DNA from: Chryseobacterium sp. FH1
GTDB taxonomy: Bacteria; Bacteroidota; Bacteroidia; Flavobacteriales; Weeksellaceae
Direction: 5' to 3'
Assembly: GCF_000735135.1 (NCBI RefSeq)
Contig: NZ_JPLZ01000006.1
Coordinates: forward strand, 124,001 to 188,000
Length of the DNA stretch: 64,000 nt
Shown: piece by piece, positions 1-64,000 of the stretch
Layout: the number at the start of each line of letters is the position of its first letter
How positions within the stretch are numbered: the first letter of the stretch is position 1
Program-made: the position numbers and the translations under genes
Notes under the pieces: model-generated
Databases searched by the model: none
What the model saw: only the letters and a program-made list of their open reading frames with translations
What the model was told of the DNA's origin: nothing

Positions 1-1
1 T

Positions 2-415
2 ATTTTATATTTAGATACTAATAATATTTATTTTATTCACGTTAAAAACGGTTTTGACACTAATATGAGGAGTTTAGCAAATCAAGTAACTCTATCCTCA
101 CAAAGATTGTGGAACGATATTAACAATGTTAAAGGAAGTAGTTATTTTACGGAAACTTTAAAATATTATAACAAATTTAATCCAAAAAAAAAGCTAAATT
201 CAAAAACAATATTTAATGAAATTTTAAATGGAGATTTAAAGGTAAATTTTGTTATGGCATATAGAAATACTGCTTATAAAAACAATACCTCTACGGAAAA
301 GATTGAATTAAGTAAGTCAAATATTGCAAAGTTTTCGTTAGTACAAACTGTGAGAGATATAAGAAATTTCAAAAATTTTGAAATCCATTTAATAGATATC
401 TCTCAAATACAATAA
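2..415 (+). CDS. C-terminal part of a TIGR04141/DUF6119-like protein (5' end outside window)
   Basis: The frame is open from base 2 to the TAA at 413-415, so this is the last 137 residues of a gene that starts before the window, not a small gene starting at the internal ATG at 65. The visible part reads FIHVKNGF, then MRSLANQVTLSSQRL, and near the end FSLVQTVRDIRNF. From memory this resembles the end of the sporadically distributed TIGR04141 (DUF6119) family, where an IHVKR...LSHLF segment is followed by a terminal FFSKVNLRN-like stretch. The biochemical role of that family is not known to me; members are patchily distributed and often sit with restriction or defence genes. The DNA is very AT-rich compared with hutU, which fits acquired DNA. 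It ends in a strong hairpin at 415-434. The family call is moderate; the open frame is certain. Confidence 0.5.
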   Translation: MLYLDTNNIYFIHVKNGFDTNMRSLANQVTLSSQRLWNDINNVKGSSYFTETLKYYNKFNPKKKLNSKTIFNEILNGDLKVNFVMAYRNTAYKNNTSTEKIELSKSNIAKFSLVQTVRDIRNFKNFEIHLIDISQIQ

Positions 416-434
416 ACCTGCAAAGCAGGTTTTT
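415..434. terminator. Intrinsic terminator, bidirectional
   Basis: AACCTGC/GCAGGTT stem with an AAA loop and a T-run after it. It lies between convergent genes ending at 415 and 457. The same stem recurs at 2102-2121 and 4520-4539. Confidence 0.75.
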
Positions 435-456
435 AATTTATAATCAATCCGTAAAT

Positions 457-1119
457 CTACTTCTTCTTCAACCTAACAATCACAACCCCATTTTTCCCCT
501 TCGCTCCATATTTGGAAGTGGCGTCTTTGTCTTTTAGAAGCTTGATGTCGTCAATGTTGTTTGCATCAATCTGCTGAAATTGTTTATAGGTCATCATTTT
601 TCCCTCGACAACGTACAGTGGTTGATTATTTTCGTTGATGGCTAAAGGTGCGCCAGTTCTGAACTGTGGCTTGTTCGGATTCTGTTGATTAGCATCTGCT
701 ACTGCAATCTTACCCAATCTAAAAGGTTTAGTCTGATCGATTCTCACAGGTTGGCTTTTAGGAGGCGAAACTTGGACTATTTCCCCTTTGACTTTTAGTG
801 GAACGTCCGTTTTTGCAGGGTGATTCACTTTCGGTTGCGTTTGTGCCGAGACGATGCCTCCGGACGTGAGGACAAAACCAACGGCAAATTTTGCAAACAA
901 GGAATTGATGAAAGAATACCTGAGATTCCTGTCCAATTGATCCACTCGGAAATTGCCGCAGATGTTCGGATTTTCGGAAAGATCTGTGATGATTTCCAGG
1001 TCGGACGCGCTGGTGAAATCTCTCACACTTTTGGAACAAACTTGGCAGAATCGGCCTTTTTCCTCGGGCGTCATATTCGACCAGTTTTCGTGACACGGTT
1101 TTGGGATGGTAACTTTCAT
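457..1119 (-). CDS. Cys-motif protein with TonB-plug-like C-terminus
   Basis: 220 residues. The N-terminus has a CHENW...MTPEEKGRFCQVCSKSVRDF motif (Cys at about 9, 26 and 29) that I know from many Flavobacteria proteins of unknown role and that looks like a small metal-binding knuckle. One hydrophobic segment (about 72-92, ending in SAQ) follows and probably anchors the protein in the inner membrane with the Cys part in the cytoplasm. A Pro/Lys-rich linker leads to a C-terminal part ending DIKLLKDKDATSKYGAKG and then NGVVIV, which copies the end of the plug domain of SusC/TonB receptors (IEVLKDASATAIYGSRGANGV). There is no barrel. It may be an adaptor between envelope and cytoplasm, but this is only inference. 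It is a single gene, convergent with the gene before it. Confidence 0.6.
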   Translation of the reverse strand: MKVTIPKPCHENWSNMTPEEKGRFCQVCSKSVRDFTSASDLEIITDLSENPNICGNFRVDQLDRNLRYSFINSLFAKFAVGFVLTSGGIVSAQTQPKVNHPAKTDVPLKVKGEIVQVSPPKSQPVRIDQTKPFRLGKIAVADANQQNPNKPQFRTGAPLAINENNQPLYVVEGKMMTYKQFQQIDANNIDDIKLLKDKDATSKYGAKGKNGVVIVRLKKK

Positions 1120-1230
1120 AGCGATGCATTTTTATAGTAAGATGCATTTTTCAATCCAAAGGTTGGAATGACTTTGAAAATATTACAAATTGACCTTCAA
1201 AACTTGATGAATTGCTGTCGAAGAATAGAT

Positions 1231-1932
1231 TCAGAGGGAGATTCTGTACACATAGAGATTGACTTTTGCATTGGTCAAAAGTCCCAGGTCTGCCAAACCA
1301 TTTGTGTTCACGGCAAAGGTGATGGTGTCGCCCGTATTGAGTGAAACTATAGACTGGATGCCGGATGAGGTGATGGGTAATGAGGCAATGTTGATGAAAG
1401 CAATAGAAAGTCGTACGCCATCGAAGGCTTTTTCTTCCCAGATTTCATCATTCTTCAAAAGTCCAAGTTTTTTGCCACCAAGCAATTCCAGATTTACACC
1501 AGATTCCAATTGCAACTGATAACTTACGGCATAAATACCCGGTTTTGAAGCTTTGTAGACGCCGTCTTTGAATAATTCTGGATTGCCTAATTTGGTGTCA
1601 GAATCTCCGGTCAGGTTTAGTTTTTTCCAATCTCCGCCGATGCTGAGGTTCAGAAGCGACCAAGCACCGTTTTTTGTGGCATAATAGGCGGTGTTGCTGT
1701 GGAAAAAACGATCACTGCTGATTTCCTTGATTTCCCTTTCACCGTTGGCAGAGATGTCCCTAACCAGAATCGTGTGGTCCGCAGTGACAGTTTCGACATT
1801 GGGGACATTGCGGATGATGAGGTTTCCATTGATATCCAAGGTCGATTTGGGATCTGTGGTGTTGATACCAACTTGTGCATGCGTGATGTTTGCCAATAGA
1901 ATCAAACCAAAAAAATAGAATTGCTTTTTCAT
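1231..1932 (-). CDS. Secreted VGINTT-type protein
   Basis: 233 residues beginning with a clear signal peptide (lysines, then FYFFGLILLANITHA) cut before QVGINTTDP. The VGINTT.P..TLDINGN opening is common in Flavobacteria exported proteins, where it resembles the start of phage tail-fibre-like or collagen-like proteins. The rest is predicted beta-rich and has no catalytic motif that I can see. A paralogue of similar length lies at 11569-12273 with the same opening and the same end (YRISL versus YKISD). The function is unknown; a surface or adhesion role is a guess. No type IX sorting domain is visible. Confidence 0.6.
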   Translation of the reverse strand: MKKQFYFFGLILLANITHAQVGINTTDPKSTLDINGNLIIRNVPNVETVTADHTILVRDISANGEREIKEISSDRFFHSNTAYYATKNGAWSLLNLSIGGDWKKLNLTGDSDTKLGNPELFKDGVYKASKPGIYAVSYQLQLESGVNLELLGGKKLGLLKNDEIWEEKAFDGVRLSIAFINIASLPITSSGIQSIVSLNTGDTITFAVNTNGLADLGLLTNAKVNLYVYRISL

Positions 1933-2094
1933 AATCTGTAGTTTTATTAGAATTAATATGAGCTTGCTATGAGGTTTAATGCGTTATTCTTGCAAGGCAA
2001 AGTTTGGAAAAAAAAGCAAAGGGTAATTCCGTAGAAATACCGCATTTTACCATTAATGAAAAATACCAATGGTGTTGGCAATGAGTGGTTTTAA

Positions 2095-2121
2095 TGAAAA
2101 AAACCTGCTAATGTGCAGGTT
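2095..2121 (-). terminator. Intrinsic terminator after the epimerase-like gene
   Basis: Stem AACCTGC/GCAGGTT at 2102-2108 and 2115-2121. On the minus strand it is followed by a run of seven T, so it ends transcripts of the gene at 2152-2916. Confidence 0.7.
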
Positions 2122-2151
2122 CAGAGTTGTATAGATTGGAGTTTTACTATT

Positions 2152-2916
2152 CTAAAGATGGAAATATCTCGGGTCCGGATATTGGAATTCAAAATCGAAA
2201 TCTGAAATCAGCTTTGCGGGCGAGATGGTTCTGCCGTGGGTGGCTCGTTCGCCGTCGTAAGGCAAATCCTTTTGTGCGTTGATGACTTCCTCTTTGTTCG
2301 GGTGGATGGGTGCGACGATGTTGTAAACTTTGGATCGGGTTTGGTTCTCCAGCATCTTTTCGATCGCTGAACAAATATCCGCGTAATGAATGTGGTTCAC
2401 GAGCAGATCGAGATTGGAAATGTTGTAGTTCTTGAGAAGCCTTTGGTCGCCCATCAATCCAGCCAATCTCAGAATGTTTGTTTGAGGAAATTGCTCTAAA
2501 ATGAAACTTTCACTTTCCACTTCCTGCGCGGGCTTGTCGTCTTCTGAGAAATCTTTGTCGCTCTCTGGATAAACGCCAGTGGAGCTCATCAAAAACAATT
2601 GACCCTTGTAATCGCCAAGAAAGTTCAGCAGGTTTTGACGTTTGTCATTCATCGGAATCTGTGCACCGCGAAGTCCGGAAAACGGTACGCTAATGATGAT
2701 GGCATCCAAATCTTTTGCGACTTCCCACGGTTTCATCTCGGAATCCAGTTTGTCTGGGAAACTGACTAGAGTGGTGTGGTAGCCTTTGGCGCTGAGGTCT
2801 TGTGCTTTGGAAGGTGTGGTGGTGGTAGCGAAGATGTTGTAGTGACTTGATAGTCTTTCTGCGATGTGATTTCCGAGCCAGCCGTAGCCGATGATTCCTA
2901 GGTTTTTGTTCATCAT
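2152..2916 (-). CDS. NAD(P)-binding epimerase/dehydratase-like protein (YeeZ type)
   Basis: 254 residues. The N-terminus IIGYGWLGNHIAERL is a Rossmann GxGxxG nucleotide-binding loop, and MSSTGVYP at about 110 and the downstream HIHYADICSAIEKML match the atypical extended short-chain dehydrogenase/epimerase group that includes YeeZ. The usual YxxxK catalytic pair is not evident, as in other atypical members. The substrate is unknown. It starts with two consecutive ATG codons (2916 or 2913). It stands alone between the terminator at 2095-2121 and the small HTH gene. Confidence 0.7.
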   Translation of the reverse strand: MMNKNLGIIGYGWLGNHIAERLSSHYNIFATTTTPSKAQDLSAKGYHTTLVSFPDKLDSEMKPWEVAKDLDAIIISVPFSGLRGAQIPMNDKRQNLLNFLGDYKGQLFLMSSTGVYPESDKDFSEDDKPAQEVESESFILEQFPQTNILRLAGLMGDQRLLKNYNISNLDLLVNHIHYADICSAIEKMLENQTRSKVYNIVAPIHPNKEEVINAQKDLPYDGERATHGRTISPAKLISDFDFEFQYPDPRYFHL

Positions 2917-2987
2917 TTTTTATTTATCTAAAAGGAATTCACAAACCTTTCGGTTTCATTTGAATGTTAACTTTTTATTGATTAATA

Positions 2988-3248
2988 TTATTTAAAATTT
3001 TCTATAGTTTTATGTAAAGATTCTACAACCTCTTTTTTGGTTTCATTGCTCCAAATTTTAGGATCTACGTATTGCGCAATAATTAGTAATTCTTCTGGCG
3101 TAAATCGCTTGTCTTTAAGCTTCTTGAAAAAAGTTGGTTTTTTGATTCCAGATCTTTCTATGATAAAGGATAATTTGACTGGAGAGTTTTTCAGAATCTC
3201 ATCAATGTTGTTTTGAATCTCTATGTATTTTTGGATTTCTGCTATCAT
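2988..3248 (-). CDS. Small HTH DNA-binding protein
   Basis: 86 residues from the ATG at 3248. Residues about 27-62 (FIIERSGIKKPTFFKKLKD, then FTPEELLIIAQYV) read as a Cro/CI-like helix-turn-helix. A longer frame using TTG at 3293 is rejected because that codon lies next to, and its frame runs through, the -7 element TACATTTG at 3281-3288. A perfect 6-bp inverted repeat at 3265-3281 covers the expected start of transcription, so self-repression is plausible. It is divergent from the unknown membrane protein at 3387, and both are AT-rich, so they may be one acquired module in which this protein controls its neighbour. Confidence 0.6.
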   Translation of the reverse strand: MIAEIQKYIEIQNNIDEILKNSPVKLSFIIERSGIKKPTFFKKLKDKRFTPEELLIIAQYVDPKIWSNETKKEVVESLHKTIENFK

Positions 3249-3264
3249 TATCTTGTGGTTTTTA

Positions 3265-3281
3265 GTATCATTATTTGATAC
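3265..3281. promoter_or_regulatory. Operator-like palindrome
   Basis: GTATCA-TTATT-TGATAC: perfect 6-bp arms around a 5-bp centre, lying just after the minus-strand -7 element and before the ATG of the HTH gene. Likely binding site for a dimeric HTH protein; inference from position. Confidence 0.45.
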
Positions 3282-3288
3282 AAATGTA
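3281..3288 (-). promoter_or_regulatory. -7 promoter element of the HTH gene
   Basis: TACATTTG on the minus strand, a match to the Bacteroidetes TAnnTTTG element, 33 bases upstream of the ATG at 3248. Confidence 0.5.
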
Positions 3289-3354
3289 CTCAATTTTTGA
3301 CAAATCAGATTTTTATTTTTCTGTAAAACACTATTACTATTTTGATAAATCTTT

Positions 3355-3362
3355 TATATTTG
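3355..3362 (+). promoter_or_regulatory. -7 promoter element for the gene at 3387
   Basis: TATATTTG, 24 bases before the ATG. No well-spaced -33 TTTG was seen (the nearest TTTG, 3341-3344, is too close). Confidence 0.5.
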
Positions 3363-3386
3363 TAATTATTAAACAAACTTTAATCC

Positions 3387-4403
3387 ATGAATCAACCTCT
3401 ATCGAATAACTCTGATAATTCTGTAGCAATTATTGATGATGTTCAACTTAAACAATTCCAATCTCTTTATTACTTAATTAAAGGAAAACGTGATACTGAC
3501 ATTAAACTATTTACTGATATTAAACAATTCTCTTTTCAAGATATTTTAGAATTAAATGATAAGGTTTATAAAGTTTTAGAGTTACATAAATTAGTAACAG
3601 ATATAGTAAATGTTACTATTGGATTTGATAATAAAGAAATCAAAACTTTCGGAAATTGGCATGAATTTAAAAATTCAGATTGGAATATCTCTTCCAGAAC
3701 AAAATATATTACTTTAGAATGGGATTTTAATTTAGTCCTACCAAATCAATATCATCAAGTTCCTCAAACTCACACGATGAGAATACGTATTGGTAATAAT
3801 TTAAAGCCTAGTGAAATGATTCAAGTTGTTTTCCAAGGTGATGATGAATACGATTTGGAAGAAGCTCAGTCATTAATGTCTTGTAAAATAGATTTTATTA
3901 ATGCTCAAATATGTAATCAACTTAAAACTATTGTTGATGAATGGTACAAGGCCTTACCTGAGAATAGTGAAGATCATAAATTAATTAAATTCATCTTAAA
4001 ATATGATGATCTTATAAAAAGTTTTATTACTCTTTGCTTTATAACTTCTGCAATAATAATCTTAAATTATATATACAAAATATCTGTAGTTTATAAAGTT
4101 TCTGTCTTACCTGTTGATTTAGGTCAAAAAATGTTTCTTTTCCTTACAAGTTCTTTAGCTGTTATTTATTTGTTTTATAAATTGGGTAATCAATTATCGG
4201 ATAGAATGATGAGAATGCAAATTGGTAAACTAAAAAGAAATCCAATATTTGAAATTACTAAAGGTGATAAAAATAGGTTTCTAGAAGTTAAAAAAGAAAA
4301 TTCCAAATATTTAAAAGGTCTATTTTGGACAATTGTTATTGGTTTATCAACTAATGCTTTAAGTGCATTAATTGGATATACAATTGAATATTTTCTAAAA
4401 TAG
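3387..4403 (+). CDS. Unknown protein with C-terminal membrane segments
   Basis: 338 residues, family not recognised. Residues 1-205 are soluble and mixed alpha/beta with no signal peptide. Three hydrophobic segments follow: about 212-232 (ITLCFITSAIIILNYIY), 248-268 (FLFLTSSLAVIYLFYKL) and 314-335 (FWTIVIGLSTNALSALIGY), so the long N-terminal part is probably cytoplasmic and the protein is held in the inner membrane by its C-terminus. The DNA is markedly AT-rich compared with hutU downstream, and the gene is divergent from a small HTH protein with a palindromic operator. That layout (regulator plus membrane protein of unknown family on AT-rich DNA) is typical of accessory or defence genes, but nothing in the protein proves this. 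Confidence 0.55.
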   Translation: MNQPLSNNSDNSVAIIDDVQLKQFQSLYYLIKGKRDTDIKLFTDIKQFSFQDILELNDKVYKVLELHKLVTDIVNVTIGFDNKEIKTFGNWHEFKNSDWNISSRTKYITLEWDFNLVLPNQYHQVPQTHTMRIRIGNNLKPSEMIQVVFQGDDEYDLEEAQSLMSCKIDFINAQICNQLKTIVDEWYKALPENSEDHKLIKFILKYDDLIKSFITLCFITSAIIILNYIYKISVVYKVSVLPVDLGQKMFLFLTSSLAVIYLFYKLGNQLSDRMMRMQIGKLKRNPIFEITKGDKNRFLEVKKENSKYLKGLFWTIVIGLSTNALSALIGYTIEYFLK

Positions 4404-4519
4404 AAAAAGCTTTGTAATTCTTCATTTTTTATTTCGCAAGAACTTCTGTGTTTGTGATAGATGTAAAAGTAAATTATAAAAACTAGCAATAATCGAAATA
4501 ACAGACAAAAATGAAAAAA

Positions 4520-4539
4520 AACCTGCCTCACAGCAGGTT
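4520..4539. terminator. Bidirectional intrinsic terminator
   Basis: AACCTGC/GCAGGTT stem with CTCACA loop, A-run before and T-run after, between convergent genes ending at 4403 and 4559. Confidence 0.75.
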
Positions 4540-4558
4540 TTTCTATATCTAAAAAGTT

Positions 4559-6544
4559 TTAAAACAAACCCTCATCAACAAAATTCGGCAACGTCACCTT
4601 CAAATTCGGTTCAGCTTCCATTGCTCTTTTAATCGCAAAAACAGCACCTTCATTTCTTGCCCAGCTTCGTCTCGAAATTCCATTGTTGACGTCCCAGAAA
4701 AGCATTGATTTTAATCTTCTGTCGGCATCATCGCTTCCGTCCAGTAACATCCCGAAACCACCGTTGATGACTTCGCCCCAGCCAACGCCACCACCGTTGT
4801 GAATACTCACCCAGGTCGCACCACGGAAACTGTCGCCAATCACATTGTGAATCGCCATATCTGCCGTAAATCTGGAGCCGTCATAAATATTGGAAGTCTC
4901 TCTGTAAGGCGAATCCGTCCCCGAAACATCGTGATGGTCTCTTCCCAAAACCACCACTCCGATTTCTCCGTTGGCAATGGCTTTGTTGAAGGCTTCGGCG
5001 ATTTTCATTCTACCTTCCGCATCGGCGTAAAGAATTCTCGCCTGCGACCCAACGACCAGATTGTTTTCCTGAGCACCTTTGATCCAGGTGATATTGTCTT
5101 TCATCTGTTGCTGAATTTCTTCGGGCGACGTTTTTATCATTTCCTCTAAAACGGCACACGCAATATCATCTGTTTTCTGTAGATCTTCAGATTTTCCGCT
5201 GGTACAAACCCAACGGAACGGCCCGAAACCATAATCAAAACACATCGGTCCCATAATATCCTGCACGTAACTTGGGTATTTGAACTCCCTTCCAATCGTA
5301 GGATTTTCTGCCATTACATCGGCTCCGGCTCTGGAAGCTTCGAGTAAAAAGGCGTTTCCATAATCGAAGAAATAAGTTCCTTTTGCTGTATGTTTGTTGA
5401 TGGCGGAAGCGTGTCTTCTCAAGGTTTCCTGAACTTTTTCTTTGAACAATTCAGGGTTTTCTGCCATCATTGTATTCGATTCCTCAAAGGTTTGTCCGAA
5501 CGGATAATAACCACCCGCCCAAGGATTGTGAAGCGAAGTCTGGTCTGAACCGATATCAATTCTTAAATTTTCTTCATCAAATTTCTCCCAGATATCAACA
5601 ATGTTTCCAAGGTAAGCCAAAGAAACCGTTTCCTGATTTTCCTGAGCTTTTCTCACTCTCGCCACCAGTTCATCCAGATTTTCGTGGATTTCATTCACCC
5701 ATTGCTGTTCGTGACGGATTTTGGTAATCTTTGGATTCACTTCGGCAATGACCGTAATACAACCGGCGATATTTCCCGCTTTTGGCTGAGCTCCGGACAT
5801 TCCGCCCAAACCTGAAGTGACGAACAATCCACCTTTTGGTTCTTTATTAATTTTTCTGAACGCATTTAAAACCGTAATCGTCGTCCCGTGCACAATTCCC
5901 TGCGGACCGATGTACATATAACTTCCCGCGGTCATTTGTCCGTACTGCGAAACACCCAGCGCATTGAATTTTTCCCAATCATCGGGCTTGGAATAATTTG
6001 GAATCATCATTCCATTCGTCACTACCACTCTCGGCGCATCTTTGTGCGAAGGAAACAATCCCATCGGATGACCGGAATACATCGTCAACGTTTGTTCGTC
6101 TGTCATTTCCGACAGATATTTCATCGTCAGAAGATACTGCGCCCAGTTGCTGAATACCGCACCATTTCCACCGTACGTAATCAGTTCCTGCGGATGTTGC
6201 GCCACGGCATAATCCAGATTGTTCTGAATCATCAGCATAATGGCTTTTGCCTGCTCAGATTTTCCGGGATATTCGGCAATGTCTCTCGCTTCCATTTCAT
6301 AATCCGGACGGAAGCGGTACATATAAATTCTGCCGTATTTTTCCAGTTCTTCTCTGAATTCCGGCAACAATTCTGCGTGGAATTTGGGTTCGAAATAGCG
6401 TAAAGCATTTTTCAGAGCGAGTTTTTTCTCTTCGTCTGACAAGATTTCTTTCCTTTTCGGAGCGTGGTTGATATGGGTTTCGTATGGTTTTGGCTGAGGA
6501 AGTTGGTCGGGAATTCCTTGTTGGATTTGTTGTTGGAAAGTCAT
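4559..6544 (-). CDS. hutU: Urocanate hydratase
   Basis: 661 residues, the long form of the enzyme (proteobacterial forms are about 555). It adds water to urocanate to give imidazolone propionate, the second step of histidine breakdown, using tightly bound NAD as an electrophile. Recognisable family parts are the opening region with YMYRFRP, the NAD-binding loop TSGLGGMSGAQPKA at about 243-256, the C-terminal stretches GRDHHDVSGTDSPYRET and SIHNGGGVGWGEVINGG, and FDYGFGPFRWVCTSG, which holds the conserved Cys near the active site. No other hut gene is next to it, so histidine use genes must be elsewhere. The stop is 15 bases from the terminator at 4520-4539. No clear TAnnTTTG was found upstream. 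Confidence 0.95.
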   Translation of the reverse strand: MTFQQQIQQGIPDQLPQPKPYETHINHAPKRKEILSDEEKKLALKNALRYFEPKFHAELLPEFREELEKYGRIYMYRFRPDYEMEARDIAEYPGKSEQAKAIMLMIQNNLDYAVAQHPQELITYGGNGAVFSNWAQYLLTMKYLSEMTDEQTLTMYSGHPMGLFPSHKDAPRVVVTNGMMIPNYSKPDDWEKFNALGVSQYGQMTAGSYMYIGPQGIVHGTTITVLNAFRKINKEPKGGLFVTSGLGGMSGAQPKAGNIAGCITVIAEVNPKITKIRHEQQWVNEIHENLDELVARVRKAQENQETVSLAYLGNIVDIWEKFDEENLRIDIGSDQTSLHNPWAGGYYPFGQTFEESNTMMAENPELFKEKVQETLRRHASAINKHTAKGTYFFDYGNAFLLEASRAGADVMAENPTIGREFKYPSYVQDIMGPMCFDYGFGPFRWVCTSGKSEDLQKTDDIACAVLEEMIKTSPEEIQQQMKDNITWIKGAQENNLVVGSQARILYADAEGRMKIAEAFNKAIANGEIGVVVLGRDHHDVSGTDSPYRETSNIYDGSRFTADMAIHNVIGDSFRGATWVSIHNGGGVGWGEVINGGFGMLLDGSDDADRRLKSMLFWDVNNGISRRSWARNEGAVFAIKRAMEAEPNLKVTLPNFVDEGLF

Positions 6545-6614
6545 TATATTGTTGATGGTTGTTTGTGGTTTTAAAGATATTCAATTTGAAAAATATATTG
6601 TAATGAAATAAGAA

Positions 6615-6743
6615 AAAATTCCCCTCCTCTGGAGGGGAGAAATTTGAAATTGTAAATTTCAGATTTCGGGGGTGGTCAATGATGCTGGACCACCCCGTCT
6701 TCTCCCTTCGGTCGAATCCACCCCTCCAGAGGAGGGGAATTTT
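6615..6743. repeat. Solo palindromic unit (MITE-like)
   Basis: 129 bp with perfect 23-bp terminal inverted repeats (6615-6637 and 6721-6743) and an inner hairpin GGGGTGGTC (6669-6677)/GACCACCCC (6688-6696). It has no coding capacity and lies between hutU and the DUF559 stop codon. Confidence 0.7.
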
Positions 6744-7158
6744 AACATCCGTAATTTTCGATGATGTAATTTTCTAATTCTTTCATTACCAAAGCCAAAT
6801 TATTCTTTACATCAAAATCAGTAATTCTGAAGACTTTTAAGTTCAGTGATTCTAAATATGTTTGCCTTATGCCATCATAAACTTCTTTCTCATCGTGACT
6901 TGAACCGTCGATTTCGATGATTAATCCGAGCGTTTTAACATAAAAATCGACGATATAGTTACCAATAATTCTCTGTCTGTCAAAATCTATGTTATGAAAA
7001 GTTCTCGCACGAACTTGCTTCCAGAAAAGAACTTCGCTTAGAATTCCGGTTTTTCTTTTTCCGGGTAAAAGCTTTTTGAGGTGAGAATTGTAGGGTAGGT
7101 GTTCAACGAAGTTCCTGCGGATGGGAACTCCGTGGATTTGAGTTAGGATTTCATTCAT
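6742..7158 (-). CDS. DUF559 domain protein (Vsr-like endonuclease fold)
   Basis: 138 residues from ATG 7158. A GTG at 7182 would add 8 residues, but it lies inside the GACCACCCC repeat word, so the ATG is preferred. The protein has the DUF559 pattern: SEVLFWKQVRARTF near 42-55, FDRQRIIGNYIVDFYVKTLGLIIEIDG in the middle (the D of IVDFY and the E of IEIDG are the expected metal ligands), then SSHDE and the C-terminal FRITDFDV. DUF559 is related to the Vsr/PD-(D/E)XK nucleases, so DNA nicking or cutting is likely, but no activity is established for this group to my knowledge. It is fully enclosed by the palindromic repeats at 6615-7234 and is probably functionally tied to them. Confidence 0.8.
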   Translation of the reverse strand: MNEILTQIHGVPIRRNFVEHLPYNSHLKKLLPGKRKTGILSEVLFWKQVRARTFHNIDFDRQRIIGNYIVDFYVKTLGLIIEIDGSSHDEKEVYDGIRQTYLESLNLKVFRITDFDVKNNLALVMKELENYIIENYGC

Positions 7159-7176
7159 TTGTTTGTGTTTTTGAGT

Positions 7177-7234
7177 GACCACCCCGTCAAAAATTCTTTG
7201 AATTTTAGTCGCCCCTCCAGAGGAGGGGAATTTT
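7177..7234. repeat. Direct half-unit of the DUF559 element
   Basis: GACCACCCC at 7177-7185 followed by CCCCTCC-AGA-GGAGGGG at 7212-7228 and AATTTT. Same order and near-same spacing as 6688-6743. Confidence 0.65.
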
Positions 7235-7315
7235 CAAATTCACAAAGTGAATTTGAAAGCAATGGTTTTTCTACGAATCTAATTTATGAAATTTCTTAGA
7301 ACAGTTTCTATCACT

Positions 7316-7323
7316 TATATTTG
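7316..7323 (+). promoter_or_regulatory. -7 promoter element of the thioesterase gene
   Basis: TATATTTG, 47 bases upstream of the ATG at 7371. Confidence 0.5.
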
Positions 7324-7370
7324 CACCTTCAAAAAACGATTCCAGTACACAACTTTAAAGCAATCAAGAA

Positions 7371-7766
7371 ATGAATTACGAAGATAAAATCCAGCAATCA
7401 GAAACACGCGTTTTCAAAGTGGTTTTCCCGAATACGACGAATCATCATAACACGATGTTTGGTGGGAAAGTAATGGAAATGATGGATGAGGTCGCTTTTA
7501 TGACTGCTACGAGATTTGCGAGAAAGTCTTTTGTAACTGTGAGTTGTGACAGAATCGATTTCAAAAAACCAATTCCAGCTGATACAATTGTAGAGCTTGT
7601 CGGAAGAATTAAGTACGTTGGGAACACGAGCGTGAAAGTGAATGTGGAAATTTTTGTGGAAGAAATGTACAACGATGTGCGTGAAAAGGCGGTTTCAGGG
7701 GATTTTACTCTGGTTGCCATTGATGAGAATAAAAAGCCTTCCAGAATATTTAGAGACTTAAATTAA
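7371..7766 (+). CDS. Acyl-CoA thioesterase, hotdog fold (YciA-like)
   Basis: 131 residues, normal length for a single hotdog domain. The motif NHHNTMFGGKVMEMMDEVAFMTATRFA at about 23-50 is the YciA/acyl-CoA hydrolase signature: the N..GT/MFGG loop and the following helix with the catalytic Asp (MMDE). CDRIDFKKPIPADTIVEL is the second conserved strand pair. It should hydrolyse acyl-CoA thioesters in the cytoplasm; chain-length preference cannot be told from sequence. It has its own promoter and shares the bidirectional terminator at 7773-7798 with the gene at 7804. Confidence 0.85.
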   Translation: MNYEDKIQQSETRVFKVVFPNTTNHHNTMFGGKVMEMMDEVAFMTATRFARKSFVTVSCDRIDFKKPIPADTIVELVGRIKYVGNTSVKVNVEIFVEEMYNDVREKAVSGDFTLVAIDENKKPSRIFRDLN

Positions 7767-7772
7767 AAAATA

Positions 7773-7798
7773 AAAGCTTACCGATTATGGTAAGCTTT
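7773..7798. terminator. Bidirectional intrinsic terminator
   Basis: AAAGCTTACC/GGTAAGCTTT perfect 10-bp stem with a GATTAT loop between two convergent genes. Confidence 0.8.
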
Positions 7799-7803
7799 GT
7801 TGT

Positions 7804-8094
7804 TTATTCTACGATGTCTTCGTTTTCTTCTTCGTGATCATCTTCATTGTCGCTGGTGCTGTAATAATTATTTTCTTCGTCAGGCAATTGATTGGTCACC
7901 TGTTCAAAATTATCATCATCTTCAGCGCCTGGAACGTCTAGTCCAAAAGGCATTTCGTCATTCACTTGACCTGCATCTCTGATTGGATTTCCGTCGCCAT
8001 CTAATGGAATGTGCTCTTCTCTGTTGAAAATGTCTTCACCTGGATTGTAATCCAAATCCTCCAAATTTTTTTCGATGTTATCTTCTGGTGTCAT
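7804..8094 (-). CDS. Small very acidic protein
   Basis: 96 residues, no known family recognised. It is rich in Asp, Glu and Asn, lacks Cys, signal peptide and hydrophobic segments, and ends DNEDDHEEENEDIVE, so it is probably soluble and largely disordered. A short ordered part may be MPFGLDVPGAEDDD near the middle; this phrase is familiar from small conserved Flavobacteria proteins. It is an independent gene convergent with the thioesterase. Function unknown; the terminator at 7773-7798 and the neat spacing support a real gene. Confidence 0.6.
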   Translation of the reverse strand: MTPEDNIEKNLEDLDYNPGEDIFNREEHIPLDGDGNPIRDAGQVNDEMPFGLDVPGAEDDDNFEQVTNQLPDEENNYYSTSDNEDDHEEENEDIVE

Positions 8095-8169
8095 AATATT
8101 TTATTTTGGTTGAATACTGATAGACAAATATGATTCCAAGCTGAGCGGTTACCGCGATTTTTACTGAAA

Positions 8170-9141
8170 TTAATTATAAACTTCTGGATTCACGCAAGTT
8201 GGCATTTTTTCACCTTTAGCAAAAGCGACTACGTTTTCCGAAGCCAGTTTTGACATTCCGCTTCTTGCTTCCAACGTTGCAGAACCGATATGTGGCAGAA
8301 CGCAAACGTTTGAAAGTTCTAACAAGGGACTGTCCTTCTGCATTGGTTCTGGATTGGTAACGTCCAATCCTGCGCCCCAGATTTGACCCGAAATTAAAGC
8401 TTCGAACAAGTCTTTCTCATTATGAAAACCACCTCTCGCCGTGTTGACGAAGATCAGATTCGGTTTCATTTTTTCGAAGGTTGATTTGTTGAAAATATCC
8501 GATTGTTCCGGCGTAAAATTGGCGTGAATGCTGATTACATCTGAGGTTTCGACCAACTCATCGAAAGAAACATATTTTGCACCGAGTTCTTTTTCAGCTT
8601 CTTCGTTGTGATTTCTGTTGTGATAAATGATATTCATCCCGAAAGCTGATTTGCATTTTTCAGCCATTTCAAAACCGATTCTTCCTAGACCTAAAACGCC
8701 GAGCGTTTTACCATAAAGTTCCTGTCCTAATTCTTCCAAAGCATCAAACTCGTTCCAATTGCCCGATTTTACTTTGTCAATATTGTAGCTTGCTCTGCGG
8801 GAAACCATCTGCATTAATAGGAATGCGACGTCGGAAGTGGCTCTGCTCAAAACATCTGGCGTGTTTCCGATTGGGATTTTTCTTTTGGTTGCTTCTGCAA
8901 TATCAACTTGGTCAAATCCTACAGAAAATAGGGCGATTGCTTTTACGTTGGGGCAAGTTGCAAAAAACTCTTTATCGTACTTGCTTTTTCCAACACTAAG
9001 GATGATGTCGGCTTTCTTGCAGTTTTCCAGCCATTCTTCGTGGCTTGGATTTTCGTTTTCTGGAAAGATGATTTCAAGGTTTCCTTCTTTTAATATTTGG
9101 ATTCCGTTGTCTGGAATTCTTTTGTTGATGAATACTTTCAT
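8170..9141 (-). CDS. D-isomer 2-hydroxyacid dehydrogenase (glyoxylate/hydroxypyruvate reductase-like)
   Basis: 323 residues, the usual length. The protein has the two-part fold of the family: N-terminal catalytic part, then the NAD(P) domain starting at about 146 with LGVLGLGRIGFEMA (GxGxxG). Catalytic residues are visible: Arg in VNTARGG (about 235), Glu in GLDVTNPEP (about 263-265) and His in LPHIGSATLEARSGM (about 284). The substrate is likely glyoxylate, hydroxypyruvate or a related 2-keto acid; which one is not decided by the motifs. Single gene; a B-family repeat lies upstream at 9202-9274. Confidence 0.88.
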   Translation of the reverse strand: MKVFINKRIPDNGIQILKEGNLEIIFPENENPSHEEWLENCKKADIILSVGKSKYDKEFFATCPNVKAIALFSVGFDQVDIAEATKRKIPIGNTPDVLSRATSDVAFLLMQMVSRRASYNIDKVKSGNWNEFDALEELGQELYGKTLGVLGLGRIGFEMAEKCKSAFGMNIIYHNRNHNEEAEKELGAKYVSFDELVETSDVISIHANFTPEQSDIFNKSTFEKMKPNLIFVNTARGGFHNEKDLFEALISGQIWGAGLDVTNPEPMQKDSPLLELSNVCVLPHIGSATLEARSGMSKLASENVVAFAKGEKMPTCVNPEVYN

Positions 9142-9201
9142 TTCTTATTTTTATTTTAGATTCAATTTGATTGTGACTGTTTCTAATTATGCAAAAACCT
9201 T

Positions 9202-9274
9202 CAACCCTACTTGAGTGGACTCTTCGAGAGCCTCAGAATGACAGATTGGAAACGGAAGGCGGAAAAAGCTACCC
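9202..9274 (-). repeat. Interspersed repeat family B, copy 1
   Basis: On the minus strand it begins GGGTAGCTTTTTCCGCC, continues CTTCCGTT and ends CCACTCAAGTAGGGTTG. It matches the copy at 34234-34301 at both ends, but the inner hairpin is replaced by a TCTGAGGCTCTCGAAGAG-type sequence. Confidence 0.6.
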
Positions 9275-9287
9275 AAAATTTAAATAC

Positions 9288-9314
9288 AAAAAACCGGAAC
9301 TTAAGCCCGGTTTT
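9288..9314 (-). terminator. Terminator of the DedA gene
   Basis: AAACCGG/CCGGTTT stem at 9291-9313. A T-run follows it on the minus strand. Confidence 0.65.
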
Positions 9315-9344
9315 ATATGTTGTTTTGATATTTCAATAGAATAG

Positions 9345-10028
9345 TTATTCTTCTCTCGTTGGTCTTTCTTTATCTTTTGTAAAAAAGAACTTGATAACGA
9401 TAGGCAAAGTTGTGACCAAAACGATAATTAGAATGATAATTTCCAGTTTTTTCTTCAGATCGATGCCGAACTGATCCATAAATAATTTGTCCAAATAATG
9501 ACCCGCAAAGATCATACTGAATGACCAAAGAACTGCTCCGATCACATTGTAAACGAAAAATTTTCCTTTGTTCATCTTCACAATTCCCGCAACAATAGGA
9601 GAGAATGTTCTCACGATCGGCAAAAATCTAGATAAAATAACGGCAACTGCACCGTGCTCTTCGAAAAAGTCGTGCGCTTTGAAAAGGTATTTTTTCTTGA
9701 AAAGAAATGTGTCTTTTCTCTCGTACAACAATGGTCCACTTTTGTAACCAAACCAATAGCCAACTTCGTTTCCGATAATCGCGGCCACTGCAACGGCAGT
9801 TGCCAAAATGGTGGTGTCTAGAAAATCTGAACCTGTAGATCCGAAAGTGGTATCAATAATCTGTACAGCGTAGATTCCCGAAATAAAAAGTAAACTGTCA
9901 CCCGGTAAAAAGAAACCTACAAAGAGTCCGGTTTCAGCAAAAATAATGAATAAAATAAGCCAAAAACCGCCCATTTTAATGTAAAACTCAGGGTTGAGCA
10001 AGTCTTTCCAACTTTCGAAGTGTTCCAT
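9345..10028 (-). CDS. DedA family membrane protein
   Basis: 227 residues with about five hydrophobic segments. The conserved family elements are there: FAETGLFVGFFLPGDSLLF near 26-45, EVGYWFGYKSG near 87-97, FFEEHGAVAVILSRFLPIVRTFSPIVAG near 115-143 (the F[FL]xxxGxxxxxxxRF[LI]PxxR signature) and NVIGAVLWSF. DedA/DUF368-type proteins of this family act as lipid scramblases or flippases for undecaprenyl phosphate or phospholipids in the inner membrane. Which lipid applies here is not decided by sequence. Single gene with the -7 element at 10045-10052. Confidence 0.9.
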   Translation of the reverse strand: MEHFESWKDLLNPEFYIKMGGFWLILFIIFAETGLFVGFFLPGDSLLFISGIYAVQIIDTTFGSTGSDFLDTTILATAVAVAAIIGNEVGYWFGYKSGPLLYERKDTFLFKKKYLFKAHDFFEEHGAVAVILSRFLPIVRTFSPIVAGIVKMNKGKFFVYNVIGAVLWSFSMIFAGHYLDKLFMDQFGIDLKKKLEIIILIIVLVTTLPIVIKFFFTKDKERPTREE

Positions 10029-10044
10029 AGATATTTATGAGTCG

Positions 10045-10052
10045 CAAATATA
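10045..10052 (-). promoter_or_regulatory. -7 promoter element of the DedA gene
   Basis: TATATTTG on the minus strand, 16 bases upstream of the ATG at 10028. Confidence 0.5.
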
Positions 10053-10120
10053 TCAAAACGAATTTGATTTTTTCATTTTAATATCATTTTTTAGGAATTA
10101 TTTAACGAATTGGTTTGCTG

Positions 10121-11401
10121 TCAAAGATTGTACTTGTCGCCCCATTTTTCTTTCAGCTGTTCACGGATTTTTTTCTCGGTGGAATTGTTTGCCGGATTGT
10201 AAAAACTGGTACCTTTGATTTCGTCTGGCAAAAACTCCAAATCGACAAAATTGCCTTCATAGGAATGCGCGTATTGGTAGTCTTTTCCGTAATCCAAATT
10301 CTTCATCAATTTTGTCGGCGCGTTTCTGAGATGAAGGGGAACTGGCAGATTTCCTGTTTTCTTTACGAAAGCCATTGCCTCATTGATAGCATTATAAGTC
10401 GAATTGCTTTTTGGTGAAACGGCAAGATAAACTGCAGTTTCGCTTAGTAAAATTCTAGCTTCTGGATTTCCAATAATATTAATCGCTTGGAAACAATTGT
10501 TAGCGATTACCAATGCATTTGGATTTGCCAAACCAATATCTTCCGATGCCAAAATCAACATTCGTCGGGCGATAAATTTGATGTCTTCACCACCCACCAA
10601 CATTCTTGCTAGCCAATAGACTGCGCCGTTTGGGTCGGAACCTCGCATCGATTTGATAAAGGCTGAGATAATGTCGTAATGCTGCTCGCCATTTTTATCA
10701 TACAGCGCCATATTTTCCTGCAAGACGGAAAGAACATCTTTGTCCGAGATTTTATTTTTCTTTAATGATTTGAATTGATTCAAAACCAAGTCAATCGAAT
10801 TAATCAGCTTTCTTGCGTCGCCGCCAGAATACTGGATGAAAGCTTGTTTCTCGTCAAGGAAAAACTTGGTTTTATGGATTTCGTTGTATTTTGCTACAGA
10901 GATTTCTACAAGTTCTTCGAGTTTTTCAAAAGTCAAAGCTTTCAGAATATAAACCTGAGTTCTGGAAAGCAAAGCTGAAACCACTTCAAAACTTGGATTT
11001 TCTGTAGTCGCACCTATCAAGACAATCCAGCCTTTTTCAACTGCATGAAGCAAAGAATCTTGTTGAGATTTGTTGAATCTATGGATTTCATCAATGAAAA
11101 GAATTGGACTTTTGCCAGAAAACAGATTTTGTTTTTTTGCCTCGTCGATAATGTCTCTTACATCTTTCACACCAGCAGAAACGGCTGACAATTTATAGAA
11201 TTTACGTCCTGATTTTTCCGAGATGATTTCTGCCAAAGTGGTTTTCCCTGTACCTGGCGGTCCCCAAAAAATCAGCGAATTGAGCGTATCGTTGTCCATC
11301 ATTCTTTTGATGGTGCCAGATTTTCCCGTAAGATGTTCTTGCCCAAGGACTTCGTCAAGCGTTTTAGGACGTAGGATTTCGGCAAGAGGCGTGTTGTTCA
11401 T
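10121..11401 (-). CDS. rarA: Replication-associated recombination protein RarA/MgsA
   Basis: 426 residues from ATG 11401. An earlier TTG at 11416 is rejected because it lies within the promoter. AAA+ clamp-loader-like ATPase acting at stalled replication forks. Motifs: LAEILRPKTLDEVLGQEHL at the start, Walker A GPPGTGKTTLAE at about 48-59, Walker B LFIDEIHRFNKSQQDS near 96, sensor GATTENPSFEV, and SGGDARKLINSIDLV in the lid. The C-terminal domain has KSMRGSDPNGAVYWLARML and EDIGLANPNAL, which are typical of the tetramerisation part. Upstream the -7 element TATTTTTG ends five bases before the ATG, so a leaderless mRNA is possible. Confidence 0.95.
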   Translation of the reverse strand: MNNTPLAEILRPKTLDEVLGQEHLTGKSGTIKRMMDNDTLNSLIFWGPPGTGKTTLAEIISEKSGRKFYKLSAVSAGVKDVRDIIDEAKKQNLFSGKSPILFIDEIHRFNKSQQDSLLHAVEKGWIVLIGATTENPSFEVVSALLSRTQVYILKALTFEKLEELVEISVAKYNEIHKTKFFLDEKQAFIQYSGGDARKLINSIDLVLNQFKSLKKNKISDKDVLSVLQENMALYDKNGEQHYDIISAFIKSMRGSDPNGAVYWLARMLVGGEDIKFIARRMLILASEDIGLANPNALVIANNCFQAINIIGNPEARILLSETAVYLAVSPKSNSTYNAINEAMAFVKKTGNLPVPLHLRNAPTKLMKNLDYGKDYQYAHSYEGNFVDLEFLPDEIKGTSFYNPANNSTEKKIREQLKEKWGDKYNL

Positions 11402-11405
11402 AAAA

Positions 11406-11413
11406 CAAAAATA
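11406..11413 (-). promoter_or_regulatory. -7 element almost touching the rarA ATG
   Basis: TATTTTTG on the minus strand; only four bases separate it from the ATG at 11401. No well-spaced -33 TTTG was seen. Confidence 0.45.
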
Positions 11414-11568
11414 CAAAGATTTTGCTGGTTTATATATTTTTGGATTGTTTATTGATATGAAAATATTGTTAAGAATTTTATAAGTAATATATTTTATTAT
11501 TGAAGTATAAGTATCACTATAAGTGTTTTGAGTTTTTATTAGTTTTTAATTTTTAAAAAAAGATAATT

Positions 11569-12273
11569 ATGAGAAATTTTAGATTCTTGCCAGTAGTTTT
11601 TTCTTCTTTCTTTTCTATCGCAATTTGGGCGCAAGTAGGTATTAATACTACCGAACCGCTTGCAACGCTTGATGTCAATGGAAATGTGATGATCCGAGAC
11701 ACGCCAGAAACCACCGTTTTACCAGGTTACAAAGTGCTTGTTGTCAATCAAAATTCGTTTGAGGTCGGCGATGCAGATCCTTCGCTTTTTCTTTCGGGCA
11801 GCAATTCCAACATTGCCAAAGCTTCCGCCTCATCGGGTGTGTCGCTATTAACGCTGGATCTCAGCTTACTTTATCCCAATTGGTATGTCCTAAAGTTTGG
11901 AAACGCAGAAATTAATCCAACTCTCTTCACTTCCACAGCTTCGGATTTCTATTACACGGTTCCAAACAAAGGGAAATATTTTATCAATTTAAATTTCAAG
12001 ATGCGCACACTTTTGTCGCTTGGTGTTGCGACAAATTCCCAGATTGGACTTTTGAAAACCTCTGGAACCACAACCACTTTGATTGACTCAAAACCATTGA
12101 GTGTGATTGGTTTGACTTTGTCGAATGATTCCTTTGAAACCATTCATTCCGTTTATGAATTTGAAGCTGGAGACAAGGTACGGTTTGTTTTAAATCGCGG
12201 ACTTCTAAATCTTGATGTAGGTGTTCTTAGTAATTCGTCTGGAAGAGTTTTGATCTACAAAATATCAGATTGA
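11569..12273 (+). CDS. Secreted VGINTT-type protein, paralogue of 1231-1932
   Basis: 234 residues with signal peptide (FRFLPVVFSSFFSIAIWA) followed by QVGINTTEPLATLDVNGNVMI. The remainder is beta-rich with repeated hydrophobic-polar pattern and ends VLIYKISD. The opening, the length and the end match the gene at 1231-1932, but the middle differs, so the two are old paralogues. No enzyme motif is visible. It stands alone; no TAnnTTTG could be placed upstream with confidence. Role unknown, probably surface or secreted. Confidence 0.6.
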   Translation: MRNFRFLPVVFSSFFSIAIWAQVGINTTEPLATLDVNGNVMIRDTPETTVLPGYKVLVVNQNSFEVGDADPSLFLSGSNSNIAKASASSGVSLLTLDLSLLYPNWYVLKFGNAEINPTLFTSTASDFYYTVPNKGKYFINLNFKMRTLLSLGVATNSQIGLLKTSGTTTTLIDSKPLSVIGLTLSNDSFETIHSVYEFEAGDKVRFVLNRGLLNLDVGVLSNSSGRVLIYKISD

Positions 12274-12377
12274 AATGTTTTTCTGACATAGCAATAAATT
12301 TAATTTTAATATCAAAAAATATTTATTGTTTATCAATAAATATTTTTTGATATTTGCAGTGCTGAAAATTATCTGCT

Positions 12378-12911
12378 ATGTCAACAAAACAAATTCTTTC
12401 TATCCTGAATGTGCTCGCTTGGATCGCATTTATCGGATTGTGTATCAAGACTGGAACTTTGATGTTTAATTTGATTTTCGGTTTGTTTATGAGTCCGGAT
12501 GGCTTAAAGGATTTTTATTTGATTATCAATCTTTCGGATTTAGCCAAAAGTAATCCTACTGAGTATCTTTCTCTAATGTCACTCTTGATTTTTGTCTCCG
12601 GATTGCAGGCTTATCTATTTTTTCTGACAACACGGTTATTTGAGAAAATCAATCTCGAAAATCCTTTTACAGAAGTGGTTTCGCGATTGATTTTGCGAAT
12701 CAGTTATACGGCTTTCGAGATTGGGATTTTGAGTATCATTACACAAAACTATGCCGAGAGATTGCTTAAGAAGGGACTTTTTTTACCTGATATCAATGAG
12801 TTTGTGAACTCCTCTGCTGAGTTTATTTTCCTAGCTGGAATCATCTATATCATTGCCCAAATCTTCAAAAGAGGAATCGAATTACAGAACGAAAACGACC
12901 TAACCATCTAA
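12378..12911 (+). CDS. DUF2975 membrane protein
   Basis: 177 residues with four hydrophobic segments (about 10-32, 60-82, 108-125 and 140-160). This matches DUF2975 proteins, which are small four-helix membrane proteins usually encoded right before a YozG-like HTH regulator. Here the HTH gene starts 3 bases after the stop, so the pair is cotranscribed and probably translationally coupled. The role of DUF2975 is not known; the constant pairing suggests that the membrane protein senses or modulates the regulator. Confidence 0.75.
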   Translation: MSTKQILSILNVLAWIAFIGLCIKTGTLMFNLIFGLFMSPDGLKDFYLIINLSDLAKSNPTEYLSLMSLLIFVSGLQAYLFFLTTRLFEKINLENPFTEVVSRLILRISYTAFEIGILSIITQNYAERLLKKGLFLPDINEFVNSSAEFIFLAGIIYIIAQIFKRGIELQNENDLTI

Positions 12912-12914
12912 ATT

Positions 12915-13124
12915 ATGCCAATTATTGTAAATCTTGACGTAATGATGGCCAAACGAAAAATTTCATTGAATGAACTTTCAGAAAAAGTGGATTTAACACT
13001 TTCCAATCTTTCAATCCTGAAAACCGGAAAAGCAAAAGCCGTTCGTTTTAGTACTTTGGAAGCAATCTGCAAAGCTTTGGACTGCCAGCCTGCGGATATT
13101 TTAGAATATCGAAAAGAAGATTAA
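12915..13124 (+). CDS. Xre/YozG-like HTH regulator
   Basis: 69 residues, essentially one HTH_26 (YozG/Cro-type) domain: MMAKRKISLNELSEKVDLT forms the first helices and LSNLSILKTGKAKAVRF holds the recognition helix, followed by STLEAICKALDCQPADILEY, the family hallmark. It follows the DUF2975 gene at 3 bases and its stop codon overlaps the stop codon of the polyprenyl synthase gene on the other strand by 4 bases (13121-13124), so there is no room for a terminator between the two genes. Target genes are unknown; autoregulation is usual. Confidence 0.85.
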   Translation: MPIIVNLDVMMAKRKISLNELSEKVDLTLSNLSILKTGKAKAVRFSTLEAICKALDCQPADILEYRKED

Positions 13125-14098
13125 AGTTTTCTATTGATCACATAATCCAACATCAGTTTCAGAGATTCCTTCGCTTCATTATCAGGGAATTCTGCTAAAA
13201 TTGCCAAAGCCTTTTGCTGGTAATCCTTCATTGTTTGGATCGCATAATCCATTCCGCCGGAAGATTTTACAAATTCCACAAGTTCACGAACTTTTTTGGA
13301 ATCGTTGTTATAACGCTTTATGGTTGCGAAATATTTTTTGTAATTCTCAGGACTTGCGTTCTTCAAAGTGTAGATCAACGGCAAAGTCATCTTTTGTTCC
13401 TTGATGTCAATCCCAACCGGTTTTCCAATGATATTGCTGGTTTGATAATCAAAAAGGTCATCTTTGATCTGGAAAGCCATTCCCGTGTAGGTTCCAAATT
13501 CCTGCATTTTTTTTGCGGTCGCCTCGTCCACATTGTTGGAGAGAACACCAACTTCACAACACGCCGCAATCAAAGTCGCCGTTTTCTGGCGGATGATCTC
13601 GTAGTAAACATCCTCCGTAATATCCAGTTTTCGCGCTTTTTCCAATTGAAGCAATTCACCTTCAGACATCTCGCGGATCGTCCTCGCAATCACAGAAAGC
13701 AAATCAAAATCCTTGTTGTCGGTAGAAAGCAAAACCGATTTTGAAAGCAAATAATCGCCCACCAATACCGCAATCTTATTCTTCCAAAGCGCATTGATGG
13801 AAAAGAAATTTCTGCGCTTGAAACTCTCATCCACAACATCATCGTGCACCAAAGTCGCCGTGTGGATCAGCTCGATCATACTTGCGCCACGAAAGGTTTT
13901 TTCGTTCACATCGCCGACCAATTTTGCGCAGAGAAACACAAACATTGGGCGCATCTGTTTCCCTTTTGTAGTGACGATGAAACGCGTGACCTTGTCCAAT
14001 AGAGCAACATTACTTTTCATAGATTCGTAAAACTTTTGCTCGAAAAGTTTCATTTCATCAGAGATCGGAGCCTTGATTTGTTCTACAGTATTTGCCAC
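13121..14098 (-). CDS. Polyprenyl diphosphate synthase
   Basis: 325 residues, class of long-chain trans-prenyl synthases that extend farnesyl diphosphate with isopentenyl diphosphate, most likely to make the side chain of menaquinone. First Asp-rich motif LVHDDVVDESFKRRN (DDxxD) at about 83-97, GKQMRP for pyrophosphate binding at about 47, and second Asp-rich motif FQIKDDLFDY near 210. The residues before the first motif (IELIHTATL) are small or slim, fitting a long-chain product. Menaquinone is the quinone of Bacteroidetes, so octaprenyl or hexaprenyl product is expected; the exact length is not readable. ispB would be the usual symbol, but product length is unproven. Confidence 0.88.
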   Translation of the reverse strand: MANTVEQIKAPISDEMKLFEQKFYESMKSNVALLDKVTRFIVTTKGKQMRPMFVFLCAKLVGDVNEKTFRGASMIELIHTATLVHDDVVDESFKRRNFFSINALWKNKIAVLVGDYLLSKSVLLSTDNKDFDLLSVIARTIREMSEGELLQLEKARKLDITEDVYYEIIRQKTATLIAACCEVGVLSNNVDEATAKKMQEFGTYTGMAFQIKDDLFDYQTSNIIGKPVGIDIKEQKMTLPLIYTLKNASPENYKKYFATIKRYNNDSKKVRELVEFVKSSGGMDYAIQTMKDYQQKALAILAEFPDNEAKESLKLMLDYVINRKL

Positions 14099-14125
14099 TT
14101 TTTGCCTTTAGAGATTATATTTTTT

Positions 14126-14237
14126 TGGAGCAAGACGATTGCATTTTTTTTCAACTTTTCAACCCGCTTTCCGCTGCAATCTTTTTTTCCATCGCTCAGC
14201 TCAGCCAAAAAAAGGATTTCCACTGCAATCGGGGCTA
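14126..14237 (-). repeat. Interspersed repeat family A, copy 1
   Basis: Read on the minus strand: TAGCCCCGATTGCAGTGGAA, ATCCTTTTTTT, an inner part GGCTGAGCTGAGCGATGG, AAAAAAAGATTGCAGCGG, AAAGCGGG and GCTCC near the end. The two outer GATTGCAG(T/C)GGAAA boxes are direct repeats, and the T-run and A-run pair to form a stem. Confidence 0.65.
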
Positions 14238-14355
14238 TGTTGACGATTTGTCTATCGATTGACCCAAAAATTAGTAATAAAAAATTTAGAAGAAAATTTT
14301 AGTTTATTGTCCAATAGCTCGCTTCTAATATCGATTTATTATTCTACAAATATAA

Positions 14356-15234
14356 TTATTCTAAATCTTTAAAAGGAATAAAATAAAGACTTTGAGGCAC
14401 TTTTTTGATTTTCATATCGAATCTTTCGCCAGAAATATAGATTCCGTTTTCCGTCGCCGTGATTCCTTCGATCTGTCCAATGTTGAAAGCTCTTCCCAAA
14501 GCAAACTTTTTCAATGGCTTATTAAAGAACAGATTTCCATTCTCATCCTTCTCGAAGATCATCAGAAAAACCCTCGCTTTTTTGGTGTAACCGACAATGT
14601 ACAATTTGTTATCATAAAACGACGCATCCGTCACCACAAATCCAGTATCAAAACTTTCCAATTTCTGAGCTGGTTGATTTTCACTTAGATTAGGATTGAT
14701 GACATAATGAGAAACTGTATTCGTGATCCATTCCTTCGTGAAAATATGAATATTTCCATCCAAGAAAATCATTGCTTCCGCATCAAAATTATTGTTGATA
14801 TTCTTCGGCGCAAAATCATCTTGTTCCGGATAATAAAACGGAATCGCTTTGATGGAATCAATAATTATGTAGTCATTCTTGAAAGGCGCTTTGTAAATTT
14901 TCAAATCCTTCCTCGTTCCAAGATTGTTCCCAAATTCTCCAATATAGAAATTCTCACCATCATTCGTTATCGCTTCCCAATCGATGTTTTTTAGTCCCGT
15001 TTGAAAAGTCTTCTCGATGTACGAACTTCCTGGTTTTATCTCAAAGATCTCGCTAGTATTTCCACTGTCATTGAAGGAAAATATTCTGTCGTCAAGTTCC
15101 ATCAGTCCAGAACTTTCTCTGAGCGAATCGCTCAGAATGGCACTTTTATATTTTTTGAGTTTTAGTTTTTGCGTTTTCTGCGCAGAGATTTGAAAACTTA
15201 GCAGAATAATTAAGAAGAAGAAAATCCTTTTCAT
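14356..15234 (-). CDS. Secreted beta-propeller-like protein of unknown function
   Basis: 292 residues from the ATG at 15234, which opens a good signal peptide (MKRIFFFLIILLSFQISAQ). A longer frame back to 15456 is rejected because it runs into rlmN. The protein shares a clear pattern with 25635-26495: SSGL, NDSGN, DWEAITNDG, YIGEFGNN, FYYPEQ, FDAEAMIFL, GQIEGIT. These blocks recur as in a blade-type beta structure. No catalytic residues are evident. It follows rlmN by 67 bases on the same strand and may be cotranscribed with it. No lipobox, so periplasmic or secreted. Confidence 0.6.
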   Translation of the reverse strand: MKRIFFFLIILLSFQISAQKTQKLKLKKYKSAILSDSLRESSGLMELDDRIFSFNDSGNTSEIFEIKPGSSYIEKTFQTGLKNIDWEAITNDGENFYIGEFGNNLGTRKDLKIYKAPFKNDYIIIDSIKAIPFYYPEQDDFAPKNINNNFDAEAMIFLDGNIHIFTKEWITNTVSHYVINPNLSENQPAQKLESFDTGFVVTDASFYDNKLYIVGYTKKARVFLMIFEKDENGNLFFNKPLKKFALGRAFNIGQIEGITATENGIYISGERFDMKIKKVPQSLYFIPFKDLE

Positions 15235-15301
15235 ATTTCGTAAAAATAAGAATTGATTTTTTGAAGAGGAAATTTGATGGATTAAAATTTTGTTAAGGAA
15301 A

Positions 15302-16336
15302 CTACTCCGCAGATTTATTCGCCAATTGTCCGCAAGCCGCATCAATATCGCCACCACGGCTTTTTCTGACCATAATGGTGATGCCTGCTTTTTCCAATTC
15401 ACGGACATATTTTTCTTCCGCAGCAATACTTCTGTGGTCAAATTTTCCTTCGCCAATCGGATTGTACTGGATCAGGTTGACTTTGCTCGGAACTTGTCGG
15501 CAATATCTGATCAAGGCTTTGATGTCTTCGTCTCCATCGTTGATGCCTTTCCAAACGCAATATTCAAAAGTGATTGGAGAACCTGTTTTCTGATACCAAT
15601 ATTGCAGCGCATCCATAATATCTGTCAAAGGGAATTTCTCAGAAAATGGCATAATATCATTTCGTTTATGCTCGATTGCAGAGTGAAGCGAAAGCGCTAA
15701 TTTCACTTTGATTTCTTCATCAGCCAGCATTTTTATCATTTTCGGAATTCCGGATGTGGAAACGGTGATTCTTCTGGGAGACATTCCCAGACCTTCCGGT
15801 TTCGTGATCTTGTGAATGGCCTCGACAACGTTTTTGTAATTCATCATCGGTTCGCCCATTCCCATAAACACAATGTTCGTCAATGGTCTGTCAAAATATT
15901 CTTTGCTCTGCCTATCAATCAAGGCAACTTGGTCCACGATTTCTGCAACTTCCAGATTTCTCATTCTCTTAAGTTTCGCCGTTGCACAGAATTCACAGTT
16001 TAATGAACATCCAACTTGCGAAGAAACACAGGCTGTACTTCGGCTTTCTGTTGGAATCAAAACAGATTCTACCATCAAACCGTCGTGAAGTTTCACCCCA
16101 TTTTTGATGGTTCCATCTGTTGATTTTTGTAGCAGATCGACAGAAATAGGATTAATGAAAAAATCACGCGTCAGATTTTCTCTCAAGTCTTTGGAAAGAT
16201 TCGTCATCTCATCAAAGGAATGCATATTCTTGCTCCAAAGCCAATCATAGACTTGCTTCGCACGGAATGGTTTTTCGCCAATCGTACCGAAATAGTCTTT
16301 AATTTGTTCAAGGGAAAGTGTGCGGATGTCCTTCAA
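15302..16336 (-). CDS. rlmN: 23S rRNA/tRNA (adenine-C2)-methyltransferase
   Basis: 344 residues, radical-SAM enzyme methylating A2503 of 23S rRNA (and A37 in some tRNAs). The [4Fe-4S] motif is CSLNCEFC at about 109-116 (CxxxCxxC), preceded by the ACVSSQVG that precedes it in the family. GMGEPMMNYKNV, ITVSTSGIPKMI and SLHSAIEHKRNDIMP follow in the expected order, and the C-terminal catalytic Cys is in DIDAACGQL near the end. The start has the usual FRAKQVYDWLW. The -7 element TATCTTTG lies at 16354-16361, 17 bases from the ATG. Confidence 0.96.
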   Translation of the reverse strand: MKDIRTLSLEQIKDYFGTIGEKPFRAKQVYDWLWSKNMHSFDEMTNLSKDLRENLTRDFFINPISVDLLQKSTDGTIKNGVKLHDGLMVESVLIPTESRSTACVSSQVGCSLNCEFCATAKLKRMRNLEVAEIVDQVALIDRQSKEYFDRPLTNIVFMGMGEPMMNYKNVVEAIHKITKPEGLGMSPRRITVSTSGIPKMIKMLADEEIKVKLALSLHSAIEHKRNDIMPFSEKFPLTDIMDALQYWYQKTGSPITFEYCVWKGINDGDEDIKALIRYCRQVPSKVNLIQYNPIGEGKFDHRSIAAEEKYVRELEKAGITIMVRKSRGGDIDAACGQLANKSAE

Positions 16337-16353
16337 TGTCTGAGAAATTTTTG

Positions 16354-16361
16354 CAAAGATA
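16354..16361 (-). promoter_or_regulatory. -7 promoter element of rlmN
   Basis: TATCTTTG on the minus strand, 17 bases upstream of the ATG at 16336. Confidence 0.5.
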
Positions 16362-16462
16362 AGGTTTTTTTGGGTTGGAGCGTTTTAGAGTAGGAGAGTG
16401 AGGGTTATTGTAACATTTGATGAAATCAATTATCATTTTCTTTCATCAATTATAATTTAAAG

Positions 16463-16470
16463 TATTTTTG
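16463..16470 (+). promoter_or_regulatory. -7 promoter element of the GAF gene
   Basis: TATTTTTG, 59 bases before the ATG at 16530. Confidence 0.45.
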
Positions 16471-16529
16471 CATTTCAATCGACTTCAATAATAACTCGAT
16501 AACATTTTTATTTGCAAGAACTTTACCCA

Positions 16530-18857
16530 ATGGAATTCCAATCCTTTTACGAAAGCCCTTTTAAACTGAATTTTTCTTTTGAAAAACTGATTCAGAAAAT
16601 GGAGTCCGAAGCTTCTCAAAACCCTGATTATGAAGTTTATCACAGGGATATTTTGAATGAAGTAAAAAATTATCCCGAACTTATTACGGGTATCAAGAGC
16701 CTCGATTTCTTCGAAAAAAATGAAAGGGTGATGAAGGAACTTTTGAAAGATTTGTTCCCGCCGATGCTCACGAAAAATGAGATTAAAGCCATTGGTTTTC
16801 CTTTTTATAATTTCTTTTTCAATCCGACAGAACGTTTTCAGAATATCATTGATAAAGCCGGTGAAAATTTCGATATGATCATTAAGGATATGGATCCGCA
16901 CCGCTTTTATGTCATTAGTTGTTGTATTATTCTGCGCAATTACTATAATATTGAACTCAATTTTGTGCAACCTTTTATTTTTGATATTCCGAATGGAGAA
17001 GGAATTGTCAATCATTATCGTTTCTTGAATAATGTAGATTTCATTGAGATTAATCCTTTGGAAAATGTTGAAGAATTAACTGAAGACGACATAGCAGAAT
17101 TGGTGGATAATTTTGAAGACTACGATTTGTGGAGAGAGAAATTTCCGCCTCAAAGCTGGGAGCTCAAAGGTTTTGCTGTGATCAATTTCTTTGATGCGAC
17201 TACAGAAAATGCAATTTCCAATCTGAAAAGCAAACTCATCAATATTGAAGATGACAAAAATCTGAAAGCCGAAATGAACACGATTTTCCGTTCGATTTTT
17301 CAGGTATCGGATTTGGAAGTGGGTTACACTGCGATTAATATTGAAGAAAATAAATTCGTGAGAAGTCCTATCAACGGGATTATGGAGAGTTTCATTTTGT
17401 CCTCAACACCAAGAAATTTCAAATATGAAATGCTTTGCGAAAAGAATTTTAACACTTTGGTAGAGTCCAAAAAATTCTTCAGCGTTTCCGATGTTGATAG
17501 AAGTTTCCGCGAATTTCCGGAAAGCGCAATGGCGAAACAACTTTACGAATCGGGAATCAAAAGTGCGATTTTTGCGCCTATCATCAAGGATAAAAAAATC
17601 CTCGGAATCGTAGAACTGGTTTCCCGAAAAAAGCAACTGAACAGCATCAATGCCAACAAAATGGAAATCGTAATGCCTTATCTGGAAGATACGATGGAAA
17701 GGCTTTACACGGGAATTGAGACGAGAATTCAGGCGATTATTCAGCGGGAATATACGTCGATCCATCCAAGTGTTTATTGGAAATTCCGCCAGGAAGCAGA
17801 ACGACATATTGGATTTTATAAAGAAGAATTTGATTTGCCTTATCGAAATATCAGTTTCCAAAATCTGACACCACTTTTCGGACAAATCGATGTTCGGAAT
17901 TCCTCGATTTCCCGAAATTTGGTCATTAAAAAAGATTTGGAAATTCAGTTGGGATTGATTTCAGATTTGATTTCAGCTTTTAGCTCAGAAAATGATTTTG
18001 ATGCTTTGAAAGACCGACTGAAATATTATCAGGAATTACTTCAGACCGACATCAAAGCGGATACGGAAAACATTGTTCAGACTTTTATTTTGTCGGAAAT
18101 TCATCCACTTTTTCAATCAATCAAGCTTCAAAATATCGAGTACAATCAATTGGTGACCGATTATTTCAAAAAACTGGATCCAAGAACCGATATGGTTTAC
18201 GATTTCCGGAAAAAATTTGATGAAAGTTTGTCGTCCATCAATCGCAATTTAGCCGATATTCTCGACAAAAGACAGGAAGAGCAACAGCTTCGTTTTCCGT
18301 TTTACTACGAGCGTTTCAAGACGGATGGCGTGGAGCATAATATGTACATCGGCTCGTCGATTGCGCCTGAATTGACATACGATCCAATCTTCCTGAAAAA
18401 CCTGAGATTGTGGCAATTGCGTGTGCTTTGCGAAAGTGAATTGCAATACAATCAATTCAGAAAAAATCTGGAATTTTCTCTGGATGTTTCATCTTTGATT
18501 TTGGTTTACAGTACAGCAATAAGCATCAGATTCCGAATGGATGAAAAACGTTTCGATGTCGATGGAAGCTACAATGCGCGCTACGAAATGATTAAAAAAC
18601 GCATCGATAAATCGACGATTAAAAATTCATCTGAACGCATCACCCAACCCGGAAAAATCAGCATCATTTTTTCTCAGGAAAAAGAAAGACACGATTACCT
18701 TCAATTAATCAAAATCCTTCAAAATCAAAATATTTTAGAATTCAATGTGGAAGAACTGGAAGTTGAAGATCTACAGGGAATCAACGGTTTGAAAGCTTTG
18801 CGTGTGGGAATTAATTTTGAAGCGGAGGAAGTGGATTACGAGTTTGTGGAAGTTTAA
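16530..18857 (+). CDS. Large GAF-domain protein
   Basis: 775 residues from ATG 16530 (a TTG at 16512 is not needed). The region about 220-390 reads as a GAF sensor domain (YTAINIEENKFVRSPINGI, ESGIKSAIFAPIIKDKKILGIVELVSRK), which in other proteins binds small ligands. The flanks are helical and do not match a kinase, cyclase or HTH domain that I can name. No membrane segment, so cytoplasmic. Homologues of this size with one GAF domain are common in Flavobacteria; the role is unknown. The last 13 codons are duplicated about 1.1 kb downstream at 19939-19987, after the satD cassette, with only silent differences up to the final residues. Confidence 0.75.
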   Translation: MEFQSFYESPFKLNFSFEKLIQKMESEASQNPDYEVYHRDILNEVKNYPELITGIKSLDFFEKNERVMKELLKDLFPPMLTKNEIKAIGFPFYNFFFNPTERFQNIIDKAGENFDMIIKDMDPHRFYVISCCIILRNYYNIELNFVQPFIFDIPNGEGIVNHYRFLNNVDFIEINPLENVEELTEDDIAELVDNFEDYDLWREKFPPQSWELKGFAVINFFDATTENAISNLKSKLINIEDDKNLKAEMNTIFRSIFQVSDLEVGYTAINIEENKFVRSPINGIMESFILSSTPRNFKYEMLCEKNFNTLVESKKFFSVSDVDRSFREFPESAMAKQLYESGIKSAIFAPIIKDKKILGIVELVSRKKQLNSINANKMEIVMPYLEDTMERLYTGIETRIQAIIQREYTSIHPSVYWKFRQEAERHIGFYKEEFDLPYRNISFQNLTPLFGQIDVRNSSISRNLVIKKDLEIQLGLISDLISAFSSENDFDALKDRLKYYQELLQTDIKADTENIVQTFILSEIHPLFQSIKLQNIEYNQLVTDYFKKLDPRTDMVYDFRKKFDESLSSINRNLADILDKRQEEQQLRFPFYYERFKTDGVEHNMYIGSSIAPELTYDPIFLKNLRLWQLRVLCESELQYNQFRKNLEFSLDVSSLILVYSTAISIRFRMDEKRFDVDGSYNARYEMIKKRIDKSTIKNSSERITQPGKISIIFSQEKERHDYLQLIKILQNQNILEFNVEELEVEDLQGINGLKALRVGINFEAEEVDYEFVEV
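18811..18857 (+). repeat. Left copy of the duplicated GAF 3' end
   Basis: The 3' end of the GAF gene (encoding NFEAEEVDYEFVE then V). It pairs with 19939-19987: 38 of 41 bases agree and the three differences are silent (GAA/GAG, GTG/GTA, TAC/TAT). Confidence 0.8.
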
Positions 18858-18864
18858 TTATGGG

Positions 18865-18887
18865 TTTGTTTCGTTTTTTATGAAATT
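18865..18887 (+). repeat. First half of a 23-bp tandem repeat upstream of satD
   Basis: TTTGTTTC-G-TTTTTT-A-TGAAATT. It is repeated with two changes at 18894-18916, 29 bases (about three helical turns) later. It could be a pair of regulator sites or duplicated -33 region for the satD promoter. Confidence 0.5.
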
Positions 18888-18893
18888 AATTGT

Positions 18894-18916
18894 TTTGTTT
18901 CATTTTTTGTGAAATT
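18894..18916 (+). repeat. Second half of the 23-bp tandem repeat upstream of satD
   Basis: TTTGTTTC-A-TTTTTT-G-TGAAATT, matching 18865-18887 at 21 of 23 bases, just before the -7 element at 18933-18940. Confidence 0.5.
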
Positions 18917-18932
18917 TTATAGATTATTTCAC

Positions 18933-18940
18933 TATATTTG
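18933..18940 (+). promoter_or_regulatory. -7 promoter element of satD
   Basis: TATATTTG, 21 bases before the ATG at 18962. Confidence 0.5.
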
Positions 18941-18961
18941 AAATTATAATTTATTTTAAAA

Positions 18962-19591
18962 ATGAAACATTATATTCTAATGTGCGATGTTTTGAATAGT
19001 CGTGAAAAGGATCAAAAAAATCTAATTGAAAATTTTCGGGACTGCAAAAACTACATCAATAATAAGTACAAAAAAAACATATTGTCACCATTAACGATAA
19101 CTTTAGGTGATGAGTTTCAAGGGATTATCAAAAATTTATCAAATTCTATAAAAATAATTCTAGATTTAGAAGAATTCATCATAAAAAATAATTTTCCAAT
19201 GAAACTTAGATATGTTTTATATTTTGGAGAGATAGAAACTGAAATTAATTCCGATATTGCTTATGAGATGCTTGGAAATGGATTAACAGATTCACGCAGA
19301 ATTATTAATAATATGAAGGAAAATGATTCTCGATTTTATATTGACACTAAAGAAGAATCTAAAAATAGCATTTTGAATAATGGTTTTAATATATTACAAA
19401 ATATTGTAGATAAATGGAAAATTGAAAAAGATCATGAAATTATTGATAGTCTTATAGAATTTAAAGATTATAAAATAGTTTCTGAAAAGTTAAACAAAAA
19501 CAGGTCTTTGGTTTGGAAAAGAGAAAAAAATCTGAGCATATCTTCGTACACATCAGCTAAAGAAATTTTATTGGTGATTTCAAATATTTAA
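18962..19591 (+). CDS. SatD family protein
   Basis: 209 residues, matching the SatD family by MCDVLNSRE at 7-15, TLGDEFQGI at 47-55, YFGEIET at 87-93, GNGLTDSRRIIN at 105-116 and a C-terminal HTH-like part (VSEKLNKNRSLVWKREKNLS). SatD was named from an acid-tolerance locus in Streptococcus; its activity is unknown. The order Asp-strand, GDEF turn, FGE strand, G.....A/RRI helix is that of class III nucleotide cyclases and GGDEF proteins, so a cyclase-type fold is plausible; this is my inference. It is first of a two-gene operon with a membrane protein 3 bases downstream. The pair is AT-rich and flanked by a duplication of the GAF gene 3' end. Confidence 0.75.
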   Translation: MKHYILMCDVLNSREKDQKNLIENFRDCKNYINNKYKKNILSPLTITLGDEFQGIIKNLSNSIKIILDLEEFIIKNNFPMKLRYVLYFGEIETEINSDIAYEMLGNGLTDSRRIINNMKENDSRFYIDTKEESKNSILNNGFNILQNIVDKWKIEKDHEIIDSLIEFKDYKIVSEKLNKNRSLVWKREKNLSISSYTSAKEILLVISNI

Positions 19592-19594
19592 AAA

Positions 19595-19942
19595 ATGAAT
19601 TTATTTTGCAAAATTTTAATTGTTGTATTTTTAGAAATTATTCTCACCATTTTTTATACGATAATTACGCCAAGGGAAAAGAATTCAAGATTAATTGATG
19701 TGAAATCTATCCTAAAAGGTGTGGTTGAAAGAGCATTTTTAACGTACTCTTTGATTAGTGGATTTCCTCACGTTTTAACATTGTTTGGAGCTTTGAAATT
19801 GGGTACAAGATTGAAAAGTGCCGATAACGAAAATACCGAAGAAGGCAGAAAAAAAGAAAGTAGATACAATGATTATTACTTGGTCGGGAATTTTATTTCA
19901 GTGGCACTAAGTATTGTTTACTTTAATTTACTTCAGGATTAA
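19595..19942 (+). CDS. Small membrane protein, partner of SatD
   Basis: 115 residues, start 3 bases after the satD stop, so coupled. Hydrophobic segments at about 4-24, 48-70 and 94-112. The middle segment is ERAFLTYSLISGFPHVLTLFGALKLGTRL. A charged loop (KSADNENTEEGRKKESRYND) lies between the second and third segments. No family is recognised. In other Bacteroidetes satD genes are followed by a small membrane protein of DUF3307 type; this one may be an equivalent, but the sequence does not show DUF3307 motifs to my eye. Its stop lies within the duplicated 3' end of the GAF gene. Confidence 0.6.
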   Translation: MNLFCKILIVVFLEIILTIFYTIITPREKNSRLIDVKSILKGVVERAFLTYSLISGFPHVLTLFGALKLGTRLKSADNENTEEGRKKESRYNDYYLVGNFISVALSIVYFNLLQD

Positions 19943-19987
19943 TTTTGAGGCGGAGGAAGTAGATTATGAGTTTGTGGAAAGTGTTTA
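19939..19987 (+). repeat. Right copy of the duplicated GAF 3' end
   Basis: Pseudogene-like remnant encoding NFEAEEVDYEFVE then SV and a stop, in the same frame as a GAF gene end but without the rest of the gene. Matches 18811-18857. Confidence 0.8.
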
Positions 19988-19991
19988 AATA

Positions 19992-20432
19992 CTATTCAAT
20001 TTTATAGATATAATCATTTTTATCTTTAATTGAATGACTTTGTATATCTTCTATTTTTATTTCCTTATTACCTAGTTTAATAAAGTCAATAGACCAATTT
20101 CTCCAATTGTAATTGAGCGTTTTTTCCACTCTTGTTGTGGAGGATGGTGATAAAATAACTTCTATTTGATAACCATTAATGACGGTTTTATTAAGTTCTG
20201 GTAAATTTTTATTGTTTCTAAACTCTTTTGGATTTGCGATGGCATTTTTATAATTAAAACTAAATCCACCAGAAGAATCATTTTCTAATTGAGACTTAAT
20301 ATTGAATTTATACTTAATAATTATTAGCTGACTCTCATTGGTGAGGTTTTGTATGTAAAAATCACTAAGAACTGAGCAACACGACAATGATAATAAAAAT
20401 AAAAAAACATATAAAATTTTGAAATGCTTCAA
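19992..20432 (-). CDS. Putative lipoprotein of unknown function
   Basis: 146 residues. MKHFKILYVFLFLLSLSCC is a lipoprotein signal with the lipobox LSCC at about 16-19, so it is likely anchored in the periplasm or outer membrane. The rest is beta-rich with no known motif: NLTNESQLIIIKYKFNI, and VEKTLNYNWRNWSIDFIKL. The DNA is AT-rich like the satD pair. The 3' end is five bases from the GAF-end remnant at 19939-19987, and it lies 18 bases downstream of the HD-DUF5706 gene on the same strand, so the two could be cotranscribed. Confidence 0.55.
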   Translation of the reverse strand: MKHFKILYVFLFLLSLSCCSVLSDFYIQNLTNESQLIIIKYKFNIKSQLENDSSGGFSFNYKNAIANPKEFRNNKNLPELNKTVINGYQIEVILSPSSTTRVEKTLNYNWRNWSIDFIKLGNKEIKIEDIQSHSIKDKNDYIYKIE

Positions 20433-20450
20433 TTTTATATGTAATTAATT

Positions 20451-21653
20451 TTAAACCGTCACATTCCGAAAAGCCACCATAAACGCTACCACAGAAGCCA
20501 AAATCCCAATCGTGAAAACCGTGTAAGTCAGTCGCAGTAATTTGTATTTTCGATTCAGCACTATTCCAAGATAGTAAAGGTCTTTGATCATCGTGTCGTA
20601 AAGATATTGTCGGTCGCTCATCATTTCCTTCATCGCCCACAGATATTCTTCCATCGGCATTTTGTAAAAATTTCCGAAGAACAGAAGATTCACTTTTTTC
20701 TCCTCTATTTCCTTTCTGGTAAACGTTCCGCTCGAAACTTTTGGTCGTGTGGACATTATCGCCAAAATAATACACGCCACACTCGACATTATCATTATAA
20801 AGGTCGGAATTATCAGATGCGAATTGCTCGGCGCATCCAATTTCGGAATCAAGGTTGATAAAGCTACAGAAATGATTACAGCGTTGACAGAAAGTAGAAT
20901 ATTCGCTTTGCTGTCAGCGATTTGACTCAATTGTGTGTGGTTGTTCAACGTCACTCGGAACATCGTTTCAATGCCACGTTCCGGCGAATCCATCTTCTCC
21001 AATTTCTTTTTGTTGAGGAGGATTTTATCACTTTCCTGTGTGTTCTTCTCCTTCTTTTCATCTTTCAAAGTTTTGATTTGAGCGATGACTTTTTCCAGAT
21101 TTTTATCCTTGTCCGCTTGCCAATTTTCCTTCGCAAACTTCGTGTAGAATTGATGTTTCGCAAAAAAAGTCGTGTTCAGTTCCGCCCATTTCAACTTACT
21201 GAATTTCTGTTGATGCACCTCACGGATTTCATTGCGCAAAGCCTCAGAAATTTTAAAATATTCATTTGAGGCCAAATGCGACATATCCGCGTCTTTCATA
21301 ATTTCCTCCAACTGATTTTTCGGTTGGTAATATTTGTCCGTTGCCAAAATCAAATCGCCTATTTTACGGATTCTCTCTTCATTGAAATCATTTTCGCGCA
21401 AGAAATTTTCAATCGCTTTTTTTCCTTCCGCCTCGTGGTTGTCGCAATCGCTGATGTAACCCAAATCGTGAAACCAGCCTGCCAGAAGCAGATTTTCCGT
21501 GTCTTCAGGATTGATGTTTTCCGCTTTTGCCAACATTTTGATTTTCTCCACCACCTGAACCGTGTGATTCAAATTATGATACGTGTAAGCAGAAGACAGA
21601 CGGTCTTTCAACATATTTTTAACGTAATCTTCCGAGATTTTCAAAATATCCAT
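20451..21653 (-). CDS. HD-domain protein fused to a DUF5706 (Pycsar effector-like) membrane domain
   Basis: 400 residues from ATG 21653; the TTG at 21671 is rejected because it lies in the -7 element CAAATTTA/TAAATTTG at 21669-21676. Residues about 20-180 are an HD phosphohydrolase: YHNLNH at 25-30, GWFHDLGY with the H62-D63 pair, H73 and a later DADMSH. A linker follows, and residues about 240-400 match DUF5706: SKANILLSVNAVIISVALS, a second membrane segment (IIPTFIMIMSSVACIILAI) and a third near the C-terminus (YTVFTIGILASVVAFMVAF). DUF5706 is the membrane effector of Pycsar antiphage systems. The HD part could hydrolyse a nucleotide or cyclic nucleotide. No cyclase gene of the known Pycsar type is adjacent. 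Confidence 0.8.
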   Translation of the reverse strand: MDILKISEDYVKNMLKDRLSSAYTYHNLNHTVQVVEKIKMLAKAENINPEDTENLLLAGWFHDLGYISDCDNHEAEGKKAIENFLRENDFNEERIRKIGDLILATDKYYQPKNQLEEIMKDADMSHLASNEYFKISEALRNEIREVHQQKFSKLKWAELNTTFFAKHQFYTKFAKENWQADKDKNLEKVIAQIKTLKDEKKEKNTQESDKILLNKKKLEKMDSPERGIETMFRVTLNNHTQLSQIADSKANILLSVNAVIISVALSTLIPKLDAPSNSHLIIPTFIMIMSSVACIILAIMSTRPKVSSGTFTRKEIEEKKVNLLFFGNFYKMPMEEYLWAMKEMMSDRQYLYDTMIKDLYYLGIVLNRKYKLLRLTYTVFTIGILASVVAFMVAFRNVTV

Positions 21654-21668
21654 AAAAGCAATTTGAAA

Positions 21669-21676
21669 CAAATTTA
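21669..21676 (-). promoter_or_regulatory. -7 promoter element of the HD-DUF5706 gene
   Basis: TAAATTTG on the minus strand, 15 bases upstream of the ATG at 21653. Confidence 0.5.
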
Positions 21677-21719
21677 AGAAAGATTGGTGATTAACTGAGA
21701 TTTAATAAATGTTTTTAAG

Positions 21720-21790
21720 GCAATTTATCCATCTTCCGTTTCTTTCCGATTTTATATAGTGATTTAATAATGTCGTGTTACGCTTCGCAG
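21720..21790 (+). repeat. Degenerate copy of repeat family B
   Basis: Keeps CTTCCGTTTCTTTCCGATTT and a GTCGTGTTACGC-like end in the same order as 34234-34301, but it has diverged and the inner hairpin is lost. Confidence 0.35.
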
Positions 21791-21870
21791 AGTTGAAACA
21801 ATCTGCAATTTCCTAACATTCATTTAAAAAATTTGCGACCTTTGCATTTACATTTTGTATTAAAACAAGT

Positions 21871-24800
21871 ATGAAAAAAAAATATCCGCTTTTTCTTTTA
21901 ATCATCCTGTCATTTACCGCAATTTCCTGCGCCGTTCAAAACGCTGATTATGGAAATAATGCCAAAAATTTTGAGAGAAATTCTCCCATTCAAGACAGCA
22001 TTGTCCATACTTTCTATTTGGTAGGTGACGCTGGAAACCTCGACCAAGACGAATCTTTTCATAATATGAATATTCTTAAAGATTCATTATCAAAAGCTTC
22101 CGCAAACAGCACTTTATTGTTTCTTGGCGACAACATCTATCCAGTCGGAATGCCCAAAAAAGACGATGAAAACAGACCACTTGCCGAGAAGAAAATGGAC
22201 AATCAAATTTCCTTGGCCACCAACTTCGCCGGTAAAACAATCTTCATTCCCGGAAACCACGATTGGTACAACAACGGCATCAAAGGCCTGAAACGCGAAG
22301 AAGATTATGTTATCGAAAAACTCAACGACAAATCTGCTTTTTCACCTCGAAACGGTTGCCCGATTGAAACCAGGAAAATAAATAAAAAACTCACTTTAAT
22401 TCTCATCGATACCGAATGGGTTTTGGCAGATTGGAGCAAAAATCCCGGCATCAACGAAAAATGCGATTTGAAAACCAGAGAAGATTTCTACACCGAATTC
22501 GAAGACCAACTCAACAAAAATCAAAACAAAACTGTCGTTGTTGCCACACATCATCCATTGATTACACACGGTTCTCACGGTGGTTTTTATTCTTGGGAAA
22601 AACAATTGTTTCCATTAGAAAATAAAATCCCATTGCCGATTTTGGGAACTGGAATCAATTTGATAAGAGCAACGGGCGGAATTACGCACCAGGATATTTC
22701 CAATCAGAATTACAAAAAATTGGCAGACCGACTCAAAACATTGATTGGCGGAAGAAAAAATGTAGTTGTTGTTTCTGGTCATGACCACAATCTGCAATAC
22801 ATCGAGCAAGGTGATATCCGCCAAATTGTCAGTGGAGCCGGCTCAAAAACGGAATCTGCAAAAGCCGTCGGAAGCAATGATTTTTCTTATGGTAAAAATG
22901 GTTACGCCGAATTGAAGATTTCAAAATCGGGAAATGCAGAAGTGAGTTTTTTCAGCTTAAATCAAGAAAAATCGGATTTGCTTTTCAGAAAAACAGTTTT
23001 AGGAAAAGAAGAAAAAATCGCCAAAGACTATCAGAAAAATTTTCCTCAATATTCGCAAGCTTCCATCTATGATTCAGCGATGACAAAGAAAAATAAGTTC
23101 TACGAATTTCTTTGGGGAAAGCATTATCGTGAATATTATTCCAAGAAAATTAATGTTGAGAATCTGGCTTTAGACACCCTTTTCGGTGGTGTGAAAACCG
23201 ATAGAGCCGGCGGTGGTCATCAAACCAAATCTCTGCGCCTAGAAACCAAAAACGGAAACGAATATGTCATCCGAGCTTTGAAAAAAAGTGGCGTTCGGTT
23301 TTTGCAATCGGTGGCATTTAAAAATCAATATGTGATTGATGAGTTCACAGGAAGTTATGCTGACAAATTTTTGTTGGATTTTTACACGACTTCTCATCCG
23401 TACACACCTTTGGTCATCGGGGAAATGTCTGACAAACTGGGAATCCGTCACACAACGCCACAGCTTTTTTATATTCCGAAACAGAAAACCTTGAAGAACT
23501 TCAATGAAAATTTTGGAGACGAACTCTATTACCTCGAAGACCGACCGATGGAAACGGAAGAAAATCCAAACAAAGTTGTTGGAACGGATGAAGTAATTCT
23601 GAATCTGGCAAAAGATAAAAAGTATAAAATCGATGAAAAAGCGTGGATCAAAGCCCGTTTATTCGATATGCTCATCGGCGATTGGGACCGACATCACGAC
23701 CAGTGGAAATTCGAAGCGAGAAAGGAAAATGGAAATGTGATTTACAGTCCGATTCCGAAAGACAGAGATCAGGCGTTTGCAAAATATGATGGCTTCATCA
23801 CAGGAATTTTAATGGAATTTCCGGAACTGAAACATATGCAGACTTTCGACAGTGAAATAGAAAGTGTAAAATGGTTCAACCGCGAGCCTTATCCATTAGA
23901 TCTTGTTTTTGCAAAAAATTCTGTTCAAAAAGATTGGCTGAAAGAAGCAGAATTCATTCAGAAAAATTTGACAGAGAATGATATTCGTACAGCCTTTAAA
24001 AATTTGCCAAGAGAAATTCAGGACAAAGTTTCAGAAGATCTGATCCAGAAATTGATAACCAGGAAAAGTGACCTTCAGAAGTATGCCTCACAATATTACA
24101 AAATCTTACAGGAAAAAGTGATTCTTACTGGAACCGATAAAAAAGACAAATTTGTTGTCGTAAGATTACCAATTAATGAAACTCAGGTCAATATTTATCG
24201 AGTAAAGAAAAGTGGGGAGGAATTGGCTTCTTCAAAAATCTATCCAGGCGAAGTTACCAAAGAGATCTTGCTTTACGGATTGGATGACGATGACGAATTT
24301 GTAGTGCAAGGAAACAACAAAACAAGCATCAGAATTGAACTTTTGGGCGGTTTGGGCAATGATAGGTATTCGGTTCTTAATTCCAAAAAAGTGAAGATCT
24401 ATGACTACAAAAGCAAGAAGAATGATTTTGAGAACAAGGGCAATGCAAGACTTAAGCTGACCGACGATTATGACATCAACCAATATAATTACCGAAATCC
24501 GAAGTATAATGTTTTTACAACATATATGAATTTCAATTTCAATCCGGACGATGCTTTGGCAATTGGTTTCAATGCGGATTATACTGTTAATGATTTTATC
24601 AAAAATCCATATTCCCAAAAGCACCATTTCCTGGCCAATTATTTTACGGGAACCGAGGGTTACGAGTTTGCTTATCAAGGTTTGTTTCCCACGCTGACAG
24701 GCGGTTGGTTTTACGGCTTGGACACGAGAGTCACAAGTTCACATTACATCCGAAATTTCTACGGAATCGGAAATGAAACCATTAATCCGAAAAATGAGTT

Positions 24801-25548
24801 TGGAACGCGTTTCAATAATGTAAGAGCGCGTGAATTTGCATTGTCGCCATCCATCAATTGGAACAAAAATGCAGCAACCTTCTCCGCAAAATTGAAATAT
24901 GAGATTCTCGAAATCGCCAAAACGGCTGACCGTTATATTTCCCTGCCAGGCGTTGTGAACGAGGATGTTTTTAATTCAAAACAATTTGGAGGTGCGGATG
25001 TTTCTTTTGTTTATGAAAATTATGACAACAAAGCGAATCCTAAATTGGGAATGAAATTCGATATCAGAGCAGTTTACAATATCAATCTTCAAAATACAGA
25101 TAGACAGTTTACATCTGTCGAGACCGGACTTGGATTTTTGCATTATTTGACGCAAAATCAAAAATTGGTTTGGTCTTCTTACGCAAAAGCAAAATGGCTT
25201 TTAGGAAATGATTACGAGTTTTATCAAATGTCCACTTTAGGCGGAAATACAGATTTGCGTGGCTTCCGATTCAACCGCTTTTATGGGAAAAATTCCTTCT
25301 ACCAAAGTTCAGATCTGAGATATGAAGTTGGGAAAATAAAGAACTCGATTTTACCGTTGACGTATGGATTTTTTGGCGGATTTGATGTCGGAAGAGTTTG
25401 GGTTCCAAATGAGTATTCCAAAAAATGGCACAACTCTTACGGTGGCGGCCTTTGGTTGAATGCTGTGGATGCGATTTCTGCAAACGTTTCATATTTCACA
25501 TCTTCTGATGGTGGAAGATTGGTTGTGGGAATTGGTGGGACTTTTTAG
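21871..25548 (+). CDS. Outer-membrane lipoprotein: metallophosphoesterase + kinase-like middle + BamA-like barrel
   Basis: 1225 residues with a lipoprotein signal (lipobox FTAISC, Cys20). Residues about 45-370 are a calcineurin-like phosphoesterase with all metal motifs: VGDAG, FLGDNIYP, PGNHDW, THHPLITHG and SGHDHN. Residues about 440-680 resemble an atypical kinase: strand YVIRALKK at 465-472, then LIGDWDRHHDQW at 601-612 and PIPKDRDQAF at 627-636, similar in order to the GNxDRHH and metal-binding Asp of HipA/Fam20-type kinases. From about 870 it is a beta-barrel of the BamA/surface antigen type, with GGNTDLRGFRF near 1127. Phosphatase and barrel are confident; the kinase resemblance is my reading. 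Periplasm-facing or surface-exposed phosphatase role is likely. Confidence 0.8.
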   Translation: MKKKYPLFLLIILSFTAISCAVQNADYGNNAKNFERNSPIQDSIVHTFYLVGDAGNLDQDESFHNMNILKDSLSKASANSTLLFLGDNIYPVGMPKKDDENRPLAEKKMDNQISLATNFAGKTIFIPGNHDWYNNGIKGLKREEDYVIEKLNDKSAFSPRNGCPIETRKINKKLTLILIDTEWVLADWSKNPGINEKCDLKTREDFYTEFEDQLNKNQNKTVVVATHHPLITHGSHGGFYSWEKQLFPLENKIPLPILGTGINLIRATGGITHQDISNQNYKKLADRLKTLIGGRKNVVVVSGHDHNLQYIEQGDIRQIVSGAGSKTESAKAVGSNDFSYGKNGYAELKISKSGNAEVSFFSLNQEKSDLLFRKTVLGKEEKIAKDYQKNFPQYSQASIYDSAMTKKNKFYEFLWGKHYREYYSKKINVENLALDTLFGGVKTDRAGGGHQTKSLRLETKNGNEYVIRALKKSGVRFLQSVAFKNQYVIDEFTGSYADKFLLDFYTTSHPYTPLVIGEMSDKLGIRHTTPQLFYIPKQKTLKNFNENFGDELYYLEDRPMETEENPNKVVGTDEVILNLAKDKKYKIDEKAWIKARLFDMLIGDWDRHHDQWKFEARKENGNVIYSPIPKDRDQAFAKYDGFITGILMEFPELKHMQTFDSEIESVKWFNREPYPLDLVFAKNSVQKDWLKEAEFIQKNLTENDIRTAFKNLPREIQDKVSEDLIQKLITRKSDLQKYASQYYKILQEKVILTGTDKKDKFVVVRLPINETQVNIYRVKKSGEELASSKIYPGEVTKEILLYGLDDDDEFVVQGNNKTSIRIELLGGLGNDRYSVLNSKKVKIYDYKSKKNDFENKGNARLKLTDDYDINQYNYRNPKYNVFTTYMNFNFNPDDALAIGFNADYTVNDFIKNPYSQKHHFLANYFTGTEGYEFAYQGLFPTLTGGWFYGLDTRVTSSHYIRNFYGIGNETINPKNEFGTRFNNVRAREFALSPSINWNKNAATFSAKLKYEILEIAKTADRYISLPGVVNEDVFNSKQFGGADVSFVYENYDNKANPKLGMKFDIRAVYNINLQNTDRQFTSVETGLGFLHYLTQNQKLVWSSYAKAKWLLGNDYEFYQMSTLGGNTDLRGFRFNRFYGKNSFYQSSDLRYEVGKIKNSILPLTYGFFGGFDVGRVWVPNEYSKKWHNSYGGGLWLNAVDAISANVSYFTSSDGGRLVVGIGGTF

Positions 25549-25585
25549 AGTTTAATAGATAAATTTAATATAGTTTAATAAGATA

Positions 25586-25620
25586 AAACCCCTTCAGAGT
25601 TCTAAACTCTGAAGGGGTTT
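25586..25620. terminator. Strong bidirectional intrinsic terminator
   Basis: Perfect 15-bp stem (AAACCCCTTCAGAGT and complement) with a TCTAA loop between convergent genes. Confidence 0.8.
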
Positions 25621-25634
25621 GTGTTCAGGAAATC

Positions 25635-26495
25635 TTACTTCAGCTTTAACTGATAAAGATTCCCCGTAATTTTCTTATCACCTTCATCTGTCATCAGGAT
25701 CGTGTTTTCATCTTTAAAGCAAAGTCCTTCTTTTTGTGTGTGGTGATTCAACTCAATTTTTTCGACATCTCCAGAGAAGAAATTATCGCCTTTCCAATTG
25801 GTAAAGATCCATACTTTATCGGAACTTAAAATCGCAACTTTGTCTTTGTTTGGACTGATGTCAGCGCTCGTCACAGCACAATGATTGAACTGGTCGCAAG
25901 TCACAAAACTTCCAATTTTTTTGGCTGGTAATTTCTGAAGCGGATTATTTTCAACTTCGTAAAGAACAGTTGTTCCATCAAACTTTGAACTTCTATTTTT
26001 CGTGAACAGATAAAATTTATTTTTAAAGATAAAAAACGACTCCACATCAAAGATCCTGTCTTTTTTCTTTGGCGGGAACTCGGTTTGCTCTGGGTAGTAG
26101 AATTCTACTATGAACTGTGCTTTTGCTTCGTTTTTATCGAGATCTGATGCATTGATCTTGTAGATCATAAGATTTTGACGCTCGTTGTCATTATTCCCAA
26201 AATCACCGATATAGATATTTCCTTCATCATCAGAAGTCAAATCTTCCCAATCGTTATTTTCAACATTGGTAATCGTAATTTCCTTGATTAATTGGCCTTT
26301 TTCATTAAACCCGAAAAGAACATTTCTGTTATGATTGTCCTCAATCGTCCAAATCAGGGGCGACGCTTTTGATATTTCTGCGGCCGACGCTTCTTTTATT
26401 TTTTTTGGTAATGATGAGATGGTGGAGAAATTCTCCTGCGTTTGAGAACAGGAAAACGTGATGGATAACAAAGCTAAAAAGGAGAAGATTTTCAT
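25635..26495 (-). CDS. Putative lipoprotein, propeller-like; paralogue of 14356-15234
   Basis: 286 residues with a lipoprotein signal (FLALLSITFSCSQ, Cys16). The body shares ordered blocks with 14356-15234: NDWEDLTSDDEGNIYIGDF, GNN, MIYKI, FYYPEQTEFPPKK, FDVESFFI, EGLCF and the final MTDEGD, spaced like blades of a beta-propeller. No catalytic signature is visible. Both genes are single-copy neighbours of tRNA/rRNA modification genes (rlmN and queA), which is probably chance. Role unknown. Confidence 0.6.
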   Translation of the reverse strand: MKIFSFLALLSITFSCSQTQENFSTISSLPKKIKEASAAEISKASPLIWTIEDNHNRNVLFGFNEKGQLIKEITITNVENNDWEDLTSDDEGNIYIGDFGNNDNERQNLMIYKINASDLDKNEAKAQFIVEFYYPEQTEFPPKKKDRIFDVESFFIFKNKFYLFTKNRSSKFDGTTVLYEVENNPLQKLPAKKIGSFVTCDQFNHCAVTSADISPNKDKVAILSSDKVWIFTNWKGDNFFSGDVEKIELNHHTQKEGLCFKDENTILMTDEGDKKITGNLYQLKLK

Positions 26496-26528
26496 TGGAT
26501 GAAATTAAATAAAATATAAGACATAAAA

Positions 26529-26555
26529 AAATGCGCAACTAGAAGTCGCGCATTT
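26529..26555. terminator. Intrinsic terminator after queA
   Basis: AAATGCGCAACT/AGTCGCGCATTT, 12-bp arms with one mismatch, T-run on the minus strand. Confidence 0.65.
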
Positions 26556-26575
26556 CTATTAATAAAGTTAGATTC

Positions 26576-27625
26576 TTAAAGGATCAACATTGCGTCTCCG
26601 TAAGAATAGAATTTGTAGTTTTCTTTGATTGCCTCCTCGTAAGCTCTCATTATGAAATCTTTGTTCGCGAAAGCGGCGATCATCATGATCAAAGTAGATT
26701 TTGGCGTGTGGAAATTGGTGATCATTGCATTTGCAACACCAAAGTCGTGAGGTGGATAGATGAACTTGTTGGTCCAGCCTCTGTACGCGGAAATCTTTTT
26801 GTTGGAAGAAACAGATGTTTCCAAAGCTCTCATCGTAGTTGTACCCACGGCACAAACTCTGCGTCCTTCTTCAACAGCTCTGTTGATGATTTCTGCGTTT
26901 TTCTCATCGATGATGGCTTCTTCAGATTCCATTTTGTGCTTGGAAAGATCTTCAACTTCAATCGGGTTGAAAGTTCCCAAACCAACGTGTAGCGTGATCT
27001 CGGCGAAATCGATTCCTTTGATTTCCAATCTCTTCATCAAATGTTTTGAGAAATGCAGACCAGCAGTTGGAGCGGCAACAGCGCCTTCTACTTTTGCGTA
27101 GATTGTTTGATATCTTTCAGCATCTTCTGGCTCAACTTCTCTTTTGATGTATTTCGGAAGTGGCGTTTCTCCAAGTTCTGTCAATTTTGCACGGAATTCT
27201 TCGTAAGAACCGTCGAACAAGAATCTCAAAGTTCTTCCTCTTGATGTCGTGTTGTCGATAACTTCAGCAACCAAAGATTCGTCCTCTGTGAAGAATAATT
27301 TGTTACCGATTCTGATCTTTCTTGCCGGATCTACCAACACATCCCAAACTCTTGTTTCAGGATCCAGTTCTCTCAACAAGAAAACTTCGATTTTTGCGCC
27401 TGTTTTTTCTTTGTTTCCAAAAAGTCTTGCAGGGAAAACTTTGGTGTTGTTGAAGATGAAAAGATCTTTCTCGTCGAAATAATCGATTACGTCTTTGAAC
27501 AAACGGTGTGTGATGGTTTCAGTTTTTCTGTCTAGCACCATTAGTTTCGCCTCGTCGCGGTTTTCTGATGGATGCTCAGCTAGCAATTCAGCTGGAAGAT
27601 CAAAGTTAAAATCTGATGTTTTCAT
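26576..27625 (-). CDS. queA: S-adenosylmethionine:tRNA ribosyltransferase-isomerase
   Basis: 349 residues, normal length. It transfers the ribosyl part of SAM to preQ1 in tRNA, giving epoxyqueuosine. Family blocks in order: [25 protein letters not shown] at the start, [15 protein letters not shown] near 55-70, [18 protein letters not shown] near 184, VGLGTFNPI near 214, and the C-terminal [11 protein letters not shown] and [13 protein letters not shown]. The gene is preceded by a -7 element at 27667-27674 and followed by the terminator at 26529-26555, so it is a single-gene unit. Confidence 0.97.
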
Positions 27626-27666
27626 AAAATTTACGGATTTTATTTGTTTTAAATTTTTTGGAATGG

Positions 27667-27674
27667 CAAAGATA
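27667..27674 (-). promoter_or_regulatory. -7 promoter element of queA
   Basis: TATCTTTG on the minus strand, 41 bases upstream of the ATG at 27625. Confidence 0.45.
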
Positions 27675-27847
27675 CAACATTAGAAAGCCTTTGTCAAGCA
27701 ATTCTGTTTTTTTGAAATGTTGATTGATGACATTATCGATTTATTAATATTTTTTTAGAAAATAAGCAATGTTATTTGGTGTTTTCTACAAAAAACATTT
27801 AATTTAGTGCATTTAAAAGTTGTTATCGCCAATTAATTCGCTTTGTT

Positions 27848-29746
27848 ATGAGTATTGAAAACGAAAATCCTGAAATTGAAAAACCAAATTCTGAAGTCAA
27901 TCCTGCTGAAAATCAATCGGTAGAGAATGTAGCTCCAGAAGAAGTTTCGGAAAACGAAAAACCAGAATCTGAAGTTAGCCTTGTTGAAGAAAAATCAATA
28001 GAAGAAGTTGCTACAGAGGAAAAGTCAGAAAATGAAACTGAAACAGAAGCTGAACATCAGGAAATCGAAATTGCACAAGAAAATTATTCCAATCTGTCTC
28101 TGAAAGAAACCTTGGACGAAATGGAATCCATCGTGAACAAAGATGATGCTCATTCGTTTTCGAAAAAATTCAGTGCGTTGAGAGATCACGCCAATCATAA
28201 AATATCAGACGAAGTAGAAGATAAAAAGCACGAGTTTGTTGAGCAAGGCAATGCAGAAGAGCACTTCGAATTCCATCATCCACAAGCATCGAAATTGACT
28301 GCGTTGGTCAACATCTTCCGAGAAAAGCAGGACAATTTCCACAAATCCCAAGAAGCGGATCATCAAAAAAACTTAGACGAAAGATTAGGAATTATCGAAA
28401 GACTTAAAAATCTTTATACCAATTCTGAACCTGGCGTCAATCTCTTCAAATCGATCAGAGAAATCAAGGAAGCTTGGGGAAATGCTGGTCAAGTCGCAAA
28501 ATCTGAGTTTAAAAATCTAAATAATAATTATTTCCATCATTTGAAAATGTTTAATGAGATGTTGGATCTGAACAAAGAATTTCTTGAGCAGGAATTTGCC
28601 CACAATCTTGAAAAGAGGCAACACATCATTTCGAGAGCAAAAGAATTGCTTGAAGAAAAAGTAGTTCAAAAAGCTTTGAACGAGTTGCAATATCTGCACA
28701 AACTTTGGAAGGAAGAAGCTGAGCCAGTTGCGGAGGAATTCCGTGAGAAAACTTGGGAAGAGTTCAAAGAAGTTTCGAACAAAATCCACGAAAGAAAATC
28801 CGAATTGATTGCTGTGATCGAATCCGAGCAATTGGAAAATCTTGAGAAGAAAACCAAAATCATCGAGGAGCTGAAAACGCTTGCAAAGCCAGAATCCATT
28901 AATCATATTTATTGGCAACAAGCCATCAAAAGGGTTGAGGAGTTGCGTGCTGAATTCTTAAAATTAGGGACAGTTCCTAAGAAAGTGTCCAACCAGAATT
29001 GGACAGATTTCAAAGTGGTTTTGAGGGAATTCAATACTGGAAAAAATGATTTCTATAAAAATCTGAAAGGTTCTCAGATCCATAATCTTGAGGAGAAGCA
29101 AGGTTTGATAAAAACCGCTCAGGACAATATGAATTCTGAGGATTGGGAAACTGTGGTTCCACTTTTCAAAAAACTACAGGAAGATTGGAAGAAAATTGGC
29201 CACGTTCCTAGAAGTCAGGCGAATAAAGTTTGGGATGATTTCCGTGATGCTTGCAATACTTTTTTCAAAAATTACAGAGAAAAGAATAACGCAACGGGCG
29301 ACAATTGGAAAGAAAATTACAAAAGCAAAAAAGGATTACTTGAGGATTTGAAAGCTTTGACAGATGAAGAAGGTTCTGTGGAGAAAATCGAGAATATCAA
29401 AAATGCCTGGAATGCGATTGGAAAAGTGCCGAAGGATAAATTGTCTATCAATACAGAATTCAATAAAACGTTGAGGGAAAAATTGAAACTCAACAAAATC
29501 AATGAGTTCGATTTGAAGGAGGAAAACCTTTCTGAAAGCCAGTTGACAGACAAGGCGAGAAAGATAAAAAATCAAATTGCTGATTTGGAATCCGAAGTGG
29601 TTCAGTTGGAAAATAACTTGGCATTCTTTGGAACTGCAACACGTGACAATCCGCTTCTGAAAGATACTTATGACAAATTGGACGGCAAAAAAGAACAGTT
29701 GGAAGGCCTGAAGGTTACACTTCACAACATCATTGCTGGAGAATAA
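27848..29746 (+). CDS. DUF349 repeat protein
   Basis: 632 residues. The first ~85 residues are an acidic low-complexity stretch rich in Glu, Asn, Pro and Ser (VAPEEVSENEKPESEVSLVEE), then come several DUF349 helical repeats marked by the recurring W pattern (IKEAWGNAGQVA, LHKLWKEEAEPV, EDWKKIGHVPR, IKNAWNAIGKVPK). The C-terminal ~60 residues are a coiled coil. Cytoplasmic, no signal peptide. DUF349 proteins are widespread in Bacteroidetes; the role is unknown, but the repeats look like a protein- or nucleic-acid-binding scaffold. No paralogue in the window. Confidence 0.85.
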   Translation: MSIENENPEIEKPNSEVNPAENQSVENVAPEEVSENEKPESEVSLVEEKSIEEVATEEKSENETETEAEHQEIEIAQENYSNLSLKETLDEMESIVNKDDAHSFSKKFSALRDHANHKISDEVEDKKHEFVEQGNAEEHFEFHHPQASKLTALVNIFREKQDNFHKSQEADHQKNLDERLGIIERLKNLYTNSEPGVNLFKSIREIKEAWGNAGQVAKSEFKNLNNNYFHHLKMFNEMLDLNKEFLEQEFAHNLEKRQHIISRAKELLEEKVVQKALNELQYLHKLWKEEAEPVAEEFREKTWEEFKEVSNKIHERKSELIAVIESEQLENLEKKTKIIEELKTLAKPESINHIYWQQAIKRVEELRAEFLKLGTVPKKVSNQNWTDFKVVLREFNTGKNDFYKNLKGSQIHNLEEKQGLIKTAQDNMNSEDWETVVPLFKKLQEDWKKIGHVPRSQANKVWDDFRDACNTFFKNYREKNNATGDNWKENYKSKKGLLEDLKALTDEEGSVEKIENIKNAWNAIGKVPKDKLSINTEFNKTLREKLKLNKINEFDLKEENLSESQLTDKARKIKNQIADLESEVVQLENNLAFFGTATRDNPLLKDTYDKLDGKKEQLEGLKVTLHNIIAGE

Positions 29747-29770
29747 AATTTGAATTTTTTAAAATATACG

Positions 29771-29797
29771 AATCCCCTTTTCTAAGGGGATTTTTTT
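29771..29797 (+). terminator. Terminator of the DUF349 gene
   Basis: AATCCCCTT/AAGGGGATT stem with T-run. Confidence 0.75.
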
Positions 29798-29901
29798 GTT
29801 TACTTGTTTAATGTAAACTATTATTAATAATCAATTTCAAAAAAATAAAAGATATCTTCTAAAAAAATGATATTTTTATGACTCGTTATTAAAACTTTTT
29901 T

Positions 29902-31761
29902 ATGTTAAAAAAATACTTATTTGTATTATCTGTTTTTCCAGCATTCATATCAGCACAAGCGCCATCAGCATATTATTCTGGAACGGAAAATCTGGCAGGT
30001 TATGCACTGAAAAGTAAGCTTCACGATATCATATCAACCAAAACTTACAATTATCATTACGATGATCTGAAGACTTTGTATGGACAGACCGATATAGATA
30101 GATATTATGATTTTGGTGCAGATAACAATACTTATCTGCTTGATATTTATTCCAATAATCCAACTGGAACAACGGCTTATCATTACACGCTTGACAACAT
30201 TATTGGTTCTGGAAATGCGGAAGGTCTTGGCTGGAATCGTGAGCACATGATGCCTCAAAGTTCTTTCAATAGCGCGTATCCAATGTATTCTGATTTGTTT
30301 TTCGTGGTTCCCACAGATGCCAGAATCAATCAGTTGAGAAGTAATTATCCTTACGGAAAAGCGGGTTCTACTACTTATTACACTTTCACCAATGGTTCAA
30401 AACAAGCTTCCAATGGAACACCGAATGCAACTTACACAGGAAGGGTTTATGAACCGATAGATGAATTTAAAGGCGATGTGGCGAGAACACTTTTGTACTT
30501 TGCGGTTCGATATGAAGGGAAATTAGGAGCATTCAATTTTACGACCAATGCCACTGATCCTACGAAAGATCAAAATCCATTAGACGGATCCGAAGAAAAA
30601 GCATACGAAAATTGGTACGTGGCGATGCTACTCAACTGGCACCAGCAAGATCCTGTCTCTCAACGTGAAATTGACAGAAATAATTCGGTTTTCAACATTC
30701 AGAAAAATAGAAATCCATTTGTTGATCATCCAGAATGGGTTGGCATGATTTGGAATCAAACACCGGATAATGTTGCGCCTTCCGCACCTTCATCCTTATT
30801 GTTAGCAAGAAATTCGGCTTACTTTGTCAATTTGGTTTGGCAAGCAAGTCCGGAATCTGATGTTGTGGGGTACAGGATTTATCAGGATGGTGTTTTGGTA
30901 GCAACGTCAAAAACCAATTCGGCTTCAGTAGATCATTTGACGCCTGGGACAAATTATAATTTTACTGTAAAAGCTTACGACAGTGGAAATCTTGAAAGTC
31001 CACAAAGTAATACCATTAGCATCACCACATTAGAAAATGATATTTTTGCGAAAGATCTTCAAATCGTGAAATATTTGGAAGGAACGGGAGATAATAAAGC
31101 TTACGAAATTGCCAACAGAACTGGACACGCCGTTGATCTTGAAAAATATAAGTTGGGAATCCAGTTGAAAATCACCAACTATTTTTTTGCAGGACCATCT
31201 GAATTAGAAGGAAGGATTGAAAATAATGAAAGTTTTGTGGTCATCAATCCAAATGCAAATTTCAGTTGTTTCGATATTTCAAATGCTAAATTTGTGTCAA
31301 ACGCGCCAGCACTTACTTTCACAGGAACAAATTATGTGGAATTATCGTATAAATCCACAACGATAGATGCGATTGGTAGCAAAGGAGTGGATAACACGAA
31401 TGCGAACAAATCACTTTACAGAAAGTCAGATGTCATCAATCCAAACTCAACTTTTAATGGCGATGAATGGACGACTTACGCGTCAGATTATTGTCTAAAT
31501 TTAGGGTCATTAGCAGTTAATGATATTTCGAATAAAACTTTAGATTTCAATATCTATCCAAATCCAGTTACGGATGTTGTAAATATTAATGGCGATGTAA
31601 ACAAAGCAAAATCAGCCAAGATTTATGATCTTACAGGAAAATTAGTTAAAGAAATCAATAATCCATTCGTGAACAAAAAATCAATCAATGTTGCTTCGTT
31701 GTTACCTGGAACTTATATTTTGAATGTTGACGGAAAATCAATCAAGTTTATTAAAAAGTAA
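29902..31761 (+). CDS. Secreted endonuclease I family nuclease with Fn3 and T9SS sorting domain
   Basis: 619 residues. Signal peptide (KKYLFVLSVFPAFISA), then an EndA/NucM-type nuclease domain at about 25-285 with the hallmark NREHMMPQSSF near 113 and FFVVPTDARINQLRSN after it. Residues about 290-380 are a fibronectin type III domain (PSAPSSLLLARNSAYFVNLVW), about 385-520 a lamin-tail-like beta domain, and the last ~75 residues are a type IX secretion sorting domain (FNIYPNPVTDVVNI ... LTGKLVKEI ... GTYILNV). It should degrade DNA or RNA outside the cell or on its surface. Own terminator at 31784-31812. Confidence 0.88.
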   Translation: MLKKYLFVLSVFPAFISAQAPSAYYSGTENLAGYALKSKLHDIISTKTYNYHYDDLKTLYGQTDIDRYYDFGADNNTYLLDIYSNNPTGTTAYHYTLDNIIGSGNAEGLGWNREHMMPQSSFNSAYPMYSDLFFVVPTDARINQLRSNYPYGKAGSTTYYTFTNGSKQASNGTPNATYTGRVYEPIDEFKGDVARTLLYFAVRYEGKLGAFNFTTNATDPTKDQNPLDGSEEKAYENWYVAMLLNWHQQDPVSQREIDRNNSVFNIQKNRNPFVDHPEWVGMIWNQTPDNVAPSAPSSLLLARNSAYFVNLVWQASPESDVVGYRIYQDGVLVATSKTNSASVDHLTPGTNYNFTVKAYDSGNLESPQSNTISITTLENDIFAKDLQIVKYLEGTGDNKAYEIANRTGHAVDLEKYKLGIQLKITNYFFAGPSELEGRIENNESFVVINPNANFSCFDISNAKFVSNAPALTFTGTNYVELSYKSTTIDAIGSKGVDNTNANKSLYRKSDVINPNSTFNGDEWTTYASDYCLNLGSLAVNDISNKTLDFNIYPNPVTDVVNINGDVNKAKSAKIYDLTGKLVKEINNPFVNKKSINVASLLPGTYILNVDGKSIKFIKK

Positions 31762-31783
31762 AAACATAAAATTTTCATTAATG

Positions 31784-31812
31784 AACTCCTTAATCTTAGG
31801 GAGTTTTTTTGT
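31784..31812 (+). terminator. Terminator of the endonuclease gene
   Basis: AACTCC...GGAGTT hairpin followed by TTTTTT. Confidence 0.65.
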
Positions 31813-31881
31813 TTAATAACACCATTGGAATTATAAACAGAACCATCGTTTATATGGATTTAGATTTAACAAATAATTTCG

Positions 31882-31889
31882 TAAATTTG
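31882..31889 (+). promoter_or_regulatory. -7 promoter element of the purC-purF operon
   Basis: TAAATTTG, 77 bases before the preferred purC start, leaving a leader of about 70 bases. No purine riboswitch was recognised in it. Confidence 0.5.
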
Positions 31890-31966
31890 TGCGTAAATCT
31901 AATAGTAAAAAGTTTAAATGGAAATCGTGATGAAAGCGAATTCCGTTTGAAAAAATGAAAGTAATT

Positions 31967-32689
31967 ATGAGTCAAAAGAAAGAAATGCTTTACGAAGGTA
32001 AAGCTAAGCAGGTTTTCGCTACAGATAAACCTGACGAAGTCGTTGTACGCTACAAAGATGATGCTACAGCCTTCAATGCACAGAAACGCGGACAATTCGA
32101 TAGAAAGGGCGAATTGAATAACGCAATTTCTACACTTATTTTCGGATATCTTGCAGAAAACGGAATCCCAACGCACCTTATTGCAAAACTGGACGACAGA
32201 GAGCAATTGGTGAAAAAAGTGGACATCATTCCTCTGGAAATGGTTGTTCGCAATTATGTTGCAGGAAGTATGGCTCAGAGATTAGGCGTGGAAGAAGGTC
32301 TTAAATCTCCGGTTACCATTTTTGATCTTTGCTACAAAAAAGACGAATTAGGAGATCCGTTGATCAATGATCATCACGCTGTTTTCCTTGGCGCAGCAAC
32401 TTATGAAGAACTGAATGAGATGTATGCTTTGACAGATAAGATCAATAAACTTTTGATTGATTTATTTGACAAGGCAAACGTTATCCTTGTAGATTTCAAG
32501 ATCGAGTTGGGAAAAACTTCTGATGGCAAGATTGTTTTGGCAGACGAGATTTCTCCAGACACTTGCAGACTGTGGGACAAAGATACAATGAAGAAGCTTG
32601 ACAAAGACAGATTCAGAAGAGATCTGGGCGAGATCACAGAAGCTTACGTTGAGATCTACGACAGACTACAAACCGCTTTAGCTAAATAA
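31967..32689 (+). CDS. purC: Phosphoribosylaminoimidazole-succinocarboxamide (SAICAR) synthase
   Basis: 240 residues from ATG 31967 (an ATG at 31955 would add four residues). It joins CAIR and aspartate with ATP in purine synthesis. The family motif sequence is complete: MLYEGKAKQVFATD near the start, YKDDATAFN, IPTHLI, IPLEMVVRNYVAGSMAQR and LVDFKIELGKTSDGKIVLADEISPDTCRLWD. It is followed by purF after 16 bases, so the two form an operon, ended by the terminator at 34355-34397. Confidence 0.97.
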   Translation: MSQKKEMLYEGKAKQVFATDKPDEVVVRYKDDATAFNAQKRGQFDRKGELNNAISTLIFGYLAENGIPTHLIAKLDDREQLVKKVDIIPLEMVVRNYVAGSMAQRLGVEEGLKSPVTIFDLCYKKDELGDPLINDHHAVFLGAATYEELNEMYALTDKINKLLIDLFDKANVILVDFKIELGKTSDGKIVLADEISPDTCRLWDKDTMKKLDKDRFRRDLGEITEAYVEIYDRLQTALAK

Positions 32690-32705
32690 TCCGAAAACCA
32701 AAAAA

Positions 32706-34229
32706 ATGGATTTAGAATTTCAAGAATATAGCACATTACCGAAATATGCTTTCCAAAACCGCTATCAGGAATTCGAAGAAACAAAGCATCTTTCCAAAGA
32801 AGAAAAGGACGAGCATTATCCTTTTGATAAAATGGAAGAGGAATGTGGCGTTTTTGGATTGCATTCGACGGAAAATCAGGATACGTTTTCACTGTCTCAG
32901 TTTGGACTTTTTGCATTACAGCATCGTGGTCAGGAGGCTTGTGGGATTGCGGTTGGTAACAACGGCAAAATCCTTTCTGTAAAAGATGAAGGTCTGGTTT
33001 TGGACGTTTTCAAATCGATAGAAGATCCTCAGCAATATATGGGGAGCACCGTCATCGGTCACACAAGATATACGACTGCTGGAGACAAAAAGAAATACAA
33101 CTTTCAACCGTTTTTTGCGAAGAATGAATATGATCAGATAATCCTTTCTATCGCTCACAACGGAAATCTAACCAATGCAAAACAACTTAGAAAAGAGTTG
33201 GAAGATGAAGGCGTGGTTTTCCGTGCAACTTCTGACACCGAGGTTATTTTAAGATTAATTCAAAAAAATCTTGACCTTGGACTTCGTGGTGCGATCAAAG
33301 CGACGATGGAAAAGATCGAAGGTGCATATTCTGTGGTTGGACTTACAAGAAACAAATTTTTTGCTTTCCGAGATTTCAATGGAATCAGACCTTTGGTTTT
33401 GGGTGCGATAGATGAAAATACATTCGTTGTAGCTTCAGAAAGTTGTGCTTTGGATGGAGTAGGAGCGCAGTATGTGCGCGATGTTTTGCCAGGCGAGATT
33501 ATTTACACAAGTGATAACGAGAAAGGCTTGCAGTCTTATCTTGTAAAAGATGATTGTGTCAACAAGATTTGTGCTTTCGAATATATTTATTTTGCAAGAC
33601 CAGATTCTACTTTGGAAGGCATCAATGTTCACGAGGTGCGTGAGCAATCCGGAATGAAGATCTGGGAACAAGCGCCTGTGGATGCTGATATTGTGATTGG
33701 AGTTCCAGACTCTGGCGTTCCCGCGGCGATTGGTTTTTCCAAGGCTTCAGGTATTCCTTTCAGACCAGTTTTGATTAAAAATAGATACATCGGTAGATCA
33801 TTCATTATTCCGTCGCAGGAGATGAGAGAGCATTTGGTCAACCTAAAACTGAATCCAATTGTTTCCGAGATCAAAGGGAAAAGAGTTGTGATCATCGATG
33901 ATTCTATCGTTCGTGGAACAACTTCCAAACGTTTGGTCAAGATTCTTAAAAAAGCGGGTGTAAAAGAAATCCACTTCCGAAGTGTTTCTCCACCAATCAT
34001 TGCGCCTTGTTTCTTAGGAATTGATACGCCAACCAAAGACGATTTGATTTCTGCGAATATGAACAAAGAAGAACTCAGAAAATATCTGGATGTTGACAGT
34101 TTGGAGTTTCTAAGTGTTGACAATTTGATTAATATTTTAGGATCGCCAAACCATTGCTTCGGATGCTTCACGGAGAAATATCCAGTGAAAAATCCAGACG
34201 AATTGGCTTTTGTAGATCAAGGTGATTAA
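32706..34229 (+). CDS. purF: Amidophosphoribosyltransferase
   Basis: 507 residues. First committed step of purine synthesis: PRPP plus glutamine to phosphoribosylamine. It has a short pre-domain of about 45 residues (it carries DKMEEECGVFGLH), and the Cys after Glu-Glu (Cys48) would become the N-terminal nucleophile after processing of an ~47-residue propeptide; this propeptide is longer than the E. coli form. HRGQEACGIAV, the GNLTNAKQLR block and the PRPP-binding VVIIDDSIVRGTTSKRLV are clear. C-terminal Cys residues (APCFLGIDTPTKDDLI and NHCFGCF) fit the [4Fe-4S] type enzyme, as in Bacillus. Second gene of the purC-purF operon. Confidence 0.97.
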   Translation: MDLEFQEYSTLPKYAFQNRYQEFEETKHLSKEEKDEHYPFDKMEEECGVFGLHSTENQDTFSLSQFGLFALQHRGQEACGIAVGNNGKILSVKDEGLVLDVFKSIEDPQQYMGSTVIGHTRYTTAGDKKKYNFQPFFAKNEYDQIILSIAHNGNLTNAKQLRKELEDEGVVFRATSDTEVILRLIQKNLDLGLRGAIKATMEKIEGAYSVVGLTRNKFFAFRDFNGIRPLVLGAIDENTFVVASESCALDGVGAQYVRDVLPGEIIYTSDNEKGLQSYLVKDDCVNKICAFEYIYFARPDSTLEGINVHEVREQSGMKIWEQAPVDADIVIGVPDSGVPAAIGFSKASGIPFRPVLIKNRYIGRSFIIPSQEMREHLVNLKLNPIVSEIKGKRVVIIDDSIVRGTTSKRLVKILKKAGVKEIHFRSVSPPIIAPCFLGIDTPTKDDLISANMNKEELRKYLDVDSLEFLSVDNLINILGSPNHCFGCFTEKYPVKNPDELAFVDQGD

Positions 34230-34233
34230 ATTT

Positions 34234-34301
34234 GGGCAGCTTTGTCGGCCTTCCGTTCCCTCCCGATTTTACATCGGGATCCACTCAAGTCGGGCTGCGG
34301 G
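34234..34301 (+). repeat. Interspersed repeat family B, copy 2
   Basis: GGGCAGCTTTGTCGGCC, CTTCCGTTCCC, then the hairpin TCCCGAT/ATCGGGA (34261-34267, 34273-34279) and CCACTCAAGTCGGGCTGCGGG. It lies right after purF, before the terminator. It matches 9202-9274 at both ends. Confidence 0.65.
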
Positions 34302-34354
34302 ATTTGTTAAATGATCAAATTTCCTAAACAGTTTAACTTAGGTCAAATAATATA

Positions 34355-34397
34355 AAACCGCCAAAACGATAATCTCGTTTTGGCGGTTTTTTTATTT
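34355..34397 (+). terminator. Terminator of the purC-purF operon
   Basis: Perfect 15-bp stem (34355-34369, 34375-34389) with TAATC loop and a T-run. Confidence 0.85.
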
Positions 34398-34414
34398 TCA
34401 AATTTTGAGGAATA

Positions 34415-34541
34415 AAAACAAAAAACCCTGCCGAAGCAGGGTAAAAACTAATAACCATGAAAACTCAAATTAAACATGAGAATCGAATATTAAGTAGCAA
34501 ACTGTGTGCCAAAAAATATCTTTTCCCAGAAAAGAATTTCC
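34415..34541 (-). ncRNA. Candidate small RNA between purF and ndk
   Basis: The minus strand has a good -7 element (TACATTTG, 34547-34554) and, about 120 bases downstream, a textbook terminator ACCCTGC-TTCG-GCAGGGT with T-run (34425-34442). No minus-strand gene or ORF of useful length lies between. The plus strand lacks the T-run at this hairpin, so the terminator belongs to the minus strand. This fits a short independent RNA antisense to the ndk leader region. Expression is not shown. Confidence 0.4.
34425..34442 (-). terminator. Minus-strand terminator with UUCG tetraloop
   Basis: ACCCTGC-TTCG-GCAGGGT followed by T5GT5 on the minus strand. Confidence 0.75.
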
Positions 34542-34546
34542 GAGAG

Positions 34547-34554
34547 CAAATGTA
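34547..34554 (-). promoter_or_regulatory. -7 promoter element of the candidate small RNA
   Basis: TACATTTG on the minus strand, divergent from the ndk element at 34569-34576. No -33 TTTG at the usual spacing was seen. Confidence 0.35.
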
Positions 34555-34568
34555 ACAAAAAATTATTG

Positions 34569-34576
34569 TAAATTTG
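34569..34576 (+). promoter_or_regulatory. -7 promoter element of ndk
   Basis: TAAATTTG, 29 bases before the ATG at 34606. Confidence 0.5.
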
Positions 34577-34605
34577 CACTTCTTTAAAACAAAAAATAAA
34601 AAATA

Positions 34606-35025
34606 ATGTCAGGAAAAATCACATTTACCATGATCAAGCCAGATGCTGTTGCGGACGGACACATTGGTGCGATCCTTGGAAAAATCAGTGAAGCTGGTTT
34701 TAAAATTAAAGCTTTGAAATTGACGCAACTTACTGTTGCTGATGCTAAGAAATTCTACGAAGTACATTCTGAAAGACCTTTCTACGGAGAATTGGTTGAC
34801 TTTATGTCTTCTGGTCCAATCGTGGCGGCGGTTTTGGAAAAAGATAATGCAGTAGAAGATTTTAGAACTACAATTGGAGCTACAAATCCTGCTGAAGCGG
34901 CTGAAGGTACTATCAGAAAGCTTTTCGCAAGAAGCATCGGAGAAAATGCAGTTCACGGTTCTGACTCAGATGAGAACGCATTGATCGAAGCGCAATTCCA
35001 TTTTTCTGGAAGAGAGATTTTCTAA
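34606..35025 (+). CDS. ndk: Nucleoside diphosphate kinase
   Basis: 139 residues, the normal length. It balances NTP pools by phosphoryl transfer via a His. [16 protein letters not shown] at the start and the catalytic [12 protein letters not shown] block near 112-123 (His115) are complete, and F...AR and [15 protein letters not shown] fill the middle. Single gene with its own promoter; divergent from the candidate small RNA and followed by a strong terminator at 35050-35083. Confidence 0.97.
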
Positions 35026-35049
35026 TTTCTTCTGGAAATGAATATAAAA

Positions 35050-35083
35050 AAACAGGCTATCACTTATGGTAGCCTGTTTTTTT
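35050..35083 (+). terminator. Terminator of ndk
   Basis: AAACAGGCTA/TAGCCTGTTT stem and T-run. Confidence 0.8.
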
Positions 35084-35097
35084 GTAGTATCGTTTTA

Positions 35098-35207
35098 TAG
35101 CCCCGATGGGAACGGCATCCTTTTTATTTTTTCTTGTCATTACTTTGTTTGGATGACAAATCTTTTGAAAAAATAAAAAGATATAGTGGACAGCGGGATT
35201 AAGCTCC
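35098..35207 (+). repeat. Interspersed repeat family A, copy 2
   Basis: Starts TAGCCCCGATGGGAACGG, CATCCTTTTT, has an inner hairpin TGTCAT/ATGACA, then AAAAAGATATAGTGGACAG, CGGG and GCTCC. Close in its ends to 62713-62828, but with a different inside. Confidence 0.65.
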
Positions 35208-35215
35208 AAATAACT

Positions 35216-35866
35216 TTATAACTTCAATAGCTCAATCGTTCTTTCTGGGTCTGGGGAAGAAAAAACGGCATTTCCGGCGACCAAAACGTCTGCGCCGGCA
35301 TCAAACAATTTCGAAGCATTGTCGAGATTCACGCCACCATCTACTTGAATCAATGCGGTAGAGTTGTTGCTCAAAATCAAATCTTTGGTTTCGCTGATCT
35401 TTTTGTAAGTGTTCTCGATGAATTTCTGGCCGCCAAATCCGGGGTTAACGCTCATCAGCAAAACCAAATCGACGTCTGCAATAATATCTTCTAGCATCAA
35501 AACTGGAGTCGCAGGATTCAAAACAACACCAGCCTTTGCACCTTTGTTTTGGATCAAATTAATAGTCCTGTGAAGGTGAACGCTGGCTTCATAATGTACG
35601 GAAACCAAATCTGCTCCTAGCTTTATAAATTCCTCGACATATTTTTCCGGCTCAACGATCATCAAGTGAACATCGATAAATTTTTTGGCGTGTTGCTGAA
35701 CGGTTTTCATCACAGGAAATCCAAACGAAATGTTTGGGACAAACCGGCCGTCCATCACATCCACGTGAAACCAGTCTGCCTGGGAATTGTTGAGCATCTC
35801 GATGTCTCTCTGTAGATTTCCAAAATCTGCGGAAAGAAGAGAAGGTGCAATAAGTTTTGTTTTCAT
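35216..35866 (-). CDS. rpe: Ribulose-phosphate 3-epimerase
   Basis: 216 residues, TIM barrel of normal length. It interconverts ribulose-5-phosphate and xylulose-5-phosphate in the pentose phosphate pathway. IAPSLLSADFGNL at the start, FHVDVMDGRFVPNISFG near 33-49 (metal-binding His and Asp), FIDVHLMI near 64, MSVNPGFGGQKFI near 137 and the phosphate-binding VDGGVNLDN and VAGNAVF are all present. It lies 61 bases downstream of the M42 peptidase gene on the same strand, so the two may be cotranscribed. Confidence 0.97.
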   Translation of the reverse strand: MKTKLIAPSLLSADFGNLQRDIEMLNNSQADWFHVDVMDGRFVPNISFGFPVMKTVQQHAKKFIDVHLMIVEPEKYVEEFIKLGADLVSVHYEASVHLHRTINLIQNKGAKAGVVLNPATPVLMLEDIIADVDLVLLMSVNPGFGGQKFIENTYKKISETKDLILSNNSTALIQVDGGVNLDNASKLFDAGADVLVAGNAVFSSPDPERTIELLKL

Positions 35867-35927
35867 TTTTACTTTATTAGGTATTAGGTTTAAGATGCTT
35901 ATTAACTGAGAACTAAATCCTAAAACC

Positions 35928-37004
35928 TTAATGGTATTTCAACTTCATTGTCGGTTCGATTTTCAGAAGACTTTCGTAAATCAATTTGATGACATTGCTA
36001 ACGTCTTCTTTGGAGACCATTTCCACAGTTGTGTGCATATATCGCAAAGGCAAAGAGATCAATGCGCTTGGAACACCGCCGTTGGAGTGGGCAAATGCGT
36101 CTGTGTCAGTTCCCGTTGCTCTGCTTGCTGCTGCTCTTTGAAAAGGGATTTCTTTTGTTTTCGCTGTGTCAATAATCAACTCGCGGATTGTGTGATGTAC
36201 GCTTGGAGCGAAGAAAACAACTGGTCCATCGCCACATTTTTGGTCGCCTTCTTTTTTCTTTTCGATCATTGGCGTTGTGGTATCGTGGGTCACGTCTGTC
36301 ACAATTGCAATGTTCGGTTTGATGGTGTCGGCAATCATATCTGCGCCATAAAGTCCAACTTCTTCCTGCACGGAGTTGGTGATGTAAAGTCCGAATGGCA
36401 GTTTCTTTTTGTTTTCTTTCAAAAGTCTTGCAACTTCGGCAATCATAAATCCGCCAATTCTGTTGTCCAAAGCTCGGCAAACGAAATATCTGTCATTCAA
36501 TTCAAAGAACTCGTCTGGATAAGTGATCATACAGCCAACGAAAACTCCTAATTCTTCAACTTCTTTTTTGGTAGTTGCGCCACAGTCGATGAAGATGTTT
36601 TCAATCTTTGGCGTTGGTTCGTTTTGGTTTGCACTTCTGGTGTGAATTGCCGGCCATCCAAAAACGCCTTTCACGATGCCTTTTTCTCCGTGGATGTTCA
36701 CCACTTTGGATGGCGCGATGGTCTGGTCTGATCCGCCATTTCTGATGACGTAGATCAATCCGTCATCAGAAATGTAATTCACATACCAGGAGATTTCATC
36801 GGCGTGAGCTTCTATTACTACTTTGAAATCAGCATCAGGATTGATGATCCCGTAAGCTGTTCCGTAATGATCGACTTCAATTTTGTCAACAAATGGTTTG
36901 ATGTAATCCATCCAGACTTTTTGCCCATTGTGTTCGTAACCTGTTGGAGAAGCGGTATTTAAATATTGCTGTAAGAATTTAATTGATTTCTTTTCGAATT
37001 TCAT
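35928..37004 (-). CDS. M42 family metallopeptidase (glutamyl/deblocking aminopeptidase-like)
   Basis: 358 residues, close to the usual 350. Binuclear metal ligands are readable: the His and Asp of EAHADEISWYV near 65-70, Asp in CRALDNRIGG near 175-182, the Glu pair in SVQEEVGLYGADM near 210-218, Asp in TDVTHDT near 236 and a late His in YMHTTVEMV near 328. M42 enzymes are large cytoplasmic dodecamers that remove N-terminal residues from peptides. It is likely cotranscribed with rpe. No signal peptide. Confidence 0.9.
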   Translation of the reverse strand: MKFEKKSIKFLQQYLNTASPTGYEHNGQKVWMDYIKPFVDKIEVDHYGTAYGIINPDADFKVVIEAHADEISWYVNYISDDGLIYVIRNGGSDQTIAPSKVVNIHGEKGIVKGVFGWPAIHTRSANQNEPTPKIENIFIDCGATTKKEVEELGVFVGCMITYPDEFFELNDRYFVCRALDNRIGGFMIAEVARLLKENKKKLPFGLYITNSVQEEVGLYGADMIADTIKPNIAIVTDVTHDTTTPMIEKKKEGDQKCGDGPVVFFAPSVHHTIRELIIDTAKTKEIPFQRAAASRATGTDTDAFAHSNGGVPSALISLPLRYMHTTVEMVSKEDVSNVIKLIYESLLKIEPTMKLKYH

Positions 37005-37060
37005 ATTGTAAGGAATGATTTTTGATGATGCTATTTGTTAATATAGATGTTGTAAAAGTA

Positions 37061-37765
37061 ATGATTTTTCATAAATTGATTCCGATTCTTTTCCTGTTTA
37101 CTGGCGTATTTTGTTTTTCCCAACAAGATACTCTGGACCTAAAATCCTTTGATGAAATTCCTAAAAGTAAATTGCAGAAGGATGAATTCGGAAACGAATA
37201 TTACTATGATGAGGCTCAGAAAGCGAAAATTTATCAGATCAATGGTGAGCAAGTCATAGTTTTGGATGAGCTTACATTAAGAGCGAATCCACATTTTAAT
37301 AATCAATTGGATAGAAATTTTTACTTTTTCCTTAATAAAAAACTGAATCGCGTATATCCATTGTTTGTAAATGCCCTTGCGCAATACCGGGATATCCAAG
37401 CTGAAAGTGCAAAACTAAAAGGCTCGGAGCGAAGTAAATATATAAAAGGCAGACAGAATGATTTGGCTTCAGCCTATGAAAAACAATTAAGAGAGCTTAC
37501 AACATCGGAAGGGCAGGTTTTTGCAAAGCTGATGAATCGTGCGACGGGAAAAACGGTTTACGAGATCATCAAAGAACTGAGAGGAGGCTGGAGCGCATTC
37601 TGGTGGAATGTGAAAGGAAACATTGCAGATGTAAGTTTGAAAACGCCTTACGATCCGCATAAATATCGTGAAGATCTTTTTGTAGAATCACTTCTACAGT
37701 CTAATTGGAATCTTGGATATTTACAACCATATCCAGGTGCGAATGACTTTAAAGTTAAAAAGTAA
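37061..37765 (+). CDS. DUF4294 exported protein
   Basis: 234 residues from ATG 37061; the earlier ATG at 37022 is not used because the signal peptide starts here (IFHKLIPILFLFTGVFCFSQ). The body has the DUF4294 pattern: YYYDEAQKAKIYQIN, LNRVYPLFVNALAQY near 105-120, KLMNRATGKTVYEIIKELRGG and FWWNVKGNIADVSLKTPY. It is periplasmic by prediction, with no catalytic motif recognised. DUF4294 is nearly confined to Bacteroidetes. Promoter not found. Confidence 0.85.
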   Translation: MIFHKLIPILFLFTGVFCFSQQDTLDLKSFDEIPKSKLQKDEFGNEYYYDEAQKAKIYQINGEQVIVLDELTLRANPHFNNQLDRNFYFFLNKKLNRVYPLFVNALAQYRDIQAESAKLKGSERSKYIKGRQNDLASAYEKQLRELTTSEGQVFAKLMNRATGKTVYEIIKELRGGWSAFWWNVKGNIADVSLKTPYDPHKYREDLFVESLLQSNWNLGYLQPYPGANDFKVKK

Positions 37766-37783
37766 ATCATTATTATAAATCAA

Positions 37784-37816
37784 AAATGCATTACGTTTGG
37801 TAATGCATTTTTTTAT
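37784..37816. terminator. Bidirectional intrinsic terminator
   Basis: AAATGCATTAC/GTAATGCATTT perfect 11-bp stem with a GTTTG loop between convergent genes. Confidence 0.8.
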
Positions 37817-37833
37817 TTTTATCAAATTAAATT

Positions 37834-38466
37834 TTACAATTCTGTAATTAAATAATTCTGATATTTTGATTTGTCAAATGTAAATATTGATGGAGAAAGT
37901 GCTTGGTTCTCTTTGTAATTGCTAATCGAAATTACAGATAAATCGTTGTTTGAGGAAACTTGTTCCAACTTGATCAATTTCTTTTGAGGTGTGTTCACGT
38001 ACAATGTCACACTTTTCAATCCATTTGATTTTACCGGAGTCATTTTTATCACATCAACGGGGATTCCACTGATTGTTTTTTTTCCAGAGTAACTTACGTT
38101 GTATTCTTTTTTATAAGAATCCAGATAACTAAGTGGAGAAAATGCTGTTTGATTGTCATTTGGTTTTGCAACAGTGACTTCTTTATCCTCGTCGCTAATG
38201 TTATAAACCTTGCTGCCATCAAAAATCTGTTCCGTACCCATGATTTTCAATTTGTAACGGTTGTTGTCAGAATAGAAAATGCCAGTTTGACTTGAACCTC
38301 CTGCTGAATATGAAAATTTAAAGTACGAGTTTTTTTTGCTCTTATAGTTTTTGGTAATGTCGTCTAAGATCGTTTTTGATTTCGCATCAATTGTTTGACC
38401 AAAAACCATTAGGTTAACACCTAAAAAAGCGATTACAGAAAAAGACTTTGTGATATAATTTTTCAT
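37834..38466 (-). CDS. lolA: Outer membrane lipoprotein carrier protein LolA
   Basis: 210 residues with signal peptide (SFSVIAFLGVNLMVFGQ). The mature part has the LolA beta-barrel-like fold: TKNYKSKKNSYFKFSY, GIFYSDNNRYKLKIMGTEQIFDGSKVY and DVIKMTPVKSNGLKSVTLYV. It would take lipoproteins across the periplasm from the inner membrane. Bacteroidetes LolA proteins are commonly of this form. -7 element at 38493-38500 and terminator shared with DUF4294. Confidence 0.85.
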   Translation of the reverse strand: MKNYITKSFSVIAFLGVNLMVFGQTIDAKSKTILDDITKNYKSKKNSYFKFSYSAGGSSQTGIFYSDNNRYKLKIMGTEQIFDGSKVYNISDEDKEVTVAKPNDNQTAFSPLSYLDSYKKEYNVSYSGKKTISGIPVDVIKMTPVKSNGLKSVTLYVNTPQKKLIKLEQVSSNNDLSVISISNYKENQALSPSIFTFDKSKYQNYLITEL

Positions 38467-38492
38467 TTAATATTAGCAATTTTATAATTATG

Positions 38493-38500
38493 CAAAGTTA
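38493..38500 (-). promoter_or_regulatory. -7 promoter element of lolA
   Basis: TAACTTTG on the minus strand, 26 bases upstream of the ATG at 38466. Confidence 0.5.
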
Positions 38501-38560
38501 AGTTTTCAATATTGATGCCAATTATTATCAGTGCTAAAGTTTGTTAAGATCCTGAAATAA

Positions 38561-38594
38561 AAAAAACCTTTCCAAAAAAACTGGAAAGGTTTGT
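38561..38594 (-). terminator. Terminator of the M36 protease gene
   Basis: AACCTTTCC/GGAAAGGTT stem (38565-38573, 38583-38591) followed on the minus strand by an eight-T run. Confidence 0.75.
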
Positions 38595-38613
38595 ATTAAT
38601 TGATATTTGCAGA

Positions 38614-41232
38614 TTATTCTACGATCAATTTTTGTGCGTCAGATTTGCCATTTTCTGTGATCACCACAAGGTAAGTTCCTTTTATGAGACCTTGTGTAGA
38701 AACAGAATCTGAACTGTTTTTCTTTCTTTCTAATGATTTTACCACTTTACCACTCAAGTCAATGATATCAATTTTTACAGTTGCACTTCCAACTGTTGGA
38801 GCAGTTTTGATGAAGAATTCGCCTTTTGCAGGGTTAGGGTAGATTCCAAAAGATTTGTTTTTAACAATATCATCAGTACCAAGGATACATCCTTCCGGAA
38901 CATCAAAGGCTTCAACTTGATCAGTTATGTTGTTAGCAGCTCCTGCAGAAGCGCTTTGTCCTAAACCTCTTCTTGCAAAAACATTCCAAATAAGGCAATT
39001 ATCATTGCCTCCATTCAAGGCATCTGCTTGTAAGATAGCATCTCTACCAGAAACAAAACTAGGACTACATGGCTGAAGTTTCAATCCATCCATTACTAGC
39101 TGAAGTGTTTTCGCACTTCCAGAATTTGGATCTGCAGTTACATCTGAGTTGTAACCATATTTTTCTGCCATTTTCCAATGAAGGTCCCAAAGCATTGTTG
39201 CCCAAATTTGTCCAACTGCGTGAGGTTGACCGCCTGTTGTATTGGTGTTTTTGTATGTTAATGGGTTAACACTCATGTTTGTTGAGTATTTATAAGTTCT
39301 GATACCAGTTCCTGTTGTTGTCTGGTTAGAAGAATATGTACCTATACCTCTCGCTGTAGAAGAACTGTCCTCTGGAGTATTTGTTAACATATATGCAAAA
39401 AAGTCAGACCATCCTTCACCCATTTGTTCTAAGTTACTTAAACAGCTATAGCCCACGCCGGTTAATCTGTTGGATATACCATGACCATATTCATGAATGA
39501 CAACACCATTATCTAAACTTGAGTTTTTATATCCAACTCCAAGATCTTTTAATGTAACATTGATCGTTTTTCCATTTGCTATTTCATCTCTTAAAAATGT
39601 GGACTCAGCTGTTCCTAAAATAATTGACGGAATATTGATGTCTGGAGCGGGAACGTTAATTCCTACATCGCCTGCGTTTGTTATTGTTCTATGAATAATA
39701 ACACCAACTGCGCCTGCATTTTTAGCATTTCTAACTTTGGTGTCTAAAGAACAACCAGTATATGTAACCAACGCAATTTTTCCAGATAGACTATTGGCTG
39801 TGAGCGCTGTACATGCATCGGCTATGTTTGTATTAGAGTTTAAAGCTGGTATTGCAACATCACCTGTTACTCCGGTTTCCATCAATAGCCTGCCAACCCC
39901 TGTGGTAGAATAACTAAGTTGTCCCGTAAATACAGGTGGTCTCGAGGCATACTCTGCATCGTTGTAAAATAATCTTTGTTTTAAGCCAATGCCATTATTC
40001 CACAGATACATTTGCATTCTAGGAGCTTGTACGGCGCCGGAAGTCATTTCGAATCCAGGGTTGAAGTTTGCATTATTGTAACCACTACCATCAAAAGCTT
40101 CTGCAAAAACAGCATCATTTCCAACACCTCCCTTCCCAAAATTATTACTTTGGAAATTTCTATTTACTTCTGTAAATCCAAATTTGTAAAAAATATCATG
40201 GATTAAATTATTTGCATAGAAAAGATTGGTTACAGAAGAACTTTTATTATAATATGCACTTATCGTTGTTCCTTCCTGATATGGAAAATCAAAAGTAAAA
40301 GAACCTGTTGTAGAGCTAGTAGGATAAAAGCCAATTGAGTTCGTTGCATTATTATCTACATAAGCAAAAACGTTATTACCTCTTGTATAATTGAAAGTAG
40401 TGTTGCCATTAGAATGCCAGCCTTCTGGTGAGGCGCTTAAATCCCAAGGATTGTTAACGATTGATCTTGAGCCAAATGTTGGCGCCTCAATTGGAAAAGG
40501 GAAAACATTGTAACTTGCATCAGTAACAGCTTTTGTTTGATTTGTTTTTTGAACTTTGCTGTTAGATTCCTGGTTGTAAATGTGGCTTAACAAATGATTG
40601 TTTGGTGTTTCGGTTTCTTCAGAAAAAGCGTGCTCGTCAAAACTACATTCAATTAGCATATTTTGGCTTTCCAAAATCTCGCCATCGGTAAGGCTTACTA
40701 ATACCAAATAATGCAGTTTTTCTGCAGTTTGGTTGATAACCATTAATTGAGCAGGAATTAAACTATTTTCTTTTGCGTAATAAAAACGGACGCTTGCCAC
40801 TTTATCATCTGGTAAATTAATCATTTCCTCACCTTTCTCATCAACGATATGAAGGTTTTTGCTTACATTCAAGTGTCTAAGAGCATGGGATAAAGCTTCT
40901 GATTTGCCTATTCTGTCATCGATAACGTTTAAACTTTTCTTCAGAAAGTTATTGTTGAATGAAATGACTTTTCCTTCACGAATAATTGCTTTTGCTAAAG
41001 AATGATAAATAGGAGTGTTACCATGATATTGTTGAACATTTACAATGTCAGATTTTAAACTTGCGGACTTGTCCTCATTTAAGATTTTGAATTCGGCGTT
41101 TTCGATGCCACGCGCGCTGATATCGTTTTTGATAAAATCTTTAATCAGTCTTTCATTAGATTGTGCATTGAGATTGGCAAACAAAAAGAATGCACCGATA
41201 CCAACACATTTAGGTAGTTGATTTATTTTCAT
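38614..41232 (-). CDS. Secreted M36 (fungalysin) metalloprotease with T9SS sorting domain
   Basis: 872 residues. Signal peptide, then a propeptide (FTP-like) to about 200, and the peptidase domain. The Zn motif is VIHEYGHGISNRL (HExxH) near 578-590, with the later Glu in EGWSDFFAYML as third ligand. Between the two halves a protease-associated (PA) insert lies at about 465-545 (GKIALVTYTGCSLDTKVRNAKNAG, VGVIIHRT). The last ~75 residues are a type IX secretion sorting domain (FGIYPNPAKGEFFI ... SGKVVKSLER ... GTYLVVI). Expected to be a secreted protein-degrading enzyme. Own -7 element at 41266-41273. Confidence 0.9.
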   Translation of the reverse strand: MKINQLPKCVGIGAFFLFANLNAQSNERLIKDFIKNDISARGIENAEFKILNEDKSASLKSDIVNVQQYHGNTPIYHSLAKAIIREGKVISFNNNFLKKSLNVIDDRIGKSEALSHALRHLNVSKNLHIVDEKGEEMINLPDDKVASVRFYYAKENSLIPAQLMVINQTAEKLHYLVLVSLTDGEILESQNMLIECSFDEHAFSEETETPNNHLLSHIYNQESNSKVQKTNQTKAVTDASYNVFPFPIEAPTFGSRSIVNNPWDLSASPEGWHSNGNTTFNYTRGNNVFAYVDNNATNSIGFYPTSSTTGSFTFDFPYQEGTTISAYYNKSSSVTNLFYANNLIHDIFYKFGFTEVNRNFQSNNFGKGGVGNDAVFAEAFDGSGYNNANFNPGFEMTSGAVQAPRMQMYLWNNGIGLKQRLFYNDAEYASRPPVFTGQLSYSTTGVGRLLMETGVTGDVAIPALNSNTNIADACTALTANSLSGKIALVTYTGCSLDTKVRNAKNAGAVGVIIHRTITNAGDVGINVPAPDINIPSIILGTAESTFLRDEIANGKTINVTLKDLGVGYKNSSLDNGVVIHEYGHGISNRLTGVGYSCLSNLEQMGEGWSDFFAYMLTNTPEDSSSTARGIGTYSSNQTTTGTGIRTYKYSTNMSVNPLTYKNTNTTGGQPHAVGQIWATMLWDLHWKMAEKYGYNSDVTADPNSGSAKTLQLVMDGLKLQPCSPSFVSGRDAILQADALNGGNDNCLIWNVFARRGLGQSASAGAANNITDQVEAFDVPEGCILGTDDIVKNKSFGIYPNPAKGEFFIKTAPTVGSATVKIDIIDLSGKVVKSLERKKNSSDSVSTQGLIKGTYLVVITENGKSDAQKLIVE

Positions 41233-41265
41233 TATTAAAATTTATTTTCAATTAAAAAAGATTAG

Positions 41266-41273
41266 CAAAAATA
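41266..41273 (-). promoter_or_regulatory. -7 promoter element of the M36 protease gene
   Basis: TATTTTTG on the minus strand, 33 bases upstream of the ATG at 41232. Confidence 0.5.
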
Positions 41274-41368
41274 TTGAAAATTTTCTTTTTTAATGGTTAA
41301 AACGCAAACAAATTTCGAATATTTGAATTATGAATAATTTATTAACTTAATTTTTATTTATAATGTAA

Positions 41369-41659
41369 TTAGAATAGTTTGTTTCCAACATACACGATAT
41401 TTTGTTTTTCTTGAAAAGATGTGATGCCTTGTCGGAATTTCATCATGTGGTCAGAAACCTGATGGCTTTGAAGATCGTCATTGGATTCCCAAATCTCATG
41501 GATGAAAAATACACCTTTGTTTCGATTGTCTTCGAATAGATCATATTGAATACAGCCTTTCTCCTTGCGGGTTTCTATGACAAGTTTTTTTAATAATTCG
41601 ATAGCATCCATCATAGAGTTTTCCTTGATATGAATAATGGCACTTAGGTAAATGTTCAT
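41369..41659 (-). CDS. ABM domain protein (putative quinol monooxygenase)
   Basis: 96 residues, a single antibiotic-biosynthesis monooxygenase (ferredoxin-like) domain: AIIHIKENSMMDAIELLKKLVIETRKEKGCIQYDLFED near the start, FFIHEIWESNDDLQSHQ in the middle. These small dimeric proteins oxidise quinols or are heme or signal related; the substrate is unknown. Single gene with a -7 element at 41688-41695, divergent from the E2 acyltransferase promoter. Confidence 0.85.
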   Translation of the reverse strand: MNIYLSAIIHIKENSMMDAIELLKKLVIETRKEKGCIQYDLFEDNRNKGVFFIHEIWESNDDLQSHQVSDHMMKFRQGITSFQEKQNIVYVGNKLF

Positions 41660-41687
41660 GGGTTGGTTTTTAAAATAAAATTAATTT

Positions 41688-41695
41688 CAAATTTA
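41688..41695 (-). promoter_or_regulatory. -7 promoter element of the ABM gene
   Basis: TAAATTTG on the minus strand, 28 bases upstream of the ATG at 41659. Confidence 0.5.
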
Positions 41696-41754
41696 TAAAA
41701 AATGACTGTTACAAATTTTAAAAATTAGAATTATACAATTAATAAAAAAATATG

Positions 41755-41762
41755 TATTTTTG
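41755..41762 (+). promoter_or_regulatory. -7 promoter element of the E2 gene
   Basis: TATTTTTG, 21 bases before ATG 41784. It covers the alternative TTG start at 41760, which is therefore rejected. Confidence 0.5.
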
Positions 41763-41783
41763 GGAAAATTCAAAAACAAGACA

Positions 41784-43127
41784 ATGGCAGAATACAAACT
41801 ATTGCTCCCAAGTATGGGCGAAGGCGTTATGGAAGCAACAATTATCAGCTGGATGTTCAATGAAGGTGATTTTGTAAAAGAGGATGAATCTGTTGTAGAA
41901 ATTGCGACAGACAAAGTGGATTCCGACGTTCCGACACCAGTTTCGGGGAAAATCATCAAGATTCTGAAACAGAAAGATGACGTTGCAAAGATTGGTGAAG
42001 CTATTGCGATTTTGGAAACGGATGCAGATTCTTCATCACCCGAAGTTCCTGAATCAAAAACTTATGAAGAAGTTAAAGATCAGATTCCTCAGCCAGATCC
42101 GGAAGTGATCAATACTTTGGAACAGCCACTAACGAATGTTTTTGAAAATTCATCAAATCAGAATTCAGATTTATACTTATCTCCTTTAGTTAAAAATATT
42201 GTTCAGCAGGAAAATATTTCGGATTCTGAACTTAAAAATATCAAAGGAAGCGGACTAGAAGGCAGAATCACAAAAGAAGATATCCTTGATTTTGTGAAAA
42301 ATAGAGGAACCAATACTGAAACTAAATCAGCTCCTGCACAGCAAGTTATTTCTCAACCTGCTCAGACTTCAGCGCCGGCTCCTAAACCCTCAAACGCTCC
42401 AACCCTTCAACTTTCCGAAGGCGACGAGATCATCCAAATGGATCGTGTGCGCAAAATCATTGCAGAAGCGATGGTAAATAGCAAACACACTTCTCCACAC
42501 GTGACTTCTTTCATAGAATCCGACGTGACAAATGTCGTGACTTGGAGAGCGAAGAACAAAGATTCTTATCAGAAAAGAGAAGGCGAGAAATTGACCTTTA
42601 TGCCGATTTTCATTAGAGCGGTCGTGAAAGCGATTCAGGATTTCCCGATGATCAACGTTTCTGTGGATGGTGATAAAATCATTAAAAAGAAAAATATCAA
42701 TATCGGAATGGCAACAGCGCTTCCAGATGGAAATCTGATTGTTCCTGTAATCAAAAATGCAGACCAATTGAGTTTGTCAGGTTTGGCAAAAGCGATTAAT
42801 GATTTAGCTTATAGAGCACGTAACAAAAAACTGACGCCAGCTGATACGCAAGGTGCGACTTACACCATTTCAAACGTTGGAACTTTCGGAAACCTGATGG
42901 GAACACCGATTATTCCTCAACCTCAGGTTGCGATTTTGGCAGTTGGAGCGATTGTGAAGAAACCAGCAGTTATCGAAACTGAGTTTGGAGATGTGATTGC
43001 AATTCGTCAAAAGATGTTTATGTCGCATTCTTACGACCATAGAGTAGTGGACGGCAGTTTGGGCGGAATGTTCCTGAAACACGTCAACGATTATCTTGAA
43101 AATTGGGACCTTAATACTGAAATATAA
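41784..43127 (+). CDS. 2-oxo acid dehydrogenase E2 (dihydrolipoamide acyltransferase)
   Basis: 447 residues from ATG 41784. N-terminal lipoyl domain with the lipoylated Lys in EIATDKVDSDVPTP near 45-55, a Pro/Ser-rich linker, an E3-binding domain at about 130-170 (LSPLVKNIVQQENISDSELKNI, KGSGLEGRITKEDIL), a second flexible Gln/Pro/Ala linker and the catalytic domain from about 225, with the His-Asp motif SYDHRVVDGSLGG near 420-432. Could be the branched-chain, pyruvate or oxoglutarate complex; the sequence alone does not tell. E1 and E3 genes are not next to it. Confidence 0.92.
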   Translation: MAEYKLLLPSMGEGVMEATIISWMFNEGDFVKEDESVVEIATDKVDSDVPTPVSGKIIKILKQKDDVAKIGEAIAILETDADSSSPEVPESKTYEEVKDQIPQPDPEVINTLEQPLTNVFENSSNQNSDLYLSPLVKNIVQQENISDSELKNIKGSGLEGRITKEDILDFVKNRGTNTETKSAPAQQVISQPAQTSAPAPKPSNAPTLQLSEGDEIIQMDRVRKIIAEAMVNSKHTSPHVTSFIESDVTNVVTWRAKNKDSYQKREGEKLTFMPIFIRAVVKAIQDFPMINVSVDGDKIIKKKNINIGMATALPDGNLIVPVIKNADQLSLSGLAKAINDLAYRARNKKLTPADTQGATYTISNVGTFGNLMGTPIIPQPQVAILAVGAIVKKPAVIETEFGDVIAIRQKMFMSHSYDHRVVDGSLGGMFLKHVNDYLENWDLNTEI

Positions 43128-43132
43128 AATCA

Positions 43133-43161
43133 AAGCCTCAGAATTTTCTGAGGCTTTTTTT
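43133..43161. terminator. Bidirectional intrinsic terminator
   Basis: AAGCCTCAGA/TCTGAGGCTT perfect 10-bp stem with an ATTT loop, between convergent E2 and prfB genes. Confidence 0.8.
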
Positions 43162-43198
43162 ATGTTTTTATATAATGGTTGAATTCTTCTAAAGAAGT

Positions 43199-44311
43199 TT
43201 ACAACTCATCCATTTCCCCACTTCCAGCTTGCCCTTCATTCATCAGATAAGCTTTTAAGAAAGGTGTGATGTTCCCGTTCATCACACTGTCTACGTCGGA
43301 AGTTTCGTGTCCGGAGCGAACATCTTTTACCAATTTATAAGGTTGCATTACATAATTCCGAATTTGAGAACCCCATTCGATTTTCATCTTTCCGGCTTCG
43401 ATTTCGTTTCTTGCCTTCAGACGTTCATCAAGTTCGATTTGATAAAGTCGGGATTTCAGGAGTTGCATTGCCTTTTCTTTATTTTGAAGCTGAGAACGAG
43501 ATTCTGAGTTTTCAATGATAATTCCAGTCGGTGCGTGACGAAGACGAACGGCAGTTTCCACCTTGTTTACGTTTTGTCCACCAGCGCCTGAACTTCGCAT
43601 TGTTTCAAAACTGATGTCAGCTGGATTGATGTTAATCTCAATTGTATCGTCCACCAAAGGATAAACATAAACGGAAACGAAACTCGTGTGACGTTTAGCA
43701 TTACTATCAAAAGGCGAAATTCTAACTAATCTATGAACACCATTTTCACCCTTCAAATATCCAAAAGCAAACTCGCCGTCGATTTCTATCGTTACAGTTT
43801 TGATTCCCGCAACATCGCCTTCTTGGAAGTTGAGTTCGCGAAGTTTGTAGCCCTGCTTGTCGGCCCACATTGTGTACATCCGCATCAGCATACTTGCCCA
43901 GTCGCAAGATTCCGTACCGCCAGCCCCAGCTGTGATTTGAAGAACGGCAGACAACTCATCGCCTTCGTTGGAAAGCATATTTTTGAATTCCAGATTTTCG
44001 ACTTTTTCAACTAATTTTGGAAAAGCTTCGTCCAGTTCTTTTTCAGAATCCGGATCTTCTTTTGCAAATTCCAACAGAACCTGAAGGTCTTCAAATTCTG
44101 TTTTGATATCATCATAACCTTCCACCCATTTTTTCTTGGAACGGAGTTGTTTCAGAAACACTTCAGCTTCTTTTGAGTTGTTCCAGAATTCGGGTGCTGC
44201 GGTTTTCTCGTCGTCGTTGGAAATTTCGATTTTTTTCTTTTCGATTTGGAGGAACTTGTGCAGGTCTTCTATTCTGGATTGGATATCTTTTATTTGGTCT
44301 GTGTTTACCAC
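43199..44311 (-). CDS. prfB: Peptide chain release factor 2
   Basis: 370 residues. GTG start at 44311, preceded by the -7 element at 44329-44336. It releases peptides at UGA and UAA. Anticodon-like tripeptide SPF in [15 protein letters not shown] near 203-217 and the peptidyl-hydrolysis loop [16 protein letters not shown] near 240-255 (GGQ) are clear, and NSRS-type helix ([16 protein letters not shown]) follows. There is no in-frame UGA: the first ~40 codons run on without the programmed +1 frameshift seen in E. coli prfB, so autoregulation by UGA read-through shift is absent. Confidence 0.95.
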
Positions 44312-44328
44312 GTTTGTTTTAATTTTTG

Positions 44329-44336
44329 CAAAAATA
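44329..44336 (-). promoter_or_regulatory. -7 promoter element of prfB
   Basis: TATTTTTG on the minus strand, 17 bases upstream of the GTG at 44311. Confidence 0.5.
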
Positions 44337-44381
44337 AGAAGAAATTGATGAATGTTGGGAAATAATGATAGGCTTACAAAT

Positions 44382-44401
44382 TAAACACAAAGGCACAGAG
44401 G
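44382..44401. repeat. CACAAAG-type short repeat
   Basis: AAACACAAAGGCACAGAGG; the same motif type recurs at 49636-49651 and 49737-49752. Short, common Bacteroidetes intergenic repeat. Confidence 0.5.
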
Positions 44402-44508
44402 CTTTTTTTGCCACTTTATGTTTTAAGGCACTAGGTTCTAACTTCGTTTAAATGGAAATAATTTAAAAATTTGATTTTTGTAGAAAAATTTTAATTGAAG
44501 ACGAATTC

Positions 44509-44610
44509 CGCAATAGGGATAGTAGTGGAAATCCTTTTTTGTAGTTGGGAAATGTTCTAATTAGATTGGGAAACTTCTTCCACAAAAAAGATTGTAGCGG
44601 ATAGCCCGAC
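44509..44610 (+). repeat. Degenerate interspersed repeat family A, copy 3
   Basis: Left end CAATAGGGATAGTAGTGGAA with ATCCTTTTTT, right end AAAAAAGATTGTAGCGGA with TAGCCCGA, and between them an unrelated loop with GATTGGGAAACTTCTTCC. Confidence 0.5.
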
Positions 44611-44662
44611 CCGAGCGGTGGCATTCGAAAGGGCGAGGGGATTGCCCAAATTGGAATTTGTT

Positions 44663-44730
44663 TCTCGCAGATTTGACTGATTGAGCTGATTTTTTGATGA
44701 TGATCTGCAAAATTTGCTAAATCTGCGAGA
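44663..44730. repeat. Inverted repeat, 12-bp perfect arms
   Basis: TCTCGCAGATTT at 44663-44674 and AAATCTGCGAGA at 44719-44730, 44 bases apart. Half-sites of this type (AAATCTGCGCGAG) also occur near 56950-56970. Common Flavobacteria intergenic repeat. Confidence 0.55.
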
Positions 44731-44845
44731 TTTTATTTTAAATTTATTTATTTGATAGTCAGTTGTTTGTGAATTAATTTCAAATTGTTTTGAAAACAGA
44801 GGCAACCATTTTGGTATTTTGCCGTCTTATAGTCAGAAAGAGAAA

Positions 44846-45403
44846 ATGAATCGAGATTTACAACATATCTTTTCCAAAGCAAAGAAAAATGACCGACTGG
44901 CTCAGAAGCGCCTGTTCGAGATGTTTTCGGGGAAAATGTTGTCGGTGGCAAATTCTTACATCAATAATCGGGATGATGCGGAAGATGTTTTGATGAATGC
45001 TTTCTACAAGGCTTTTACGAAGCTGGAGGATTGTAAGAATTACAAATCGTTTCCGTTTTGGCTGAGGAAAATTGTGGTGAATGACGCGATTAGTTTTATC
45101 CGGACAAATAAGCATATCCTGTATGCAGAAACTGAATTTACGGATTCTATTGCGGAACAGACGGAAGATGTGGATGCTATTTCTCAGGACATTGATTTGG
45201 AAGTGATTTTCAGGGAAATGCCGATTGGTTATAAATTGGTTTTCAATCTTTCGGTTTTTGAGGAAAAGAAACATCAGGAGATTGCGGAAATCCTGAATAT
45301 CTCGGAAGGAACCAGCAAAAGTCAGCTGAGTAAAGCAAAAAAATGGCTAACTGATTATTTTAATCAACAAAACACGAAACAAAATGCAGAATCTGAAATC
45401 TAA
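44846..45403 (+). CDS. ECF-type RNA polymerase sigma factor
   Basis: 185 residues from ATG 44846 (an earlier TTG at 44819 is not needed). Sigma region 2 is AKKNDRLAQKRLFEMFSGKMLSVANSYINNRDDAEDVLMNAF (DxxAEDVxMxxF), and region 4 is HQEIAEILNISEGTSKSQLSKAKKWL near the C-terminus, the HTH that binds the -35/-33 region. It overlaps by 20 bases with the next gene, an anti-sigma-like protein, so the two are translationally coupled. The third gene is an outer-membrane protein, which may be the regulated target, although that is inference. Confidence 0.9.
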   Translation: MNRDLQHIFSKAKKNDRLAQKRLFEMFSGKMLSVANSYINNRDDAEDVLMNAFYKAFTKLEDCKNYKSFPFWLRKIVVNDAISFIRTNKHILYAETEFTDSIAEQTEDVDAISQDIDLEVIFREMPIGYKLVFNLSVFEEKKHQEIAEILNISEGTSKSQLSKAKKWLTDYFNQQNTKQNAESEI

Positions 45404-46085
45404 ATACGAACAAAAGGAAATGAAAGTTTCCGACGGTCTTTGGGATAGATTGGAAGAAAAACTTGACCAAGTGCCTGCGAAAAAGAAGAAACCGAAAGTC
45501 TTTTGGTGGAGATTTGTTGCTGTAATCATTTTGATTCTGAATTTTGGTGGGATTTCTTGGATGACTGATATCAAAAATAAAGTGAAAGAAACTCCGGAAT
45601 TTAAATTTCCTCGAATCGAAAATCAAATTTCAAGTGTACGTCAGCAGTCTGAAAATACAAACGAAATTCAAATATCATTTTCTACTGACAATGCTGAAAT
45701 TGATAATCAACGATTGGTGGTTGAAAATAAAGATTCTTCAACTCCGCTCAGAATGACAAAAGGAACTAAAAAAGAAAGTCAAGTTTTTGAAAAAGAAGTT
45801 ATTGTGAAAAATAATGAGCCACAAATCATTCCTAAATCTGAAGAAAAATTGGCTCAAAACGATATTTCGACTTCGCTCAGCACACAGAAACCGAAAGTGA
45901 AATACGTGTCATCATCGGACTTACTTTTCGGAGTGGAAATAGACAAAGCGAAAGCCGAAACACCGAAATCGGCAATGGGAATCAATGTTTCAAAACCTAA
46001 AATTGATTCTGATTTTCCCAATCCAAAACGCATCAAACTCTTTGGAATTACGCTCTACGACAAAGATTCTATAACAACTAAATAA
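45384..46085 (+). CDS. Anti-sigma-like membrane protein
   Basis: 233 residues. The short cytoplasmic N-terminus (MQNLKSKYEQKEMKVSDGLWDRLEEKL) is like the sigma-binding part of small anti-sigma factors; one hydrophobic segment follows (FWWRFVAVIILILNFGGISWM near 40-60), then a long polar, low-complexity periplasmic part. It overlaps the sigma gene by 20 bases, the usual arrangement of sigma and anti-sigma. The linker encodes two pieces of a TTCGACT(C/T)CGCTCAG-type repeat (45735-45758, 45866-45885), read as SSTPLRMT and ISTSLSTQ. No Zn-binding motif (HxxxCxxC) is present. Confidence 0.6.
   Translation: MQNLKSKYEQKEMKVSDGLWDRLEEKLDQVPAKKKKPKVFWWRFVAVIILILNFGGISWMTDIKNKVKETPEFKFPRIENQISSVRQQSENTNEIQISFSTDNAEIDNQRLVVENKDSSTPLRMTKGTKKESQVFEKEVIVKNNEPQIIPKSEEKLAQNDISTSLSTQKPKVKYVSSSDLLFGVEIDKAKAETPKSAMGINVSKPKIDSDFPNPKRIKLFGITLYDKDSITTK
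45735..45758 (+). repeat. REP-like repeat inside coding sequence
   Basis: CTTCAACTCCGCTCAGAATG with ACA, near-identical to the stem arms at 54464-54541. It is in frame. Confidence 0.6.
45866..45885 (+). repeat. Second REP-like repeat inside the same gene
   Basis: TTTCGACTTCGCTCAGCACA, same family as 45735-45758, also in frame. Confidence 0.55.
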
Positions 46086-46091
46086 ACTATT

Positions 46092-46211
46092 ATGAAATTC
46101 AAAATTTTACTTTTGGCAATGCTTTCCAGCTTTGCTACAGCCCAAACTACGCTCGATAATCAGATGAAATCCTACACGGAAAAAGTCAATTCCATTGTAT
46201 CGCAAATATGA
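46092..46211 (+). pseudogene. 5' fragment of the outer-membrane protein gene, signal peptide part
   Basis: 39 residues: signal peptide (FKILLLAMLSSFATAQ) then TTLDNQMKSYTEKVNSIVSQI and a stop at 46209-46211. The next frame opens with MKSETDKIDEAFSSGK at 46208. The two read as one protein (SIVSQ-MKSETDKIDE) if two bases, AT, were removed from CAAATATGAAATC. So a frameshift, most simply an AT duplication, splits the gene. It could be a real mutation, a phase-variable site, or a sequencing error. Confidence 0.7.
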
Positions 46212-47167
46212 AATCTGAAACGGACAAAATTGATGAGGCTTTCTCGTCTGGGAAAATTACAAAAACGGAACAAATTGCGCAGAAAGAAGCGGTTTCTAAA
46301 AAATATGAAACAATTATCAATGAAAAAATAGAGAATGAACAGACTCAGTTGGAAGATATTACAAAAACTGCGGTTACCAATTCTGTTTACAATACAAAAC
46401 CAGATACAACTAAATATAGAAATTCGTTTTCTTGTGAAACTACTGATGGTTTGAAGTTTAAATTCAAAAAAAGAGTTAAATCACCTAAGTATTATATTAA
46501 TACAAGTACTTTGACTGTCAGCTACGCTTTCGCAAATCTTACAAAAGACAAAGGCAGTTTCAATCCGTTTGAGAATGATTCTGAAATGAGAATCGGAAAT
46601 TCTCACAGCGTTGAGGTTCAGTTCAGAAAAGACAAACAGCTGGGAAGTTTCACGAGTCCGTGGATTTTGAGATATGGTTTGGCTTACAGAACCGACACTT
46701 ATATGCCAAAGCGTCCGCAGGTTTTTATTCAGGACAATTCAGAATTGTTTCTTGATGATTTTCAACAGGGTACTTTGAAACGTTCAAAACTTAGAAATGT
46801 TTATCTGACCTTACCAGTTGAATTCCAGCTTTATCTGAATCCAAAATACACAGAATACGACGGTAAACAATATCTGGACGTGAGAAAGAAAATGTGGAAG
46901 GTTGGAGTAGGAGCTTACGCCGGTGTCAATACGAGAAGCATTGTAAAAGTCAAATATTACAATGAAAATGGCAACTTCAAAAAGTATGATTATACTTTGG
47001 ACGACGGCGTGAATGCTTTCTTGTTCGGGGGGAAATTTAGTTTTGGTTATGGTGGTGTTAATTTATTTATCAAGAAAGATTTCACACCGATTTTCAATGA
47101 CAAAGCGAATATCCCAAATAGAAACGGAATCCAGGTTGGAATCGAGATTGCGAACATTGATTTTTAA
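46208..47167 (+). CDS. Outer-membrane beta-barrel-type protein, 3' part of the split gene
   Basis: 319 residues without its own signal peptide; the signal lies in the upstream fragment. Residues 1-80 are helical and Lys/Glu-rich (like a coiled coil), the rest alternates polar and hydrophobic residues and ends NRNGIQVGIEIANIDF, so a beta-barrel of the outer membrane is likely. The ATG at 46208 overlaps the stop of the first fragment (ATGA), so re-initiation could give a protein, but one that would not be exported. It follows the sigma/anti-sigma pair and may be its target. No family recognised. Confidence 0.6.
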   Translation: MKSETDKIDEAFSSGKITKTEQIAQKEAVSKKYETIINEKIENEQTQLEDITKTAVTNSVYNTKPDTTKYRNSFSCETTDGLKFKFKKRVKSPKYYINTSTLTVSYAFANLTKDKGSFNPFENDSEMRIGNSHSVEVQFRKDKQLGSFTSPWILRYGLAYRTDTYMPKRPQVFIQDNSELFLDDFQQGTLKRSKLRNVYLTLPVEFQLYLNPKYTEYDGKQYLDVRKKMWKVGVGAYAGVNTRSIVKVKYYNENGNFKKYDYTLDDGVNAFLFGGKFSFGYGGVNLFIKKDFTPIFNDKANIPNRNGIQVGIEIANIDF

Positions 47168-47206
47168 AACATAACATTTTCATAGAACACCTTTTTATTA
47201 TTTTCG

Positions 47207-47238
47207 AAAGCACACTTTTAGGAGTGTGCTTTTTTATT
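47207..47238. terminator. Bidirectional intrinsic terminator
   Basis: AAAGCACACT/AGTGTGCTTT perfect 10-bp stem with a TTTAGG loop, between convergent genes. Confidence 0.8.
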
Positions 47239-47247
47239 TTAAAATAG

Positions 47248-47895
47248 TTATCTGTAAATTTTATTTTTCCGGTAGATATCTATCACAAAGTAAATCATTA
47301 TAAAAGTGGTAATTACGGATGGCAGAATCTGGCTGTAAGGCTTGTAATCTGGCAGAATAGTTCCGATAAAAGCGTCCGTCAAACCTCCCAAAGCACTTAT
47401 CATTTTGCAGGAATGTTCATAGACCCACAAGTTGCCATATCGATTTTTGGGTATGAAATAGCGGAAAATGTCGTACGAAATGACCATAAAAAGATAACCC
47501 ACGGTAGAATAAATAATGACCGGATTCCAGTAAAATCCAATGTCCTGCAGGTAATACCAGAAATATGAGACGATGGCAATCGCCGAGACCATAGCCAGCA
47601 AATCCTGTAAATAAAATTGATTGGTTTTCGTTTTTATGTTTCTGACGCCTGAGTAGGTATTGTATCCAACCAAAATTGTAATGACAAGCAAAAATATATT
47701 CCTTTTGAAAATAATGACGCCAAAAATTCCTGTAATTACCACAATGACCATAAGGTAAACAAAACAAATTCCGAACTTTTTATGAAACAATGTTCCTTTC
47801 GATTTTATTAATAGAATGTAACCTAATAAAAGAGCCAAGCAACCACAGATGACGTGAACAATAATGTTGGCAAGATGAAAATTTGAATAATTCAT
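47248..47895 (-). CDS. Multi-pass membrane protein of unknown function (DUF2306-like)
   Basis: 215 residues from ATG 47895. Seven hydrophobic segments: about 6-28, 38-58, 60-76, 95-115, 122-142, 172-190 and 192-212. The first part has IIVHVICGCLALLLGYILLIKSKGTLFHKKFG (His residues near 11 and 31), which recalls DUF2306-type membrane proteins where His residues may bind heme; the family call is tentative. It is downstream of the AraC gene on the same strand with a 71-base gap and could be regulated with it. Confidence 0.6.
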   Translation of the reverse strand: MNYSNFHLANIIVHVICGCLALLLGYILLIKSKGTLFHKKFGICFVYLMVIVVITGIFGVIIFKRNIFLLVITILVGYNTYSGVRNIKTKTNQFYLQDLLAMVSAIAIVSYFWYYLQDIGFYWNPVIIYSTVGYLFMVISYDIFRYFIPKNRYGNLWVYEHSCKMISALGGLTDAFIGTILPDYKPYSQILPSVITTFIMIYFVIDIYRKNKIYR

Positions 47896-47966
47896 ATTTT
47901 TTTTCTGCAAACATCAAGAAATATGGAAGTATGATTCGACCGGATTTATAGATTCGGACTCCCGAA

Positions 47967-49076
47967 TTATTTATTAAGACCTCTGTATTCCGAAGGTGTC
48001 ATCCCGGTTTGTTCCTTGAAAATTTTGTTGAAGGTTGATTTTGTGTTGAATCCGCATTCATAAGCAACACCAAGAATAGAATAATGGCTGTATTTGGGTT
48101 CTTTCAGTTTCTCTTTCACTTCTTCCACACGGTAGCTGTTTACAAATTGGTAGAAATTGGTATTAAGCGTTTGGTTGATGATTTGAGACAACTGATTTGT
48201 AGAAATATTAATTAAAGAAGATAGTTTTGTAAGGCTCAAACTCTCATCTAAATAAGGTTTCTCTTTGGTCATATAAGCCAATAATTGCTCAGAAATTGCA
48301 ATGGCTTTGTCATCTGTGGTGAATGGTTTTTCTTTAATCTTATCGATTTTAATTAAAGATATATTCTGATTGATAACAATGCTTTGCCTCAAACTGAAAT
48401 AGACAATGCAAATAATATAAATACTCTGGATATTGCTTACCAGGCTGAAAATATCCTGCGTGCGGATTATATCAAATCTGGTTCCTGAAGATATGATCGC
48501 AATGACAATCAGAAAAATAAAGATTAAGGAAATAACAATCCATTTTAACCAGTTCAGATTGATTTTGTCTAGTGTAGAATAATTTTCGGGAAGGATTTTT
48601 TGATATTTTTTTAAAGCTAAAAAGCAAAGCACAATATAAATAACCGGAATTATCGCCATTGGTAAAGTGAGAAGATTTAGCAAAAAACTGTTTCTTTCCG
48701 CACCTAAATATGGAATATTATTAATAAAATTAATTCTATCATAACCAAATGAAATAGATAGAAAAACCAAATTGTAAAATATATAAAACAGCGAATGTTT
48801 CAATATTACTTTAAAGCTAAATGGAATATTAAACGTTATAGAAATTACATAAAGATAAAGTATCGCAGTACTGAAAACCGGCAGAGTGAAGCCAAAAATC
48901 TGAAGAACATTAACCGTATTCGAGGGAAGCAGATAATAAGCAAGATTGCTCCCGCTTATAATCATCCACAATATCAGATAATAATCCGAATGGGTTTTAG
49001 TCTTCTTCGAAACAATCAGCAATACACACAACAATGCTACAATGATTCCTGAAAATGTAATGTTGTCGTTTATCAT
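47967..49076 (-). CDS. Membrane-anchored AraC-type regulator
   Basis: 369 residues. Residues 1-235 carry about seven hydrophobic segments (for example GIIVALLCVLLIVSKKTKTHS and PMAIIPVIYIVLCFLAL), then residues about 265-369 form an AraC HTH domain: SLTKLSSLINISTNQLSQIINQTL and YSILGVAYECGFNTKSTFNKIF, ending TGMTPSEYRGLNK. This is the form of membrane-bound AraC regulators that occur in Bacteroidetes and Bacilli; the signal is unknown. It is divergent from the gene at 49249. Confidence 0.85.
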   Translation of the reverse strand: MINDNITFSGIIVALLCVLLIVSKKTKTHSDYYLILWMIISGSNLAYYLLPSNTVNVLQIFGFTLPVFSTAILYLYVISITFNIPFSFKVILKHSLFYIFYNLVFLSISFGYDRINFINNIPYLGAERNSFLLNLLTLPMAIIPVIYIVLCFLALKKYQKILPENYSTLDKINLNWLKWIVISLIFIFLIVIAIISSGTRFDIIRTQDIFSLVSNIQSIYIICIVYFSLRQSIVINQNISLIKIDKIKEKPFTTDDKAIAISEQLLAYMTKEKPYLDESLSLTKLSSLINISTNQLSQIINQTLNTNFYQFVNSYRVEEVKEKLKEPKYSHYSILGVAYECGFNTKSTFNKIFKEQTGMTPSEYRGLNK

Positions 49077-49248
49077 AGCATAAAAATTGTTCTTGAATAT
49101 CCAGTAAAGTTTTCGATTTATTTAATAAAAAGTCCAATTTAATCTAAATATTTCAATGTCAAAAAAATAAATTGAACAATGAAATTTTAAATCAACATAC
49201 TTTTGCCGGTCAGGAATTTTTATTTACATTGGCAAGTAAGATTTAAGA

Positions 49249-49674
49249 ATGAAAAATTTACAGTTAATCGGATTGTTTTTGGTTGTGGCAGGCAGTTTTC
49301 TGCCGTTGGTCCATATTCCAATTGTTGGGAACTGGAACTATTGGAAAGTAGATAACACACTCGCCATCGTACTTTGGGGATTTTCTTTATTGACGCTGGT
49401 TTTCATCCTGATTGGTAAAAATAAATTGGTGAGAATAATGTCATTTTTAATGATATTGCTTTTTGTTTTCACAATTGTCGCCATTAAGTTAAAATCTTTG
49501 GATTATTTCAGTTTTTTACCTTTCAAACCCTGGCAATCCACATTCGCCGGAATCGTGAAATTATCTTTGGGATGGTTCATCGAGTTTCTGGGCGCAGTGG
49601 TTATTTTAATTGCATCAAGAAAAAGTATCATTAAACCACAAAGTCACAAAGATTTGCACAATGAGCACAATTGA
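49249..49674 (+). CDS. Four-helix membrane protein; C-terminus read from repeat DNA
   Basis: 141 residues with four hydrophobic segments (about 4-24, 35-55, 62-84 and 98-118). Not a recognised family. The last ~16 residues (KPQSHKDLHNEHN) come from a CACAAAGTCACAAAG-type repeat at 49636-49651, so the end of the protein was probably created when the repeat arrived and the original stop was lost. The gene is divergent from the AraC regulator, and may be its target. Confidence 0.55.
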   Translation: MKNLQLIGLFLVVAGSFLPLVHIPIVGNWNYWKVDNTLAIVLWGFSLLTLVFILIGKNKLVRIMSFLMILLFVFTIVAIKLKSLDYFSFLPFKPWQSTFAGIVKLSLGWFIEFLGAVVILIASRKSIIKPQSHKDLHNEHN

Positions 49675-49752
49675 TTTTTGAAATTTGACAAAGTCAAACC
49701 TTGTGACCTTAAAACATTTAGTAGTTAAAAAAAAAACTTTGTGCACTTTGTG
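49636..49752. repeat. CACAAAG inverted repeat pair
   Basis: CACAAAGTCACAAAG (49636-49651) and CTTTGTGCACTTTGTG (49737-49752) are inverted copies with one base missing. The first lies in the 3' end of the gene at 49249 and the second just before the thiolase gene. Confidence 0.6.
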
Positions 49753-49791
49753 TTAAGAATTAATATTAAATCAAAAAAAATTAAAAATATT

Positions 49792-50970
49792 ATGAAAGAA
49801 GTATTCATTGTATCAGCGGTCAGAACACCAATGGGAAGTTTTATGGGAAGTCTTTCGACGGTTCCTGCAACACAATTGGGAACTGTGGCTGTAAAAGGAG
49901 CTTTAGACAAAATCAACCTTGACCCGGTTTTGGTTGAGGAAATCTATATGGGAAATGTTTTGCAGGCTGGCGAAGGTCAGGCTCCGGCAAGACAAGTGGC
50001 TTTGGGCGCAGGTTTGTCCAATCATACACCTTCCACAACCATCAACAAAGTTTGTGCTTCGGGAATGAAAGCCGTAACAATGGCTAGTCAAGCCATAAAA
50101 GCTGGCGACGTCGATATCATCGTAGCTGGCGGAATGGAAAATATGTCGATGGTTCCTCATTATATTGATGGAAGAAATGGCGTGAAATTAGGCGAAATCA
50201 AAATGCAGGATGGCCTTTTGAAAGATGGTTTGACCGATGTTTACAACAAACAGCATATGGGCGTTTGCGCAGAATTGTGCGCGAAAGAAAACGACATCAC
50301 GAGAGAAGAACAAGATGCTTTTGCAATCCAATCTTACAAAAGAGCCGCATCGGCTTGGGAAGCTGGAAAATTTGCAGATGAAGTTGTTCCTGTTTCGATT
50401 CCTCAGCGAAAAGGCGACCCGATTATTTTCTCGGAAGATGAAGAATATAAAGCGGTTAAGTTTGATAAAATCCCAACATTAGGCACAGTTTTTCAAAAAG
50501 AAAACGGAACAGTAACCGCTGCCAACGCTTCAACATTAAATGACGGCGCATCTGCTTTAATTCTAATGTCCAAAGAAAAAATGGAGGAATTAGGATTGAA
50601 ACCTTTGGCGAAAATCATTTCTTACGCTGACGCTGCTGTAGAACCTGAAAGATTCACAATGGCGCCTTCGAAGGCTTTGCCAATTGCACTAAAGAAAGCA
50701 AACTTAACAAAAGCTGACATCGATTTCTTTGAATTAAATGAAGCTTTTTCAGTAGTTGGATTGGCTAATACCAAAGTTTTAGGATTGGACGCTTCAAAAG
50801 TGAATGTGAATGGTGGCGCAGTTTCTATCGGCCATCCGCTTGGAAGTTCTGGTTCAAGAATCATTGTCACTTTGATTAATGTTTTGAAACAAAACAACGG
50901 AAAATATGGTGCGGCCGCAATTTGCAACGGTGGCGGTGGCGCAACGGCTATAGTTATCGAAAACCTGTAA
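49792..50970 (+). CDS. Acetyl-CoA C-acyltransferase (thiolase)
   Basis: 392 residues from ATG 49792. The three thiolase active-site motifs are present: the nucleophile in NKVCASGMKAV near 85-95, GGAVSIGHPLGSSGSRI near 344-360 (His) and CNGGGGATA near 380 (second Cys). It condenses or cleaves acyl-CoA; in the middle of central or fatty acid metabolism. Whether it is the degradative or the acetoacetyl-CoA-forming (mevalonate) type is not decided; mevalonate kinase lies 2.5 kb downstream. The N-terminal region before 49792 is not part of the protein (the upstream frame is repeat-derived). Confidence 0.93.
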   Translation: MKEVFIVSAVRTPMGSFMGSLSTVPATQLGTVAVKGALDKINLDPVLVEEIYMGNVLQAGEGQAPARQVALGAGLSNHTPSTTINKVCASGMKAVTMASQAIKAGDVDIIVAGGMENMSMVPHYIDGRNGVKLGEIKMQDGLLKDGLTDVYNKQHMGVCAELCAKENDITREEQDAFAIQSYKRAASAWEAGKFADEVVPVSIPQRKGDPIIFSEDEEYKAVKFDKIPTLGTVFQKENGTVTAANASTLNDGASALILMSKEKMEELGLKPLAKIISYADAAVEPERFTMAPSKALPIALKKANLTKADIDFFELNEAFSVVGLANTKVLGLDASKVNVNGGAVSIGHPLGSSGSRIIVTLINVLKQNNGKYGAAAICNGGGGATAIVIENL

Positions 50971-50994
50971 TAGTCATTAATTAAAATATAATTT

Positions 50995-51029
50995 AAACCC
51001 TTTCAGATTTCAAGTTTGAAAGGGTTTTT
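50995..51029 (+). terminator. Terminator of the thiolase gene
   Basis: AAACCCTTTCA/TGAAAGGGTTT stem and T-run. Confidence 0.8.
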
Positions 51030-51059
51030 GTTATTAAATTTTTGATACAAACGCATTTT

Positions 51060-51092
51060 TTTGTCAACTTGTAATTCCTTTTTTTACTTTTG
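51060..51092 (+). promoter_or_regulatory. Complete Bacteroidetes promoter for the UMF1 gene
   Basis: -33 TTTG at 51060-51063, 21-base spacer, -7 TACTTTTG at 51085-51092, ATG at 51111. Both elements and the spacing fit the Bacteroidetes consensus. Confidence 0.65.
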
Positions 51093-51110
51093 TCTAAATA
51101 ATTATTTCCA

Positions 51111-52592
51111 ATGTCCGAAATAGAAAAAACAATTCCAGAAAACTCAATCAAAAATAATCCGAAAATTATGCGCGCCTGGGCGTTGTATGATTGGGCAAAC
51201 TCGGTTTATTCCTTGGTCATCACGTCCACAATTTTCCCAATTTATTACGCAATTCTTACGACGGCGTATGAAAAGAAAGAATATGTTGCAGAAACCAAAC
51301 AGTGGATTGATGTTGCTGTGCCGCATATGATTAAGATATTTGGCAAAGAATACCATCCAGACACGGTTTATGGCTATTCTCTCACGCTTTCCTTTTTGAT
51401 TGTCGTTTTGCTTTCCCCGATTTTATCGTCGCTGGCAGACACGATAGGGAACAAGAAATCTTTCCTTCAGTTTTTCTGTTATCTGGGCGCGACATCTTGT
51501 ATGGGATTGGCGATGTTTACAGGAATGGGAACTGTTTGGCTGGGCTTGTTGTTCAGCGTTACGGCGAGTGTCGGTTTCTGGGGAAGTTTGGTTTTCTATA
51601 ATTCCTTTTTGCCGGATATTGCAACGCCGGACAAGCAGGATGCGCTTTCTGCAAAAGGTTACGTTTACGGTTACATTGGTTCAGTTATTTTGGTAATTAT
51701 TTGTTTGATTTTGATTCAGGTTTGTGCGGAAACACCTAAGCAGGCGCAGATTTATACGCGTGTGAGTTTCCTTTTGACTGGTGCTTGGTGGTTTGGCTTT
51801 TCTCAATATACCTTCAAACATTTACCGCAATTTGGTCAGGTTAAGGAGCAATTGCCGAAAGATTTGGTTTTGCTTAATTATAAAAATATCTTCAAAAGTC
51901 ACAGAGAACAAGGTGGTTTCTTCGAAGTTTTGAAAGATAATTTCGGGTTTTATTTCGATGTATTCAAACAAAGTTTCCGCGAATTGTTCAAAGTCGGTGG
52001 TCATCTTTTTGCCGATAAAAATCTGAAATTCTTCCTTTCCAGTTTCTTTTTCTACAGTGTTGGGATGCAGACGATTTTCCTAATGGCAACATTATTTGGA
52101 AAGCGTGAGATCAATATGGCGCAGGATAAATTGATAATGACACTTTTATTAATTCAAATCGAAGCGATTATCGGAGCTTTGTTTTTCTCTTGGTTATCGA
52201 AGAAAATAGGGAACAAGAATGTCATTAGTATCACCGTTGCCTTGTGGATTGGCGCTTGTCTTTCAGCCTATTATTTGAACAAAGAAAATCCGAATGTAGA
52301 ATATCAATTCTACGGAATCGCTGCTGTGATTGGTTTGGTGATGGGCGGTTTGCAGGCGATGTCGCGGTCAACCTATTCCAAGTTGTTACCACAGGATTCT
52401 ATGGACAACACGACGTTCTTTAGCTTTTATGATGTCTTGGAAAAAATTGCCATTATCTTAGGAACTTTCATCTTTGCAACGTTGATAGAATATTACAACA
52501 ATATGCGTTACGCCGCTTTATCGATGACGATTTTCTTTGCCATTGGATTGATATTGATTCGTTTTATGAAAGTGAAAAATAATACCAAATAA
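51111..52592 (+). CDS. UMF1 family MFS transporter
   Basis: 493 residues with about twelve hydrophobic segments. The opening MRAWALYDWANSVYSLVITSTIFPIYY near 20-45 is the hallmark of the UMF1/Atg22-like MFS family (W..YDWANS.Y), and LMGGLQAMSRSTYSKLLPQ-like sequence near 415 (GLVMGGLQAMSRSTYSKL) is the second hallmark. Long loop between segments six and seven. Substrates of bacterial UMF1 are not known to me; Atg22 exports amino acids. It is followed 9 bases later by the esterase gene, so they are cotranscribed. Confidence 0.92.
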   Translation: MSEIEKTIPENSIKNNPKIMRAWALYDWANSVYSLVITSTIFPIYYAILTTAYEKKEYVAETKQWIDVAVPHMIKIFGKEYHPDTVYGYSLTLSFLIVVLLSPILSSLADTIGNKKSFLQFFCYLGATSCMGLAMFTGMGTVWLGLLFSVTASVGFWGSLVFYNSFLPDIATPDKQDALSAKGYVYGYIGSVILVIICLILIQVCAETPKQAQIYTRVSFLLTGAWWFGFSQYTFKHLPQFGQVKEQLPKDLVLLNYKNIFKSHREQGGFFEVLKDNFGFYFDVFKQSFRELFKVGGHLFADKNLKFFLSSFFFYSVGMQTIFLMATLFGKREINMAQDKLIMTLLLIQIEAIIGALFFSWLSKKIGNKNVISITVALWIGACLSAYYLNKENPNVEYQFYGIAAVIGLVMGGLQAMSRSTYSKLLPQDSMDNTTFFSFYDVLEKIAIILGTFIFATLIEYYNNMRYAALSMTIFFAIGLILIRFMKVKNNTK

Positions 52593-52600
52593 TTATCATT

Positions 52601-53413
52601 TTGAGAATATTAGGTTTCCTGTTCTTATTACTGTTTACAGCTTTCAACGCTCAAACTTCGGTTTCAGAAGATTTGATTATTGGAAAGAAAATCACTTTGG
52701 ATTCTAAGATTCTTAATGAAAAAAGAATACTGAATATCTATCTTCCACAGACTTATGACAAGACGAAAAGTTATCCTGTCATTTACATTTTGGACGGAAG
52801 TATAAATGAGGATTTCCTGCATTTGGTCGGACTTCAGCAATTTTTCAATATGCAGTTCAAAATGCCGGATTTCATCATTGTTGGTATTGCGAACGTTGAT
52901 AGAAAAAGGGATTTCACATTCCATACAGATTTGAAGGATTTGCAGAAAGATTATCCTACAACAGGACATTCCGACAAGTTTATTGAATTTGTTGAAAAAG
53001 AATTGCAACCTTTCATCAATAAAAATTATAAGACAGATAAGACAAAATACATCATTGGTCAATCGCTGGGCGGACTTTTGGCAACTGAGATTTTATTGAA
53101 AAAGCCAGAACTTTTCACCCATTATTTCATCATCAGTCCAAGTCTTTGGTGGGACGATGAAAGTCTTTTGAATAAGGCTAATTCATTACTTTCCCCACAA
53201 AAAGATGAAGAAAGATTTGTCTATGTTTCTGTCGGGAAAAATGAACATAAAACAATGGTGAAAGATGCGGATTCACTTTTTCAAATTCTCAAAAATTCAG
53301 GAAAAAAGAAACTGAAATTAGAATATAATCTAATGCAGGACGACAACCACGCAACCATTTTGCACAAAAGCGTTTACGAAGGATTTTTGAAATTGTATCC
53401 ATCATCAGATTAA
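52601..53413 (+). CDS. Secreted alpha/beta hydrolase (esterase family, BesA-like)
   Basis: 270 residues, starting with TTG at 52601, 9 bases after the UMF1 stop; no ATG lies before the signal peptide (RILGFLFLLLFTAFNAQ). Motif sequence of the D-family esterases: YPVIYILDGS near 55-65, IIVGIANVDRKRDFT near 94-108, catalytic Ser in IGQSLGGLLATE near 150, a late Asp and His in MQDDNHATILHKS. Family members hydrolyse ferric siderophores or other esters, and many are secreted; the substrate is open. Likely cotranscribed with the transporter. Confidence 0.85.
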   Translation: MRILGFLFLLLFTAFNAQTSVSEDLIIGKKITLDSKILNEKRILNIYLPQTYDKTKSYPVIYILDGSINEDFLHLVGLQQFFNMQFKMPDFIIVGIANVDRKRDFTFHTDLKDLQKDYPTTGHSDKFIEFVEKELQPFINKNYKTDKTKYIIGQSLGGLLATEILLKKPELFTHYFIISPSLWWDDESLLNKANSLLSPQKDEERFVYVSVGKNEHKTMVKDADSLFQILKNSGKKKLKLEYNLMQDDNHATILHKSVYEGFLKLYPSSD

Positions 53414-53483
53414 TTTTGGATTATTAATAAAAATTTAAAATCGCGGTTCATTTTTTGATAATAGTCGAATAGTTTATTTTTTG

Positions 53484-53491
53484 TAAATTTG
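53484..53491 (+). promoter_or_regulatory. -7 promoter element of the mevalonate kinase gene
   Basis: TAAATTTG, 17 bases before the ATG at 53509. A TTTG lies 26 bases upstream (53454-53457), slightly longer than usual. Confidence 0.5.
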
Positions 53492-53508
53492 CAACATCAA
53501 AACACACT

Positions 53509-54435
53509 ATGACAAACCCTTTATTTTACGCTAAAATTCTTCTCTTCGGTGAGTATGGCATTATTGAGGATTCTCAAGGGCTCACTTTACCGTACAGTTT
53601 TTATAAAGGAACACTCAAATTTTCCGATTTGGACAACGATTTTGAAAAGAAATCCAACCAATCTCTGGAAAAATATTCCAATTATCTTTTGGATTTGGAA
53701 TTGCCTGAGGAATTTAAACTCAACGTACAATCTTTCAAAGCAGACATCGCAAAAGGTTTGTTCTTCGATTCCAATATTCCGCAAGGTTATGGAGTAGGGA
53801 GTTCAGGCGCTTTGGTGGCCGCGATTTTCGAAAAATATTCTTTCACAAAAAGAGAACCTGATACGATTTCCAAAAACGAACTGAAGGATTTGAAAATGAT
53901 TTTCGGTCAGTTGGAAAGTTATTTCCACGGAAAAAGTTCAGGAATCGACCCGTTGATTTGTTTTATGAATCTTCCGATTCTGATTGAAAGCAAAGACAGC
54001 GTTGACAAAGTTTCCATTCCAGCAGAAGAGTTAGGCAAAGGCGCAATTTTCCTGATTGATTCTGGAACGATTGGCGAAACTGGGCCAATGATTCAAATCT
54101 TCTTTGAAAAATTGAAAAATGAAGGTTTCCGCAAGACTTTGAAAGAAGAATTCATCCGTTACAACAACGCTTGCATCGACGCTTTCCTTAGAAAAGATAT
54201 GAATCCGTTTTTCAAAAACCTAAAGAAATTATCGGTTTGGGCTTACGAACATTTCCGTCCGATGATTCCGGAAAATCTTTTCAACATCTGGAAAAAAGGA
54301 ATCGATTCCAATGCCTATTACCTCAAACTTTGTGGTAGTGGAGGCGGAGGCTATATTCTTGGCTTTTCCAAAGATTACGAAAAGGCGGAGAAAATGTTGG
54401 AAGGTTTTCACAAAGAAGTGATTTACAGATTCTAA
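53509..54435 (+). CDS. GHMP kinase, mevalonate kinase type
   Basis: 308 residues. GHMP motifs: KILLFGEYGIIEDSQGL near 9-25, PQGYGVGSSGALVAAIF near 90-106 (ATP-binding PxxxGLGSS type), KSSGIDPLICF near 143-154 and LCGSGGGGYILGF near 276-288. In Bacteroidetes this is the mevalonate kinase, which phosphorylates mevalonate in the isoprenoid pathway. No other mevalonate genes are in the window except possibly the thiolase; the UbiA gene downstream also uses prenyl diphosphates, which fits. Confidence 0.82.
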   Translation: MTNPLFYAKILLFGEYGIIEDSQGLTLPYSFYKGTLKFSDLDNDFEKKSNQSLEKYSNYLLDLELPEEFKLNVQSFKADIAKGLFFDSNIPQGYGVGSSGALVAAIFEKYSFTKREPDTISKNELKDLKMIFGQLESYFHGKSSGIDPLICFMNLPILIESKDSVDKVSIPAEELGKGAIFLIDSGTIGETGPMIQIFFEKLKNEGFRKTLKEEFIRYNNACIDAFLRKDMNPFFKNLKKLSVWAYEHFRPMIPENLFNIWKKGIDSNAYYLKLCGSGGGGYILGFSKDYEKAEKMLEGFHKEVIYRF

Positions 54436-54463
54436 ATTATTTAAAATCAATAAAATATAAAAG

Positions 54464-54541
54464 TCTTCGACTCTGCTCAGACTGACAGCTCTAAAAAAAA
54501 CATTATTAGTATAAGCGTTGTCACACTGAGCGGAGTCGAAG
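54464..54541. repeat. Large inverted repeat, REP-like
   Basis: Arms TCTTCGACTCTGCTCAGACT with GACA (54464-54487) and GTCACACTGAGCGGAGTCGA with AG (54520-54541), separated by 32 bases. Common Flavobacteria intergenic palindrome. Related to the pieces inside 45384-46085. Confidence 0.7.
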
Positions 54542-54584
54542 TGTTTTCATAATACTCAAAAGCTTACGCACAAAGAACTTTAAA

Positions 54585-55508
54585 ATGACCAACGAAACGA
54601 AACCTGCTTCCCGAAATGCCCTGTACCGTGTTTCTCAGTTGATGGGTTTTCTGTTGGGTGCTCGTTTTTTTGTTGCGATTCTACTCACATTTGCACTTTA
54701 CGTTTCGACATTTTTCCTGTTCAATCGCGAAGAAAGTTTCAGAAATTTTGTCTTCGATTATAAAGTTCATTTTATCATCATTTGTTCCGTTCTCAGCATT
54801 TTAGCAGGCGGAATTATCAATCGGTTTTATGATAAGGAAAAAGACCAGTTGGTCAAACCTTTCCGGTCTAGATTGCAGAATTTCCTCAAGGAGAAATATT
54901 TTTTGACCGCTTATGTCATTCTCAACGCATTGTCGCTTGGATTGGCGTTTTTTGTGTCGCATCGGGTTTTTATTTTCTTCTTGATTTATCAGTTTTTGAT
55001 GTGGTTTTACAGCCACAAACTCAGCAAAATTATTGTCCTTAATAACTTCACTTTCGTAGCGTTGACGCTATATCCATTCTTCGGAATGTTGATTTATTAT
55101 CAGACGTTTTCGCTGAAGATTTTGTTTTTGGCAATCTTCCTTTTCCTAATGCTTTTCATCATCGATGTTACAAAAGATACATTGACGAGAAATGCCGATA
55201 AAATGTTTGGTTACGAGACGATTGCGAACCGATTGGGATTTCAAAACACAAGGTCGATTTTATTAATTTTATTAATCATTACCTTGATTGTTTCATTAAT
55301 TCTAAGTGTTGGAATTGGCTTTAAAAATATTATTGCTTGGTATTTTCTACTGACAATGGTTGTGATTTTGGGAACAGTTTATATGTTGTTCAGAAATCAG
55401 AAAAATGATAAATTTAAATCATTGAACCTATTAAGACTTTGGATTTTCTTCGGAATTCTTGCAATGCTTTTGGACGGAATTTATCACAAATATCCTTGGT
55501 TAATTTAA
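54585..55508 (+). CDS. UbiA family prenyltransferase
   Basis: 307 residues with about eight hydrophobic segments. Both Asp-rich motifs are recognisable: first NRFYDKEKD near 84-92 (NxxxDxxxD), second DVTKDTLTRNADK near 195-207 (DxxxD). UbiA enzymes attach prenyl chains to aromatic or other acceptors, in the inner membrane. In Bacteroidetes this gene commonly lies next to mevalonate kinase. The acceptor is not decided by sequence. It starts 150 bases after mevalonate kinase and overlaps no gene. Confidence 0.83.
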   Translation: MTNETKPASRNALYRVSQLMGFLLGARFFVAILLTFALYVSTFFLFNREESFRNFVFDYKVHFIIICSVLSILAGGIINRFYDKEKDQLVKPFRSRLQNFLKEKYFLTAYVILNALSLGLAFFVSHRVFIFFLIYQFLMWFYSHKLSKIIVLNNFTFVALTLYPFFGMLIYYQTFSLKILFLAIFLFLMLFIIDVTKDTLTRNADKMFGYETIANRLGFQNTRSILLILLIITLIVSLILSVGIGFKNIIAWYFLLTMVVILGTVYMLFRNQKNDKFKSLNLLRLWIFFGILAMLLDGIYHKYPWLI

Positions 55509-55523
55509 AATATTCTCAAAAAA

Positions 55524-56012
55524 ATGTCAGTAATCATTAGAGAAAACAAAGCTGAAGACAACGCCATTCTTGCCAAAATTATCAGAACAGCATTCCACGA
55601 TTTTGAAGTAAGTTGCACTGATGGAACTGCTTATTCTGACCCGACGACAGATGATTTATATTCATTATTTCAAACTGAGAAATCAGCTTTGTTTGTAGTA
55701 GAGGAAAATGGTTTGATTTTAGGCTGTTGTGGAATTTTTCCAACCGACAATTTGCCTGATGATACAACTGAACTCGCCAAATTTTACCTTTCAAAAGAGT
55801 CAAGAGGAAAAGGAATTGGAAAATTATTACTCGAAAAATGTCTTGAAAAAGCTGAAGAATTAGGTTATAAAAACGTTTATCTCGAAAGCATTCCGGAATT
55901 TAGCAAAGCAGTTTCTATTTATGAAAAACAAGGCTTTCAATATTTAGAAAAACCATTGGGCAACTCAGGGCATTCTGGCTGTAATCTTTGGATGATTAAA
56001 AAATTAGACTAA
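55524..56012 (+). CDS. GNAT family N-acetyltransferase
   Basis: 162 residues. Motif A with acetyl-CoA binding is SKESRGKGIGKLLLEKCLEKA near 90-110 (RGxGxG type: R-G-K-G-I-G), preceded by ELAKFYLS and followed by LGYKNVYLESIPEFSKAVSIYEKQGF. It transfers an acetyl group from acetyl-CoA to an unknown amine. It starts 15 bases after the UbiA stop, so is likely in the same operon. Confidence 0.88.
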   Translation: MSVIIRENKAEDNAILAKIIRTAFHDFEVSCTDGTAYSDPTTDDLYSLFQTEKSALFVVEENGLILGCCGIFPTDNLPDDTTELAKFYLSKESRGKGIGKLLLEKCLEKAEELGYKNVYLESIPEFSKAVSIYEKQGFQYLEKPLGNSGHSGCNLWMIKKLD

Positions 56013-56045
56013 AATTTTCTTATCTTTATTTGAAATGATTTTCGA

Positions 56046-56882
56046 ATGAGATTAAAGCTGTTTTTTATTTTACTCACCATTTCTTTCAATCTGAAATCCC
56101 AAAACCAACGATTTCTTTACGAATACAAATCTGTTTCGGATTCTCTCAATCGTGACAAAATTGAGTCTGAACTGATGGCTCTGGATGTCTCAAACAGATT
56201 TTCGAAATTCTACAGCTACGATAATTTTAAATATGATTCAATCTCAAAATCGAATGTTGACAAAGGGATTTCTGATTCAAATTTAAAAATTAAAAAAAGT
56301 AAAAACTTGTACTTTATCATCAAAAATTATCCTGATTTTTCTGTTTTAATGATTTCAAGAATTGGTCAGGTAAAATACAATGTCAAAGATGATAGAGTTA
56401 TAAATTGGAAAATTTTACCTGAAAATGATGTTTTAGGAAATTTTAAAATCCAAAAAGCAGAAACTGAATTTGCCGGCAGAAAATGGACAGCTTGGTTCAC
56501 GACGGAAATTCCAATTCAGGAAGGTCCGTACAAATTCAGAGGTTTGCCAGGACTTATTTTAAAGATTTACGATTCTACTAATTCTCATAGTTTTACGCTG
56601 GCTGGAATTCAGAAATTAAAAAGTATCAATGCAAAAGATGATAATTTTGTTTTCGATTTCGGAACCAATCAAAATGTGTCTCAGGAAAAGTATACACGGA
56701 TTTTAAAAGAATTCAGAGACGACCCGAATAAGTCAATTCGGCAAACTTTGAGTGAGATGGAAGAGGTTAATGATAATGGAAAAATGGTCAACAAAAATGA
56801 CTATCTCCGCGAAAGAGAAAAACGGTTGAAGGAAGAAATAAAAAAGTCCAATAACCTGTTGGAATTGGACTTGTTAAAATAA
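56046..56882 (+). CDS. GLPGLI family protein
   Basis: 278 residues. Signal peptide (LKLFFILLTISFNLKSQ), then a beta-rich body with the name-giving motif PYKFRGLPGLILKIYDS near 168-185. The GLPGLI family (TIGR01200) is widespread in Bacteroidetes as exported proteins of unknown function, often in many copies; this is the only clear one in this window. No Cys lipobox. It starts 33 bases after the GNAT stop and may be in the same operon. Confidence 0.9.
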   Translation: MRLKLFFILLTISFNLKSQNQRFLYEYKSVSDSLNRDKIESELMALDVSNRFSKFYSYDNFKYDSISKSNVDKGISDSNLKIKKSKNLYFIIKNYPDFSVLMISRIGQVKYNVKDDRVINWKILPENDVLGNFKIQKAETEFAGRKWTAWFTTEIPIQEGPYKFRGLPGLILKIYDSTNSHSFTLAGIQKLKSINAKDDNFVFDFGTNQNVSQEKYTRILKEFRDDPNKSIRQTLSEMEEVNDNGKMVNKNDYLREREKRLKEEIKKSNNLLELDLLK

Positions 56883-56988
56883 TTTTTATTTAATAATTTT
56901 TTCTCGCTGATTAAGCAAATTCTAAAGATTTATATTAATCTGGAAAATCTATGAAATCTGCGCGAGCTTAAATTACTTTTCTATTAAT

Positions 56989-57783
56989 TTACCCGAAAAC
57001 ATCATTCAGCACTTTCGCCAAACGCAATCCGCCGTACAACAATTGTCTTTCAACAGTCGATTCAAAACGGTAATTGTAATCGTAACTCAATTTGGAATCT
57101 TTCGGCGTGTGAAAATAGATAGAATTAGCAATTTTCTGACTGTCATACAACCAATCTTGCAAAGTTCCGCCTTGGATATTTTTCACATCATCTTTTGATT
57201 TGATGTCTAAAAGATTGGCAAATTCCGTGTAAGAATATTTTCTGTCCTCTACCATTTTCGAATCCCAAAGTGAATGCAAATTCGTGTTTTGTCCAAAATA
57301 AGTCACGTTGATTTTGTTTCCTCCCAAATCTTCAAAACGGCCTACGTGAAGCGGTTGATGAAGGTCGCCCACTAAGTGAACCAGGAAAATCAAAGCATTT
57401 CTTTTATCAGATTCCGATGTGTTTTTATCTTTGATTTTCGTCGCAAGACTTTCGATTTGTGTATAAAGATTCGGACTTTTCTGAGCCTCCAAAGAATCTT
57501 TGAATTGCTGAAAATTCTTTTGTGCGTTGATGTTCACATAATGCCAGGACGACGTTTCTTTCCAAACGCCAGTAGTATCAGACTTGATGAAATCCGGCCA
57601 GTTCGCATAGTAGGCCAATTTCTGATTTTCCAGAAGTTTCTTGATTTTTCTTTCTGCTTTCGAACTCAAGTGATGTTGCGCAATCTCTGCAATCACACGG
57701 TGTCCCGTCAATCCCCAAGCGAAGCAGTAGAACGATGAGAATATTAAAACAGCAAATGTGAATTTTGATAAAATACGTTTCAT
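56989..57783 (-). CDS. S1/P1 nuclease
   Basis: 264 residues. Signal peptide ending SFYCFA, so Trp (WGLTGHRVIAEIAQHHL) is the first mature residue, as needed for the zinc cluster. Zinc ligands are visible: GLTGHRVIAEIA (His), WHYVNI, LVHLVGDLHQPLHVG (H...D..HQPLH, two His and Asp) and LHSLWDSKM (HxxWD). It cleaves single-stranded DNA and RNA outside the cell, feeding nucleotides and phosphate. -7 element at 57806-57813. Confidence 0.93.
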   Translation of the reverse strand: MKRILSKFTFAVLIFSSFYCFAWGLTGHRVIAEIAQHHLSSKAERKIKKLLENQKLAYYANWPDFIKSDTTGVWKETSSWHYVNINAQKNFQQFKDSLEAQKSPNLYTQIESLATKIKDKNTSESDKRNALIFLVHLVGDLHQPLHVGRFEDLGGNKINVTYFGQNTNLHSLWDSKMVEDRKYSYTEFANLLDIKSKDDVKNIQGGTLQDWLYDSQKIANSIYFHTPKDSKLSYDYNYRFESTVERQLLYGGLRLAKVLNDVFG

Positions 57784-57805
57784 TTTTTTAATTTATTTCA
57801 AGTCG

Positions 57806-57813
57806 CAAAGATA
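57806..57813 (-). promoter_or_regulatory. -7 promoter element of the S1/P1 nuclease gene
   Basis: TATCTTTG on the minus strand, 22 bases upstream of the ATG at 57783. Confidence 0.5.
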
Positions 57814-57902
57814 GGTTTATCAAAAATTTATTTATGTCCAAAACTCTGTTAAATATTATTAAACTTGGATTAAGGTAAAGTGCAATCGTCAATTAATTTC
57901 CG

Positions 57903-57910
57903 TAAATTTG
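57903..57910 (+). promoter_or_regulatory. -7 promoter element of uvrA
   Basis: TAAATTTG, 111 bases before ATG 58022, leaving a leader of about 105 bases. Confidence 0.45.
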
Positions 57911-58021
57911 CGTTTTCCCAGAATTGGACTTTTCAATGTAATCGCTGTCATTAAAAAGTGAAGAAAACAATAAAAATTAGCGATTCCATTTGACCTTTAA
58001 AAAAGAAATGAATATCTATAA

Positions 58022-60850
58022 ATGAAAGATAATCAGGAATTTATCGAAATATACGGCGCTAGAGAACACAACCTCAAGAACATTACCGTCAAAATCCCAC
58101 GCAACGAATTGGTGGTCATCACTGGACTTTCCGGAAGTGGAAAATCTTCCCTCGCATTTGATACCATTTTTGCGGAAGGGCAAAGGCGTTACATCGAGAC
58201 GTTTTCTGCATATGCAAGACAGTTTCTTGGTGGATTGGAACGTCCGGATGTTGACAAGATTGAAGGACTTTCTCCCGTAATTGCCATCGAACAAAAAACG
58301 ACCAACAAAAATCCACGTTCAACTGTTGGAACTATTACCGAACTTTATGATTATTTGAGACTTTTGTTTGCAAGGGTTTCTGATGCTTATTCGATGAGTT
58401 CCGGAAAACGATTGGTAAGTTATACGGAAGACCAGATTCTGGAAACCATCAAAGAAAACTTCAAAGGAAAAAAGGTCTATCTGATGTCGCCTGTTGTGCG
58501 TTCCAGAAAAGGACATTACCACGAACTGTTCATTCATCTTTCCAAAAAAGGTTATTCGCAAGCCAGAATCGACGGTGTTCTTCAAGACATCGAATATGAT
58601 TTGAAACTCGACCGTTACAAAACCCACGACGTGGAAGTGGTGGTGGACAGATGGATTATCGGAGAATCGGCGACGGAACTGAGGATGCAGAAATCCCTGA
58701 AAACAGCTTCTGATATGGGCGAAGGTTTGATTGCCATTCAGGAAATGGGAAGTGAAGAAATTCATTTTTTCTCTAAGAATTTGATGGACGACATCACGGG
58801 AGATTCGATGGCTTTGCCGGAACCGAATACGTTCTCATTCAACTCACCGAAAGGAAGTTGCGAAACGTGCAAAGGTCTTGGAACGGTTAAAAAAGTGAAC
58901 ACCGACTATTTCGTCGAAAACGATAAACTGTCAATCAATCAAGGTGCACTGTTACCTTTGGAGCAAATCAAATCCAACAAATGGATTCTTTCTCAGATTA
59001 AATTAATCCTAGAAGTTTTCGATTTGAGTTTGACAACGCCTTTCAAAGATATTCCGAAAGAAGCTTTGGAATACATCTATTATGGTCATAACAAAGACAT
59101 TACGAAAGAACTGAGACACGCCGGAATCTCAAAAAAAATCAAAATCAACTTCGAAGGTTTGGTTCATATTCTTGAAGAGATTGTGGACGAACGTGAAAAT
59201 TATGATGCTGTTTTGGTCGAAAGAAATTTCACAACAGAGGAAGTTTGCCCGACTTGTAAAGGTGCGCGTCTTCGTCAGGAAAGTTTGAGTTTCAAGATTG
59301 ATGGAAAAAATATTGCGGAAATCAACGGCCTTTCTTTATTAGATTTGAAAGAATGGCTGGCCGATGTAAAAGATACTTTCAGCGAAAAAAATAAAATCAT
59401 CGCGTACGAAATCCTTAGAGAAATCGAAACAAGATTGCAATTTCTTCTGGATGTCGGTTTGGATTATCTGAGTCTCAGCAGAAGCTCGAAAACCCTTTCC
59501 GGAGGCGAATCTCAACGAATCCGTTTGGCAACACAAATTGGCTCTCAACTCGTAAATGTTCTTTATATTTTGGATGAGCCATCAATTGGTCTTCATCAAC
59601 GTGACAACGAAAGATTGATTAATTCCTTGAAACATCTTCGTGACATCGGGAATTCGGTTTTGGTGGTGGAGCACGATAAAGATATGATTTTGGAAGCTGA
59701 CCACGTTTTGGATATTGGTCCAAGAGCGGGGAAATTCGGTGGAGAAATTCTTTGGCAAGGTCATCCAAAAGACATCAAAAAAGCCAATACAATCACAGCA
59801 GATTATCTGACTGGAAAACGGAAAATCGAAATTCCAGCAGAACGAAGAGCCGGAAACGGAAAATCAATTGTCTTGAAAGGCGCAACTGGAAACAATCTTA
59901 AAAATGTCAACCTTGAAATTCCATTAGGGAAATTGGTGGTCGTTTCGGGGATTTCCGGAAGTGGAAAATCGTCTTTAATTAATGGCACGCTTTATCCAAT
60001 TTTGAACCGCCATTTTTACAGAGCGATTCAGGAACCTTTGCCTTACAAAAGCATCGATGGGATTGATAATATCGACAAAATCGTAGATGTTGACCAAAGT
60101 CCGATTGGTAGAACACCGCGTTCAAATCCAGCGACTTACACGGGGATGTTCACAGATATTCGTAATCTTTTTGCGGAGTTGCCGGAGAGTAAAATCCGTG
60201 GTTATAAAGCCGGAAGATTCTCTTTCAACGTAAAAGGCGGACGTTGCGAAACTTGCCAAGGTGGCGGTTTGAAAGTCATTGAAATGAATTTCTTACCCGA
60301 CGTCTACGTTCATTGCGAAACTTGCCACGGAAAACGTTTCAACCGTGAAACTCTGGAAGTGCGTTACAAAGGAAAATCGATTTCTGATGTTCTGGAAATG
60401 ACCATCAATGAAGCGGTAGAATTCTTCCAGCCGATTCCAAAAATCTACATCAGAGTGAAAACTTTGCAGGATGTTGGTTTGGGTTACATCACGATTGGTC
60501 AGCAATCCACGACTTTGAGTGGAGGAGAAGCGCAACGTGTGAAACTGGCAACGGAACTTTCCAAAAGACAAACTGGAAACACGCTTTATATCTTGGATGA
60601 ACCGACAACCGGACTTCATTTTGAAGATGTAAAAGTTTTGATGGAGGCCATCAATCAATTGGTGGAATTAGGAAACTCTTTCATCATCATCGAGCATAAT
60701 ATGGACGTTATCAAGTTAGCAGACCATATTATCGATGTTGGTCCGGAAGGTGGAAAACACGGCGGACAAATCATTGCGGAAGGAACGCCTGAGCAGATTA
60801 TCAAATCCAAAAAAAGTTTGACGGCGAAGTTTTTGAAGAAAGAAATGTAA
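58022..60850 (+). CDS. uvrA: Excinuclease ABC subunit A
   Basis: 942 residues, full-length. DNA-damage recognition ATPase of nucleotide excision repair. Two ABC modules: Walker [16 protein letters not shown] near 37-51 and [15 protein letters not shown] near 643-657; signature [14 protein letters not shown] near 495 and [15 protein letters not shown] near 830; Walker [14 protein letters not shown] and [13 protein letters not shown]. Zinc modules [17 protein letters not shown] and [20 protein letters not shown] / [10 protein letters not shown] are present. The insertion domain with [22 protein letters not shown] is intact. Long leader of about 105 bases. Candidate damage-inducible sites were not seen. 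Confidence 0.98.
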
Positions 60851-60905
60851 CTTAATTAGAAGCTAGAGCTTAGATTTTAGAAGTTAGACTTTGTAAATAA
60901 ATAAA

Positions 60906-60936
60906 AAATGTCAGTCCAAGTGGAGTGACATTTTTT
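60906..60936. terminator. Bidirectional intrinsic terminator
   Basis: AAATGTCA/TGACATTT stem extended by TCCA/TGGA, with T-run, between convergent uvrA and map. Confidence 0.7.
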
Positions 60937-60947
60937 GTTTGATATTT

Positions 60948-61712
60948 TTAATTATAAATCCCGTTCGCCTCGGTCAAAATCATTGGTTTTCCTTCAGTTA
61001 CAACAATCGTATGTTCGTGTTGCGCCATAAAACCACCTTTGTTTCCAACCATTGTCCAGCCATCTTTTTGAGTGTCAGCAATCGTAGAAGTTGTGGAAAT
61101 GAAAGTCTCAATTGCCACGACAGAATTTTTCTTGAATCTCTGAGTATTGAATCGGTCTCGGTAATTTGCAATCTCGTGTGGTTCCTCGTGCAGACTTCTG
61201 CCAACGCCGTGTCCAGTCAGGTTTTTGATGACTTTGTAACCGCGTTTTTTGGCTTCGGTTTCCATCAGATGACCAATGTCCGAGATTCTCACGCCACCTT
61301 TAATATTGGAAATTGCTTTCTGCAGGATTTCTTTGGAAGCGTCAATCAGTTTTTGATGTTGGTTGATGTCTTCGCCAATCACAAAAGAACCGCCATTATC
61401 TGACCAAAATCCATCCAGCTCCGCAGAAACATCGATGTTAATCAAGTCGCCTTCTTTCAGAATCGTTTTCTCGGACGGAATCCCGTGGCAAAACTCATTA
61501 TTCACGCTAATGCAAGTGTAACCAGGAAATCCATATGTCAGATACGGAGCAGATTTGGCGCCCATCTCTTCTAAGATTTTTCCACCAAAATCATCCAATT
61601 CTTTGGTAGAAATTCCTGCTTTGGCAAAGTTTCTCATTTCCTTCAAAGCGTATGCTACAGCTTCGCTTGCCTTTTGCATTCCGATTAATTCTGACTCGTT
61701 GGTGATGGACAT
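60948..61712 (-). CDS. map: Methionine aminopeptidase, type I
   Basis: 254 residues from ATG 61712. A longer frame back to 61802 is rejected since the -7 element lies inside it (61739-61746) and the family starts near ITNESELIGMQKASEAVA. It removes the initiator methionine from new proteins. Metal ligands are present: Asp in LINIDVSAELDGFWSD (two Asp), His in LTGHGVGRSLHEEP, Glu and a final Glu in MAQHEHTIVV region. First substrate His in NEFCHGIPS. Own promoter at 61739-61746, terminator shared with uvrA. Confidence 0.97.
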   Translation of the reverse strand: MSITNESELIGMQKASEAVAYALKEMRNFAKAGISTKELDDFGGKILEEMGAKSAPYLTYGFPGYTCISVNNEFCHGIPSEKTILKEGDLINIDVSAELDGFWSDNGGSFVIGEDINQHQKLIDASKEILQKAISNIKGGVRISDIGHLMETEAKKRGYKVIKNLTGHGVGRSLHEEPHEIANYRDRFNTQRFKKNSVVAIETFISTTSTIADTQKDGWTMVGNKGGFMAQHEHTIVVTEGKPMILTEANGIYN

Positions 61713-61738
61713 ATTGATATTTTTTAATTCAGTAAAAT

Positions 61739-61746
61739 CAAATTTA
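61739..61746 (-). promoter_or_regulatory. -7 promoter element of map
   Basis: TAAATTTG on the minus strand, 26 bases upstream of ATG 61712. Confidence 0.5.
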
Positions 61747-61841
61747 TCGATTATCATTAGAAAAAACAAATATGAACAACTTACTTCACCAATAATTTTC
61801 AAATGGTATCAATTTTGTCATTAATCGTAAAAATAAAAGTT

Positions 61842-62030
61842 ATGAAATCTTTAAAAATTTATTTAGCAACTGGTGTTTTCCTTCTTAGTTTTTCTTGTGT
61901 TGCACCGCCAAGACCACCGAAACCTCCAAAGCATCCAAGACACGGCGCGAAACCAATGCCACCAGGACAAGCTAAAAAGCTTTATGGAACCAAATCCGCA
62001 AGACCTTTTGCGCCAGGCCAAAATAAATAA
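61842..62030 (+). CDS. Small Pro-rich lipoprotein
   Basis: 62 residues from ATG 61842. MKSLKIYLATGVFLLSFSC is a lipoprotein signal with lipobox SFSC, followed by a Pro/Arg/Lys-rich tail APPRPPKPPKHPRHGAKPM and the end GQAKKLYGTKSARPFAPG. The end pattern GQ.KK..G.KSA..FAPGQ recurs in small Flavobacteria proteins, sometimes misnamed as quinol oxidase subunit. Function unknown. It is followed by a strong terminator at 62051-62087. Confidence 0.6.
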   Translation: MKSLKIYLATGVFLLSFSCVAPPRPPKPPKHPRHGAKPMPPGQAKKLYGTKSARPFAPGQNK

Positions 62031-62050
62031 TTAATAAAATATTAGTTTAG

Positions 62051-62087
62051 AATTCCAAGATGTGAAAATGTCTTGGAATTTTTTTTT
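62051..62087 (+). terminator. Terminator of the small lipoprotein gene
   Basis: AATTCCAAGA/TCTTGGAATT stem with T9 run. Confidence 0.8.
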
Positions 62088-62151
62088 GAATTCCAATATT
62101 AAATTTTCACTGTCAATGTTAATTTAATATGAACGGAATATTAAAATGTTG

Positions 62152-62159
62152 TAACTTTG
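62152..62159 (+). promoter_or_regulatory. -7 promoter element of the gene at 62200
   Basis: TAACTTTG, 40 bases before the ATG. Confidence 0.5.
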
Positions 62160-62199
62160 TCATTAGGTAAGATAAATATTAACTCAAAATCAATTGATT

Positions 62200-62601
62200 A
62201 TGGAAATGAAAATGATTAGCAAAATGGTTGCATTATCAATATTTGTATTGGCAGGTTTGTTCAGTGTGGCTCAAGCTCAGGAATCTGAGAAAAATATACA
62301 GGAAGTGGTGCTTCGCTCTGGCGATGCTTTCGGAGAACTTAGGAAACTCGTAAAAGATAATTTCGATTTCACGGCTTCGGAATATAAGGAAGGGATTGTC
62401 AATTCGGATGTGAGATTCAGTGTTGCGGAGAATGGAAAGATTACAAACATCCACGCAAACGGTGATTGCAAAAACGTGAGCAAAGAATTGGAGAATGTTT
62501 TGGCAAGCCTCATTTACAAAGTGGATGCGGATAAAATAAATTCTAAAATGATGGCGACAACTTACGTAATGCCCGTGAGTTTGAAGATAGATAATAGATA
62601 A
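62200..62601 (+). CDS. Exported protein of unknown function
   Basis: 133 residues from ATG 62200. Signal peptide (SKMVALSIFVLAGLFSVAQAQ), then a small domain with VRFSVAENGKITNIHANGDC near 68-87 and ELENVLASLIYKV, which recalls the TonB C-terminal fold (a beta strand, helix and Cys). Only one Cys in the mature part. Function unknown. The promoter TAACTTTG and the terminator at 62623-62657 bracket it, so it is a single-gene unit. Confidence 0.65.
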   Translation: MEMKMISKMVALSIFVLAGLFSVAQAQESEKNIQEVVLRSGDAFGELRKLVKDNFDFTASEYKEGIVNSDVRFSVAENGKITNIHANGDCKNVSKELENVLASLIYKVDADKINSKMMATTYVMPVSLKIDNR

Positions 62602-62622
62602 ATGTTTAAAATTGTTAGTAAG

Positions 62623-62657
62623 AAGCCGTACGCATTTTTGCGTATGGCTTTTTTGTG
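62623..62657 (+). terminator. Terminator of the exported protein gene
   Basis: AAGCCGTACGCA/TGCGTATGGCTT stem with TTTT loop and T-run. Confidence 0.75.
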
Positions 62658-62712
62658 TTTTAAAGGAAACTTTCTAAATGAAAATGAATAGTTGATTGGA
62701 TAAGAAAACCCA

Positions 62713-62828
62713 TAGCCCTGATGGGAACGGCATCCTTTTTTGGCATTGCGACGCAGGCCTGAATCAAGATAAACTCCCGTCGATCGCAATGACAAAAAAG
62801 ATATAGTGGACAGCAGGTTCCCGGCTCC
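62713..62828 (+). repeat. Interspersed repeat family A, copy 4
   Basis: TAGCCCTGATGGGAACGG, CATCCTTTTTT, inner hairpin CATTGCGA/TCGCAATG with CAGGCCTG, then AAAAAAGATATAGTGGACAG, CAGG and GCTCC. With the terminator at 62623 and the promoter at 62869 it fills the gap before mnmE. Confidence 0.65.
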
Positions 62829-62868
62829 TAATTATGGGAGATAGAGTTTGAGAGTTGGAGGGTTTGAG

Positions 62869-62898
62869 TTTGGGAGTGGGTTTAATTTCGTAATTTTG
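62869..62898 (+). promoter_or_regulatory. Complete promoter touching the mnmE start
   Basis: -33 TTTG at 62869-62872, 18-base spacer, -7 TAATTTTG at 62891-62898. Only four bases remain before the ATG at 62903. Confidence 0.55.
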
Positions 62899-62902
62899 CG
62901 GG

Positions 62903-64000
62903 ATGAATCAGGACACGATCTGTGCATTGGCCACGGCAAACGGAATAGGAGCCATTGGGATTATCAGGATTTCTGGGGAGAAATCTTTTGAAATTGTGAA
63001 CCAAATTTTTGAGGGCAAAAACCTTGAAAAAGTGGATTCGCATACGGTGCATTATGGTTTCATAAAGGAGGAAAATGAGGTGATAGATGAAGTGATGCTG
63101 TCGGTTTTCCACGCGCCAAGGACGTTTACGACGGAGAATTCTGTGGAGATTTCTTTTCACGGGTCGCCCTACATTGCCAAAAGAATCTTGGAGGTTTTGA
63201 TAAAAAATGGTGCGAGGATGGCGAAGGCCGGTGAATTTACGATGCGCGCTTTTATGAACGGAAGGATTGACCTGAGCCAAGCAGAATCTATCGCTGATCT
63301 GATTGCATCTGACAACGAAGCTTCAAGAAAAGTGGCTCTGAATCAGCTGAAAGGTGGGATCTCGCAGGAGATTTCGGTTCTTCGGAACGATCTTTTGAAT
63401 TTTACTTCGCTGATAGAATTGGAATTGGATTTTGCAGAGGAAGATGTGGAATTTGCGGATCGGTCGGCTTTGAATCAGTTGCTCAATAAAATTGAAGTTA
63501 AATTGAGTTCCTTGATTGACAGTTTTCAATATGGAAATGCGATCAAAAATGGAACAGCGGTTGCGATTATCGGGAAACCAAATGCAGGAAAATCTACCTT
63601 GCTAAATGCTTTGCTGAAAGAAGAGAGAGCGATTGTGAGCAATATTGCGGGGACGACGCGTGATACGATTGAGGAGATTTTGCACATCAAAGGTAATGCT
63701 TTCCGACTGATTGATACAGCTGGACTTCGTGAAACTGTGGATGAGATTGAGGCAATTGGTGTGAAAAAGGCCAAGGAAAAAGTGGATTCTGCGGATGTTT
63801 TGGTTTATTTGGCAGATGCGTCAACGGAGGATTTTTCTGAGGATTTTGAAATTTTGAAACCTTTGTTAAGAGAGGATTTGAAACTAATCATCTGTGCGAC
63901 AAAAATCGATGAAGTGCTTCCGACGAAATATGAACTTGTGGAAGAAGCGTTCCGAAAAGAGATTGAGACTGATTTTGATTTTATAAAGATTTCGGCGGTT
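62903..64000 (+). CDS. mnmE: tRNA modification GTPase MnmE (5' part, runs off the window)
   Basis: The frame opens at ATG 62903 and stays open to the end of the window (366 residues seen of about 460). With MnmG it adds the 5-substituent to wobble U34 of tRNA. The N-terminal domain starts NQDTICALATANGIGAIGI as in all MnmE and contains GSPYIAKRIL and GARMAKAGEFTMRAFMNGRIDL. The G domain has G1 GKPNAGKSTLLN at about 222, G2 GTTRDT, G3 DTAGLRET and the G4 TKIDE (ATKIDE near 336). The -7 element ends 4 bases before the ATG, so the mRNA may be leaderless. Confidence 0.95.
   Translation, partial: MNQDTICALATANGIGAIGIIRISGEKSFEIVNQIFEGKNLEKVDSHTVHYGFIKEENEVIDEVMLSVFHAPRTFTTENSVEISFHGSPYIAKRILEVLIKNGARMAKAGEFTMRAFMNGRIDLSQAESIADLIASDNEASRKVALNQLKGGISQEISVLRNDLLNFTSLIELELDFAEEDVEFADRSALNQLLNKIEVKLSSLIDSFQYGNAIKNGTAVAIIGKPNAGKSTLLNALLKEERAIVSNIAGTTRDTIEEILHIKGNAFRLIDTAGLRETVDEIEAIGVKKAKEKVDSADVLVYLADASTEDFSEDFEILKPLLREDLKLIICATKIDEVLPTKYELVEEAFRKEIETDFDFIKISAV

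Follow-up and report, generated by a model that had tools for sequence, protein, structure and literature searches.

DUF559 nuclease genes and the repeats that flank them occur together, their types evolve in step, and their arrangement has a preferred geometry. At individual sites both are present or both absent, and they are found in frame inside essential genes. One such unit lies in the window, by which we mean the whole 64,000-nucleotide stretch of Chryseobacterium sp. FH1 DNA that was analysed. To judge from their letters, the DUF559-flanking repeats are the known intrastrand-triplex motifs (TM/PIT). The element is probably a mobile or homing-type unit, in which a DUF559 nuclease lies between TM/PIT repeats with third strands that for the most part point to the gene. 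The pairing of nuclease and repeat across bacterial groups, together with their joint presence inside essential genes, suggests a kind of mobile element that has gone unrecognised.

The original prediction described a single DUF559 gene enclosed by perfect 23-bp inverted termini, with no transposase. Each of these points was borne out: positions 6615-6637 and 7212-7234 form the 23-bp perfect portion of a 26-nt inverted pair (96% complementary), the one gene between them belongs to DUF559 (PF04480, E 8e-23), and no transposase-like ORF was found by eye inside 6615-7234. Another 23-bp perfect inverted pair joins 6615-6637 with 6721-6743, and GACCACCCCGTC is found twice in the element, at 6688 and 7177. 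The palindromic repeats that had been claimed are also there, as three perfect palindromes CCCCTCCnnnGGAGGGG (at 6621, 6721 and 7212) that box the gene, but they are not plain palindromes, since each has a single third-strand tag, 24-31 nt off, on one side only. The tags of units 1 and 3 are turned toward the gene, and that of unit 2, the inner half of the dimer, toward unit 1 (Table 1). In the inner hairpins of the window (6699-6720 and 7186-7211) and of another locus (L059), the sequence varies and the hairpin is kept.

Table 1. Features of the DUF559 element, in window coordinates.
Feature	Position	Strand	Basis
Whole element, [TM dimer]-DUF559-[TM]	6615..7234		Comparison of orthologous sites
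Unit 1 outer palindrome CCCCTCCTCTGGAGGGG, 3' side of gene	6621..6637		Sequence
Unit 1 third-strand tag GGGGTGG, mirror of G-arm with A->T; faces gene	6669..6675		Sequence and mirror test
Unit 2 third-strand tag, CCACCCC on +; faces unit 1, away from gene	6690..6696		Sequence
Unit 2 palindrome CCCCTCCAGAGGAGGGG, adjoins stop codon of gene; units 1 and 2 form inverted dimer	6721..6737		Sequence
DUF559 PD-(D/E)XK nuclease gene, 146 aa from GTG; 138 aa from ATG at 7156-7158	6742..7182	-	PF04480 E 8e-23; 3hrl E 2.5e-14; fold; dN/dS
Unit 3 third-strand tag, CCACCCC on +; faces gene	7179..7185		Sequence
Unit 3 palindrome CCCCTCCAGAGGAGGGG, upstream of gene	7212..7228		Sequence

Besides PF04480, the encoded protein matched PF18741 below the Pfam cut-off of that family, and gave no match to PF03852 (Vsr) at E 0.001. 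Catalytic-type residues E44, D73, E84 and D86, among others, were invariant in 23 aligned sequences. The closest fold to an AlphaFold2 model of the protein (pLDDT 83) was that of 3hrl, the DUF559 protein NGO0050 of N. gonorrhoeae (Foldseek, E 2e-5); the second PDB entry was 3r3p, the catalytic domain of the homing endonuclease I-Bth0305I (E 1e-4, TMt 0.79), and the Vsr fold was a weaker match (E 0.12). The gene product had been called a Vsr-like DUF559 nuclease: the family assignment stands, but structurally the protein is closer to I-Bth0305I than to Vsr. PADLOC and PHROGs returned nothing beyond weak matches. Among four congeneric genes of the window site, two of an initial six having been dropped for want of the expected start, dN/dS was 0.03-0.07 in the six pairs, with dS up to 1.4. 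Distant relatives of the E. coli DUF559 protein YcjD in two Rhizobium phages bear a homing endonuclease annotation.

The genome to which the window belongs (3.98 Mb, 12 contigs) has eight exact copies of the 17-bp core, three of which flank the DUF559 gene of the window, and no copy of the reversed control pattern. It also has a second DUF559 gene, both sides of which carry another repeat, CCCTAAAGGG/CCCTTTAGGG with GGGG tags (type B). That an unlike repeat boxes the second gene was the first sign of a general link between DUF559 and repeats. The second gene lies within an array of type B repeats (L011 5300-6300, contig C1), with the CCCTAAAGGG core placed in a longer AT-rich hairpin, and several type B loci of other genomes adjoin a DUF72-like gene, as read by eye. 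On contig C6 (248125 and 248330; L012 2600-2900), a near repeat contains two type A units that have the same orientation and a spacing of 205 bases; the surrounding gene cluster has no DUF559 match and, by eye, looks mobile.

Among 197 genomes of the window's bacterial family, DUF559 matches were found in 102 and the exact core in 108. From a profile list of 145 matches we took 92 loci, to which those of the window's genome were added, giving 94 loci, almost all of them stand-alone genes, that cover 95 matches; 19 matches in long ORFs, 30 weak ones (E > 1e-7) and one second piece beside locus L104 were left out. A repeat of one of three types lay within about 600 bp at 87 of the 94 loci and repeats of two types at none. 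The possibility that DUF559 genes elsewhere lack the repeat, which would have counted against the original prediction, did not materialise: type A was found at 59 loci and the sister types A' (AGAGGGG arms) and B at 28 more (13 and 15, respectively), leaving seven with none. Two of these seven are long-ORF loci (L103 and L135), added for palindromes noticed near the L103 gene and both scored as untyped; type A repeats adjoin their domains but within the larger ORF. Counted separately, 17 DUF559 domains in long ORFs, which include the same two loci (as L043 and L042), comprised four with type A repeats and 13 without a typed repeat within 600 bp. The 17-bp core, sought in the genome and its relatives as the prediction had proposed, clusters at DUF559 genes: 138 of 544 exact cores, from 80 genomes, lay within 600 bp of the 94 ORFs, compared to 0.56 expected on the deliberately small genome size of 2 Mb. 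Tandem or neighbouring DUF559-TM units with shared flanks were seen at L104, L128 (G194) and L093 (G136), possibly through local amplification.

Repeat type follows the nuclease. In a tree of 78 DUF559 proteins, from which 16 of the 94 loci were excluded by ORF length (below 125 or above 320 aa), type B formed one clade (SH-aLRT 99), and repeat type needed seven changes with all labels, or three without untyped rows, compared to 27.3 when labels were shuffled. Twelve genomes carry two differently typed DUF559 genes. For nine of them both genes are in the tree, and each grouped with its own type; in the other three (G101, G153 and G163) the tree leaves out one of the two genes as too short.

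Outside the family, tblastn searches of plasmid records found DUF559 relatives in 35 records, of which 16 were fetched, and a profile scan of genome contigs found 390, of which the best 80, from at least eight phyla, were kept. Flanks outside the family, read by eye apart from L227-L245, mostly showed CCCTCTCCC..GGGAGAGGG with a GGGTGAGGGG-like tag. A shared-sequence metric, which gave 28 of 75 compared to 9 of 286 at a score of at least 14, was replaced by a polarity test because it misses diverged copies. The polarity test supplies its own control by comparing C-arm-first with G-arm-first palindromes within 300 bp; it demands perfect 7-bp stems and so misses imperfect units such as those at L213 and L220, and it skipped five of the 80 genome-contig loci and two of the 94 family loci, which have less than 120 bases of flank. 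C-arm-first palindromes stood on both sides of DUF559 at 43 of 75 genome-contig, 10 of 16 plasmid and 55 of 92 family loci, and on at least one side at 65, 15 and 71, respectively. Control ORFs of the same loci had them on any side in 11/260, 0/9 and 14/221 cases and on both sides in none of the three sets; G-arm-first palindromes were never found on both sides in any set. The both-sided cases, grouped by record title and with only one or two loci in several groups, come from Alpha-, Beta-, Gamma- and Delta-type Proteobacteria, Chloroflexota, Planctomycetota, Spirochaetota, Coatesbacteria, Nitrospirae, Gastranaerophilales and one Bacteroidia bin. The Enterobacteriaceae are one-sided (0/14 on both sides, 12/14 on any side).

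The flanking units have the same C-arm, G-arm and third strand as TM/PIT repeats, in the order C-arm, loop, G-arm, second loop and mirror third strand. Read in mirror orientation, the tag copies the G-arm, with A either kept or replaced by T, as the third strand of a purine-motif intrastrand triplex should. The mirror match of the 265 flanking units was 0.911 on the inward side, compared to 0.627 outside and 0.681 with shuffled tags, and 215 units reached at least 0.85; where the arms are asymmetric, the mirror reading was better than the direct one by 172 to 16, with 56 ties. The plasmid set gave a weaker signal (25 units, 0.799 inward compared to 0.677 outer and 0.698 shuffled; mirror to direct 9:5, 10 ties). 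Among units tagged on a single side, inward to outward ratios in the genome-contig, plasmid and family sets were 29:3, 6:3 and 51:3 upstream of the gene and 27:5, 6:3 and 53:5 downstream. Arm and tag also covary: in the family, an arm G went with a tag G in 96 of 97 cases and an arm A with a tag T in 21 of 21, counted over readable tags (22 of 140 units had none) and with units of one locus not independent of each other. On the tree, two changes are needed to account for the A' rows, so the joint change of arm and tag may have occurred twice. This covariation of base triplets (G.GC to T.AT) points toward recognition of the triplex. The tags are not of the GTAG kind; family units read GGGGTGG or GGGGTGT, and those elsewhere are mostly GGGTGAGGG-like.

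Holder et al. (2015, PMC4666352), who also cite earlier TM/PIT work by Hoyne and Maher, describe G/C-rich TM triplex motifs in more than 260 genomes and count 23 of them in E. coli MG1655. As presented there, the E. coli motif folds into a triplex in vitro, TMs are linked with genome instability, and the parts of that paper on which we draw report no stable TM triplex in vivo and neither mobility genes nor a function for the flanking genes in the neighbourhoods of E. coli TMs (PMC4666352). The same parts contain neither the link to DUF559 nor the geometry and covariation found here. E. coli has a DUF559 gene of its own, ycjD, located between sapF and fabI and related to the family of the window gene. 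A TM lies about 170 bases behind ycjD in a K-12 derivative and agrees in letters and place with motif no. 9 in Table 1 of that paper (MG1655 1,351,239-1,351,204; PMC4666352); upstream of ycjD we saw no TM, only the sapF terminator. The sequence of the ycjD locus was matched over at least 80% in 3333 of 5426 E. coli genomes. In three genomes without it the place is taken by efflux genes, which also figure in the part of PMC12817139 on which we draw. The sapF-fabI site thus holds either ycjD with its TM or efflux genes (L300 compared to L301, L302 and L304), an allele swap at a DUF559 locus. The PF04480 profile gave no match in the E. coli control genome; that strain may lack ycjD, or the match was missed.

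In 12 of the 80 genome-contig loci the DUF559 domain lies in an ORF that stays open far on both sides, and 11 of these look like true host genes; the twelfth (L228) was rejected as a host because, by eye, its ORF merely reads through repeats. Alignment to uninterrupted solved homologues locates the inserts. In HrpA (L213), residues 206-400 lie between residues 242 and 244 of the 9ggr chain; in ValS (L251), 618-765 lie between 590 and 594 of 1gax; in IleRS (L214), 378-546 lie between 367 and 374 of 9w01. In PriA (L226), the insert spans approximately 122-288. Beyond the insert, the host protein continues. The remaining hosts are HrpA again (L220 and L232), ValS again (L265), HydF (L248 and L261), an RsmA/GHMP-kinase ORF (L215) and an ORF with no Pfam family (L250). 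Within the window's bacterial family, L103 (a type ISP enzyme) and L135 (a type I specificity subunit) serve as hosts. Of the 11 host ORFs from the genome contigs, read partly by eye, nine have repeats on either side of the domain; the PriA insert has the upstream repeat only, and at L232 the downstream repeat is broken. Outward-pointing tags were seen, again partly by eye, at L215, L251 and L265.

Empty sites, which the original prediction had called for in related strains, were found. We searched 18 congeners for the window site, and hutU is next to the thioesterase gene in 11 within the stretch compared. The gap between them contains the element in G141, a degraded element in G078 and one degenerate palindrome in G119, where the thioesterase is 97% identical; it is empty in G123 and G054, and in the remaining six it consists of other intergenic DNA without C-arm palindromes. 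These differences fit either gain or loss. Presence or absence of the insert at conserved sites, as is typical of homing, thus holds for the hutU-thioesterase gap and for HrpA, ValS, IleRS and PriA. In some congeners (L272, L279, L280, L281 and L282), a conserved leader, riboswitch-like by eye, replaces the element between hutU and the thioesterase gene.

Core dose partly separates genomes with the gene from those without. The original prediction was open to refutation if the repeat were equally common without any DUF559 gene, which did not prove to be so. Genomes with a type A DUF559 gene (n = 62) had a median of six cores, or four once copies within 600 bp were removed, compared to a median of zero in the 135 genomes without one; five loci in this set (L096, L103, L110, L112 and L135) were assigned to type A by hand, the program having made no type A call. 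After removal of the gene-side copies the difference was kept in genus g20 (p 0.006), in genus g1 (p 0.003) and in the rest (p 1e-4), p values that ignore kinship within genera. Yet 47 of the 135 genomes without a type A gene have at least one core, and up to 18, and in genus g26 the effect was gone once the gene-flanking copies were removed (p 0.61).

Because of the fold, the covariation and the in-frame insertions, we infer that the unit spreads by triplex cutting and repair. The nuclease would recognise the folded TM in single-stranded DNA, during replication or repair, and nick or cut there; host repair would then fill the break with a copy of the TM-bounded unit, or of just a TM, in a homing-like manner and with no transposase. 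On this view solo TMs, which include most of the 23 known from E. coli K-12, are either relics or non-autonomous copies. Of the proposal that DUF559 acts on, or spreads with, these palindromes, the part on spread is supported by the in-frame insertions with their repeats; action on the palindromes is suggested by the covariation and the fold. On a wider generalisation our judgement is evenly balanced: these units may form a widespread element class, with members from Bacteroidota to Chloroflexota, whose single PD-(D/E)XK nuclease uses a three-stranded fold as its end signal. Such elements would spread by cutting and repair, with no transposase involved, would insert in frame into essential genes, where the extra segment is tolerated, and would be the source of the orphan triplex repeats of hundreds of genomes, including E. 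coli K-12, where the enzyme would be YcjD.

The main rival to the mobile-unit reading is a host role, in which DUF559 would be a structure-specific nuclease that clears TM structures in replication and the adjoining TMs a regulatory, perhaps autoregulatory, site rather than element ends. We consider this unlikely. In its favour are the low dN/dS between congeners, the usual one or two DUF559 matches per genome at sites that by eye recur, and the reported link of TMs with genome instability (PMC4666352). To judge from the strong purifying selection and the age of the shared sites, the nuclease appears to have long been resident in its hosts and to move rarely; both features are as compatible with a host function as with a selfish one. 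A housekeeping role leaves unexplained, however, why DUF559 and its repeats should lie in frame in HrpA, ValS, IleRS and HydF, and why there are gene-facing tags on both sides, empty sites and single-palindrome sites.

That the repeats are moved by another enzyme, RAYT or some other transposase, with DUF559 genes as trapped cargo, is very improbable. Y1 transposases (the RAYT family) are present in 143 of the 197 genomes, and cores do occur without a type A DUF559 gene, but a typed repeat lay within 600 bp at only one of the 30 best Y1 loci, for which reason we rejected a RAYT origin. C-arm palindromes were found at one of the 29 scorable loci among these 30, on one side (one locus was skipped in this test, for Y1 and for Vsr alike). 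The type-specific pairing in two-type genomes also argues against a foreign mover, and no other cargo was seen, since none of the 490 control ORFs had C-arm palindromes on both sides. Equally improbable is a Vsr-type mismatch repair enzyme whose gene is a passenger among repeats: it would suit the PD-(D/E)XK fold and the Caulobacter protein VsrA, for which such a role has been proposed and which has a DUF559 domain and is required for the DNA damage response of cells without a cytosine methylase (PMC12907096), but the nearest folds are 3hrl and I-Bth0305I, repeat type follows the nuclease clade, and Vsr genes, present in 36 of the same 197 genomes, had C-arm palindromes at none of the 29 scorable loci among the 30 best, so that we rejected the idea of repeats common to Vsr relatives.

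The mobile unit we favour resembles several known systems. The likeness to RAYT transposases and REP palindromes that had been drawn holds as an analogy but not as membership, as there is no HUH transposase and Y1 genes lack these repeats. Like the REPtrons, which combine a RAYT gene with GTAG REPs, the DUF559 unit consists of a resident gene and inverted palindromes, copies of which are also scattered through the genome; the type of repeat goes with the type of enzyme, and repeats outlast the gene (PMC3733652). In contrast to REPtrons, its enzyme is a PD-(D/E)XK nuclease and not an HUH tyrosine transposase, its repeat is a triplex motif without the GTAG tag, and units lie in frame inside essential genes; flanking and dispersed inverted repeats are there, and the Y1 gene and GTAG hairpins are not. 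Many type A inner hairpins, by eye, read CCCCGTC-hairpin-GCCACCCC, often starting CCCCGTC and finishing GCCA, and so recall the CGTC REP superfamily, described as having a CGTC tag, an 8-9 bp stem beginning AT and a CCA tail (PMC3733652). A consistent CGTCAT unit was not found in the 16 plasmid-record loci. DUF559 may simply be the missing enzyme of the CGTC REPs (PMC3733652), an idea that was attractive at first, but other groups show CCCTCTCCC-type repeats.

With homing endonucleases the unit shares a homing-type fold, that of I-Bth0305I (3r3p) being the nearest after 3hrl, and a repair-driven spread would be alike. Homing enzymes reside in introns or inteins, or stand alone, and we know of none that is bounded by its own repeats. 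Rickettsia palindromic elements are likewise palindromic repeats in frame in protein genes; to our knowledge they carry no enzyme, whereas the DUF559 insert carries a nuclease domain with TMs alongside. These elements are named in the part of PMC3733652 on which we draw. E. coli YcjD, Neisseria NGO0050 (3hrl) and Caulobacter VsrA belong to the DUF559 family or are homologues of it, and the descriptions that we draw on present them as putative nucleases or Vsr-like proteins, with no mention of repeats. Among the CC-licensed articles in PMC, we found none that links DUF559 or ycjD to these repeats.

Through the pairing, DUF559, a domain of unknown function, acquires a candidate substrate and the long-orphaned TM repeat family a candidate partner enzyme. 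The DUF559-TM pairing can be tested in laboratory E. coli K-12, where ycjD is present together with 23 TMs. Should a DNA triplex be what the nuclease recognises, such a dedicated biological reader of a triplex would be a rarity, and in-frame insertion into tRNA synthetases and helicases is one route by which proteins gain domains.
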